From a virus: 38,977 nt of DNA. The stretch covers positions 1-38,977 of the IMG/VR virus record IMGVR_UViG_3300031862_000014; one strand, written 5' to 3'. A model generated the notes under the pieces. The model saw only the letters and a program-made list of their open reading frames with translations, had not been told where the DNA came from and made no database searches. The translations under genes were made by a program, and so were the position numbers. Shown piece after piece: positions 1 to 38,977 of the stretch; within the stretch, counting starts at the first letter, position 1; every line of letters starts with the position of its first letter.

Positions 1-127
1 TGGGAGTGCCCGGAGGAAGAGGCGGACGCTGCCCTGTAGGAGGACACGATGAGTGGTGGCTACTGGAACTATGTCGGGTATCGAATCCGGGACGAACTCC
101 TGAACATTGCGCAAGACAAGGACGTCG
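1..127. repeat. Terminal direct repeat, first copy (circular closure)
   Basis: Identical over its whole length to 38851-38977. The copy contains the end of a 24-codon ORF (stop at 37-39) and the first 26 codons of the gene at 49. A repeat of exactly 127 bases at both contig ends is what a de Bruijn assembler using k=127 leaves on a circular or circularly permuted molecule. It is therefore more likely an assembly overlap than a packaged terminal repeat. One copy should be removed when coordinates are used. Confidence 0.95.
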
Positions 128-444
128 CCTCTCGCTGGCCGAAGACATCTGGGGCGTTGGCCAGCCTTGCTAACGCGATCTACAAAATCGAACACGACAT
201 AGACTGGGACTTCAGCGCCGACGCTTCGATTCGCAATGACACTGCGTTTGACAACGAAGCCGTGGGACGGCTGCTTGAGGCTGTCCTGAAGGCGGCTCCA
301 GATGCGAGGAAGGATGTTGTCATGGGCCATCTTGGGATAGTCGAGGCGTTGGGAGGTGAATGGTACTTCAATCTGTACGCTTCGCTTCATCTTATTGTGC
401 TGATAGTTATAGCAATTGCGTTGTGGGTGATAGCACTGAGGTAG
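49..444 (+). CDS. Hypothetical protein with C-terminal membrane segment (131 aa)
   Basis: Not recognised. AGGAGG at 38-43 lies five bases before the ATG and overlaps the stop of the tiny ORF upstream, so the two are probably translationally coupled. Residues 1-105 are soluble and mixed-charge. The last 20 or so residues (LHLIVLIVIAIALWVIALR) form a strong hydrophobic segment ending at the C-terminus, as in a tail-anchored membrane protein with the body in the cytoplasm. It is read in the same direction as the recombination genes that precede it across the circle junction. The first part of the gene is repeated at the right end of the window because of the terminal overlap. Confidence 0.75.
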   Translation: MSGGYWNYVGYRIRDELLNIAQDKDVASRWPKTSGALASLANAIYKIEHDIDWDFSADASIRNDTAFDNEAVGRLLEAVLKAAPDARKDVVMGHLGIVEALGGEWYFNLYASLHLIVLIVIAIALWVIALR

Positions 445-454
445 CAACTCAAGC

Positions 455-545
455 GGGCGCGTGGTGCCCTGATCACACCCAGGGAGGAGACGCCACGCGT
501 GGGCGTGTGGTGTTGTGGTCACATTCAGGCAGGAGACGCCACGCG
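455..545 (+). repeat. Two tandem 45-bp imperfect repeats, hairpin-forming, containing an RBS-like core
   Basis: Copy 1 is 455-499 and copy 2 is 501-545. They differ at about nine positions, and both end in the same 15 bases, AGGAGACGCCACGCG. Copy 1 begins with CGCGTGG, the reverse complement of its terminal CCACGCG, so each unit can fold on itself. The junction carries the palindrome CCACGCGTGG. The core AGGAGACGCC is also the ribosome-binding sequence of two leftward genes here (starts at 3031 and 3629), so the repeat may be a duplicated translation-initiation region. The stretch 445-696 holds no other convincing gene. Confidence 0.7.
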
Positions 546-696
546 CACGGAGGCGGCTGGCACGGGCACGGAAACGGTGACAAGAAATCAGAGGCCCGCG
601 AGTGTCTCGGGGAACTTGCTTCGCCGTACTGATGGGTTCCGTAGGCCACGGCCAGCCGCTTTTCCCTTGGACGAACGACAAGACGCCGCAAGAGCA

Positions 697-876
697 ATGA
701 GCATGGCGAATAAAGATTTGAGATGTAAGCCCCATGTAGTTTCCAGAAGCTGTCGGTGGTACGAGGAACCCCGCGGAATAGTTTTAGTCATCTATTGTAC
801 TTGCCGGCAGCGTCACTATGTACTGCTGCCGTGGCGTGGGCTCCGGGAAGCAGTGGATCGGAAAAGGAAAAAGTGA
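697..876 (+). CDS. Hypothetical small Cys-containing protein (59 aa)
   Basis: Not recognised. The coherent part of this frame starts at the ATG at 697 (a second ATG follows at 703) and contains a CxC pair in IYCTCRQRHYVLLPW, then a basic C-terminus. The frame is open further upstream to a GTG at 499 that has AGGAG at 485-489, which would give 125 aa. That upstream part is low-complexity, rich in Arg, Pro and Gly, and runs through the tandem repeat, so I prefer the short form. The ribosome-binding site before 697 is weak. Confidence 0.45.
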   Translation: MSMANKDLRCKPHVVSRSCRWYEEPRGIVLVIYCTCRQRHYVLLPWRGLREAVDRKRKK

Positions 877-918
877 TCGGAACACGCTGTCCGGGCGGTT
901 GTGATTATTGAGGCGGGC

Positions 919-1833
919 ATGCCAACACAACGATCCGTAGCGACACGATTTTGGACGAGTGCCACCCTGCGGAATGTCTCTCCCTATACGAAATTGCTCA
1001 TGCTCTATTGCCTCACGTGCCCGCGGTCTACCTTCATCGGGTTCTTCCGGTTTTCCATAGACGACTGCACAGACGAAACCGGACTGACGAGGAAGCAAAT
1101 TGAGTCCGCCATGCGCGAGGCAGAATCCGTAGAATTTCTGCAATGGGATAGGGAAACCCATTATGTATGGGTATGCAAAAGGGTCTATTACGAGTTCCCA
1201 AAAGGCGAGATTTCAGCCAGACAACAAGAGGGAATTCGTCGGATATTAGAAGATGCTCCTAATAGCTCAATAAAATTCAGGCTTTGCGAGAGATATAAAG
1301 GGTATGGTAAACCCTTTATGGATGGGTATGGTAATGGGACCGATCCGGCTTCCGGCTCTCTGCTCCCGTTACCAGATCCTAAAGATCTTGATCAAACGTC
1401 GCATCACCGTGGTGATGTGGCATCAAGCACAGCATCAATCGACTTTGATCGGTTCTGGTCTGCCTATCCCCGCAAGGTCGGAAAGGGAGCCGCCCATAGA
1501 GCCTGGGCAAAGATCAACCCGGCGACTGAACTGGTCGAGCGCATGTTGTCCGCCCTCTCATGGCAACGGACCTGCGAGCAGTGGACGAAAGACAAAGGCA
1601 CATACATCCCACACCCGGCAACTTGGTTGAATCAAGAGCGGTGGACAGACGAGCCGCCAGCGGAAGCAAGCAAGGCGGGGCCAATAGACCCGAAATCCTA
1701 CTGGAAAAGCCAAGCTGAGTACGTAGAGGCGATGAGGGCTGGACGTGTCCCGCCCAAATGGAGGGTGATTGAGTGGGAATCCAACAAGCAGACTCCAGCG
1801 TCAAATGCTGCCTGTGCGGAGAGCATGTCCTGA
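919..1833 (+). CDS. Phage replication initiator-like protein
   Basis: Probable DNA-binding replication protein of the kind that recruits host replication machinery, similar in layout to lambda O/DnaD-like phage proteins. The N-terminal third (FWTSATLRNVSPYTKLLMLY and the following DETGLTRKQIESAMREAE) reads as a winged-helix DNA-binding domain. The C-terminal third has the pattern FDRFWSAYPRKVGKGAAHRA, then YIPHPATWLNQERW, which is common at the C-terminus of phage replication initiators. An acidic and Gly/Ser-rich linker (about residues 140-180) separates the two. The frame is open from a GTG at 901, but the ATG at 919 with GAGG at 910-913 is the better start (304 aa). The last 61 bases overlap the next gene. 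Confidence 0.7.
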   Translation: MPTQRSVATRFWTSATLRNVSPYTKLLMLYCLTCPRSTFIGFFRFSIDDCTDETGLTRKQIESAMREAESVEFLQWDRETHYVWVCKRVYYEFPKGEISARQQEGIRRILEDAPNSSIKFRLCERYKGYGKPFMDGYGNGTDPASGSLLPLPDPKDLDQTSHHRGDVASSTASIDFDRFWSAYPRKVGKGAAHRAWAKINPATELVERMLSALSWQRTCEQWTKDKGTYIPHPATWLNQERWTDEPPAEASKAGPIDPKSYWKSQAEYVEAMRAGRVPPKWRVIEWESNKQTPASNAACAESMS

Positions 1834-2198
1834 AATCTGGGTGGTGCGATAACTGCCGGACATGGCCAATCAACATCACCCCACGGCGATGGTGCGCACA
1901 AGCGCATCCGGTGGACCAGGACGGCTTTTGTGGTCAATGTCAGACATATGTGCTGACTCGCCTGGAAGCCGAAAACGGCGAGTGGACGGATACTGGCAAG
2001 GTGCCGCAGTTGCTCAGCCGGGAGGAAAACCTCCGCCGGCTGAGGTTGCTCGATCTCGCAATGCGTAGTGTAGGGTCGCTCACGGTTGATAAGCACTTCC
2101 GCCCACGGACCCACCGCAGCCGGGAGGAGATCGACCGGCAGAAAGAGTTGCTCCTGCGCATGGATGGGAAGCCCGCGGCGGAGGAGGTGCCGTTCTAG
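1773..2198 (+). CDS. Zinc-ribbon-like hypothetical protein (141 aa)
   Basis: Starts at a GTG with GGAGG at 1760-1764, inside the end of the replication-initiator gene. Two Cys clusters, CLCG...CDNC (about residues 13-28) and C...FCGQC (about 41-56), have zinc-ribbon spacing. The C-terminal half is charged and helical (SREENLRRLRLLDLAMRS, then SREEIDRQKELLLRMDG). Overlap with the initiator gene suggests coupled expression and a replication-associated role, but the exact function is not recognised. Confidence 0.7.
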   Translation: MGIQQADSSVKCCLCGEHVLKSGWCDNCRTWPINITPRRWCAQAHPVDQDGFCGQCQTYVLTRLEAENGEWTDTGKVPQLLSREENLRRLRLLDLAMRSVGSLTVDKHFRPRTHRSREEIDRQKELLLRMDGKPAAEEVPF

Positions 2199-2228
2199 GG
2201 CAGTGCGAGCACTGCGAGGAGATAGACT

Positions 2229-2495
2229 ATGCCAGTGCTAAGTCAGCGCAATTACCAGCGTGCGGAAGAGATTCTGGCCAGCGACGCATGGAGTCCCGGG
2301 GAAAAGGTGATCATTGAATGGCAATGCGGAATGCTCGCGGGTTTCACGCGCACCCTAATGGAGGCCATTGCGAAAGCGGACGATAAGAACCTCGGGCGAC
2401 TTGCAAGCGGCTTTCCGGAGGAAGTGGTCGGCTTCCTTGCCTGGAGCCGGGGCAATTTGGCTCAGCGCTTCCGGGATGCGGGATTGGATATCTGA
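2229..2495 (+). CDS. Hypothetical protein (88 aa)
   Basis: Not recognised. GAGGAG at 2216-2221 precedes the ATG at good spacing. The product is a small, probably all-helical soluble protein without Cys clusters or membrane segments. It is the last gene of the rightward group that starts with the replication initiator and faces the leftward operon end to end. In the 102 bases between the two convergent genes a short CCCGG/CCGGG hairpin can be drawn near 2563-2581, but it has no T-run, so no terminator is called. Confidence 0.65.
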   Translation: MPVLSQRNYQRAEEILASDAWSPGEKVIIEWQCGMLAGFTRTLMEAIAKADDKNLGRLASGFPEEVVGFLAWSRGNLAQRFRDAGLDI

Positions 2496-2597
2496 GCCCA
2501 CCCACGGCATGATCGTCGAAATTTGGGCCGTTTCCGCGCGCGCAGGGGCCAAAAATATAAACGTCCCGGTCGGTGAGGCCGGGGCGCTGAGGGGCGG

Positions 2598-2783
2598 TCA
2601 GCGCAGCCGGTGGAGCACTCGGCGGCCCTCCCGCCGGGACTCTAGCCGACCCTGCGCCCGGAGAGCCGCCAAGATGCGCTCGACGGCCCTCCGGTTGATT
2701 CCCTGCACCCGGCAGATGTCGCCGGGCGAGGTGAAGTCCTGGAGATGGTCAAGCACTGCTAGGAGCCGGGTCAGGTGGCTCAT
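2598..2783 (-). CDS. Mini winged-helix/HTH protein (61 aa)
   Basis: Last gene of the leftward operon. Residues about 4-50 show the pattern of a small winged-helix domain: helix (LTRLLAVLDHLQDF), TSPGDICRVQGINRRAVERI as helix-turn-helix, then a basic wing (GRLESRREGRRVLHRLR). It is short enough to be little more than the DNA-binding domain. The start overlaps the stop of the preceding gene by four bases (ATGA), and its ribosome-binding site lies inside that gene. A role in controlling phage promoters is inferred from the fold and the operon; the target is unknown. Confidence 0.7.
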   Translation of the reverse strand: MSHLTRLLAVLDHLQDFTSPGDICRVQGINRRAVERILAALRAQGRLESRREGRRVLHRLR

Positions 2784-3031
2784 TGTATTCCCTCCTCCTC
2801 GTCTCTGTGATGACCTTCCTGGCCTAAGCTCTCACACCATTCGCACAACCATGTTTCGTTCGGCTCTCCCGGACCGCCATCGTAACTTGGGCAGTCGCAC
2901 TCAAAATCACACCCGCACTCGGCGCAGGTGTGGGAGTGCATCGCGATTCCCCGGCCACGTGCCGGCGGGAAACCATCCGCGATGTAATCCCAAACCCTGC
3001 CCATAAGCTCGGAATCAGGCTTCTCGGTCAT
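2780..3031 (-). CDS. Zinc-finger-like hypothetical protein (83 aa)
   Basis: Middle gene of a leftward ATGA-coupled trio. It has a dense metal-binding pattern, HSHTCAECGCDFECDCP (about residues 32-48), then CEWCE (about 63-67). The gene is preceded on its strand by an AGGAGGAGGAG purine run, which in the upstream frame encodes the Glu run at the end of the preceding protein. Its own C-terminal Glu run (DEEEGIQ) likewise encodes the ribosome-binding site of the next gene. Function not recognised. Confidence 0.7.
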   Translation of the reverse strand: MTEKPDSELMGRVWDYIADGFPPARGRGIAMHSHTCAECGCDFECDCPSYDGGPGEPNETWLCEWCESLGQEGHHRDEEEGIQ

Positions 3032-3249
3032 GGCGTCTCCTCCTCCTGTTCGCCGAACGCTTGGCGGAGAAACTTTTCCGCCACGTCGTAACAGACAGCC
3101 CTGTTAGGGAGGTTATCGTACCCTCCCCCAACCTCCCGGATATATTCCGAGAGTATGGGTAGCAGTCGCTCCCCCAGGATTCCGACACATCCTGACGAGG
3201 ATGCGCCGGGGCACCCCCGGCGCTTACAGATTTCGCAATACTGCTCCAT
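3028..3249 (-). CDS. Hypothetical Cys-containing protein (73 aa)
   Basis: First gene of the ATGA-coupled leftward trio. It has a strong ribosome-binding site (GGGGAGG) just upstream on the minus strand. The N-terminus, MEQYCEICKRRGCPG, carries three Cys in a knuckle-like arrangement, followed by an amphipathic helical part (GERLLPILSEYIREVGGGYD). Function not recognised. The 209 bases between this gene and the 56-aa gene upstream (3250-3458) hold no convincing ORF. A weak minus-strand TTGAAG/TACGGT pair lies there, not called as a promoter. Confidence 0.65.
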   Translation of the reverse strand: MEQYCEICKRRGCPGASSSGCVGILGERLLPILSEYIREVGGGYDNLPNRAVCYDVAEKFLRQAFGEQEEETP

Positions 3250-3458
3250 GACTTACCTCCCCTCTGCTCTGTCCAGGCGGTTATCTTCGCGTGTACCATG
3301 CGCGACCCGGCCACCGTTCCCCGAGGTTCCGGGCGGGCTGTCGGTCGGCCCGAAGGACCCTCTTTCAAGGCTTGGTTGTTTTGACCGTATCGGTCACGCG
3401 GCCAGCCTTCAAAGGGGTCCGGTTATCCCCGAAAACACGCGCCGCGTTGGTATGTTAC

Positions 3459-3629
3459 CTACTTGCTGATCCGAATTCGGTTGGCATAGCTTAACGCCGC
3501 TCCCCAAGAGCAACCCAAGCGGAATTGAATCTCAAACGGGAGCTCTTGCATTGTTGCTTGGTGCTTGCCCTGTTCAAATTCTCGCCTAAGAGCCTCGAGA
3601 ATTTGCCTCTCTAGGCGTTGTGCTTTCAT
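3459..3629 (-). CDS. Mini HTH-type protein (56 aa)
   Basis: Its ATG (3627-3629 on the minus strand) has AAAGGAGACGCC immediately upstream, one of the best ribosome-binding sites in the window. The protein begins MKAQRLERQILEALRREFEQ and ends with FRLGCSWGAALSYANRIRIS, which reads as a small winged-helix domain (first helix, then a recognition helix after LGCSWGAAL). Its size and position in a regulatory operon suggest a transcriptional regulator of Cro-like size; this is inference. It lies 48 bases downstream of the 207-aa gene. Confidence 0.65.
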   Translation of the reverse strand: MKAQRLERQILEALRREFEQGKHQATMQELPFEIQFRLGCSWGAALSYANRIRISK

Positions 3630-3677
3630 GGCGTCTCCTTTCTGCCCTCGCGGGCCGTGGCTCAGCTGAGCGCAGAG

Positions 3678-4301
3678 TTAGCGGACACGTCGCACGATCC
3701 GAGCATTGCAGAGCACGGGCTCTCCGTCTGCACCTATTCCCGCCTCGCGCCCCTCGACGATGTAGAGGGGCCTCTCGCTCAGCATGTGCCAATCGATGAG
3801 TGTGTGATCGCTCAGGGCCGGCCGTACCTCGCCGTCTGCGCGGAGGAGGCCGCGGAACACGCTGACGCCGCACTCCAGCGTACCGTCAGCGTGGTTGCGG
3901 CTCCGGCCTCCGGCAGGCAAGCCACCAAGCCTCAGGTAGCAAGGCTCGGCACCGGACCACTCGGTCCGTTGCCTCTCCTGGGTATCCGCGAGGGCGCGAG
4001 CGGTTGCGACATGGGTAACGCCGTACGATCCAGACAGGTTGATCGGTGCGTCGGAGACCGTATAACCGCTCGCCTCTAGATCGTGCCGGGCCTGATCAAG
4101 GCTGTGCCACCGCGGCCATCCCCGGCCGAGTTGCGTGCTGGTGCCGTCAAGATACCAGTATCGCGGGTGGCGACAGTATCCGGCGGCGTGTCGGCACGCG
4201 GGGTAATTAGGGCAAGGCCCCTCAGCCTTGTCGAGTCCGAGGGTGGGGACATAGTACCCCAGCGCGTCCGTCAATACCGTCTGCGACAGCGTGCGTTCCA
4301 T
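3678..4301 (-). CDS. Hypothetical protein, first gene of the leftward operon (207 aa)
   Basis: Not recognised. GGAGG lies seven bases before the ATG on the minus strand. The N-terminal part has Cys/His residues that could bind a metal (PCPNYPACRHAAGYCRHP, about residues 29-46). The C-terminal half is a compact, beta-rich sequence with GGRSRNHADGTLECGVSVFR (about 131-150), and ends in a beta-hairpin-like YIVEGREAGIGADGEPVL. As the promoter-proximal gene of the leftward operon it would be expressed first. No promoter for it could be assigned with confidence in 4302-4500. Confidence 0.65.
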   Translation of the reverse strand: MERTLSQTVLTDALGYYVPTLGLDKAEGPCPNYPACRHAAGYCRHPRYWYLDGTSTQLGRGWPRWHSLDQARHDLEASGYTVSDAPINLSGSYGVTHVATARALADTQERQRTEWSGAEPCYLRLGGLPAGGRSRNHADGTLECGVSVFRGLLRADGEVRPALSDHTLIDWHMLSERPLYIVEGREAGIGADGEPVLCNARIVRRVR

Positions 4302-4355
4302 CTGGCTTCCTCCGAGCTACTTAGCGACGATACCCGTCATATCTGCACGCACGAT

Positions 4356-4375
4356 GCCAAGTGTCGCGGATTGGC
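4356..4375. promoter_or_regulatory. Inverted repeat GCCAA-N10-TTGGC
   Basis: Perfect 5-bp arms separated by ten bases, in the 5' region of the leftward operon, 55 bases before its first ATG. It could be an operator or a leader hairpin. The arms are short and chance occurrence is not excluded. Confidence 0.3.
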
Positions 4376-4458
4376 TAAGTGCGTGATTTTGCTGGCGATC
4401 TCTGTTTGCAGGATCGTCGCCTATGACACAAAATGTCGCATGAGAATCCCTGCGAATT

Positions 4459-4530
4459 GGCACTTTGCCTTTAAAAATCAAGCACTTAACGGATGAGGCA
4501 AATTTTTGCTTGACAGGGCAATTTTTGCCC
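4459..4530. promoter_or_regulatory. Array of three palindromes (candidate operators)
   Basis: Three related palindromes: GGCACTTTGCC (4459-4469), GCAAATTTTTGC (4498-4509) and GGGCAATTTTTGCCC (4516-4530). Their centres lie at about 4464, 4503.5 and 4523, roughly 40 and 20 bases apart, so they sit on nearly the same helix face. The last two flank a TTGACA at 4510-4515 and end 11 bases before the -35 of the promoter at 4542. The region lies between the divergent leftward operon and rightward late genes. A repressor binding cooperatively here could control both directions; this is inference from spacing and symmetry. Confidence 0.6.
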
Positions 4531-4541
4531 GAAAAAAGTAC

Positions 4542-4569
4542 TTGACAAACCCGAAAACTTGAGTATACG
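4542..4569 (+). promoter_or_regulatory. Sigma70-type promoter for the packaging/structural genes
   Basis: TTGACA at 4542-4547, a 16-base spacer, and TATACG at 4564-4569. This is one of the two AT-rich islands in the genome and it points towards the terminase and head genes. Palindromes immediately upstream suggest regulated use. A second TTGACA at 4510-4515 has no good -10 hexamer at the right distance. Confidence 0.6.
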
Positions 4570-4591
4570 TATCGGTAGCGAGTGACAATGT

Positions 4592-4624
4592 GGGCTGAGG
4601 TAGAGACACACGGCGCCTCAGCCC
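4592..4624 (+). other. Hairpin in the 5' leader of the rightward transcript
   Basis: GGGCTGAGG (4592-4600) and CCTCAGCCC (4616-4624) pair perfectly over nine bases with a 15-base loop. The hairpin begins about 22 bases after the -10 element at 4564-4569, so it would lie near the 5' end of the transcript. There is no following T-run, so it is not a terminator. It may protect the mRNA 5' end or be a processing or antitermination element. Confidence 0.5.
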
Positions 4625-4791
4625 GGATCGGTATCATACATCATGAGGCAGTGCCACGCCCGAGCAGGATGCGACAGGGACCAACCGGCCCTGACCAGGC
4701 CGGCAGCAACGGGGACGCGGCCCGGGCCTTCGACTCCATCGGCTGTATGACCATTCCGAGCGGTACTGTACCTTTAAGCCGGAGCGAAACC

Positions 4792-4902
4792 ATGAGCGAC
4801 GGCGCCGTTCTGCGCAGCACCTTCGAGATGTTTGCGCAGCGGATGCGTGCTGCGACACGATACCTCGTCGCCAAACGGATGCGCTATGCCACTCACAGGT
4901 GA
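4792..4902 (+). CDS. Possible small protein before the terminase genes (36 aa)
   Basis: The ATG at 4792 is preceded by GGAG at seven bases. The peptide begins MSDGAVLRSTFEMFAQRM and is basic and helical. The same frame is open back to a GTG at 4582, but that part runs through the leader hairpin and has no protein-like character. The ORF overlaps the start of the next gene by 17 bases. It may be a leader peptide or a coupling ORF rather than a functional protein. The stretch 4625-4791 holds no other gene that I can support. Confidence 0.35.
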   Translation: MSDGAVLRSTFEMFAQRMRAATRYLVAKRMRYATHR

Positions 4903-5305
4903 CGCCAAGCGGGAGTACATGCGGTTGTACATGCGGACGATTCGTGCGAGGGCGCGAGAGGCCGGCAAGCTGGTCTCGGCTGCCGTGCAGGCGACACAGC
5001 GTAGGCAACAAGCGCAACCTGTCCGCGTGGAGGATACAGCCAAGACGGTGTTAGGTCTCACGTTGGTCAACAAGGGATTAACACTAGACCGGGTGTGCGG
5101 CAAGATTGCAGACAAGTTAGAGGCCAAGAGGCACCAGACAGTTGCAGGTAAGGCGATGTGCGCGGATGACAACGACGCGCAACTCCGTGCCACCGAGCAG
5201 GCGATCCGCCTCCATGAGCGCGCCGGCACGATCCCGGCGCAGGCGCAGTCTAGTGCGGGCAATGTGTCGCTGACAGTGGTTGAGGTTAACTACCATCAAT
5301 CGTAA
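4886..5305 (+). CDS. terS: Putative terminase small subunit (139 aa)
   Basis: DNA-recognition subunit candidate for the packaging motor. The start chosen gives MPLTGDAKREYMRLYMRTIR, a basic N-terminal helix. The frame is open 54 bases upstream, but that extension is not protein-like. The remainder has a conserved-looking helical core (residues about 55-75) and the ending common in phage small terminases: a predicted helix with an Asp-x-x-Ala-x-Leu pattern (DNDAQLRATEQAIRLHERAG), then a beta strand (NVSLTVVEVNY). Position just before the large terminase supports the call. The ribosome-binding site is weak. A different small DNA-binding protein remains possible. Confidence 0.6.
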   Translation: MPLTGDAKREYMRLYMRTIRARAREAGKLVSAAVQATQRRQQAQPVRVEDTAKTVLGLTLVNKGLTLDRVCGKIADKLEAKRHQTVAGKAMCADDNDAQLRATEQAIRLHERAGTIPAQAQSSAGNVSLTVVEVNYHQS

Positions 5306-5632
5306 GTATGCGGATTCATTGAGCGTGATGAGGCATCAGACACCATTGGTAATGCAGTCGAGCGGGGCCGAGCGGGCGCGGGCCGAAAAATCTCAGGCGC
5401 GGCCGATACCCCCCCCACCGCCCGCCGACCCGACGCTGCGTGGGAACCTGTTCGCGTTGGGTACACCCCCTGGAAGTGTTTCGACTCTCTCCCGAGAAGC
5501 CAGCGTCATGGGTCGCTCCCATGCGTGAGGCTGGGTACAGACTGAATGCCCATGCGGCTCCATTCGGAGCTAAAGGAGAGGCAGCCAAGGCCCTAGGGAG
5601 AGTTTCCCCTTTCTTTGCCAATCGGAGGTCTG
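5306..5632 (+). other. Region between small and large terminase genes
   Basis: About 330 bases with no strongly supported gene. It includes a run of C (5410-5417) in a C-rich stretch. A weak ORF (5440-5643, listed separately) covers the right half. Packaging recognition sites often lie in or near terminase genes, so a pac or cos site could be here, but no repeat or palindrome stands out that would identify one. Confidence 0.35.
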
Positions 5633-5643
5633 ATGGCCCCTAA
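5440..5643 (+). CDS. Possible small protein before the large terminase (up to 67 aa)
   Basis: The frame from the GTG at 5440 is open to 5643. Its C-terminal two thirds (AGYRLNAHAAPFGAKGEAAK, then ALGRVSPFFANRR) read like a genuine folded small domain and not like a shadow frame. No good ribosome-binding site is visible at the GTG, and the ORF overlaps the start of the large terminase by 11 bases. Not recognised as a known family. Confidence 0.35.
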   Translation: MGTCSRWVHPLEVFRLSPEKPASWVAPMREAGYRLNAHAAPFGAKGEAAKALGRVSPFFANRRSDGP

Positions 5644-7144
5644 CGCCCGCCGTGCCGCTGAGCCTCCAGGCCCCTCGGTGCTCTACTTGCCCCAAGGTCC
5701 TACTCCCGGGTCTAAGTTTTTCCCCCGCTCGTACCAGTTGCCCGTGATTCAAGCCTGGGAGTCAGGCATCCGGCGTCTCGTTATCGTGTGGCCCCGCCGA
5801 CATGGCAAGGACTTGGTGTCCCTCGCGATCACGCAGAAGTCCATGCTGCGGCGTCCAGGCCTCTACTGGCACATCTATCCGACGAAGGTGCGAGGCCGGG
5901 AGGCGTTGTGGGATGGGAGTGACTTCGACAATGTGCCGTTCCGGAATCGGTGGCCGTCGGCGCTGATTGCGGACAGTCCGAACGGGCCGGGCGGGAAGGC
6001 GATCAACGACACGGAGATGCGGATTGACTTCAAGCCGTTCCCGGGGCAGCCTGCGGGCTCCTCGTGGCAGATCATGGGCGGGGACAACCCGGATAATCTC
6101 GCGGGGCCGAATCCCGTCGGGGTGGTGTTCTCGGAGTACCAGTTGCACGATCCGAAATGCTGGACGAAGATCGTGGAGCCGATCCTGGCGGAAAACGGGG
6201 GATGGGCGATCTTCGATTTCACGCCCGAAGGCAAGAACCACGCCTATGAGCTCTTTCGCATGGCGGAACGGGACCCGAAGTGGTTCGCGCAGCGGCTCAC
6301 GGTGGCAGAGGCGCGGCGGGATGCGCCGGGGGAGAAGTGGTTCGGCTCGCCGGTGATCCTGGAACAGGACGATCCGGCGTTTCCGATGCGGGACTCCATT
6401 GACCAGATGCGGAGGAGCGGGACGCCCGAGGAGGAGATTCAGAGTCAGTACTACTGTTCGTTCGAGGGCAGCATTCGGGGGGCGATCTTCGGGGACCTGG
6501 TGGCGCGGGCGGAACAGGAGAAGCGGGTGGAGTTCGTGCCGTACCGGCCGGAGTCGCCGGTGGGGACGGCCTGGGACATCGGGCGCGACACGACGGCCAT
6601 CTGGTGCTTCCAGGAGGTCGGGCAGGCATTACACTTCATTGACTACTTCGAGGAGGCGGGACAGGGGTTGGACTACTGGTCGCACTTCTTGAAGGAGCGG
6701 ACGCTGTATCGGTTCGGTCTGCACCTGTTCCCGCACGATATGGCCGTGACGGAGTGGACGGCGACGGAAAGCCGGTTGGCGCGGGCGGAGACGCTGGGGC
6801 TGACGCCGGCCGAGGTGGCACCGAAGGTGAGTCACGACGATGCGATTGACGCGACGCGGGTGATGTTCCGGCGGTTGCGGTTCGATGGCGCGAAATGCGC
6901 CCGGGGCTTGGATGCCCTGCGGTCCTACAAGTACGCCTGGGACGAGAAACGGCAGTCATTTTCGCGGGAGCCGGTCCACGACTGGGCGAGCCATGGATCC
7001 TCGGCCCTTCGCACGCTGGCGGTGGCGTACCGGGCGGGGATGCTGGACGAGGACACCGGGGCACCCCTCCAGCGGTATGCTCGGGCACAGACTGATCCGC
7101 TGGCGTCGTTTCGCTCGCAGCGGATGGTTCGGGGGAGCGTCTGA
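5633..7144 (+). CDS. terL: Terminase large subunit
   Basis: Packaging motor ATPase and nuclease that translocates DNA into the prohead. The ATG at 5633 has GGAGG at 5624-5628, giving 503 aa. The ATPase domain shows a Walker A-type loop RRHGKD (residues 55-60, Lys59), a Walker B strand VVFSE (164-168, Glu168 as catalytic acid) and the coupling motif FDFTPEG (195-201). The RNase H-like nuclease domain follows with the first acidic motif WDIGRDTT (Asp315), a middle PHD (about 367-369) and a late HDWASH (Asp near 450). Length fits full-size terminases. It is followed without a gap by the 51-aa gene (TGATG overlap) and the portal gene. Confidence 0.95.
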   Translation: MAPNARRAAEPPGPSVLYLPQGPTPGSKFFPRSYQLPVIQAWESGIRRLVIVWPRRHGKDLVSLAITQKSMLRRPGLYWHIYPTKVRGREALWDGSDFDNVPFRNRWPSALIADSPNGPGGKAINDTEMRIDFKPFPGQPAGSSWQIMGGDNPDNLAGPNPVGVVFSEYQLHDPKCWTKIVEPILAENGGWAIFDFTPEGKNHAYELFRMAERDPKWFAQRLTVAEARRDAPGEKWFGSPVILEQDDPAFPMRDSIDQMRRSGTPEEEIQSQYYCSFEGSIRGAIFGDLVARAEQEKRVEFVPYRPESPVGTAWDIGRDTTAIWCFQEVGQALHFIDYFEEAGQGLDYWSHFLKERTLYRFGLHLFPHDMAVTEWTATESRLARAETLGLTPAEVAPKVSHDDAIDATRVMFRRLRFDGAKCARGLDALRSYKYAWDEKRQSFSREPVHDWASHGSSALRTLAVAYRAGMLDEDTGAPLQRYARAQTDPLASFRSQRMVRGSV

Positions 7145-7299
7145 TGCCTCTCGGCAAGGGCGTGCGCTACCGGATGCGGCGGTTGCCCGGCGGCCGGATG
7201 CAGCGGTTGGCGTTCAAAGGCGATCGCGTAGTCGAAGTGAAGGACATGAAGACCGGGAAGACGACCCTGACCGGGAAAAGGCGGAAGCGCCGTGCCTGA
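7144..7299 (+). CDS. Small basic protein between terminase and portal (51 aa)
   Basis: The ATG shares one base with the terL stop, and the stop overlaps the portal start by eight bases. The protein is very basic, starting MPLGKGVRYRMRRLPGGRMQ and ending in a KRRKRR tail. Small proteins beginning MPLGKGVRYR-like and with an LAFKGxxVVE strand occur at this position in other podovirus genomes as I know them, with no known function. The tight overlaps indicate translational coupling with both neighbours. Binding to DNA or to an acidic partner during packaging is plausible but not shown. Confidence 0.75.
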   Translation: MPLGKGVRYRMRRLPGGRMQRLAFKGDRVVEVKDMKTGKTTLTGKRRKRRA

Positions 7300-8944
7300 G
7301 GTGGATGTCAAGTCCTTGATTGACCGCCACCAGCGGATGCTGAGCGACCGTCTCAACTACGAGCGGGACTGGCGGTTGCTGGCGGAATATCTCCAGCCGA
7401 CGAAACTGCCGCCGTTGTTGATTGAGGATGAGCCCGGGTCGCGCAAGACCACGTTCATCTACGACTCGGAGGGGATGACGGCTCCCACGAAGCTGTCCGC
7501 CAATCTCCAGGGGAACCTGGTCAACCCGTCCCAGAAGTGGCAGAGCCTCAAGGCGTGGCCGCCGGAGTTGAACGAAAGCAACGCGGTCCAGAACTGGTGC
7601 GAATACGTCAGCAAGGCCGTGGACTGGGCAATCAGCTCCAGCAACTTCGCCAACGTGGCGGGCGAGGTGCTCCAAGAGTTGCCGACGTTCGGGACGGGCT
7701 GCATGCTCCGCTTCAAGAAACGTCCTGAGCGTCCGGGCGAACGGGGGAAGCTGCTGTGGAAAGGCGTCCCTATCGGCACGTATTGCATCCAGGAGGACGC
7801 CGAGGAGCGCGTGGATACACTGGTCCGCAAGGTGAAACTGTCGCTCCGGGCGGCTTATCAGAACTGGGGCGAAGCCATTGGCCCGGACCTGGTGAAGGAA
7901 TTCCTGAAGCGGCCCGATAAGCTGGAAACGTTCACGCAATGGATCATGCCCCGGCAGGACCGGAATCCGACGAAGGCAGATCGGAGAAACATGCCCTGGG
8001 CCAACCTCTGGATGTGGGAGGAGAAGGCCCATCTCATCGACGAGGGCGGATTCCGGCACAACCCGATCATCTGCACCCGGTGGCGCAAGGCCACGAATGA
8101 ACTCTGGGGCACGGGACAGGGGCATCTCGCCCTCCCGGATATTCGCACCCTAAACCGCATTACGGAATTGAAGCTGCTGGGCGTCGCCATTGACATCGCT
8201 CCAGTCCTGTTCGCGTTGCAGGGACGCGTCGTCGGCGACCTGATCTGGGAGCCTTCAGCCGTCAACTGGGAGAAACAGGCCAACGCGGTGCGCACGATGG
8301 GGAGCGGGGGCCGCATTGACATCGCCACCCTGCAAGAGGATCGCCTGATTGCGAAAATCCGGCAGGTCTTCTTCCTGGATCAGATCGAGGCGCTCCCGCC
8401 GCTGACCGAAGGTCCGCCCGGCGGAATGAGCCCGTATGAAATCGCCAAACGCTACGAGCAGTACTACAAACTGCTCGGCCCGATGTACGGCCGCCTCACC
8501 ACGGAATTCCTGCAACCCATCGTGGAGGGCACGTTCTGGACGTTGTGGGATGACGGCTTGCTCCCGCCCCCGCCGCCGGAACTCCAGGGCGCCGAACTGC
8601 ACATCCAATACGAGGGGCCGTTGTCCAGGGCGCAACGCGCCGATGATGTCACGGGCATCGAACGGTGGCTCATGTGGGCGCAAAGCGTCATCAACATGAC
8701 GCAGAGCCAGGCCGTGATGGACCAAGTGGACCTGGACGAGATGGGCTTGACGGTCGCGCAGGTGGTCGGCATGCCGGCCCGCATCACGCGGGGCAAGGAG
8801 ATCATCGCCCAAATCCGTCAGCAGCGGGCCGCCGCCATGCAGGCGCAGGCCCAAGCCCAAGCGGCGATGTCGGCGACGCAGGCGATGAAGAACGCGGCGC
8901 CGATGGTCCGCGCATTGAGTGGGGAACATCAAGGTGTCGCATAG
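7292..8944 (+). CDS. Portal protein (T7 gp8-like head-tail connector)
   Basis: Forms the dodecameric ring at one head vertex through which DNA is packaged and released. The 550-aa length and sequence fit the head-to-tail connecting protein family of podoviruses. The N-terminal part has RLNYERDWRLLAEYLQP (about residues 20-36), followed by the typical ANLQGNLVNPSQKW (about 70-83) and a membrane-neutral alpha/beta body. The C-terminus ends in a Gln/Ala-rich helix (MQAQAQAQAAMSATQAM). It starts at a GTG overlapping the 51-aa gene; no ATG in frame nearby offers a better start. Confidence 0.9.
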   Translation: MPEVDVKSLIDRHQRMLSDRLNYERDWRLLAEYLQPTKLPPLLIEDEPGSRKTTFIYDSEGMTAPTKLSANLQGNLVNPSQKWQSLKAWPPELNESNAVQNWCEYVSKAVDWAISSSNFANVAGEVLQELPTFGTGCMLRFKKRPERPGERGKLLWKGVPIGTYCIQEDAEERVDTLVRKVKLSLRAAYQNWGEAIGPDLVKEFLKRPDKLETFTQWIMPRQDRNPTKADRRNMPWANLWMWEEKAHLIDEGGFRHNPIICTRWRKATNELWGTGQGHLALPDIRTLNRITELKLLGVAIDIAPVLFALQGRVVGDLIWEPSAVNWEKQANAVRTMGSGGRIDIATLQEDRLIAKIRQVFFLDQIEALPPLTEGPPGGMSPYEIAKRYEQYYKLLGPMYGRLTTEFLQPIVEGTFWTLWDDGLLPPPPPELQGAELHIQYEGPLSRAQRADDVTGIERWLMWAQSVINMTQSQAVMDQVDLDEMGLTVAQVVGMPARITRGKEIIAQIRQQRAAAMQAQAQAQAAMSATQAMKNAAPMVRALSGEHQGVA

Positions 8945-8993
8945 AAGTCCAAAGCGTGCGGGACTCGTTATCCCAACCATCGTGCCGCCAAAG

Positions 8994-9014
8994 GACATTG
9001 GGAGGCCGCAGTAA
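8994..9014 (+). repeat. Repeated gene leader, copy A
   Basis: This 21-base leader (GACATTGGGAG then GCCGCAGTAA) ends directly at the ATG of the methyltransferase gene. It matches 10404-10424 at 19 of 21 positions. In both places it carries the GGGAG ribosome-binding site, and the two copies bracket the methyltransferase gene and its partner. Confidence 0.7.
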
Positions 9015-9941
9015 ATGGGCGAGCCGAACGAGAAACTGGCGATCCTGAGCGAAGTCGAACGCCGCCTGGCTGGCGTGCAAACCGTGGACGAGGCCAAGGG
9101 CATTCGGGACAAGGCTGAGGCATTGCGGGTATACGCCAAGAGCGCCAGGGCCGGCCTCGGCATCCAGAATCGTGCGGCCGCCATCAAGATTTTCGCCGAG
9201 CAGAAGGCGGGAGCGTTGCTGCAACTGGTGGAGCGGGCACCGGCCGGGCGGAAGGGGGCCAACGGGAACGGAATACGTTCCACGCTGGAACGAATTGGAA
9301 TCGCCCCGGTTGTCAGTCATCGCTGGCAGACGATGGCGCGACTCCCCGAGGCCGACGTGCGCCGGCTGGAGGCTGAGTGCAATGAGGCCCACGCCGAACT
9401 CACCAGCGCAGAAATCTTCCGTCTTGCCAAAGGGGGCGCCCACGTCCAGCACAATACAGGCGAGAGCGAATGGTACACCCCGGAGGCAATCATTCTCGCC
9501 GCTCGTCGAACATTGGGGGAGATTGACCTTGATCCCGCCACGCATGAGGACGCACAGGCGAAGATCAAGGCCGTGCGGTACTTCACCGCGAAAGACGATG
9601 GTCTCACGCACGCCTGGGAAGGCCGCGTGTGGCTGAATCCTCCATACAGTCAACCCCTCGTCGGCCGGTTCTGTGAGAAGCTGATTGTCGAACTAGAAGC
9701 GGGGCACGTTTCTGCCGCTATCACGCTCACAAACAACGCGACGGAGACAGAGTGGGGCCAATTGCTTCTTTCCAGGTGTCTTGCCGCCTGCTTCCCTGCT
9801 GGTCGCGTGAAGTTCTGGGCACCAGGCAGGAGGGAAGCCACCCCGCTGCAAGGGCAGATGGTGTGCTATTTCGGACGGAGTAGCAAGGCGTTCTATGAGC
9901 AGTTCATGGACTTCGGTCCAATTCTCAGGGCGGGGGCGTGA
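9015..9941 (+). CDS. DNA N6-adenine methyltransferase (phage Dam-like) with N-terminal helical domain
   Basis: Transfers a methyl group from S-adenosylmethionine to adenine N6 in DNA. The C-terminal half (about residues 150-300) matches the phage Dam-type family: EWYTP (152-156), the strand IDLDPAT (170-176), the dDGL motif (194-197), and the catalytic NPPY at 208-211. The N-terminal half (1-140) is a long helical domain (DKAEALRVYAKSARAGLGIQ, KIFAEQKAGALLQLVE) of the type often joined to phage DNA-modifying or ParB-like proteins. It sits between portal and head-assembly genes, where a DNA-modifying enzyme is out of place. Protection from host restriction is the likely benefit. Confidence 0.88.
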   Translation: MGEPNEKLAILSEVERRLAGVQTVDEAKGIRDKAEALRVYAKSARAGLGIQNRAAAIKIFAEQKAGALLQLVERAPAGRKGANGNGIRSTLERIGIAPVVSHRWQTMARLPEADVRRLEAECNEAHAELTSAEIFRLAKGGAHVQHNTGESEWYTPEAIILAARRTLGEIDLDPATHEDAQAKIKAVRYFTAKDDGLTHAWEGRVWLNPPYSQPLVGRFCEKLIVELEAGHVSAAITLTNNATETEWGQLLLSRCLAACFPAGRVKFWAPGRREATPLQGQMVCYFGRSSKAFYEQFMDFGPILRAGA

Positions 9942-10393
9942 ACGATCTGATTCGTCAGTGCCCGCGATGCGGGCAGGCTCACTGCGATCATGACGAAAGG
10001 CGGGTCGCTAATGCGCTCGCTTCGGTCGGCACTGGCGTCACGAATATTGATGTGACGGCGCAGTATCGCTGGGTCTGTTCGTTAAGACGGTACAGACGCA
10101 CGGCGTTTAATGAACTGAAACAGCATGGCGAATCCATGGCGCTGGGGCAGTTGATCGCCTTGCTCGACCTGTGCGGGACGCTCCGGACAGAGAGTGGATA
10201 CGAGTTTGAGCAACGGTCGTTTTTGTGGGAGCGAGAGGGTGAGGGCTTCCGTATCAGCACGTTCTGGAAACGGGGAACCACCCGTGAGGCTCCACAACTC
10301 TGGCCCCTGATCAGGGCGGCCTCCGAGATGGACTGCGCAGCGATTGTCGCAGACTGGATGCGATCAGGTCGCGTTGTATACGAATTAACGTAA
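9938..10393 (+). CDS. Hypothetical zinc-knuckle protein paired with the methyltransferase (151 aa)
   Basis: The GTG start overlaps the methyltransferase stop by four bases (GTGA), so the two are coupled. The N-terminus CPRCGQAHCDHDERR (residues about 8-22) is a probable metal-binding knuckle. The rest is mixed alpha/beta with a Trp-rich C-terminal part. No family recognised. Its tight linkage to the methyltransferase, inside the same bracketing repeat, suggests both travel as one accessory unit. Confidence 0.65.
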   Translation: MNDLIRQCPRCGQAHCDHDERRVANALASVGTGVTNIDVTAQYRWVCSLRRYRRTAFNELKQHGESMALGQLIALLDLCGTLRTESGYEFEQRSFLWEREGEGFRISTFWKRGTTREAPQLWPLIRAASEMDCAAIVADWMRSGRVVYELT

Positions 10394-10403
10394 CGCCAGG
10401 GCA

Positions 10404-10424
10404 GACATCGGGAGACCGCAGTAA
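10404..10424 (+). repeat. Repeated gene leader, copy B
   Basis: Second copy of the 21-base leader found at 8994-9014 (19 of 21 identical). Its last base is the A of the next ATG. It contains the GGGAG ribosome-binding site of the gene at 10424. Confidence 0.7.
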
Positions 10425-10747
10425 TGGAACGCGACGCCCGGGATCTCCGGCTATCACCCGACCCCGAGGCCCTGAAGCAGGATCGGGACCGGCGGGAGGC
10501 CCTGGCACAGCAATACCATTTCTGTTTTACGCAGTACCCGGAGGTGCTGCGGGACATTGAGCATCTCGGTGGCGTCGGAACGACGCTGTTGGCCACAGAC
10601 GCCTCCGGGCACTTCGACCGGGACTTGACTTTGGTGCGGCTCGGCGGGTATGAACTGGTGAACTTGATTCGGGGGATGGTCACGGCCGGTCGGCTGGGCT
10701 CGGAGGAGCAAACCGGCCATGGAGAGGTACAACGCTCGGCGGAGTGA
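10424..10747 (+). CDS. Head-assembly region protein, possibly Bbp19-like (107 aa)
   Basis: Small soluble protein of the structural operon. Features are an N-terminal charged helix (DPEALKQDRDRREALAQQ) and a central hydrophobic helix-strand part ending LGGYELVNLIRGMVTAG (about residues 73-89). Proteins of this size with a similar end lie between portal and scaffold in Bordetella BPP-1-like phages (Bbp19 family), so I suggest that family at low certainty. It has a good ribosome-binding site in the repeated leader. The function of that family is not established. Confidence 0.55.
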   Translation: MERDARDLRLSPDPEALKQDRDRREALAQQYHFCFTQYPEVLRDIEHLGGVGTTLLATDASGHFDRDLTLVRLGGYELVNLIRGMVTAGRLGSEEQTGHGEVQRSAE

Positions 10748-10764
10748 TCGCAGAGGGAGAAGTC

Positions 10765-11097
10765 ATGGCAGACACGAAAGTCATCGAGTACAAAGACCTG
10801 GGATTCGCCAACCAGTGGACGCAGATTCCCAAGGTCTACCAGAAGTGCCTCCTCGCGCAGCACAACCACCGGCAGATTCTCCTCACTGGCGGGCTGCACA
10901 AGATTCAGTGCGATGAGTGCGCGTTCGAGTTCACGGAGGAAGGGGAAGCGCCGCTCCTCAAGCGGGAATTGCCGCTGCCGCCTCCGGCACCGACGCCCGC
11001 GTCCCCGGTGGACGTGCAGGCCATCATCCATGCTGCGGTGGGCGCCGCGCTGGCCGCGGTGGAAGCCCGCGAGAAGGCGAAAGAGCAACGCAAGTAG
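10765..11097 (+). CDS. Hypothetical structural-region protein with Pro/Ala-rich hinge (110 aa)
   Basis: Starts at the ATG at 10765 behind GAGGGAG; the frame is open 21 bases further to a GTG at 10744 that has no better site. The N-terminal 60 residues contain HKIQCDECAFEF with a CxxC. A proline-rich hinge follows (LPLPPPAPTPASPVD), then an Ala-rich helix with a basic end (AREKAKEQRK). Not recognised. It is followed by a strong terminator, so it ends the promoter-proximal part of the structural operon. Confidence 0.65.
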   Translation: MADTKVIEYKDLGFANQWTQIPKVYQKCLLAQHNHRQILLTGGLHKIQCDECAFEFTEEGEAPLLKRELPLPPPAPTPASPVDVQAIIHAAVGAALAAVEAREKAKEQRK

Positions 11098-11156
11098 GCT
11101 GACGCACAACTGAGCCCAAGCCCCGCGTGATCAACGGGGTGGGGGAATCCCGAAAG

Positions 11157-11196
11157 GACCGGCACCCGAGCGCTCGGCGGGTGCCGGTTCTTTTTT
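11157..11196 (+). terminator. Rho-independent terminator before the scaffold gene
   Basis: Perfect 11-bp stem ACCGGCACCCG (11158-11168) with CGGGTGCCGGT (11178-11188), followed by TC and six T (11191-11196). The loop side contains the palindrome CGAGCGCTCG, so the stem may extend further. It lies inside the rightward morphogenesis operon, 19 bases before the scaffold ATG, and has a T-run only on the + strand. Confidence 0.85.
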
Positions 11197-11215
11197 GGGC
11201 CACCGAGGAGATGCA

Positions 11216-12097
11216 ATGCCAAAGACAGCACCGGTTGCCCCTGAGAAGTCAACAACGGCGACGGCGGATTCACCGCAAGCACAGCCGGCGGCTCAGCCGA
11301 CGGATTGGCGGACCACGCTTCCCGAGGACCTCCGTGCGGAGAAGTCCCTGGAAAGTTACAAGGATGTCGCCGCACTCGCCAAGGCGTTCGTGGAGACGAA
11401 GAAACTGGTCGGGAAGAAGACGGACGGGATGGTGCGGATTCCCGGCGAGACCGCGACCCCGGAGGAACGCGCCGCCTTCCACAAGGCCCTCGGCGTGCCG
11501 GATACGCCCGACGGCTACAAGTTTGACGTGGCTGAGGAATTCAAGCCCCTGCTCACAGACGAGGCCCTGAACCGTTACCGGCCTATCTTCCACAAGTTGG
11601 GCATCCCGCCGCAGACGGCACAGCAACTCGCGCAATTCTACGCCGAGGATCAGGCGCAGCAGCGGGTGGCAACGCAACAGGCATTGAAGGCCGAACAGGA
11701 CAAGCTGCGGGAGAGCCTCGGGGAAGCGACGTGGGACCGGAACCTCGCGCATGCGGAGGCTGGCGTGGACTACGTGGCCGCCAAGCTTGGCGAGGAGAAA
11801 GGCGAGCAGTTGAAGGCCCTTCTCGATTCCACGCTGCTTGGCGATCACCCGCTCCTCATCGAAGCCTTCACCCTGATCGGCAGGGAACTCGCGGAGAGCG
11901 GGGCAGTCCAGGTGGAAGGCGTGGCGGGGAACATGCTGGACACGGCGAAGGAATATATCGTGGCAGCCCTGCAACCGGGGCATCCGGCGATGAACCCGGA
12001 TCACCCGGAGCATGCGGCTGCGCTGGCGAAACGGCGGGAATACTACCAGCTCGTCAATCTCTACGACCCGAGCTGGCGAGCGGTTCCGAAGGAATAG
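11216..12097 (+). CDS. Capsid scaffolding protein
   Basis: Assists assembly of the prohead and is removed before maturation. The ATG at 11216 has GAGGAG at 11205-11210; an upstream TTG at 11195 would start inside the terminator T-run and is rejected. The 293-aa product is acidic, Ala/Glu/Gln-rich and almost entirely helical, with a flexible N-terminus (TATADSPQAQPAAQPTDW). A conserved segment of phage scaffolds follows: a Ser-Leu-x-x-Tyr-lysine motif (EKSLESYKDV), then LAKAFVETKKLVG and IPGETATPEERAAFHKALGV. Position directly before the major capsid gene supports the call. Confidence 0.85.
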   Translation: MPKTAPVAPEKSTTATADSPQAQPAAQPTDWRTTLPEDLRAEKSLESYKDVAALAKAFVETKKLVGKKTDGMVRIPGETATPEERAAFHKALGVPDTPDGYKFDVAEEFKPLLTDEALNRYRPIFHKLGIPPQTAQQLAQFYAEDQAQQRVATQQALKAEQDKLRESLGEATWDRNLAHAEAGVDYVAAKLGEEKGEQLKALLDSTLLGDHPLLIEAFTLIGRELAESGAVQVEGVAGNMLDTAKEYIVAALQPGHPAMNPDHPEHAAALAKRREYYQLVNLYDPSWRAVPKE

Positions 12098-12287
12098 AGC
12101 ATCAGGGCCGGAGGCCCTCTCGGATTCCCTCCGAACCTGATAGCGAGCACGGCGGGATTCGGCCTACGCCCCCCGCTGGCACCCCGGAAAGACGGGGCGA
12201 GGCGCGGCGATCCGCGAAGGGAGGCCCAGCGCTGGATTCCCTCCCGGTCCAGTGACGTGAAAGGAGGACAACGCAAGGAGGAAGGCT
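12098..12287 (+). other. Intergenic leader of the major capsid gene with hairpins
   Basis: 190 bases without an ORF. AGGGCC (12104-12109) pairs with GGCCCT (12113-12118) around a GGA loop just after the scaffold stop. A longer imperfect fold, GGGAGG with CCTCCC around CCAGCGCTGG, lies near 12220-12246. There is no T-run. AGGAGG near 12275-12280 is the capsid ribosome-binding site. The hairpins may stabilise the abundant capsid message. No convincing promoter was found. Confidence 0.45.
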
Positions 12288-13223
12288 GTGGCCTCACCCA
12301 ACAGAACGATTGACACCAGCTATTACCGAGAGCTGGAGGACATGTTCTATGTCCTCACCCAGCAGAAGAAATCCAAGCTCGAAAACCTGGTCACGGTGCG
12401 GACCGGGATCAAGGCCAAGAGCTGGGACAAGAACCGCATTGACGCCACCGAGGCCTATGATGTCACGGCGGCGAATGCCGACACCATCCTGATCGAGCAG
12501 CCCTTCAGCCGCCGCCGGATGAACCTGCTCCCCCGTGCCTGGGCGGCCATGCTGGACGAATTCGACGAGGCGATGATGCTCCTGTCGCCAGAATCGGAGT
12601 ACGTCCAGTCCTGCCTCGCGGCGCTGAACCGCCGGAAGGACAGCGTGATCATCGCGGCCATGACCGGAACCGCGGTGTCCGTCGGGGCCGCGGACGACAC
12701 GGCGGGCGGCTACACCAACGTGAGCCTGCCGACCACCGGGGGCGTCCTGGGCATCGGGCAGGTCATCGTGGATGGCGGCACGGGCCTCACCGTGGAGAAA
12801 CTCCGCCAAACGATGGCCATCCTGGACGCCAACGAGTTCCCGCCGGAGGATCGCCACATCGCATGGTCGCCGGTCGCCAAGATGCAACTCCTGCGGACGA
12901 CCGAAGCCACCAGCACAGACTACAACACCGTCCGGGCGCTGGTGAACGGCGAGATTGACACCTTCCTGGGCTTCAAATTCGTCACCTTCGGGACGAAGAG
13001 CCCTGGGTCGGCCAGCCTCAGCAAGAGCGGCAACATCCGGCAGTGCATCGCCTGGCACAAGAGCGCTGTGACGTTCGGGTCCGGGGCTGTGCGCGAGTTG
13101 AGCCTGAAGCAGCGGCCGGACAAGAACGACAACTGGCAGGTGCTGGGGAAACTCCTGGCCGGTGCCGTTCGCATGGACGAGTACGGCGTGGTGCGTTTGG
13201 ACATTGACGAGTCGAAATCTTAA
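12288..13223 (+). CDS. Major capsid protein
   Basis: Main shell protein, expected to have the HK97 fold. The 311-aa product starts at a GTG behind a strong AGGAGG. Its content fits podovirus capsid proteins that lack a protease-processed N-terminal arm: an N-terminal helix (YYRELEDMFYVLTQQKKSKL), a beta-rich middle with an Asp/Glu-rich E-loop-like region, the DEFDEAMMLLSPESEYVQS helix, and a C-terminal strand region where IAWHKSAVTFGSGAVREL precedes the end. It lies between scaffold and a head decoration candidate. Family assignment is by order and general sequence character. Confidence 0.85.
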   Translation: MASPNRTIDTSYYRELEDMFYVLTQQKKSKLENLVTVRTGIKAKSWDKNRIDATEAYDVTAANADTILIEQPFSRRRMNLLPRAWAAMLDEFDEAMMLLSPESEYVQSCLAALNRRKDSVIIAAMTGTAVSVGAADDTAGGYTNVSLPTTGGVLGIGQVIVDGGTGLTVEKLRQTMAILDANEFPPEDRHIAWSPVAKMQLLRTTEATSTDYNTVRALVNGEIDTFLGFKFVTFGTKSPGSASLSKSGNIRQCIAWHKSAVTFGSGAVRELSLKQRPDKNDNWQVLGKLLAGAVRMDEYGVVRLDIDESKS

Positions 13224-13246
13224 CCCGTGCGCTGAAAGGAGAAAGC

Positions 13247-13738
13247 ATGAGTGCGCTGAATCAGAGTTACACCACGGAATACGGCCTTCAGACGGGGCCG
13301 CGGCGGGTGCCCTCGGGGCAGTTCGACGCGCCGCTACGGGGCGGCTGGCTCCGGGAGGACTACGTCACAGGCCAGGGCACGGTGAATGCGTTCGTCCTGC
13401 CGGCGGGGAACATCCGCATCTACCGAGACCCCTCCCGGCTGAGCACCGAGAACGCAGTATGGACGAATGCGGGCGTGACTCTGGTGGTTGGGTACGCGGC
13501 GTATACCGACTACGCGGGTGTGGTCCACCCTGCCGTGACCAACGCCTTCATCACCAGCCAGACGCCGCAGGCTGCCGCGTTGGACCTGGCGCTCACTCTG
13601 GGGACGGGAATCCTGTACAAGGATTTCAACACCCAGAACGGGCTCACCATCACGTACACGATTGGCGTCGCCGACAAAGCGGCCGGCGACATCATCAACT
13701 TGCTAATCGCGTACTCGGAGATCGGCATCGGCACGTAA
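13247..13738 (+). CDS. Probable head decoration/cement protein (163 aa)
   Basis: Small Gly/Thr-rich, mostly beta-strand protein immediately after the major capsid gene, the usual place for a decoration protein. It has a strong AGGAG at proper spacing. The pattern of short strands (NAFVLPAGNIRIYRDP, VTLVVGYAAYTDYAG) and the ending TYTIGVADKAAGDIINLLIA fit a capsomer-binding beta fold. No catalytic motif. A minor head protein is the alternative. Confidence 0.6.
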   Translation: MSALNQSYTTEYGLQTGPRRVPSGQFDAPLRGGWLREDYVTGQGTVNAFVLPAGNIRIYRDPSRLSTENAVWTNAGVTLVVGYAAYTDYAGVVHPAVTNAFITSQTPQAAALDLALTLGTGILYKDFNTQNGLTITYTIGVADKAAGDIINLLIAYSEIGIGT

Positions 13739-13758
13739 CCGGTGACACACATCGTGAC

Positions 13759-13786
13759 TGGGGCGGGGCCTTCGGGTCCCGCCCCA
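13759..13786 (+). other. 12-bp hairpin with TTCG tetraloop
   Basis: TGGGGCGGGGCC (13759-13770) and GGTCCCGCCCCA (13775-13786) pair over 12 positions (one G-U) around TTCG (13771-13774), a very stable RNA tetraloop. It lies between the decoration gene and the next start, with the ribosome-binding site AAGGAGG directly after it. There is no T-run, so it may limit 3' decay of the capsid message or attenuate read-through, not terminate fully. Confidence 0.6.
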
Positions 13787-13798
13787 AGGAGGTTTCAC

Positions 13799-14551
13799 GT
13801 GAAAAAGCTCTCACTCATTGCAGCGGTCCTGGCCCTCTTTGTCGCTGGAGTGCTCAGGGCTGATGACACCTTGAACCTGCCCGTTGCCACGCAAGGTGGC
13901 CTCGTCACCGGGGACATCATCTACGCCCGCGACGCGAATCATCTCGGCAACATCAGTGCCGTCGCGGTCGGGCAGGTGCTCACGTCTCAGGGGGCTGGGG
14001 CGAAGCCCGCCTACAGCGGGACGCTCCCGTCTGCGTTGGCATCTCCAGAGAAAACGGACGGCACTGTGTTCCTCCCAGCGTACAAGGCATGTTGGAGCGA
14101 CAGCGCCAACCTCATCCTGGTTCGCTTGGCCGCGAACGATTGGGCGCTTGGCCGCACCGCAGCCGGGGCGGAGACCTACAACATTGTCTGTTCGCTTGAC
14201 CTCGACCTTCAGCGCACCACGTCCGGCAAGGGCGTCAAGATCAACTCGATTGACGTGGTGTACCACATTACGACGGCTGACCTAACCTCGCACACGTGGG
14301 GCAAGGTGGCCACCGTCACTTACGCGAACAACGCCGCGAACGTCGTCAGCGCGGCTCTCGACACCCCCATTCAGCTGAACACCACCGCGCGAGCGAACCC
14401 CTACGTCCAAAACGTGGTCATTGCGACGCCTGCCTATCTCCCATCAGCCAAACTCATCACAATCAACGTCGAGTGGCAGGCGGTGATGCAAAACACCGGC
14501 GTCTATCGCGTGTACGGCATTGCGGTGAACTTCTCGCGCACGGACCTCTAG
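13799..14551 (+). CDS. Fibre-like virion protein with Sec signal peptide (250 aa)
   Basis: Starts at a GTG directly behind AGGAGG. The N-terminus, MKKLSLIAAVLALFVAGVLR then ADD, is a textbook signal peptide with likely cleavage after residue 21. The next segment, VTGDIIYARDANHLGNISAV then GQVLTSQGAG, matches the short motif common in phage tail and head fibres (GDIIYA...L...GQVL). The C-terminal 160 residues are predicted beta-rich and could be a jelly-roll or receptor-binding domain. Its place after capsid/decoration genes suggests a head or accessory fibre. A cleavable export signal on a virion protein is unusual. The longer frame from 13742 includes the hairpin and is rejected. Confidence 0.65.
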   Translation: MKKLSLIAAVLALFVAGVLRADDTLNLPVATQGGLVTGDIIYARDANHLGNISAVAVGQVLTSQGAGAKPAYSGTLPSALASPEKTDGTVFLPAYKACWSDSANLILVRLAANDWALGRTAAGAETYNIVCSLDLDLQRTTSGKGVKINSIDVVYHITTADLTSHTWGKVATVTYANNAANVVSAALDTPIQLNTTARANPYVQNVVIATPAYLPSAKLITINVEWQAVMQNTGVYRVYGIAVNFSRTDL

Positions 14552-14563
14552 GAGGGCGGTGTC

Positions 14564-14860
14564 ATGGCGAACGTGCTGACCGGCAGTCCCATCGTTCTCG
14601 ACACCGCGGGGGCCACCTCGGCGATTGCCTCTCGCGTCAAGATTCAGGCGGTGAAGTGGGTAGGAAACACTCAGGCTGGCGATGTTTGCCTCCTGCATGA
14701 TGCAAGCGGAGGCAATGTCGTGTGGCAGGCGAAGGCGGTCGGTGCCAATGCGGACATCTTCAACGTCTTTTCGCCAGCCATTTTTGCCAAGGGCCTCTAT
14801 CTTACGACGCTGGCGAGTGGGACGCTCCTGGTGTACCTCTCGCCGGACACCGGAGGATAA
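14564..14860 (+). CDS. Hypothetical small structural protein (98 aa)
   Basis: Good ribosome-binding site (GGAGG nine bases before the ATG). The sequence is Gly/Ala/Val-rich and beta-like, starting MANVLTGSPIVLDTAGATSA and ending LVYLSPDTGG. No signal peptide or metal motif. Set in the head-gene block with small gaps to both sides, it is probably a minor virion protein. Family not recognised. Confidence 0.65.
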   Translation: MANVLTGSPIVLDTAGATSAIASRVKIQAVKWVGNTQAGDVCLLHDASGGNVVWQAKAVGANADIFNVFSPAIFAKGLYLTTLASGTLLVYLSPDTGG

Positions 14861-14863
14861 GCG

Positions 14864-15130
14864 ATGGCCCTTCTGAGTCCGTCTGATCCGGCGGGGGTGC
14901 GTTCGATCTCGTTGCAGCCGTGGTTCATCCAGGTGGCGCTGACGCCGGGGCTCCTGACGGCGCAACTGGTCCTGCCCGTGGCCCTGCCGTTCTGGGTGAT
15001 GATTGCCAACCCGAACTGGAACACCACGGTGTATATCGTGGACGGCACGCAGACCCAGAAGGGATGCACGCTCAAGTTTTCCACCGTGATCCCAGCGGGC
15101 GGGCAACTGAACGTCGCGGTGATTGGGTGA
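14864..15130 (+). CDS. Hypothetical small structural protein (88 aa)
   Basis: Begins three bases after the preceding stop, with GGAGG inside the end of that gene. The product is beta-rich (FIQVALTPGLLTAQLVL, then FWVMIANPNWNTTVYIVDG) with no identified motif. The resemblance in size and composition to the preceding protein suggests both are minor head or fibre-related proteins. Family not recognised. Confidence 0.65.
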   Translation: MALLSPSDPAGVRSISLQPWFIQVALTPGLLTAQLVLPVALPFWVMIANPNWNTTVYIVDGTQTQKGCTLKFSTVIPAGGQLNVAVIG

Positions 15131-15178
15131 TGCAGGCACAGGCGCGGGCGTCCGTCCCGCACATAAAGGAGCGCAGTT

Positions 15179-15526
15179 ATGAGTGATGAGCCGATTACCG
15201 GCATTCTAGCAGGGATTGGGAGCACCCTGACTGCTGGTGCGGCCACCGGTCCCACGGCAACAGCCATTGGCGGTGCCGTCGCAGCATCCATGGCAGCGGG
15301 GTTGGCATCAGCCGGTGTGAACATCGCTGGGGCCATCAAAGGACCGCCGAAGGCTCCTGGGTTGCCGTCTATTGGACTCACGCCCGAGGAAGAGGCGAGA
15401 CGGCAGGCAGACCTCCAAGCGGCCCAGCTGCGGGCGGGACGGGGTGCCACGCTCTTGACAGGGTCCGCAGGCGGTCCAAGCCTCATGTCGCCTGGACGGC
15501 CGTTGAAAACGACCTTGGGCGGGTAA
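15179..15526 (+). CDS. T7 gp7.3-like tail assembly/virion protein (115 aa)
   Basis: The N-terminal 60 residues are Gly/Ala-rich and hydrophobic (AGIGSTLTAGAATGPTATAI, VAASMAAGLASAGVNIAGA). They are followed by a charged helix (PEEEARRQADLQAAQLRAGR) and the ending RGATLLTG...LKTTLGG. An arginine-rich helix followed by GRxATxLTG and a C-terminal lysine-x-x-LGG is seen in small podovirus proteins located just before tail tubular protein A, of which T7 gp7.3 is the prototype. AAGGAG precedes the ATG. The assignment rests on composition, position and that C-terminal motif. Confidence 0.6.
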   Translation: MSDEPITGILAGIGSTLTAGAATGPTATAIGGAVAASMAAGLASAGVNIAGAIKGPPKAPGLPSIGLTPEEEARRQADLQAAQLRAGRGATLLTGSAGGPSLMSPGRPLKTTLGG

Positions 15527-15532
15527 GACGCC

Positions 15533-16405
15533 ATGGCAATGGCTCTCGTGGATGTCATCAACAGCGGATTGTCCCAGATCGGCGTCGCGCCGATTACGGC
15601 GGCAGAGTTCGCCACGCCAGTTACGCCAATTGGCGTCATCCTGAACCGCGACGCCGTGAACTGGATGCAGTCCGTGATGCGGGCGGTGGATTGGTCCTGT
15701 CTCACGGCCCGCCAAGTGCTCCAAAACAACGGCTCAGTGACCATGACCCTCTCGTCCGCTGCCGTCGGCACGGGCGTCACGGCGACCCCGGCGTCCGCGT
15801 ACTTCAACGCCCGCGATGTCGGCCGGACGCTCTACGAAGTGGGGTACGGACTCAGTGGCGTGTACAAGATCACGTCGCTGGCGGGCAGTCCACTCCTGGC
15901 GACCGGCGAGGTGAAGGCCGCCTTTGCCGGCGTGACACTCTTGGCCCAAGGGTGGACGCTGGCACCGCTCTCCGCATGGGACAGCGCCTATCTCCTGCCG
16001 TCGGACTCGCTGAAGGTCCGGGGAATCGCCGACGAAGACGGATTCTATGCGTCCTGGCATTACCGGAGAACCAGCGGATCCCCGATCCGGTGGGCGGTTG
16101 AAGGCCAACAGCTTCTCACGAATGCCATCCGGGCGACCGATCCCAACACGAACGCGAGCTCGACGTATCCCGTGGTGGTGTACACCTATTACGAGTCCAA
16201 CCCGGATAACTGGGATGAACTCCTGCTCCAGGCGGTCGAGGCCAGGATCGCCGCCGAGATGGCCTGGACCACGAAGAATCCGAAGCTTGTGGCCGACAAG
16301 TGGGCACTCTACAATGCCAAGATCGCTGAGGCGGAAGGGGCCACGCGCGATGAGCACCAGCGCCACGGGTATCCCCGTACCATCCTGTTAGACGTTCGGA
16401 GGTAG
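15533..16405 (+). CDS. Tail tubular protein A (gp11-like adaptor) with an inserted module
   Basis: Forms the ring between portal and nozzle. The N-terminal MALVDVINSGLSQIG helix and the C-terminal WDELLLQAVEARIAAEMAWT, then a helix ending AEAEGATRDEHQ, are typical of gp11-type gatekeeper proteins. At 290 aa it is longer than T7 gp11 (about 196 aa). The extra length is a beta-rich insert at about residues 68-145 that contains FNARDVGRTLYEV (Asp95-Val-Gly-Arg) and ends GWTLAP. The same kind of module occurs in the next gene. The ribosome-binding site is weak (GGGTAAGACGCC). Confidence 0.88.
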   Translation: MAMALVDVINSGLSQIGVAPITAAEFATPVTPIGVILNRDAVNWMQSVMRAVDWSCLTARQVLQNNGSVTMTLSSAAVGTGVTATPASAYFNARDVGRTLYEVGYGLSGVYKITSLAGSPLLATGEVKAAFAGVTLLAQGWTLAPLSAWDSAYLLPSDSLKVRGIADEDGFYASWHYRRTSGSPIRWAVEGQQLLTNAIRATDPNTNASSTYPVVVYTYYESNPDNWDELLLQAVEARIAAEMAWTTKNPKLVADKWALYNAKIAEAEGATRDEHQRHGYPRTILLDVRR

Positions 16406-16406
16406 C

Positions 16407-18932
16407 ATGGCCTCCGCGCCGCCGAAGATCATCCGCAACAACTTCAATGCGGGGGAAATCTCTCCGTTCGTCGTCGGGCGGATTGACCAGGAGCGCTATT
16501 ACAATGCCCTGACGACATGTGAGAACTGGATTCCGCTCGTCCAGGGCGGTATCCAGGTGCGCCCCGGACTCATCTACGCGGGAGCCGTCAAACCCACCGG
16601 GGGCCGACCGCGGCTCATTCCGTTTGTTTTCGCCGCAGGCGATCAGGGCGTGATGGAGTTTGGGAATCAGTACATCCGCTTCTGGAAATTTGACGCGACG
16701 ACCGGCCTGCCGGTGCAAGTCACGGATGGTGGCGGGACTCCTATCGAAGTCACGACGACGTACACCACTGCTGAGTTGCGGTCTATCCAGTACCGCCAGT
16801 CCGGGGATGTGGTCTTCCTCGCCCATGGCAACCATGCGCCAGCGGCACTGTCCCGCCTCTCTGCGGATTACAAAACTTGGTCCTTCGCGGACATCAGCTT
16901 TTCGCCTCCGCCGACCTATGAGGGCAAGACCGACTTTGCCACTGCCGTGACGCTGACCGTTGCTGTCAGTGGCGCGGCGGACAACGGCGGCGGGCTCATT
17001 CGGATTACCACGGCGACGCCTCATCATCTCAGCACAGGCTGGACGGTTACGATTACCGGCGTGGTCGGCACGACTGAGGCCAACGGGACCTGGGTTGTGA
17101 CCGTGATTGACGCCACCCACTTCGATTTGCAGGGCTCGGCCTTCGTCAACGCCTACGTCTCCGGCGGTACGGTCTTCGGGCATGTCTGGACAGTCACCGT
17201 GGACAAATTCCTTGCGGGCGATGTGGGTCGGGTGATCAAGACTTCAGATGGAGCCCGCGTGTCGATCACGGACTTCATTGACGCCCGGAACGTCCACGTC
17301 CAAGACATTCTCGCGCCGCCCGCCACCAGTTACACCTCCGGCAACTGGTGGCTTGAGGGCTCTCCGAGTAGCGTACTCTATCCGTCCATCGCGGGGCCAG
17401 AGGGCGCTATCGCTCTGCTGACTGCCAAGGCGTCGGTTGGCGGGGGGACGCAGGATGCGTTCCGCTCAACCGATGTGGGCAAGTATGTGATTATCCTTGG
17501 CGGCGTCTTGCACATCACGAGCTTCGTGAATGCCACACAGGTCTACGCCCAGATTTTGAACACGCTGTCGAGTTGGACGAGCACCGTCAACTATGCGCTC
17601 GGTGGGGAGTGGACGCTGGAACAGCCGATCTGGACGGCAAGCCTCGGCTACCCCCAAGTGATTTCCCTCCATCAGCAACGGCTCTTATTCGGCAATTCAA
17701 CGACGGAACCGGACACCATTCGGGGGAGCCAGATTGGCGATTACTTCAATTTCGGCACGGGTCTTGTGGACAGCTCGGCACTGGAATTTGTGATGGCCAC
17801 TGGTGCGGTCTGCCCCATCCAGTGGATGGAGCCTGTCCAGGCGTTGGCGGTCGGCACGCTGAGCCGGGGATTCTTTCTGGGGGATCGCCAGGGCACGCCG
17901 ATTACACCAACCTCGCCCAAGATTTCCCCGCAGAACTCGGCCGGCGCGAACCTCATCGCGCCCGTCGTGCTGGAAAATAGTTTGCTCTTCATCGTGCGCG
18001 GACAACGCTCCGTCGGCGAATGGCTCTACAACGTGCTGACCGACATCGCCGAGGTGTCCGACCTGCTGGAATACGCGAATCACCTTACCATTGACGTGGC
18101 AAGCGACGGGGATCGCATCTTCCTGGAAAACGCCGCACAGACGCAACCCATGCCCATTGCGTGGTATGTCCGGCCCGATGGCACCCTGTGTGGTCTGGCC
18201 TACCGGCGCAAGCAGAATGTGACCGCGTGGTTCCGCGTGACGACGTGGCGGGGGACGACGCAGGATGTGATTGAGTCTGTTGCGGTGATCCAGAATCCCG
18301 TCACGTTCAAGGATCAAGCGTGGTTGGCGATCAACCGGGGGGGTACGCGAAGCATCGAGGTGATGGATGCGATCCCGAATCCCGACCGGCACATGGATGC
18401 GTCCGTCAAGTACAGCGGCCCAGCCACAAGCACGATTACCGGCCTCGCCCATCTGAATGGCCTCTCCGTGGGCATTCGCGGCAAGGATGCAGGCGGGACG
18501 TGGCGGCTCTATCCGAATCAAACCGTTGCTGGCGGACAGGTGACTGGCCTGAATCCGACCGTGGTGGAAGCCGAGGTCGGGCTGGTCTTTCCCGCCACGG
18601 CGACCGTGCCCCCAGCAGAATTCCCCGGCGCCCAGACGATTCAGGGGAAGCCGAAGTCCTACGGCCTGATGCAGGTGCGGACCTACGATACACCGTCGCT
18701 CAAAATCCAGAGCGTGCGGTATCCGAACGATGGGTACAGTGCCTCTGCTGTCTACGTCATCCCGAGCAGCGGGATTCCACCGCTCGGGCCGCTCTCGCCC
18801 GCGAAGGATTGGGCGGACTTCGAGTTAGCCACCATCGGCGTGGACCGCTTGGCGCAGGTGACGTTTGTGCAGGATATTCCTCTGCGGGGCACCGTGCTGA
18901 TGTTCTGCGCGGACCTGGATGTGGGGGCGTAA
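16407..18932 (+). CDS. Tail tubular protein B (gp12-like nozzle)
   Basis: Long 841-aa tail nozzle protein. It opens with the highly typical NNFNAGEISPFVVGRIDQER (residues 11-30), then YNALTTCENWIPLVQGG. Later typical parts are the LHQQRLLFGNS strand (about residue 420) and a long beta-propeller-like body. Residues about 195-253 resemble the FCCH-type insert found in these proteins (HHLSTGWTVTITGVVG, then EANGTWVVTVIDATHFDLQG). Two modules with DVGR/DVGK (Asp272 and Asp356) and a terminal tryptophan-leucine-glutamate resemble the insert in tail tubular protein A. The start has GGAGG at 16399-16403 region spacing. Confidence 0.92.
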   Translation: MASAPPKIIRNNFNAGEISPFVVGRIDQERYYNALTTCENWIPLVQGGIQVRPGLIYAGAVKPTGGRPRLIPFVFAAGDQGVMEFGNQYIRFWKFDATTGLPVQVTDGGGTPIEVTTTYTTAELRSIQYRQSGDVVFLAHGNHAPAALSRLSADYKTWSFADISFSPPPTYEGKTDFATAVTLTVAVSGAADNGGGLIRITTATPHHLSTGWTVTITGVVGTTEANGTWVVTVIDATHFDLQGSAFVNAYVSGGTVFGHVWTVTVDKFLAGDVGRVIKTSDGARVSITDFIDARNVHVQDILAPPATSYTSGNWWLEGSPSSVLYPSIAGPEGAIALLTAKASVGGGTQDAFRSTDVGKYVIILGGVLHITSFVNATQVYAQILNTLSSWTSTVNYALGGEWTLEQPIWTASLGYPQVISLHQQRLLFGNSTTEPDTIRGSQIGDYFNFGTGLVDSSALEFVMATGAVCPIQWMEPVQALAVGTLSRGFFLGDRQGTPITPTSPKISPQNSAGANLIAPVVLENSLLFIVRGQRSVGEWLYNVLTDIAEVSDLLEYANHLTIDVASDGDRIFLENAAQTQPMPIAWYVRPDGTLCGLAYRRKQNVTAWFRVTTWRGTTQDVIESVAVIQNPVTFKDQAWLAINRGGTRSIEVMDAIPNPDRHMDASVKYSGPATSTITGLAHLNGLSVGIRGKDAGGTWRLYPNQTVAGGQVTGLNPTVVEAEVGLVFPATATVPPAEFPGAQTIQGKPKSYGLMQVRTYDTPSLKIQSVRYPNDGYSASAVYVIPSSGIPPLGPLSPAKDWADFELATIGVDRLAQVTFVQDIPLRGTVLMFCADLDVGA

Positions 18933-18946
18933 AGAAAGGAGCTGCA

Positions 18947-19198
18947 ATGGACAGTCCATTTGATGCGATTCTCAGCGGCAGGATGCGAGATGACGTTTGT
19001 ACCGAATTGTTTGCAAAGAACGCAACGTATTCCATCCTCGGACGGCTCGTGGGGATGGACGGGCCATGGTATCAGATGAAGGAAGGCGTGTGGTTCGGCA
19101 ATGTCCGAAGCGTACAAGACGTATTCATGTTGAAAGATCAAGTCGCTGCCGTGAGGTTCACCAAATGTGACCCCGCTGAGTGGGCTGCGACTACCTGA
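18947..19198 (+). CDS. Hypothetical small protein between nozzle and GNAT gene (83 aa)
   Basis: The ATG at 18947 has AAAGGAG seven bases upstream. It begins MDSPFDAILSGRMRDDVCTE. The frame is open far upstream inside the nozzle gene, but only this part is protein-like. No motif recognised; mixed alpha/beta with two Cys. Its position between the tail nozzle and internal virion genes suggests a minor virion or assembly protein. Confidence 0.6.
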   Translation: MDSPFDAILSGRMRDDVCTELFAKNATYSILGRLVGMDGPWYQMKEGVWFGNVRSVQDVFMLKDQVAAVRFTKCDPAEWAATT

Positions 19199-19215
19199 CT
19201 AAAGCTGGTGATGCG

Positions 19216-19629
19216 ATGCTCCGCGTGCGGCCGTTTGCGCCAGATGATCTCTGGACCTTCCCAGAATTGGCCGAGCAGTTGCGCGCCGAGGGCATCACCC
19301 AGATTTACGGACTGGCCTTCGCCGCAGAGGACGATTCGGGCGTCTTGGCGATTGGTGGTTTCGTACCCATGGGCGGGGGGACCTGCGAGGCATGGTTTCA
19401 CTGTGCGCGGGACTTGGGCCAAGCAGGGACTCGCCTTGTGTGGGAGACCCGCGGGATGCTCCGGTCGCTGATGCGGGAACACGGATGGACTCGCGTGCAA
19501 GCCCGGATTGATCCCACGAACGCGAAGGCCGTGCGCTTCATCAAGGCGATGCGGTTTGAGCGGGAAGGCACAATGCGGGCGTACTGGTACGGCAAGGATC
19601 GGGACTTGTACGCACGGGTGATCTTATGA
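19216..19629 (+). CDS. GNAT-fold protein, T7 gp13-like internal virion protein A
   Basis: The 137-aa product starting MLRVRPFAPDDLW is a GNAT-fold protein: the LRPF..DDL start, strand IYGLAFAAEDDSGVLAIGGF, a central helix (GTRLVWETRGMLRSLMREHG), and the C-terminal TRVQARIDPTNAKAVRFIKA followed by MRFEREGTMRAY, characteristic of acetyltransferases. In T7-like phages a protein of this fold fills the gp13 slot just before gp14. Whether it acetylates anything is unknown, and the acetyl-CoA pyrophosphate loop is not clearly conserved. The open frame from 19180 overlaps the previous gene, and ATG 19216 is preferred. Its stop overlaps the next ATG. Confidence 0.8.
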   Translation: MLRVRPFAPDDLWTFPELAEQLRAEGITQIYGLAFAAEDDSGVLAIGGFVPMGGGTCEAWFHCARDLGQAGTRLVWETRGMLRSLMREHGWTRVQARIDPTNAKAVRFIKAMRFEREGTMRAYWYGKDRDLYARVIL

Positions 19630-20159
19630 CGCCGGAAACATTGAAACTGATCACGCCGGAAACATTGGGACTGACTATGGGTGGCTTTCGGGCGATTGGC
19701 GATGTCACCGCTGGCATCGGTGGATACCAGGCGGCTGGATACAACGCCCGGATCGCCAGGATGCAGGCCGAGGTGGCCCGCCAGGTGGCCGCCGACGAAG
19801 CTGAGTCCGCGCTTGCTGCCGGGGAAAGGCTGGTTGGAACCCAGCGGGCGGCCGCCGCCGCGTCCGGTGTGGACGTGAACAAGGGCTCTCCGATGCTGGC
19901 CGTCCTCGACACCATTACAGCAAGCCACGAGGAGGCTAAGCGAGCACGCCTGCGCGGGGAGTACAAAGCATGGGGCCTGGAGAGTGAGGCGAGGCTTCAG
20001 AAGTGGCAAGGCAAACAGACGCTCCTGGGCGGGTTCCTGCGCGGCCCAATGGATGTGCTCGGAGGCGTCGCTCGGTCGCAACTGCTCAAGAAAGCGTGGA
20101 CTGCCGCTGAACTACAGGGGCTTGAGTCAAGCGGCAGCATTGGAATCATCGCCCGATGA
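19626..20159 (+). CDS. Internal virion protein B (gp14-like ejection protein)
   Basis: 177-aa ejection protein candidate that helps form the channel across the cell envelope after infection. Typical pattern: a Gly-rich opening (GGFRAIGDVTAGIGGYQAAG), then a long amphipathic helix (RIARMQAEVARQVAADEAES), then ERLVGTQRAAAAASGVDVNK with the VDVNxGSP motif seen in gp14-like proteins. ATGA overlap with the GNAT gene and with the next gene's start. The N-terminus bears a short tandem duplication (TPETLKL/TPETLGL). Confidence 0.82.
   Translation: MTPETLKLITPETLGLTMGGFRAIGDVTAGIGGYQAAGYNARIARMQAEVARQVAADEAESALAAGERLVGTQRAAAAASGVDVNKGSPMLAVLDTITASHEEAKRARLRGEYKAWGLESEARLQKWQGKQTLLGGFLRGPMDVLGGVARSQLLKKAWTAAELQGLESSGSIGIIAR
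19629..19676 (+). repeat. 24-bp tandem repeat at the start of internal virion protein B
   Basis: Units at 19629-19652 and 19653-19676 share 20 of 24 bases; the first 15, ACGCCGGAAACATTG, are identical. The repeat is in frame and encodes TPETLKLI and TPETLGLT right after the initiator Met, so the duplication lengthens the N-terminus without frameshift. Confidence 0.7.
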
Positions 20160-21775
20160 AGATTCCTGTCGCCGGACAACTGAGTGCGCTGCCGGAACTG
20201 CCTGCCGTCCGTGTTTCTATCGAGGCAGGCGAGCGGCCTGGCCAGGAACTGGCGCAGGTCGCTGCCGAGGGCGAACAGCTTGCTCGGCAGTGGCAAGTTG
20301 TCGAGCGGCAACTGGAGTTGGCGCGGGAGACTGCCAACACGTCCAAATTCCTGATGGAGATGGACGAGGAAATGCAGGGTCGCCTGGAAAGACCGGACAC
20401 GACCGTGAGCCCCGCAGAGGCATCCGCAGCATTTCGGAAGGAATTCGCGCAGAAGGCAGAGCAATTCGTGGCACCCATGCCGAATGCCGTTATCCGATCC
20501 CGCATGCTGACGCAACTGAACCACCACATCAACACCCGCGCCAATGAGTATAGGGCACGGGCGGTGGAAGTTCACCGGGAGCAACTCGTCGGCGACTTTT
20601 TGCAGGCGGGGGAGAAGGCCGGGCAGGAATATGCGAGGACGGGAGACCCTGAGAAGTTGGCCGTCCATCTCGTGTCGTTGCGTGATCTGGTCAACACGGG
20701 CGTGATTCATCCGGACAAGGCCGTTGAATATCAGCAGAAGTTTCTCAGCCAAGCAGAGACCAATCGTGTGGATGCGGATGCCTCGGTGAGCCCGTGGGAA
20801 ACCATGAAACGCCTATCGGATCGGTCGCAATACCCCCATTTGACGGAATCGGAACGCTTGAAGGCTATCACCCGGGTCCACGAACGAATTACCATGGCCG
20901 ACGAGGACGTAAAGAAAGAACGAGCCGACCGGGCTGATGCCTTCAAGAGGGACCTAGCACGAGATTTCGCCAGCACGACCAAATACCGCTTGCCGGATGG
21001 AAGCATAGATGAGTCGCAGGTGTGGGCACTAGTGCCCGCCGATCTCGATTCGCACTCCATCGATCACATCCGCAGCCTCATCGCCGCCGCGAACAGCCGC
21101 GCCGAGAGGATGAGCAAGACGCAGGCGAACACCGTCGCGTCAGGTGTTCGCACCCGCATGTACGAAGGGGAATCGAAGAAAGATTGGGCATCGGTTGAAC
21201 GCGCCATGCGCGAGGCGGAACTTTCTCTCGTCCAGCATCCTGAGCAGTTGGAGCCGGTAACGAAACTCTACCGCGATATCCTCCGTCACAAGGACACAAT
21301 GGACGAGAGAGCCTTGGAAAAGATGAAAAAGGAAGACGCCGATAAACTACGGGCCTATGAGGCCCTTGAGGGCACCGCGATAGCCCAGTTCCTGTCTTGG
21401 TTCCCCGTTCCGAGTCCCACCGAGGCCAAGTTTGAGGGCGTGAGAGAAGCCTACACGCAGGGCAAGGAGCAGGGATTGGCGATAATCAGATCGGCGGCCA
21501 GGCAATTCAAAAATCCGATCACGGCCATCGAAGGTGCTCGACAGGAAATTCTGATGCACGTCCTTGGTGGCCCAAAGAGCGCCGCCAAGAGGCGGCAAGA
21601 GGAGCTGGCCTCATATGGCATCTACAGTAAGGCTGATCTGGTGAAACTGAAGGGCACCTTGCCTACCCTTGAGTACGAGCGCATGATGGAGCTGTTTACT
21701 GATTGGTACGAACTCGATCAGAAGGCGAGGCGCATAGGGGCGGGTGTCTCGGCCGACAAGAGACCAAAGGAGTAG
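20156..21775 (+). CDS. Internal virion protein C (gp15-like ejection protein)
   Basis: Large 539-aa, almost entirely helical, charged protein, placed between gp14-like and gp16-like genes as in T7. Long helices with heptad character are visible (QQWQVVERQLELARE-like near residues 40-60; RADAFKRDLARDFASTTKYR near 260). It is probably packed inside the head around the DNA and released during infection to build the ejection conduit. Size is smaller than T7 gp15 (747 aa). Assignment is by order and composition. It starts with ATGA overlap to the preceding gene. Confidence 0.75.
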   Translation: MKIPVAGQLSALPELPAVRVSIEAGERPGQELAQVAAEGEQLARQWQVVERQLELARETANTSKFLMEMDEEMQGRLERPDTTVSPAEASAAFRKEFAQKAEQFVAPMPNAVIRSRMLTQLNHHINTRANEYRARAVEVHREQLVGDFLQAGEKAGQEYARTGDPEKLAVHLVSLRDLVNTGVIHPDKAVEYQQKFLSQAETNRVDADASVSPWETMKRLSDRSQYPHLTESERLKAITRVHERITMADEDVKKERADRADAFKRDLARDFASTTKYRLPDGSIDESQVWALVPADLDSHSIDHIRSLIAAANSRAERMSKTQANTVASGVRTRMYEGESKKDWASVERAMREAELSLVQHPEQLEPVTKLYRDILRHKDTMDERALEKMKKEDADKLRAYEALEGTAIAQFLSWFPVPSPTEAKFEGVREAYTQGKEQGLAIIRSAARQFKNPITAIEGARQEILMHVLGGPKSAAKRRQEELASYGIYSKADLVKLKGTLPTLEYERMMELFTDWYELDQKARRIGAGVSADKRPKE

Positions 21776-21776
21776 T

Positions 21777-24700
21777 ATGGATGCCACGATGATTCAGGGG
21801 CTCATGCGGTCCGCCGACGAGGAACGCCGCCGAAATCTATATGAGCGGTTCAACGCAATCCCTGACCCGACCGTGAGCAAGGAGCGGCCGGTTCCGCTCA
21901 AAGGGAAAACGCCCTCCCAATTTATCGCCTACATTGAGGCAACCGGACTACCGGAACTGTGGCGCAGGACCCAACGCAATATTTGGCAGGGCTGGGAGGC
22001 CCTCAACGACTCTCCTGAACAGGCAGCACGTGTGCTTCAAGCGATCAAACAGGCGGGGGAGCTCACAGGCGAGGCGCTGGTTCGTGCCGAGCCAAAGCGG
22101 CTGCTGTATGCCGGCGGAGAACTCGCCGGGGCCGCCGGGGAAGCGGCCCAAGCGGCGACGGGCGCGGCCATGTTCCCGTTTACCCTGTTCTTTGCGCCCC
22201 CAATGGCCGCGACAGACATTGCCGTAGAGGCGCTACCGCACCCTGATGAACCCCTGGTGAAAATTGGTGCCGCCACGTTGACTCCACGGAGCCTCGCCAA
22301 CATCCTGGGCATGGCGATTGGCGCTGGGTTCATTCCGGGTGTTCGGCCACGGTCTATGCTGGATGATGCGCAGATTCCGAGGGCGAAAGGTCCTTCAACG
22401 GAACCGAGATCGCCCGCGACTGGTACTGCTGCTAGGAACGTGAAACTCGAATCGCAATTGGCGAGACTCATCGGCGGCAAAGACGCCGTGGAATTCCAGT
22501 ACGCCCAGCGGGCGAGAAGGTTGATCGAAGAGAATCCCGGCATGAGTGAAGCCGATCTCATTCGTAAGGCTCTCGGGGGACTCACTGAAGCCGAAGCCGG
22601 AGTGACCGCGCAAGTGAGTCGTGGCAAAATCCTTGATCAGTTGTCCCCTGAGTCGCTGGCAGAGGTACGAGCGCAGGCAGAAGCGGGAGGACCATTCCCA
22701 ATCAAGACGGCATTCGGCGATATTCAAGGTCCAAAGGGTGATGTTCTCAAGGCCATCCAATTGCAGGAGCAAACAAGAGGAATTCGCGTTGGCCGCGGGC
22801 CTGATGAACCGCCTCCGCCATCCGAGCCGCCGCTTCCGGGCCAACTGCCGCCTACAACGGGTGAACCGCCAGTAGGCCCCTCGGTGAGCGCTGAGCCTGG
22901 CGCTGTGCCCGGCGCCGAAACTACTGTGCCCGGAGTCTCTGGAGAACCAGCCGCCGCACCAAGCAAAGTTGCAGCATTTATCCCTCGCAGCATGGAACAG
23001 GCGCTTTTGGATCTTGGGTGGGACCGGGATCTAATCCGACAAATGTCCCCAGAAGAGGCAAACAGAATTTTTTCCGCTCAAGAGCGGCCCCAAGTCCAAC
23101 CCACCCCAGTCGGCACTACACAAGGGGAAGTTCCCGGGGCCGAACGGCCATTTTCCATCGTGGAGGCACCAGAAGCGCCTGGCACCCCGAAAACTGCCCC
23201 AGAAGCGACGATCCCGCCAGCAGAGGGCGCACGTAAACATCTCCCCGGATTCAAATACCCCGCAGGCGGGCCGGAGGGCACCGTAGCCAAGACAATTCAG
23301 GCTATTCAGGAGATGGCCGGGACGGAAACCCTTGTGGATATGCAAAAGCGGGGGGTGATCGGGGATGAGTCCGCCCGGGTGGCTGTGGCGAAGAAGATCA
23401 ATTCTGGGGAATGGACGCTGGCAAGAGTCCTTGACCTGAAACCGGGCACCGCACTGATCGAAGAAGATTTCATGGCGGCCAAGGCCATTGCGGAGGCCGC
23501 CGATCTGAACGCTGGCCGAATCCGCAAGCTCGCCATGGAGGGCCTCTATGATGAAACTGAGGCCTTGGATGTAACGCTGATGGCCGCGCAGGCTACCGTG
23601 AACGTCTCCGCCGTGATCTCCGAGGCAGGACGTGTGGTGAGATTGGGGGCCAAGGAAGGGGAGATTGCTGGGGCAAAGGCGATCATCGGTACGATGCCCC
23701 TCGACCCGTCCGGCGGCGGCATCACGGACCCGTTGATGCGGCTAAAGCCTCTGCGCGATCAACTCATCAAAGACGCGGGTGGAGCACGCATGGCCTTGGA
23801 CCAGATAGAAGGTCTCAAAACGAAAGCGCAGCGGGATGCCCTTGGATCAGTGTGGATTCGCCGGGGTCACGCATTCCTGGAGGACTTCTACACGAAGTTG
23901 TTTTGGATCGGCACGTCTGTCAAGGTGGTGATCTCGGGACCGATCACGGCAGGATACGATCTGGTGACGACTGGGGCTGGGGAGGGCATTCGGCGAATGG
24001 CAAATGCTATCGCCCCGGAGCATGTCTCGGATGTTGTGGGCTTCACGCGGGGCACAACCTGGGCGGGATTCCAGGGTCTCAGGATCGGACTCCAACGTGC
24101 CGTGCAGTCGGTGGTAAAGACCTGGGATGCCTTAGAAAGAATTGCTAAGGCCGAAGGCGTCATTAAGGCGGAACAAAGCCTGACTCCAATCCTCCAGCAA
24201 ACCATGCCGGAGTGGGGAGAAGCGACGAAGAGCTGGAACAGAGGCGCACAGATGACCGCCGAAAACGTGGAACTCAGTGGACTGTTTGGACGCGTTGTGG
24301 ACATCTACGGAGCAGCGGCGAGGGGCATCACGACTGATCCTCTCCAGCTGGGCCATGGCTTATCCTACACGATCAACTACTGGATGGGGGCGGCAAGACG
24401 TGCCCACGAATTGGCAATGGAACAGGGGCTAAAAGGCGAAGCGTACCAGGATTTCTTCCGGCGGGAGATGAATGATCCTTCGCCAGATGTCCATGCCGCC
24501 GCGACCGAGACCGCCAGACGTAATACATTCATTCGAGAATTGACACCAGCCATGCAGGGCCTCTCCGCACCGATGCGCCATGCGGCCATGAAAGTCTTGG
24601 TCGCACCCGTGACTCGTATCCCGTTGTCCATCTTCCAATTCACCATGGAGGGCACGCCAGTCTTCCAGAACATCAGTATCAAGTGGTGGAAGGACGTTAT

Positions 24701-25805
24701 GGCCGGTGGGGCGGCAGCCGATGCGGCATGGGGCAAGATGGCGGTCGGATGGGCTGGACTGCTGACCCTCATGGACTTGGCTGAACAGGGATACATCACT
24801 GGGGATCCCCCAAGAAATCTTGAAGAACGGAAAGCTGGGGAGAATGCGGGGATCGCCTGGAATTCAATTTACTTCCCGGCGACAGGGCAGTGGGTCTCCC
24901 ACCGAGCCCTTGAGCCCATTAGTTCGTGGCTGACCATTGCGGCCAATATGGTGCGAATCGCACGAGACATGCCTGATGACCAACTCCACAAATTTGTCAT
25001 TCCTCTGTTCATAGCAGCTGGGGAAGATTTCATTAACAAGCCGATCATGCAGGGCTTGTCCCGCTGGGTGGATGTGGTGACAAATTGGAGTGCTAACCCC
25101 GACCAGGCTATGCGGGACATGACCCGGGCACTAGAGCCTCCTATTCTCCCCGTCCAGGCTACGCTGCAACGGGCGCAACGGGCATTCGGGGATGACCTGC
25201 GGCGCGATGCGAGGGAATGGGTCACGCACTACATGTCAATCGTCTATCCCGATGCGGCCCCCCCGCATCGGCACATGATTACAGGAGAGCCCTTCTACTA
25301 TGAGGGCGCCTGGGGTGGATCGCTCATTTCACCACTGACAACGATGACCCCGAGTGATGACCGGGTGGACGAGGAATTGTGGCGTCTGCGGGGAGCCGGG
25401 CTGAAGCCCCTCCCGGACCACATGGCTGGCGCATCCCCCTCAGAATACCTCGGCATCCAGATTCCGGGCAAGGTCCCCGGGGTAAAGCTGAGCGCGGAGC
25501 AGCACGACCGGTGGATCGTCCTGATGACGCAACGACCCTACCGCGGGAAAACACTGCATGAGGCCATGGACGATCTGATTGCATCACCACTCTACGATGC
25601 ACAGTCGGATGTCACCAAGATTTCGATGCTGCAAGATATCTGGAATACGTACCGAGACGCATCTCAGGAAGGACTCTTGGCAGAGGACAAGCAATTGGGA
25701 ATGGCCGTGAGAGGGCAGCAGGAAGAGCGGCTGATTCAGCGCATGCCAACGGCGCAGCAACCAGCCGCCCGTGAGCGGGCAGGCATCGTCGGTCTGGGGC
25801 GCTGA
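21777..25805 (+). CDS. Internal virion protein D (gp16-like ejection protein, 1342 aa)
   Basis: The largest gene of the window. ATG 21777 has AAAGGAG nearby; the frame's earlier GTG at 21744 is not needed. The size matches T7 gp16 (1318 aa). The N-terminus is helical. A proline-rich linker (residues about 353-410; GPDEPPPPSEPPLPGQ) separates it from a long C-terminal helical part with hydrophobic segments (about 130-160 and 690-760). I could not find the lytic transglycosylase motif that T7 gp16 carries at its N-terminus, so peptidoglycan cutting may be done elsewhere. The gene stop shares one base with the next ATG. Confidence 0.8.
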   Translation: MDATMIQGLMRSADEERRRNLYERFNAIPDPTVSKERPVPLKGKTPSQFIAYIEATGLPELWRRTQRNIWQGWEALNDSPEQAARVLQAIKQAGELTGEALVRAEPKRLLYAGGELAGAAGEAAQAATGAAMFPFTLFFAPPMAATDIAVEALPHPDEPLVKIGAATLTPRSLANILGMAIGAGFIPGVRPRSMLDDAQIPRAKGPSTEPRSPATGTAARNVKLESQLARLIGGKDAVEFQYAQRARRLIEENPGMSEADLIRKALGGLTEAEAGVTAQVSRGKILDQLSPESLAEVRAQAEAGGPFPIKTAFGDIQGPKGDVLKAIQLQEQTRGIRVGRGPDEPPPPSEPPLPGQLPPTTGEPPVGPSVSAEPGAVPGAETTVPGVSGEPAAAPSKVAAFIPRSMEQALLDLGWDRDLIRQMSPEEANRIFSAQERPQVQPTPVGTTQGEVPGAERPFSIVEAPEAPGTPKTAPEATIPPAEGARKHLPGFKYPAGGPEGTVAKTIQAIQEMAGTETLVDMQKRGVIGDESARVAVAKKINSGEWTLARVLDLKPGTALIEEDFMAAKAIAEAADLNAGRIRKLAMEGLYDETEALDVTLMAAQATVNVSAVISEAGRVVRLGAKEGEIAGAKAIIGTMPLDPSGGGITDPLMRLKPLRDQLIKDAGGARMALDQIEGLKTKAQRDALGSVWIRRGHAFLEDFYTKLFWIGTSVKVVISGPITAGYDLVTTGAGEGIRRMANAIAPEHVSDVVGFTRGTTWAGFQGLRIGLQRAVQSVVKTWDALERIAKAEGVIKAEQSLTPILQQTMPEWGEATKSWNRGAQMTAENVELSGLFGRVVDIYGAAARGITTDPLQLGHGLSYTINYWMGAARRAHELAMEQGLKGEAYQDFFRREMNDPSPDVHAAATETARRNTFIRELTPAMQGLSAPMRHAAMKVLVAPVTRIPLSIFQFTMEGTPVFQNISIKWWKDVMAGGAAADAAWGKMAVGWAGLLTLMDLAEQGYITGDPPRNLEERKAGENAGIAWNSIYFPATGQWVSHRALEPISSWLTIAANMVRIARDMPDDQLHKFVIPLFIAAGEDFINKPIMQGLSRWVDVVTNWSANPDQAMRDMTRALEPPILPVQATLQRAQRAFGDDLRRDAREWVTHYMSIVYPDAAPPHRHMITGEPFYYEGAWGGSLISPLTTMTPSDDRVDEELWRLRGAGLKPLPDHMAGASPSEYLGIQIPGKVPGVKLSAEQHDRWIVLMTQRPYRGKTLHEAMDDLIASPLYDAQSDVTKISMLQDIWNTYRDASQEGLLAEDKQLGMAVRGQQEERLIQRMPTAQQPAARERAGIVGLGR

Positions 25806-27058
25806 TGGACTACAAGGACAAGTCGGTCTGCGTCGTGGACAACGGCCTCTTCATGGACTTGGCCGCCGACCTTGCCAAGCACTTCGGCACGGTGTACTAC
25901 ACGTCCCCCTGGGTGGACGAATTCCCCGACTCCAACGCGATGATTCTGGGCAAGGGCCTGCCCGACGTGAACCGAGTTGACGACATCTGGCCGCTGATAG
26001 ACAAAGTAGATTTGTGGGTCTTCCCAGATGTGTACTATGGGCGGCTTCAACTCTACCTGGAGAAGATCGGCAAGCGCGTGTGGGGTGCGCGCATGGGCGA
26101 AGAGTTGGAGCTAGTTCGGGCCGCCTCCAAGCGGCACATGGAGAAGTTGGGCATCCCCGTTGGGGAGTACGTCGTTTTGAGGGGCATAGATGCCCTGCGG
26201 GAACATCTGAAATCCCACAAGGATCAATGGGTGAAGATTTCCCTGACGCGCGGGGATAAGGAGACGTTCCACTCCCCAAACTACAAACAGATTGAGTCCG
26301 TGCTAGACGAACTAGCGATGAAACTCGGCGTGGTGAAGGCCACCAAAGAATTCATCGTTGAGCGGAACATCCCGGACGCCATCGAAATCGCCTACGATGG
26401 GTATTCAGTGGACGGGCAATTCCCCCACGCTGCGATGGTTGGCCTGGAGGTGAAAGGGAAGTGCTACATCGGCGTCTTCCAGGACGACGAAGACATGCCG
26501 TGGCAAATCACGGAGGTGAACAAGAAGCTCGCTCCGACCCTGAAGCGGTATCGCTACCGGCAATGGTCGGCGTTGGAGATGTTGATTACCGAGGACGGCG
26601 ACTACGCCGTAACCGATCCATGTGCCCGTTTCGGATCGCCTCCTGGCGAAGTGGTGCCCCTGATGTACACCAACCTCCCGGACATCTTCTGGCATGGGGC
26701 CGACGGGACACTTGTGGAGCCGATCCCCGGCGGCAAGTACGCCGTGGAACTGCGCATGGAATCCTGGTGGGCGCGGGATCATCCCTTGGCCGTGTACTTT
26801 CCGGCAGACATCAGCGATCACGTCTGCCTGCGCCATGTGTGCCTCGTCAACAACCAACCGTATATCGTCCCGCAGAACGCCAAGATCGAGTGCATCGGGT
26901 CGGTGGTGGCAGTGGGCGATGATTTGCAGGAGACGATGGATGAGGTGAAGGAGTACGGCAAACAGGTAGAAGCCTACGGGCTGGAGATTGACTACGACAG
27001 CCTGGACGAAGCCGTGGAGAAAATCGAAACGCTCAAATCCTATGGCGTAGAATTGTGA
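25805..27058 (+). CDS. ATP-grasp family enzyme (417 aa)
   Basis: Probable ATP-dependent carboxylate-amine/thiol ligase. The N-terminal part (VCVVDNGLFMDLAADLAKHF) is a Rossmann-like pre-ATP-grasp domain. Residues about 100-200 form the ATP-grasp N-lobe (MGEELELVRAASKRHMEKLG, then WVKISLTRGDKETF). The metal/nucleotide end motif lies near 262-280 as ITEDGDYAVTDPCARFGSPP, comparable to the E-x-N-x-R-x-G-D-P of PurD-type enzymes but with Asp-Pro-Cys in the middle. It is coupled by one base to the ejection protein gene and followed by the tail spike. The substrate is unknown. Placement among virion genes suggests modification of a phage or host envelope component. Confidence 0.75.
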   Translation: MDYKDKSVCVVDNGLFMDLAADLAKHFGTVYYTSPWVDEFPDSNAMILGKGLPDVNRVDDIWPLIDKVDLWVFPDVYYGRLQLYLEKIGKRVWGARMGEELELVRAASKRHMEKLGIPVGEYVVLRGIDALREHLKSHKDQWVKISLTRGDKETFHSPNYKQIESVLDELAMKLGVVKATKEFIVERNIPDAIEIAYDGYSVDGQFPHAAMVGLEVKGKCYIGVFQDDEDMPWQITEVNKKLAPTLKRYRYRQWSALEMLITEDGDYAVTDPCARFGSPPGEVVPLMYTNLPDIFWHGADGTLVEPIPGGKYAVELRMESWWARDHPLAVYFPADISDHVCLRHVCLVNNQPYIVPQNAKIECIGSVVAVGDDLQETMDEVKEYGKQVEAYGLEIDYDSLDEAVEKIETLKSYGVEL

Positions 27059-27072
27059 AAAGGAGAGTGCCC

Positions 27073-29013
27073 ATGTTCCGCCGAATCTGCCTTGCGCTCG
27101 TTGCCGTCCTGGCCCTTGCTGTCCCTGCGTTCGCTCAGGATTACGGCTTCTTCTACGGCATTGACTGCACCATTCTAAATCCCGTCAACGATCAAACATG
27201 GTGCGGCGACAACAACGGGAACTGGAAAGTATACCACAACGGGGCGTGGGTTACACTCGGCCCGCCGCCAGACACTGCCAACATCCTTCCCTTCGGGTAC
27301 TACATTGATACAGGTATTGCCGGCAGTACAAGTCGACCACGCGGCGGAAGCTGGATTGTTAATGAAATTCCGCTCATTGACGTAGGGGGTGCAGGCGCGT
27401 GGGACGAGATGATCGCGGGGGACCCGTGGTTGATGAGAGATCCGAATGGAACCACGTATTATCTCTTTTATTTCGGCGCGGACGCCTCGTCTCCCGCCTT
27501 CTATCAGGAGGGGTATGCAGTCTCGCAGGATTTGATCAACTGGACGAAAAATGCGACGAACCCAGTGCTGACGAAGGGCAACGCTGGTGCGTGGGATTCT
27601 CAGGGAGCGGGGAAAGGTGCGGTTATCCAGCTAGGCAACACGTACTACATGTATTACGACGGTATGTCAACGACCGATGCGCCGAGCGGTGGGCCATCCA
27701 AGATCGGCGTGGCCACGGCTTCCAGTCTCGCTGGGCCATGGACCAAGTACGCGGGGAATCCTATCCTGACTGGAGGCACGGAAGGAAACGGCGATGTCAC
27801 TGTGGAGGTTGACGTGCCGTCCCCGTTTGTATACCAAGGCACCGTCTATTTGTTTTACCGAGGCCGGAAGGGCGCGCCTGACTGGCGGACGCGCATCTAC
27901 TATGCGACCTCAACGGACGGCGTGACCTTTACGCGGCGAGGCATGGCCTTGGACGTGTCCCCTGCTGGCTATCCCAGCAGCCCCATCGGGTATCCCCCGA
28001 TTCCTCCGTCCACTTATCCGCCAAGTTTCGATGCGGGCTGGATTGGCCCTGGTCGCATCATCCAGGTTGGTCGCTTCTTCCTGATGAGTTACAACGGCGG
28101 TTCGTCGCAGCCGGGAGGGCTTGGAGCCGAGCCTGACCCGGCTGGACACGGCTTCGCGTTTTCTACGGACCTTGTTACGTGGTCGAAGTATTCAGCAAAC
28201 TCATTTCTTGCGATGGACACCAAGCGCTACTCCTGGCGTTTGTGGCGGACGAGTGTAGTGCAGATTGGTAATAACTTTTATAATTTCTTCAATGCGACAT
28301 CGGGAGGCAGGGAGCGAACATTCTTGGCGGCGTTCTATCCTACCCCGCCGACAGTGCTCCCCTACCTCGAGATCACCGGGAACCTCGCCGTCAATGCCTA
28401 TGTATCCACGTGGCTGCCGGCAACCGTAGACGTGGGGGGAGTGGACCTCGGTACGCCGGCCGACGCCTCCTCAGGACGCGAGGTCCGAGTAGGGGCCAAC
28501 GGAGGGAATACGGTATTTCGTGTCGGGCAGGATTCGACACACAATGGCTATCTTATGTGGGCTTGGGGGGCCTTAGCAAGTGATGCTAGTCTCCGGCTAG
28601 AGACGTTCGGTGGAAGCAACCCACTCCTATTGCAAGGGAGCGGCGGATATGTTGGCATCGGTAAGACGGACTTCCCCACAGCCTTGCTCGATCTGACAGC
28701 AACGGGTGGTGCCACGCTCGGGACGCCTGCGACCCGAGAAATGCGGATTGGTGTCGCGGCTGGAGCCAACGTTGCGATTGTGCGTGTCGGCCAGGACTCG
28801 ACGCACAATGGCTACGTTGCGTGGTACGCTGACGCCACGCCCGCGAACGCAACGTTGAACCTCTCCACGTGGGGAGGCAACAACGCACTCGTGCTGCAAG
28901 ATGCTGGGGGATTGGTCAAGATTCCGTATTTGCCAAACGCCAGTCCGGGTGCGGGCACCAAAGCACTCTGGTACGATCCCGCAGATGACAATCGTGTGAA
29001 ATTTGCACCGTGA
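27073..29013 (+). CDS. Tail spike with signal peptide and glycosidase-like beta-propeller
   Basis: Receptor-binding or depolymerase-type protein. ATG 27073 follows AGGAG (27060-27064). The first 21 residues (MFRRICLALVAVLALAVPAF then A) form a signal peptide with an AFA cleavage site. Residues about 95-425 resemble a five-bladed propeller of the GH43/GH32/GH130 type, with repeated strands such as DPWLMRDPNGTTYYLFYFGA, TYYMYYDGMS and FVYQGTVYLFYRGR that end in Asp/Trp-rich turns. The C-terminal 220 residues hold two copies of a fibre-like repeat (starting near 467 and 554, sharing RVGQDSTHNGYxxW). Final domains of this kind often trimerise. Substrate not inferred. Confidence 0.75.
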   Translation: MFRRICLALVAVLALAVPAFAQDYGFFYGIDCTILNPVNDQTWCGDNNGNWKVYHNGAWVTLGPPPDTANILPFGYYIDTGIAGSTSRPRGGSWIVNEIPLIDVGGAGAWDEMIAGDPWLMRDPNGTTYYLFYFGADASSPAFYQEGYAVSQDLINWTKNATNPVLTKGNAGAWDSQGAGKGAVIQLGNTYYMYYDGMSTTDAPSGGPSKIGVATASSLAGPWTKYAGNPILTGGTEGNGDVTVEVDVPSPFVYQGTVYLFYRGRKGAPDWRTRIYYATSTDGVTFTRRGMALDVSPAGYPSSPIGYPPIPPSTYPPSFDAGWIGPGRIIQVGRFFLMSYNGGSSQPGGLGAEPDPAGHGFAFSTDLVTWSKYSANSFLAMDTKRYSWRLWRTSVVQIGNNFYNFFNATSGGRERTFLAAFYPTPPTVLPYLEITGNLAVNAYVSTWLPATVDVGGVDLGTPADASSGREVRVGANGGNTVFRVGQDSTHNGYLMWAWGALASDASLRLETFGGSNPLLLQGSGGYVGIGKTDFPTALLDLTATGGATLGTPATREMRIGVAAGANVAIVRVGQDSTHNGYVAWYADATPANATLNLSTWGGNNALVLQDAGGLVKIPYLPNASPGAGTKALWYDPADDNRVKFAP

Positions 29014-29029
29014 GGACAGGAGAACGCCC

Positions 29030-29281
29030 ATGCAACGGTGGATAGTCGCGCTAGTGGGGATCCTGGTGATCGTCGTCACTTCCGTATTTGTTTCTTCACA
29101 GCCTCTTCCCGTCCCGCGCTCGTGTGAGGATGAGCGGGAATCCCTCCGCGTCCAGGTACAACTAGTCAGCCAAGCTCGGGCTCAGGCGGAAGCGACGATT
29201 AGTGACCTACTCGTACAACTTCAGAGGGCAAGAGCGGAAATCGATCAACTGAAGGCGAAAGCAAAGGAACCTATCAAGTAA
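29030..29281 (+). CDS. Membrane-anchored coiled-coil protein (83 aa)
   Basis: ATG 29030 follows AGGAG. The N-terminal 20 residues (MQRWIVALVGILVIVVTSVF) span the membrane, and residues 33-80 are a continuous coiled coil (ERESLRVQVQLVSQARAQAE and on). This is the layout of an inner-membrane spanin, but the clear spanin pair lies 2 kb downstream, so another lysis or host-takeover role is possible. First gene after the tail spike. Confidence 0.6.
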   Translation: MQRWIVALVGILVIVVTSVFVSSQPLPVPRSCEDERESLRVQVQLVSQARAQAEATISDLLVQLQRARAEIDQLKAKAKEPIK

Positions 29282-29401
29282 ATGGCACCATCTCGTGATC
29301 CGCAAACCTTCAGTATCCCGGCGATCATGCTGATTGCCGCGTTTGTGCTCGGCCTGCTGGGCCTCGCCGCTTGGGGCATGTCCTTGGAGCAGCGCACATG
29401 A
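29282..29401 (+). CDS. Tiny membrane protein, possible holin/antiholin (39 aa)
   Basis: The ATG begins directly after the stop of the preceding gene. MAPSRDPQTFSIPAIMLIAA then FVLGLLGLAAWGMS forms one hydrophobic segment with a short polar tail. Its stop overlaps the next start (ATGA). Its size and location beside an XhlA-like gene and a lysozyme suggest a holin-type or regulatory lysis protein. Small and single-span, so low certainty on function. Confidence 0.55.
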   Translation: MAPSRDPQTFSIPAIMLIAAFVLGLLGLAAWGMSLEQRT

Positions 29402-29625
29402 TGGACGACACAGACTTCGGCTACATCAGGGCGCGCCTGGAGGACATCTCTCGCGTCCAGGGCGAGCAGCGCCAAGAGATCCAAGAAGTCCGGGCCGAAG
29501 TGGCCTCCCTCCGCGTGGAAATCGGGGCGCTGAAGGCCACGGCGCGGGCGTGGGGCATGATCGCGGGTGCCCTGTCCGGGATTCTCTCCGCGCTCGCCGC
29601 AGTTTTGGGATGGAGGGTGCGATGA
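29398..29625 (+). CDS. XhlA-like holin-associated protein (75 aa)
   Basis: The first ATG (29398) overlaps the preceding stop; a second ATG follows at 29401. The N-terminal half is a coiled coil (YIRARLEDISRVQGEQRQEI, then RAEVASLRVEIGALKA) and the last 25 residues (GMIAGALSGILSALAAVLG) are a membrane span. This matches the haemolysin XhlA-type layout that assists lysis in phages and phage-like elements. Its stop overlaps the lysozyme start (ATGA). Confidence 0.65.
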   Translation: MMDDTDFGYIRARLEDISRVQGEQRQEIQEVRAEVASLRVEIGALKATARAWGMIAGALSGILSALAAVLGWRVR

Positions 29626-30074
29626 GCATTCGAGATCAGCTTGTCCGCCATGAAGGACTGCATCTCAAGCCGTACCGGGACACGGCGGGCAGGCTGACGA
29701 TCGGGGTCGGTCGCAATCTGGACGACGTGGGGATCAGCCACAACGAGGCGATGATCCTCCTCGACAATGATATTCTGCGGGCGCAAACCGCCGTGATTCA
29801 CGCGCTGCCGTGGGTCGTGAACCTCGACCAGCCGCGGCTCGATGTGTTGGTGAACATGACGTTCAACATGGGCATTGGGCGAGTCCTTGGCTTCGCGGCG
29901 TTCCTGGGTGCCCTGGAGCGAGGCGATTACGAGATGGCTGCTCGGGAGATGCTCGCAAGCAAATGGGCAACGCAGGTGGGGAACCGAGCCGTTGACTTGG
30001 CGGAAATCATGCGAACGGGGGTGGACCCTTTTACGAATGGGAAATCCGGCTCTGGTGCTGGTGGTGGTAGATGA
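29622..30074 (+). CDS. T4-type endolysin (lysozyme, GH24)
   Basis: Muramidase that hydrolyses peptidoglycan beta-1,4 bonds between MurNAc and GlcNAc. The 150-aa product begins MSIRDQLVRHEGLHLKPYRD. Its catalytic residues Glu11, Asp20 and Thr26 occupy the same positions as in T4 lysozyme. The glycine-rich loop (TAGRLTIGVGRNLDD) and the middle/late helical sequence (FNMGIGRVLGFAAFLGALER) fit the family. No signal peptide or SAR segment, so release depends on a holin. Four-base overlap to the XhlA-like gene and a start codon inside the following gene show an operon. Confidence 0.92.
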   Translation: MSIRDQLVRHEGLHLKPYRDTAGRLTIGVGRNLDDVGISHNEAMILLDNDILRAQTAVIHALPWVVNLDQPRLDVLVNMTFNMGIGRVLGFAAFLGALERGDYEMAAREMLASKWATQVGNRAVDLAEIMRTGVDPFTNGKSGSGAGGGR

Positions 30075-30274
30075 TGGCGCGGATTCCAAAAGTCGTAGGC
30101 GTGCGAAAGTACACAAGCGAAGGCTTGTACCGCGATGTCGCAGCGCCGCTCCAAGGCCAGTTCCTTGGACGCAGCTGGCGATCCTCGCGTGAGCGGGCAA
30201 TGCGGGGAGTTCGGCATGCAAGCAGCACCGCCCGGCTTCTGCGGGCCTTCCGAGACGAAGATGCAGCCACTTGA
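30071..30274 (+). CDS. Possible small basic protein after lysozyme (67 aa)
   Basis: Begins with ATGATG overlapping the lysozyme stop. The sequence (MMARIPKVVGVRKYTSEGLY, then RSSRERAMRGVRHASSTARL) is basic and has no motif. It overlaps the 44-aa ORF at 30216 by 59 bases, so at least one of the two may be spurious. Overlap-coupling to the lysozyme gene argues for it. Confidence 0.4.
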   Translation: MMARIPKVVGVRKYTSEGLYRDVAAPLQGQFLGRSWRSSRERAMRGVRHASSTARLLRAFRDEDAAT

Positions 30275-30350
30275 CAGCAGAGTATATTTGAGCCACTATC
30301 TGATCCGCCCATTCGGGGGAGCGGCTGCCGCCGCCCTGGTGGGGACATGA
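30216..30350 (+). CDS. Possible small protein (44 aa)
   Basis: The ATG at 30216 has GGGGAG six bases before it. The stop overlaps the next ATG (ATGATG at 30347). The sequence starts MQAAPPGFCGPSETKMQPLD and ends in an Ala-rich, hydrophobic tail (FGGAAAAALVGT). The good ribosome-binding site and the overlap are the arguments for it. Function not recognised. Confidence 0.4.
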   Translation: MQAAPPGFCGPSETKMQPLDSRVYLSHYLIRPFGGAAAAALVGT

Positions 30351-30565
30351 TGACTGATTTTGACGCCAACATGTTTGAACACGATTACATCATTCGAGTC
30401 CTGGAATCATTTGCGTTCGATCTCCGCGAGCGCGTCTCGCGGGGGATTGTTTCGGAGGCCGAAATCATAGACCGCTACGCAGTGCAGTTGACCGCATTCA
30501 TGTGTGGGGAAATACGTCAAGCGGTGAGAGACGCCCTTGGCGCACAAGTGGGGCGGCGCTCATAG
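30347..30565 (+). CDS. Hypothetical helical protein (72 aa)
   Basis: Starts with ATGATG, overlapping the ORF before it. The product is acidic and all-helical (EHDYIIRVLESFAFDLRERV, then EAEIIDRYAVQLTAFMCGEI), with no metal or membrane motifs. It lies in the lysis block between lysozyme and a holin-like gene. Function not recognised. Confidence 0.6.
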   Translation: MMTDFDANMFEHDYIIRVLESFAFDLRERVSRGIVSEAEIIDRYAVQLTAFMCGEIRQAVRDALGAQVGRRS

Positions 30566-30607
30566 TGAGCCTGCCATAGGTGCCCTGTAGGGGGCGAGGA
30601 GATTGAG

Positions 30608-30799
30608 ATGAGTGCGTTGTTCGGCAACTGGCGTACCACGTTGTTCGGGGTGATCACTGGGGCCGCTACGTACCTGCTGTTCTCCGGTGTGCAGTTCCCC
30701 CAGAGTAAGGCGGACTGGGGCGCGTTTGTGGTTGGGTTGCTCCAAGCCATCTGGGGCGCGGTCCAGAAGGATTCTGCGACTGGCAGTCAGCCAAAGTAA
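30608..30799 (+). CDS. Holin-like membrane protein (63 aa)
   Basis: Two hydrophobic segments (NWRTTLFGVITGAATYLLFS and WGAFVVGLLQAIWGAV) separated by a short polar turn, and a polar C-terminus. This is the pattern of phage holins that open the inner membrane for the endolysin. GAGGAG at 30597-30602 supports the ATG. The tiny proteins at 29282 and 29398 are alternatives for the same role. Confidence 0.65.
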   Translation: MSALFGNWRTTLFGVITGAATYLLFSGVQFPQSKADWGAFVVGLLQAIWGAVQKDSATGSQPK

Positions 30800-30837
30800 T
30801 CCGCATGCGCGGTAGGTAGCAAGCGGGCGGCGAGGCG

Positions 30838-30993
30838 ATGGGACAGGGTCTCGCGGGATACCACGCAGCGGAGGAGCGAATCAAGGCCGAAGAGCGCCTT
30901 GAGGAGCTCTTCCGCCGGGTGGCGGCGCTCCAGGCGAAGATCGATTCGATCAAGACTCAGCTGAGGCTGAGAGGGATTCTCTATGGCAAGTAG
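30838..30993 (+). CDS. Small coiled-coil protein before the spanins (51 aa)
   Basis: ATG 30838 has GAGG close upstream. Residues 10-45 form a charged coiled coil (AAEERIKAEERLEELFRRVA, then LQAKIDSIKTQLRL). The C-terminus overlaps the start of the inner-membrane spanin gene by 11 bases, pointing to coupling. Function not recognised. Confidence 0.55.
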   Translation: MGQGLAGYHAAEERIKAEERLEELFRRVAALQAKIDSIKTQLRLRGILYGK

Positions 30994-31228
30994 TTACGGC
31001 TGGGCGGCGCTGGCGGGAATCGTCCTAGCGATCGTGATCATCATCGCGGTATGGATTCGGCAGGGGAAGCGCGCGGCGGTCGAGAGTGCAGAGCGCGCGG
31101 GCGCGGCCGAGGACGCGGCGCGGAAGGCGGTGGAGCATGAGGTCATGGCGGACGTGGAGCGGCGCGATCTGCCTGCTGGGGTTGCTGGCGGGCGGGTGCG
31201 CGACGTTCACAAGCCGTTCGGCGGCTAA
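30983..31228 (+). CDS. Inner-membrane spanin candidate (Rz-like, 81 aa)
   Basis: The N-terminal membrane segment (GWAALAGIVLAIVIIIAVWI) is followed by a basic stop and a charged helical periplasmic part (AAVESAERAGAAEDAARKAV). The second half contains the start of a second, lipoprotein-encoding gene in a different frame. That nested arrangement is the hallmark of the Rz/Rz1 pair, which joins inner and outer membranes in the last lysis step. Shorter than lambda Rz (153 aa). Confidence 0.75.
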   Translation: MASSYGWAALAGIVLAIVIIIAVWIRQGKRAAVESAERAGAAEDAARKAVEHEVMADVERRDLPAGVAGGRVRDVHKPFGG

Positions 31229-31514
31229 ACATCCTGTGCCGCCAGCCCTCGAGTGGCCGGCCTTCGACCGCGAGGTTCTGCGCGAGCCAGCGAGCGCGCG
31301 GCTGCCGGGCGGGACGGCGATCTATTCGCTGCCGAGCGAGACGACCATCGCTCCGGCCGATCTGTGGTCCGTGGGGGCGGCGCAGCAGCGAGACGCCTTC
31401 TGGGAGCGGGTTCTGCGCGACCGTTGCGCCATGCGTGAGGCGCTCCAAGTAGCCAATGGCGAGGCTCCCACGCCCGATGGCGTGTGTCTTCCTGCGCGAT
31501 CCATAGCCAAGTAA
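31137..31514 (+). CDS. Outer-membrane spanin candidate (Rz1-like lipoprotein, 125 aa)
   Basis: Begins at the ATG at 31137, inside the preceding gene in a different frame. N-terminus MRSWRTWSGAICLLGLLAGG then Cys21: a lipoprotein signal with basic N-region, hydrophobic core and a lipobox-like LAGGC (Ala at -3 is less usual). After Cys21 comes a flexible part with several prolines (AAKHPVPPALEWPAF). The mature protein would be anchored in the outer membrane and bind the Rz-like partner. It is longer than lambda Rz1 (60 aa). Confidence 0.75.
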   Translation: MRSWRTWSGAICLLGLLAGGCATFTSRSAAKHPVPPALEWPAFDREVLREPASARLPGGTAIYSLPSETTIAPADLWSVGAAQQRDAFWERVLRDRCAMREALQVANGEAPTPDGVCLPARSIAK

Positions 31515-31567
31515 AGCCCCGCAAAATCGCGGACTTACAGATTTTTCCCGCCTAGTGCATTTTTCGC

Positions 31568-31596
31568 TTGACACAATCGGGAAAATTTCCTATGTT
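31568..31596 (+). promoter_or_regulatory. Strong sigma70 promoter for HTH and integrase genes (leaderless)
   Basis: TTGACA at 31568-31573, exactly 17 bases, then TATGTT at 31591-31596. The ATG of the HTH gene is at 31603, about where transcription should start, so the message is probably leaderless, as for lambda cI from PRM. No Shine-Dalgarno sequence precedes this ATG. Confidence 0.75.
31580..31590. promoter_or_regulatory. Palindrome in the promoter spacer (candidate operator)
   Basis: GGAAAATTTCC is symmetrical around its central base and ends directly at the -10 hexamer. It overlaps CGGGAAAA at 31578-31585, which is the inverted partner of TTTTCCCG at 31543-31550 upstream of the -35. A regulator bound here would block RNA polymerase. 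The HTH protein encoded just downstream is the obvious candidate for autoregulation. Confidence 0.5.
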
Positions 31597-31602
31597 TTAT
31601 CC

Positions 31603-31779
31603 ATGATAACAATTGAGCGTGCCGAAGAGGTACGGAAGGCCAAAGGGTTCACGCCGGAGAAATTTTCCGTGTGTCTGGGTTACTCGGCCAGCGCGTATCC
31701 AAAAGCGTTGTCCCGAAAGCGCCTGTCCCGGTGGATGGCCCGGGAAATCCAGTTGCGTTTCCGCGTGAAATCCGACTGA
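31603..31779 (+). CDS. Small helix-turn-helix regulator (58 aa)
   Basis: Starts MITIERAEEVRKAKGFTPEK at the predicted transcription start. Residues about 18-48 (EKFSVCLGYSASAYPKALSR, then KRLSRWMAREI) form a compact helix-turn-helix-like segment; the protein is basic and Cro-sized. The frame is open upstream to a GTG at 31555, but that extension would cross the promoter and is rejected. Position between its own regulated promoter and the integrase suggests a lysogeny regulator or excisionase. The function is not proven by sequence. Confidence 0.65.
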   Translation: MITIERAEEVRKAKGFTPEKFSVCLGYSASAYPKALSRKRLSRWMAREIQLRFRVKSD

Positions 31780-31791
31780 TCCCATCCGGGT

Positions 31792-31863
31792 CCCCGTCCT
31801 GGTTCGCGACTAGGACGGGGGGCAACTGGCACCCCCCCCTGCCAGCCCGGATTCCTCAGTTGC
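31792..31863. promoter_or_regulatory. Nested inverted repeats between HTH gene and integrase
   Basis: CCCCGTCCT (31792-31800) pairs with AGGACGGGG (31812-31820). GCAACTG (31822-31828) pairs with CAGTTGC (31857-31863), and inside that CTGGCA (31826-31831) pairs with TGCCAG (31840-31845) around a run of C. There are no T-runs. Possible roles are integrase binding (attP arms), mRNA folding that lowers integrase translation, or both. Confidence 0.5.
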
Positions 31864-31887
31864 GGGGGGCAGCAAGGGGGTGCTGTT

Positions 31888-32733
31888 ATGAAAACCATCG
31901 GGCACATCTTGAGTGCCTATCGTGCCTCCCGCGAGCAGACCGGCTGCAAGGGCCAGTCAATTGCGTCGGTGCTCAAAGATTTGGCGGTGCGCTTGGGCGA
32001 CAAACCCGTCAGTTCACTCTGCACGCAGGACATCGAACAGATGATCTCGGCGATGGACGGTGAGGGTTACAAGCCCGCCACCATCCAGGGCCGCGTCAGC
32101 TACCTCCGGGCGGCCCTGCGATACGGGCAGCGATGTGGCCTCGTAAATTCCCTGCCTTATTTTCCCTCGCTCAAATTCCACAACGCCCGTCAGGGCTTCT
32201 TCGAGGCGGACGAATTCGAACGGATCGTCCGCCGTCTCAGCCCGCCCTTTGACGATGTTGCTAGGTTCGGGTACGAGACTGGTTGGCGACTATCCGAAAT
32301 CTTAGGGCTCCGATGGTCTCAGGTGGACCGGCAGCATGGCGTGATCGTGCTGCCGGACAGCAAGAATGGACAGGGCCGGACACTGCCGCTCCGCAACGGG
32401 CGCGCCGAAATCGTTGACCGCCAATGGCAGGGACGGCCATATGGCGATGCTCTCTCGCAGTGGGTTTTCCATATTCGGGGACAAAGGATTACGAGGGACC
32501 GCTTCTGGCGGACGTGGAAGGCCGCAAGGGAGGCTGCTGACCTACCCAATAAGTTGTTCCATGATTTCAGACGCACGGCAGCCCGCGATATGGTCGCCGC
32601 GGGTGTGGATTACCATACGGCCATGCAGGTAACAGGCCACAGGACAATGAGTATGTTCCTCCGATACCAGATCACGGATATGCGCAGTATGGTGCGGGGG
32701 TTGGACGCCCTAGATCGGCACCGAGCAGCGTGA
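31888..32733 (+). CDS. int: Tyrosine recombinase (integrase)
   Basis: Site-specific recombinase of the lambda Int/XerC type, expected to insert the phage genome into the host chromosome. All catalytic residues are present: Arg134 (GWRLSEILG), Lys159 (DSKN), His225 and Arg228 (HDFRR), His251 (TGHRT) and the nucleophile Tyr260 (FLRY). Residues 1-105 form the core-binding SAM-like domain (VSSLCTQDIEQMISAM). The 281-aa length suits a small integrase without an arm-binding domain. The start is ATG 31888 with a weak GGGGGTG site. It shares the promoter with the HTH gene upstream. Confidence 0.92.
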   Translation: MKTIGHILSAYRASREQTGCKGQSIASVLKDLAVRLGDKPVSSLCTQDIEQMISAMDGEGYKPATIQGRVSYLRAALRYGQRCGLVNSLPYFPSLKFHNARQGFFEADEFERIVRRLSPPFDDVARFGYETGWRLSEILGLRWSQVDRQHGVIVLPDSKNGQGRTLPLRNGRAEIVDRQWQGRPYGDALSQWVFHIRGQRITRDRFWRTWKAAREAADLPNKLFHDFRRTAARDMVAAGVDYHTAMQVTGHRTMSMFLRYQITDMRSMVRGLDALDRHRAA

Positions 32734-32749
32734 CCGCGGGGAGGGCAGG

Positions 32750-32953
32750 ATGACGATACTCACATTAGCTATCGTTTGGTACGGATGCGGCACGTCTGGT
32801 TTCATTTTCTGGTGGACAAAGGACTTTGATTTCAGGACCTCCGATCTGCCCATTGCCATATTGATGGGCATCGTTGGTCCCCTAGTTTGGCTGATTGGTT
32901 GGTTTATTCATGGCGGGAACGATCGCGTTCTCTTCCAGAGGTGGGGACGATGA
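32750..32953 (+). CDS. Small two-span membrane protein (67 aa)
   Basis: ATG 32750 follows GGGCAGG. Two membrane segments, MTILTLAIVWYGCGTSGFIF and PIAILMGIVGPLVWLIGWF, are separated by a charged loop (TKDFDFRTSD). The end overlaps the next gene by four bases (ATGA). It follows the integrase by 16 bases. A superinfection-immunity or other host-membrane role is possible, but nothing in the sequence decides it. Confidence 0.6.
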   Translation: MTILTLAIVWYGCGTSGFIFWWTKDFDFRTSDLPIAILMGIVGPLVWLIGWFIHGGNDRVLFQRWGR

Positions 32954-33603
32954 CCATTCGGTATAAACTGACGGACGCTCAGGGTCGGACCTACGGGGGC
33001 ACGCAGTGGGGGCCTGGCGTCACGCATACCGCGCCTGGAACCGGAGAGTTATGTGGGCCTGGCTGGATTCATGTCTACGCTAGCCCCCTACTAGCGGAGT
33101 TGCTAAATCCCATTGGTGCAAACTACAAACCGCATCTACTGTGGGAATGTAGTGTGCGAGGGAGGTCAAAGACTGACCACGGACTGAAAGAAGGATGGGA
33201 GCGGGTGACGACCGAGCGCCAGATTCCGCTACCGACGATCAGCGGAGGGCAGCGGGTGCGGTTCGCACTTGAATGCGCACTCTCTGTGTGCAAAAGCCCG
33301 AGTTTCGTTCGCTGGGCCTCTAGCTGGCTCAGAGGTGAGAATCGCTCTGCGCCGACGGCGTGGTCCGTGTCGAAATCGGCGGCGGTATGGGGTCGGGTGG
33401 GGGCAACGGAGGCCTGGGCGGCGTCCTGGGCGGCGGCTGCTGCGGCGGCGTACGCTGCTCCGGCGATGAGGGCGTCGGAGGCGGAGGAAGCGGAGGAGGC
33501 CGCGGCTTGCGCGGCGGCCGAGGCAATTCGGAAAACCGCGATAATTTCCAGTGGCAAGGAAGGATTCTCTCTTGTGGTCTTGGCTGAGCAGGCATGTGCA
33601 TGA
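32950..33603 (+). CDS. Hypothetical phage protein with long Ala-rich tail (217 aa)
   Basis: ATG 32950 overlaps the preceding stop. The N-terminal 120 residues (IRYKLTDAQGRTYGGTQWGP, GELCGPGWIHVYASPLLAEL) match a conserved phage protein type of unknown function that I know with the same order of blocks. The C-terminus (about 155-200) is a run of Ala with scattered Trp, Tyr and Glu (WAASWAAAAAAAYAA), as is usual for that type. Such a tail can form one long helix. The function of the family is not established. Confidence 0.6.
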   Translation: MTIRYKLTDAQGRTYGGTQWGPGVTHTAPGTGELCGPGWIHVYASPLLAELLNPIGANYKPHLLWECSVRGRSKTDHGLKEGWERVTTERQIPLPTISGGQRVRFALECALSVCKSPSFVRWASSWLRGENRSAPTAWSVSKSAAVWGRVGATEAWAASWAAAAAAAYAAPAMRASEAEEAEEAAACAAAEAIRKTAIISSGKEGFSLVVLAEQACA

Positions 33604-33624
33604 TCTCCAGGGAGGGCAAGAGCG

Positions 33625-33894
33625 ATGGGCAAGGTTTATCAGATCGGTGGCGTGCGATTTACCCAGAAGCAAGAACCTGGTCCTCGACAGATCGGCCTAC
33701 TTCCCTACGCGCCTATGTCAGGAGTTGATCCCGACGCGGATGAGTACGAGCGACGCAGGGGGTTGCTTGCGAAAGCGAAAGAAGGCAACGAAGAGGCTCT
33801 GGCTGGCTTGCGGAACGGCTATCGTGTGACGACACTCGTGATTGACGGGCGGCCTTTGATCAAAGAAGGCGTGTTGGTAGGAGTAAAGGTATGA
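33625..33894 (+). CDS. Hypothetical protein (89 aa)
   Basis: GGAGG upstream of the ATG supports the start. The N-terminal part (MGKVYQIGGVRFTQKQEPGP) is beta-like, and the C-terminal half has a helix-turn (YERRRGLLAKAKEGNEEALA) and a final strand (VTTLVIDGRPLIKEGVLVG). The stop overlaps the next start (ATGA), making it the first gene of an overlapping chain that ends with the receiver-domain protein. Family not recognised. Confidence 0.6.
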   Translation: MGKVYQIGGVRFTQKQEPGPRQIGLLPYAPMSGVDPDADEYERRRGLLAKAKEGNEEALAGLRNGYRVTTLVIDGRPLIKEGVLVGVKV

Positions 33895-34064
33895 CTCGTG
33901 TGTGGCCATGCCCGAGATGTGGTCAGCCGACGACGGGCGCTTGGAGTGAGGGTGGTCTGCGCTGGGCAATCTGCGAGGATTGCATGCAGAAAGATCGCCA
34001 AGAGCAAGCGCGACGTGAAAATGAGAATTGGCCCAAAAAGAAGTACCTCCATGAGGACCGGTGA
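33891..34064 (+). CDS. Zinc-ribbon protein (57 aa)
   Basis: The ATG overlaps the preceding stop (ATGA). CPRCGQPTTGAWSEGGLRW then ICEDC gives two CxxC pairs at residues 7-10 and 28-31, spaced for one zinc ribbon. The remainder is a charged helix (KDRQEQARRENENWPKKKYL). It could bind nucleic acid or a protein partner; the specific role is not inferred. Confidence 0.65.
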   Translation: MTRVWPCPRCGQPTTGAWSEGGLRWAICEDCMQKDRQEQARRENENWPKKKYLHEDR

Positions 34065-34070
34065 CCGTCC

Positions 34071-34172
34071 ATGATCTATCATATCCTCTGGTTCCTCTGG
34101 TGGTGGTTCTGGCTCGCCGTCCTCGTGGGCCTTATCTTCGGTGAGTTGGTGCGCCGGGGATGGGTGCGATGA
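34071..34172 (+). CDS. Tiny Trp-rich membrane protein (33 aa)
   Basis: Begins six bases after the zinc-ribbon stop. MIYHILWFLWWWFWLAVLVG then LIFGELVRRGWVR is a single membrane segment with five Trp in the first 15 residues and a basic tail. Its stop overlaps the start of the second small membrane protein. Tiny single-span proteins of this kind often modulate a larger membrane partner; none is evident here apart from the neighbour. Confidence 0.5.
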   Translation: MIYHILWFLWWWFWLAVLVGLIFGELVRRGWVR

Positions 34173-34291
34173 TAACTTGGGCCGAAGCCCTTTTTGTCTT
34201 CGCCACCGCCATCTGGATTCTCTGCACCGTGGCTCTGGCGATCTCCATCCTCTACGAGGCCGCCATGTGGGTCTGGAGGAAAATCAGGTGA
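34169..34291 (+). CDS. Tiny membrane protein before the receiver gene (40 aa)
   Basis: ATGA overlap with the preceding gene and one-base overlap (TGATG) with the next. MITWAEALFVFATAIWILCT then VALAISILYEAAM forms one membrane span with a basic end (WVWRKIR). Coupled with the 33-aa membrane protein and the receiver-domain gene. Confidence 0.5.
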   Translation: MITWAEALFVFATAIWILCTVALAISILYEAAMWVWRKIR

Positions 34292-34959
34292 TGCCTGTCC
34301 TGCCGCCGGACCGATATGAGCATGTGGGGGAGTTGTTTGTGGCGCTGGACGTGCGGATCGGATGTTCGCCGGCCCTGTGGGGCGTGTTCCCAGTGTCCGT
34401 CAATCCGCACCGCTTGGCGGAGCGGATGACCACCCAGCTTCGGGAGGAGCTGGCGATGGCCGGCTTTCGGTCCACCACGTCCGATGCACCCTCGTTTGAG
34501 GTACACCCGGCGACGGGCATTATTCAGGAAGAGGAGGTCGAAGAGGCCGAATTCAGGTCGGAGCTCGACCGACTCGGGCCGCTCCCAACCGTACTGATCG
34601 TTGAGGACGATCCCTCCACGCGGGAGTACCTTCGAGCCGCGTTAGAGGCCGAGGGGTACGAGGTGCTAGAAGCCTCGCATCAGTTAGGTGTCGAAGCAAT
34701 GGCGCGTTTGCCATCACCCGTAAAGGCTGTGCTCCTGGACGGGAATGTCCCATTCGCAGACGGTCAAACGCCGATTGCAACTCTCCGGCTGGCGCTACGT
34801 CTTCGGGCGGCGGGGATTCCAGTCATCATCCATTCGGGTGACGATGAGATAAACGAGGAGGCCCGAGAACATGGCCTACGGGTCATGCCCAAGGGTAGTT
34901 CACTCAGCGACCTCCTGCGTGCCGTACAATCCTGTGTCGAAGGTGCGCCCGAGGGATAG
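34291..34959 (+). CDS. Receiver-domain (response regulator-like) protein (222 aa)
   Basis: C-terminal receiver domain of two-component signalling, residues about 99-220. All key residues are present: acidic pocket Asp106/Asp107 (VLIVEDDPS), phospho-acceptor Asp150 (AVLLDGNVP), Ser182 (IIHSGDD) and Lys201 (VMPKGSS). The N-terminal 95 residues are a domain I do not recognise (HVGELFVALDVRIGCSPALW; then an alpha/beta part and a Glu-rich linker). No DNA-binding output domain follows the receiver. The start shares one base with the stop of the tiny membrane protein, so the three are coupled. A phage protein of this kind could divert phosphate from host histidine kinases; this is inference. Confidence 0.8.
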   Translation: MPVLPPDRYEHVGELFVALDVRIGCSPALWGVFPVSVNPHRLAERMTTQLREELAMAGFRSTTSDAPSFEVHPATGIIQEEEVEEAEFRSELDRLGPLPTVLIVEDDPSTREYLRAALEAEGYEVLEASHQLGVEAMARLPSPVKAVLLDGNVPFADGQTPIATLRLALRLRAAGIPVIIHSGDDEINEEAREHGLRVMPKGSSLSDLLRAVQSCVEGAPEG

Positions 34960-35014
34960 GATAGGTGGGGCCGGATGCCTCCCCCCACGGCCCCGCCCTG
35001 TGCTTGGAGCGACC

Positions 35015-35128
35015 GTGATCTTCCTCTGGTCCCGTACTTGGCCCGGTCCCGGATGGCATCTCGTGGGGGCGCGATTGGGTTACGAATGGTGTAACTGGCT
35101 ATGGAGGCGCCATGACTACAGTGAGTAG
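35015..35128 (+). CDS. Possible small aromatic-rich protein (37 aa)
   Basis: GTG at 35015 with GGAG four bases before it. MIFLWSRTWPGPGWHLVGAR then LGYEWCNWLWRRHDYSE is Trp-rich and may be membrane-associated. It overlaps the next gene. The start is not certain. Confidence 0.35.
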   Translation: MIFLWSRTWPGPGWHLVGARLGYEWCNWLWRRHDYSE

Positions 35129-35303
35129 CATGTCAGACTACGCCAAGACCATCCTGGCTACCTTCCCCTGCGGTTGTGTGGCCTACGAAGAGCACATGGG
35201 CAGCACGATAGTGTGGGGTGTGCGGCGGTGTGAGACCCATTTTGAAACTAAAACCTTGCCGCGAGGGGCGGAGAAGTATTTCGGATTAAGGTTGGACACA
35301 TGA
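35112..35303 (+). CDS. Hypothetical Cys-containing protein (63 aa)
   Basis: ATG 35112 with GGAGG ahead; an in-frame ATG at 35130 is an alternative start. Contains PCGCVAYEEHMGSTIVW and RRCETHF, a possible C-x-C...C-x-x-H metal site. The stop overlaps the RusA start (ATGA). Such small proteins are common in phage early operons; function not recognised. Confidence 0.6.
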   Translation: MTTVSSMSDYAKTILATFPCGCVAYEEHMGSTIVWGVRRCETHFETKTLPRGAEKYFGLRLDT

Positions 35304-35689
35304 TCAGCTTCTTCGTGGCGGGCATCCCTCGACCAACCCAGACCGGCTCGGTCATCCGTCCTGGAGGCGGCAAACGGGCCTTCCCGGTGTACCGCAACAC
35401 GGGTTGGGCCTCTTACTGCCGGCTTGTGGCCTCGCAGGAGAAGGTGACTCCGCTGACGGGGCCAGTGAGTGTTTCTCTCACCTTTTATCTGCCCCGGCCG
35501 AAGCACCCGAAATGCCAGCGGCCGATCTCGAGGCCTGACCTCGATAACCTGGAAAAAAAGCTGATGGACGGCTGGAACGGCATATTGTGGCACGACGACG
35601 CGCAGGTTGTCATCAAGATGGTGGAGAAGTGCTACGCAACAGCATCTACGCCCCCAGGCCTCTGGGTGATCGTTCAGGAGTCCATCTAA
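35300..35689 (+). CDS. rusA: RusA-family Holliday junction resolvase
   Basis: Endonuclease that cuts four-way DNA junctions made by recombination. The 129-aa product has the family pattern: an N-terminal strand (MISFFVAGIPRPTQTGSV), the core strand VSLTFYLPRPKH, and then the acidic centre RPDLDNLEKKLMDGWNG, with Asp80, Asp82 and Lys86 or Lys87 as in RusA. HDDAQVV (Asp99/Asp100) supplies the further acidic site. The C-terminus (EKCYATASTPPGLWVIVQES) also fits. It belongs with the exonuclease and ERF genes downstream as the recombination set. Starts with ATGA overlap. Confidence 0.88.
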   Translation: MISFFVAGIPRPTQTGSVIRPGGGKRAFPVYRNTGWASYCRLVASQEKVTPLTGPVSVSLTFYLPRPKHPKCQRPISRPDLDNLEKKLMDGWNGILWHDDAQVVIKMVEKCYATASTPPGLWVIVQESI

Positions 35690-35690
35690 G

Positions 35691-35888
35691 ATGAGCCGCC
35701 GAGTCATCGCACCCAGCCCGACTTATGGGCCGTATTATCTTATCAGCCCAACGGGCCGCACCGTGAAGCTGGTCGGGCCGGGCGCACGAGCGTTGCTGTA
35801 TTACCACGTCGTGGAATTGGATTTCCGGATTTGCACCCACAGAGAGTGGCAGGCTGCGAGGCGTAGGCAGCAAAAGGAGGTCCTATGA
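35691..35888 (+). CDS. Hypothetical small protein (65 aa)
   Basis: The ATG follows the RusA stop by one base. MSRRVIAPSPTYGPYYLISP then a short beta-hairpin (GRTVKLVGPG) and a basic helical end (HREWQAARRRQQKEVL), with an overlapping start of the next gene (ATGA). No family recognised. Confidence 0.6.
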   Translation: MSRRVIAPSPTYGPYYLISPTGRTVKLVGPGARALLYYHVVELDFRICTHREWQAARRRQQKEVL

Positions 35889-36085
35889 AGCGCAGGGTGC
35901 GGGGAATCGAATTTGCTGAAATATGGGGGAAGGTGTGCCGGTGGCCAGAGAAAGACCGAGGGGATTTGGTGCAGTTGCTCAACGGCATCACGGGCATCAC
36001 GGCTACCCAGCCGAGTGACGGCAAGGAGCGCAAGACCCGCAAGCCGCGAGAGAAGGGGGTAGTCACAGATGAAAGCACAATTTGA
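35885..36085 (+). CDS. Hypothetical small basic protein (66 aa)
   Basis: The ATG overlaps the preceding stop; AAGGAGG lies just before it. MKRRVRGIEFAEIWGKVCRW, then a helix (RGDLVQLLNGITGI) and a basic C-terminus (KERKTRKPREKG). The ORF overlaps the next by 17 bases. No family recognised. Confidence 0.55.
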   Translation: MKRRVRGIEFAEIWGKVCRWPEKDRGDLVQLLNGITGITATQPSDGKERKTRKPREKGVVTDESTI

Positions 36086-36278
36086 GTACTCCCGCGAAGA
36101 TGTAGAGCGCATTGTTCTTGAGCAACATGCCATCAGGTTCCCCAGCCCCAGCGGTATGGTCTGGGCGGTGCGCACATATGGTTATTCAGGAGGACGAGTA
36201 ACAATCGAAGCCATCTCAGAAGCAGAGCAAGCATCACAAGAGAATCCCGGCGCGGAGAAAATCGGGGACGCTGCGTGA
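36069..36278 (+). CDS. Hypothetical small protein (69 aa)
   Basis: Begins inside the preceding gene. MKAQFEYSREDVERIVLEQH then strand/loop (MVWAVRTYGYSGGRVTIEAI), acidic C-terminus. The block EYSREDVERIVLEQH resembles short phage proteins of unknown function. The 50 bases before the next gene may hold a further short ORF beginning at the GTG at 36275, which I do not call. Confidence 0.55.
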   Translation: MKAQFEYSREDVERIVLEQHAIRFPSPSGMVWAVRTYGYSGGRVTIEAISEAEQASQENPGAEKIGDAA

Positions 36279-36327
36279 AGGTGCGCAAGGAGAACATGGA
36301 TGCGGACACCGGAGAAGGAGTAGTGAC

Positions 36328-36897
36328 ATGGTGGCAGCCAGTATTCCAATTCCCTTTGCCCTCGGACAGGCGCTGTGGTGGGTGGGCAGCGGCTATCAAG
36401 AAGAATGGATCGTGTGCCCCGAGTGTTGTGGGACGAAAGCCATCACAATGGTGCGGGGCGACGGCACGGCGGTCTCCGTACATTGCGTCGCCTGTGCTGT
36501 CGGCTTCGAGCCTCCGACTGGCAAGGTGAAGCGCATTTTTTACCAGCATAGGCCGACGCCATTCGTGCCTCGCCGCGTTGAAATCCGCGGGCAAGAGATT
36601 CTGTATTCCACAAGCGACCCCGATGCCCAGTGCTATTCGAGCGTTCCGGCATCTCTGCTTTTTGCGTCCAAAGAAGCCTGTCAAGCCGCGTGTGATGCCC
36701 TGAACGCGGAGCGCACGAAGCACGAAGAAGAAAGAGCTATCGCCATGTTAGCTTCGACGCGGCGAGGCCTCGCATGGTCGGTCCATTACTGGGGTCGCTT
36801 GGTGAAGGAGCTGGAGCGGCACTTGGCGCAGGCCCGGGCACGGCTGGCTGTGTGTAAAGAGAAAGAGAAATCAAAAGGCAAAACGGCTTCGGGATGA
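36328..36897 (+). CDS. Zinc-binding hypothetical protein with C-terminal coiled coil (189 aa)
   Basis: ATG 36328 has GAAGGAG. An N-terminal zinc ribbon has two pairs (CPECCGTKAIT and CVACAVGFEP, about residues 30-58). A middle beta part follows (RRVEIRGQEILYSTSDP), and the C-terminal 70 residues form a charged coiled coil (ERHLAQARARLAVCKEKEK). Phage proteins of this layout are known to me without a function. It sits just before the exonuclease gene in the recombination operon. Confidence 0.65.
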   Translation: MVAASIPIPFALGQALWWVGSGYQEEWIVCPECCGTKAITMVRGDGTAVSVHCVACAVGFEPPTGKVKRIFYQHRPTPFVPRRVEIRGQEILYSTSDPDAQCYSSVPASLLFASKEACQAACDALNAERTKHEEERAIAMLASTRRGLAWSVHYWGRLVKELERHLAQARARLAVCKEKEKSKGKTASG

Positions 36898-36912
36898 ACA
36901 AGGAGGGAACTG

Positions 36913-37539
36913 ATGCCAACGCCGAAAGCTGGATACCATCTGAAGAGCGGCGAAAAGGTTCCCGGCGTCACGACCATCATTGGTGGTCAGTTGGCTTGGT
37001 CGAAACCAGCCTTGCTCTGGTGGGCCTGGGATCAGGGCAGACAGGGCAAGGATTTCCGGGAGACGAAAGACGACGCGGCGGACCTGGGCACCCGCGTCCA
37101 CGCCCTCATCGAGATGGAGATGCGGGGCCAGAGGCCGGCGGAGATTCCGGCGGACTGTGAATCCTCGCTCCTGGCGTTCTACGAGTGGCGGGAGGCATTT
37201 CGACTCCAATGCACGGGCAGTGAAATCGCGCTCGTGTCCGAGAAATACCGCTATGGCGGCACCATTGATTACCCCGCGCTCCTCAACGGTCGGCGCTGCA
37301 TCCTCGACCTGAAAACATCCAAGGGGGTGTACCCCGATCATCGGATTCAATTGGCTGCCTATGGGCAGTTGTGGGACGAGGCACACCCAGACGATCCTGT
37401 CACCGGGTATCACCTGCTCCAAGTCGGAAAAGAAAACGGCTCCTTTGGACATTACTACTGGCCATCGCTCGCCAAGGAATTCGAGGCGTTCTTCCTGCTT
37501 CGTAACCTATACGACTTGCAGAAGGAGATCGGGAAATGA
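36913..37539 (+). CDS. PD-(D/E)XK exonuclease
   Basis: Phage exonuclease of the RecB/Cas4-like nuclease fold, probably 5'-end processing for recombination. Residues: His63 (GTRVHALIE), Asp119 (YGGTIDYP), Asp132 and Lys134 (CILDLKTSKG) and the QLAAYG helix motif (Gln146, Tyr150) follow the RecB-family order. The 208-aa length fits phage exonucleases. AGGAGG precedes the ATG. The stop overlaps the ERF start by four bases, and the two proteins would work as an exonuclease/annealing pair. Confidence 0.88.
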   Translation: MPTPKAGYHLKSGEKVPGVTTIIGGQLAWSKPALLWWAWDQGRQGKDFRETKDDAADLGTRVHALIEMEMRGQRPAEIPADCESSLLAFYEWREAFRLQCTGSEIALVSEKYRYGGTIDYPALLNGRRCILDLKTSKGVYPDHRIQLAAYGQLWDEAHPDDPVTGYHLLQVGKENGSFGHYYWPSLAKEFEAFFLLRNLYDLQKEIGK

Positions 37540-38432
37540 CAGACGTTAAGGCTCTCGTCCGCATTGATCCGCAATACCTGCTTCAGAAGGCCGTGGAGTC
37601 CAACGCCAGCATCGAAACGCTGGAACGCTTGGTGGCCCTTGCAAAGGATGTCCGCGAAGTCCAGGCCCGCGAAGCCTGGCATGCGGCAATGGCTGAGTTC
37701 CAACGGCGGTGCCCGCCCATCAAGAAGACGAATACCGCTCAGATTGCTACCGCCAAGGGCTACTACTACGAGTATAGGTACGCCGCTCTAGACGAAATCA
37801 TGGAAACCATCCGACCCTTACTAGGCGAACTTGGGCTCTCCGTCTCCTGGTCCTCACGGGTAGAGCCGCAGCGCGTTGTGGTCTCGTGCCGCATCGCGCA
37901 CGCGCTGGGCTACTCGGAGAATTCCGGCGAGATTTCGATGCCCGTACCGGATTCCCAAGATCGCGGCGGGGCCAATCCCGCACAGCGCGTTGGAAGCGCC
38001 CTAACGTATGCACGGCGCTACTCCCTGCTTCAGGTCACGGGGCTGGCACCAGAAGATGATGACGATGCGCAAGCCACCGGGAAGCCTGAGCGACACGCGC
38101 CATCAGAATCGCCAGCAGCGACCCAACCCGAAAAGGGTGTCACCAAGGGGTCTGGGGATGGAAAAGAGTCCGAGCGTTCCTCTCCTGGCGATATTGCGAC
38201 CGTGGATGACTGGCGGGAACGGTACGAGGTCGCAAGAACTATGTCCGACTTCACCGCGCTCGAAGGCGCCCTGAAAGAAATCTGGTCGCAATATTCAGGC
38301 GAGGAAAAAACTGCGCTGAAATTCATCCGAGACAAGGCGAAGACCGCTCTATCCGGAGGAATGCCGGCACAAGATTGCCCGCCGCAGGACGCGGACAACG
38401 ACGAGAAGATCGGCAGAACCGATCCAGATTAG
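37536..38432 (+). CDS. erf: ERF-family single-strand annealing protein
   Basis: Binds and anneals single-stranded DNA in phage recombination, with the exonuclease coupled to it. Family marks in the N-terminal 175 residues: an opening helix region (AEFQRRCPPIKK), YYEYRYAALDEIMETIRPLL then GLSVSW, and RVGSALTYARRYSLLQVTGL followed by EDDDDAQA. The C-terminal 120 residues (acidic, low complexity from about 175) are a variable tail. Starts with ATGA overlap to the exonuclease. It is at the end of the long overlapping early operon. Confidence 0.9.
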   Translation: MTDVKALVRIDPQYLLQKAVESNASIETLERLVALAKDVREVQAREAWHAAMAEFQRRCPPIKKTNTAQIATAKGYYYEYRYAALDEIMETIRPLLGELGLSVSWSSRVEPQRVVVSCRIAHALGYSENSGEISMPVPDSQDRGGANPAQRVGSALTYARRYSLLQVTGLAPEDDDDAQATGKPERHAPSESPAATQPEKGVTKGSGDGKESERSSPGDIATVDDWRERYEVARTMSDFTALEGALKEIWSQYSGEEKTALKFIRDKAKTALSGGMPAQDCPPQDADNDEKIGRTDPD

Positions 38433-38440
38433 GTAAAGCC

Positions 38441-38776
38441 ATGAAGAAGTGGCATATCGGGTGGAAGGTTGTCCGAGTTGTCAAGGGGCGGCTGTTCAGC
38501 GCCTTTTGTGGAATGGGCGAGGTGGAATATAAGATCGGCGAGTTGACTGTACCGCGCACAGGTTGCGGTCCACTGGCAGTCTTCGATTGCTTCGACGCGG
38601 CACACAGCTTTGTGCGGATGCTTACTGAGTCGCATGTGAAGTGCCAGATCGTTCCGTGTAAATATCGGTTAAGCCGTTTTCGTCGTATGTGGGATAGAGA
38701 TATCTGCCAAACATTGAAGGTCTTGCCTCTGGGGACGAGGCTAGCTGATAAGGTGATGTTGGTAAAAGAGAAGTAG
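38441..38776 (+). CDS. Hypothetical protein (111 aa)
   Basis: ATG 38441 after AGGTAAAGCC; the frame is open upstream into the ERF gene but is not protein-like there. MKKWHIGWKVVRVVKGRLFS then VEYKIGELTVPRTGCGPLAV is a beta-rich sequence that resembles phage proteins of unknown function located next to recombination genes; the EYxIG and GPLxVF pieces are the shared part. No catalytic motif seen. Confidence 0.6.
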   Translation: MKKWHIGWKVVRVVKGRLFSAFCGMGEVEYKIGELTVPRTGCGPLAVFDCFDAAHSFVRMLTESHVKCQIVPCKYRLSRFRRMWDRDICQTLKVLPLGTRLADKVMLVKEK

Positions 38777-38814
38777 GGCATTGCCCGTCTTGGCCGCAAA
38801 GGTGTAACGAGCGT

Positions 38815-38889
38815 ATGACGGCCTTTGACGAGCGTGGAGGAGTTGTCCGGTGGGAGTGCCCGGAGGAAGAGGCGGACGCTGCCCTGTAG
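38815..38889 (+). CDS. Tiny ORF across the closure point (24 aa)
   Basis: ATG 38815 to TAG 38887-38889; the last 13 codons are repeated at 1-39. MTAFDERGGVVRWECPEEEA then DAAL is acidic and its stop overlaps the AGGAGG of the next gene (49 in window coordinates), consistent with coupling. Too short for a confident call; a leader peptide is possible. Confidence 0.35.
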   Translation: MTAFDERGGVVRWECPEEEADAAL

Positions 38890-38977
38890 GAGGACACGAT
38901 GAGTGGTGGCTACTGGAACTATGTCGGGTATCGAATCCGGGACGAACTCCTGAACATTGCGCAAGACAAGGACGTCG
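38851..38977. repeat. Terminal direct repeat, second copy
   Basis: Exact copy of bases 1-127, described there. Its 38899-38977 part is the start of the gene at 49, so that gene is cut at this end only because of the overlap. Confidence 0.95.

Follow-up and report, generated by a model that had tools for sequence, protein, structure and literature searches.

Tail spikes of the textbook kind lack a signal peptide and are synthesised in the cytoplasm, and to our knowledge the virions of tailed phages are taken to be assembled entirely in that compartment. Particles can be completed in vitro with separately supplied P22 tailspikes or T4 fibres. The mosaic adhesive trimeric (MAT) fibres of Bdellovibrio are trimers resembling phage fibres that begin with a signal peptide and vary at the tip (PMC10769870), the tips being S74 or NS74. 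Signals are also borne by phage lysis proteins, namely the secreted endolysin Lys44 of fOg44, SAR endolysins and T4 RI (PMC6116005, PMC8385771). The literature searched, whose coverage was incomplete, yielded such lysis proteins and no report of signal-bearing tail fibres. Here we describe two genes of one virus, at 13799 and 27073, in which a predicted Sec signal peptide precedes a fibre-like or spike-like protein.

Gene order and genomic position

The window, that is, the whole stretch of DNA analysed, is a virus record of 38,977 bases with the gene order of a podovirus, running from terminase, head-tail adaptor and major capsid protein through tail proteins and a head-type protein to an integrase. 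The following assignments were obtained:

Major capsid protein: phrog_3437, 2.3e-63
Tail proteins: phrog_394 and phrog_376
20156, head-type protein: phrog_992
31888, integrase: PF00589, 2e-26

The genes at 13799 and 27073 both lie within the virion gene block, the spike gene at 27073 being near the usual fibre position. In most relatives of the capsid, a single gene of about 155 aa separates the capsid gene from the tail genes; in the window, four extra genes (13799, 14564, 14864 and 15179) are inserted there. In L020, whose capsid is 36% identical, this slot is taken by two different proteins with signal-like but weaker starts (scores 8.0 and 8.1), and in the distant prophages L295-L297 it is occupied by a PHROG tail-fibre gene without a signal, which places the 13799 gene where fibre genes sit. 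The adjacent gene at 14564-14860 and L140:6379-6651 form a short protein family (MANxxTGxPxVL...) present in two phages that carry the N-module described below (32% identity, 1e-9); this family, located near signal-bearing genes, gave no family match.

The tail protein at 16407-18932 (phrog_376) contains a stretch similar to the E1_FCCH domain (PF16190, 1.2e-6, just under the cut-off), an annotation that is also carried by its Vibrio phage homologues. At 30983-31514, reading frames overlap in two phases, and the second frame begins in the manner of a lipoprotein (LLGLLAGGC); a Pfam search of these frames gave no match, and they look like a nested spanin pair, which, if so, would indicate a diderm host. 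The gene at 34141-34959, which lies to the right among the non-structural genes, encodes a response-regulator receiver domain (PF00072, 1.9e-8).

The fibre-like gene at 13799

The features of this gene and of the sequence directly before it are:

13759..13786, + strand: 12-bp hairpin with a UUCG loop, directly before the Shine-Dalgarno sequence; -28.5 kcal/mol, z -3.4, no T-run
13787..13792, + strand: Shine-Dalgarno sequence AGGAGG, 6/6 match, 6 nt before GTG 13799
13799..14551, + strand: signal-bearing fibre-like gene (P0001), 250 aa, GTG start, stop at 14549-14551
13799..13861, + strand: Sec signal peptide MKKLSLIAAVLALFVAGVLRA, with Ala21 as the last residue before the predicted signal peptidase I cut
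13910..13981, + strand: phage-fibre motif GDIIYA...GQVL GDIIYARDANHLGNISAVAVGQVL, residues 38-61, after the signal
13982..14548, + strand: C-terminal domain with two Cys (residues 98 and 131); a low-confidence prediction gives mainly beta structure

Residues 1-21 of the protein, MKKLSLIAAVLALFVAGVLRA, are followed by DDTLN; they comprise two Lys, an uncharged hydrophobic run and Ala at -1, with acidic residues beyond the cut and a less typical Leu at -3. On a home-made score of the n-, h- and c-regions and the cleavage site, this N-terminus reached 9.4, level with OmpA (8.7), MalE (8.8) and LamB (8.7), while PhoA scored 7.5. Such a value is rare among random N-termini (10 of 20,000 with the composition of P0001, 0 of 20,000 with that of the large proteins of the window). 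By this score and by its start site, the protein has the basic n-region, hydrophobic core, small residue at -1 and real start codon of a Sec and signal peptidase I substrate. The Sec signal peptide claimed for this protein in the initial annotation was thus borne out, as was the fibre motif GDIIYA...GQVL.

The assignment of the start codon was examined against the sister phage (L002/L071/L143, IMGVR 3300032069_000025). The 63 nucleotides coding for the signal are identical in the two phages, while about 10 changes fall in the 60 nucleotides directly upstream, which supports GTG 13799 as the start; because only about two changes would be expected in 63 nucleotides, this identity is not evidence of selection on the signal. 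The in-frame GTGs upstream (13742 and 13754) lack a Shine-Dalgarno sequence, and GTG 13742 was rejected as the start for this reason and because the sister changes are more frequent upstream of 13799. The next in-frame starts past the signal (TTG 13871 and GTG 13976) are likewise without a Shine-Dalgarno sequence, and with no well-placed internal start the signal would not be bypassed. The hairpin at 13759-13786 is mostly kept in the sister, with the neighbouring bases changed. Strong as it is, it was rejected as an intrinsic terminator, having no T-run and giving no terminator-like hit, and is perhaps an mRNA-processing or stabilising element. No sigma-70-like promoter was found in 12000-16500, a type that may not be that of the host.

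Searches of the C-terminal domain against Pfam, PHROG and PDB gave no match; the AlphaFold2 model of the protein (mean pLDDT 44.5) was too poor for use, and fold searches with it gave no significant match. The sister copy (L002:8001-8750) shows 98% protein identity, with 15 synonymous and 5 changed codons, and no homologue beyond it was found by sequence in viral contigs, phage records or PDB. The motif is far more widespread, since a scan of viral contigs for TGDIIYA returned at least 75 distinct ORFs, a few of them chance matches and some cut at the contig end. Among these matches listed, most have the fibre form of the motif, and only the sister copy of 13799 has a signal peptide. Judged from these sequences, TGDIIYA is genuine and common as a motif of phage fibres, and a signal ahead of it is the exception; as the other listed fibres do without one, export is not required for such folds. 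Signal-like starts are also rare in the gene neighbourhoods of capsid and tail protein relatives (nine among 1,021 genes of at least 100 aa, four of the nine being the genes discussed here or their copies).

The spike at 27073 and the two-cysteine N-module

The second signal-bearing gene is composed as follows:

27073..29013, + strand: protein with signal, two-Cys N-module, GH43/GH32-type propeller and fibre-like C-terminus
27073..27135, + strand: predicted Sec signal peptide MFRRICLALVAVLALAVPAFA
27139..27261, + strand: two-cysteine N-module GIDCTILNPVNDQTWCGDNNGNWKVYHNGAWV (xxGxDC...PVxDQTWC...KVYxxGxWV), common to five genomes
27421..27909, + strand: glycosyl hydrolase 43/32-type propeller (PF04616 1.5e-8, PF00251 1.4e-6; PDB 3r4y 4e-12)

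An AGGAG-type site lies 6 nt before ATG 27073, and the alternative start GTG 27055 would retain the signal. This signal is also strong, in agreement with the earlier pairing of the 13799 protein with an exported-type spike, and the glycoside-hydrolase-type propeller makes the 'depolymerising' role suggested there a reasonable one for the 27073 protein. The AlphaFold2 model (mean pLDDT 34.2) was too poor for use.

The N-module family is small, comprising five genomes of which one pair are close relatives: the window, the sister (L143), L140 (with an SU10-type adaptor), L144 and L145, a contractile-tailed prophage of Baseplate_J type in a MAG labelled Deltaproteobacteria. In 5/5 genomes the signal stands directly before the module and has Ala at -1, and the n-region is basic. 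The bodies behind the module vary, from the GH43/GH32-type propeller of the window to pectate-lyase helices and repeats. In the sister spike, a signal closely resembling that of the window and a related module precede a pectate-lyase helix of the tail-spike/EPS-depolymerase type (PF12708 7e-14, phrog_7458 1.6e-12). The other proteins that begin with the module have 586 aa in L140, 565 aa in L144 (a NosD-like helix protein) and 1,724 aa in L145 (a fibre). As in tail spikes, the body has therefore been swapped between close relatives (window and sister) with the N-terminus constant. The gene before the spike (25805-27058) encodes 417 aa in the window and 774 aa in the sister (L143:7662-9983) from the same start, and the N-terminus of the 21744 protein also differs between the two phages, so that the swap may belong to a larger recombined stretch. 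The structural block of L140 also encodes a small protein (L140:7841-8155, 105 aa) that has four Cys and whose signal is strong (score 11.0).

The signal of the window is 52-55% identical to those of L140, L144 and L145, above the shuffled level (27-35%), whereas the pairs among L140, L144 and L145 show 29-31% signal identity against 24-28% when shuffled, with modules 32-50% identical. Across the family, to judge from these alignments, the character of the signal is kept more than its letters. The window, sister and L140 genes contain no well-placed internal start past the signal and ahead of the module; in L144 the start lacks a clear Shine-Dalgarno sequence, and the further in-frame start codons of L145 have weaker or badly spaced sites. 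Some of the search patterns included part of the signal and two others the module alone; the module-only patterns recovered L140 and L144 (in one case also the sister) and no signal-less member. Two (L156 and L158) of the four contigs matching a PVxDQTWC DNA pattern were rejected as not such genes, and isolate phage records gave only chance-level matches to the module. Among 395 genomes of the phylum of the L145 MAG, the full-strength module occurs only in that MAG, within a prophage; the window terminase has only distant relatives among these genomes.

The initial annotation had named, as evidence against its reading, homologues that mostly lack the N-terminal segment and have a good internal start. 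We found the segment in the one homologue of 13799 (the sister, 1/1) and in 5/5 members of the N-module family; proteins without it exist only in the looser sense of the listed TGDIIYA-motif fibres, which are non-orthologues.

Cysteine content differs among the signal-bearing fibres. Compared with the other large genes of the same contig, it is raised in the two slot proteins of L020 (2.4% and 2.1% vs 0.21%), L145 (2.0% vs 0.33%) and L144 (1.5% vs 0.5%), and is not clearly enriched in the two window proteins (0.87% and 0.32% vs 0.65%). As an argument, cysteine content carries much weight for L020 and L145, less for L144 and none for the window proteins.

Possible roles of the export signals

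From the sequences, the export signals look selected rather than accidental, because the same kind of tag is found on fibres of several unrelated viruses, and export is the plainest reading of signals kept with their cleavage site in unrelated phages. That the spike is part of the virion is argued from its gene position and from the body swap behind a fixed N-terminus, the usual pattern of virion spikes. Export and virion membership are compatible if an exported, disulfide-bonded spike joins at lysis. Our best explanation, which we put forward tentatively, is that both proteins are of receptor-binding fibre or spike type, exported by Sec, cleaved and folded in the periplasm, and that the spike joins the virion at or after lysis. 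Both would leave the cytoplasm by the Sec pathway of the host and lose the tag to signal peptidase I, and cysteine pairs could form disulfides during periplasmic folding. At cell lysis the spike would meet completed tails and attach from outside, with the two-cysteine N-module as the attachment part and the swappable body as enzyme or adhesin. For the 13799 protein the same route is proposed from the signal, motif and slot of that gene itself, and by analogy with the N-module family. Against this route, trimers exported by Sec would need to stay in the periplasm until lysis and be captured then, for which no tailed-phage precedent was found in the literature searched.

The main rival, which we regard as somewhat unlikely, is that the proteins are exported and never enter the virion, acting as free secreted or surface-held depolymerases or adhesins that clear capsule for the progeny, block receptors against superinfection or alter the surface of the lysogen. 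The signal data fit this equally well, the integrase at 31888 makes lysogenic expression possible, and bacteria provide comparable cases in the secreted, signal-bearing phage-like trimeric MAT fibres of Bdellovibrio (PMC10769870) and in Pantoea WceF, which is described as a biofilm-modifying enzyme with a phage-tailspike-like fold (PMC7949094). However, both genes lie in the virion block, with the spike close to where fibre genes usually lie and 13799 in the fibre slot of L295-L297, and the lack of a sigma-70-like promoter in 12000-16500 also speaks against it, with the reservation that the host promoter type may differ.

The two remaining readings fit less well. The initial annotation had also suggested that the hydrophobic N-termini serve as virion anchors, in which case an uncut segment would plug the fibre into the particle without export. 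A constant N-terminus with swapped bodies does resemble a virion-attachment segment, and both poor models have a hydrophobic N-terminal helix, which is equally expected of a signal. But a specific docking peptide should be conserved, whereas three pairs have signal identities near the shuffled level despite the basic n-region and the Ala at -1 in 5/5, and an anchor needs no cleavage site; we consider this reading unlikely. Less probable still is that the genes were acquired from secreted fibres of bacteria, with the signal as a harmless left-over. Signal-bearing fibre genes are indeed rare in related phages, and bacteria do have secreted fibre-like proteins (PMC10769870), but the signals have been retained in 5/5 N-module genomes despite sequence divergence, and the occurrence of the full-strength module in a single MAG of the 395, inside a prophage, points to no bacterial source.

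Periplasmic folding followed by late joining of the spike therefore remains our preferred reading. As a general proposition, that some tailed phages route disulfide-bonded receptor-binding spikes via the host periplasm and finish the virion when lysis mixes the compartments is possible but rather doubtful. If true, the assembly of a tailed phage would be divided between two compartments. Conserved export signals on this class of fibres and spikes would mean either that the all-cytoplasm rule is broken or that phages secrete enzymes or adhesins acting off the particle, and either outcome would alter the annotation of receptor-binding proteins.

Comparison with known systems

The phage lysis proteins (Lys44, SAR endolysins and T4 RI) resemble the proteins described here in using host Sec signals and differ in having a lysis role instead of a fibre or spike type. 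Metagenomic phage fibres with the GDIIYASxANTxxRLGIGSxGQVL repeat have the motif in common with 13799, the signal being confined, among the matches listed, to the sister copy. Podophage tail spikes with pectate-lyase or glycosidase bodies (PHROG 7458, 2234 and 4250 types) are like the 27073 protein in position, body swapping and polysaccharide-acting folds, but in the latter a signal and a small two-Cys module make up the constant part. A phmmer search of both window proteins against PDB returned no MAT chain, and the Bdellovibrio MAT fibres were compared by description: they are encoded by bacterial genes and have a common domain of about 130 aa after the signal, whereas the genes described here are phage genes with a two-Cys module of about 41 aa.
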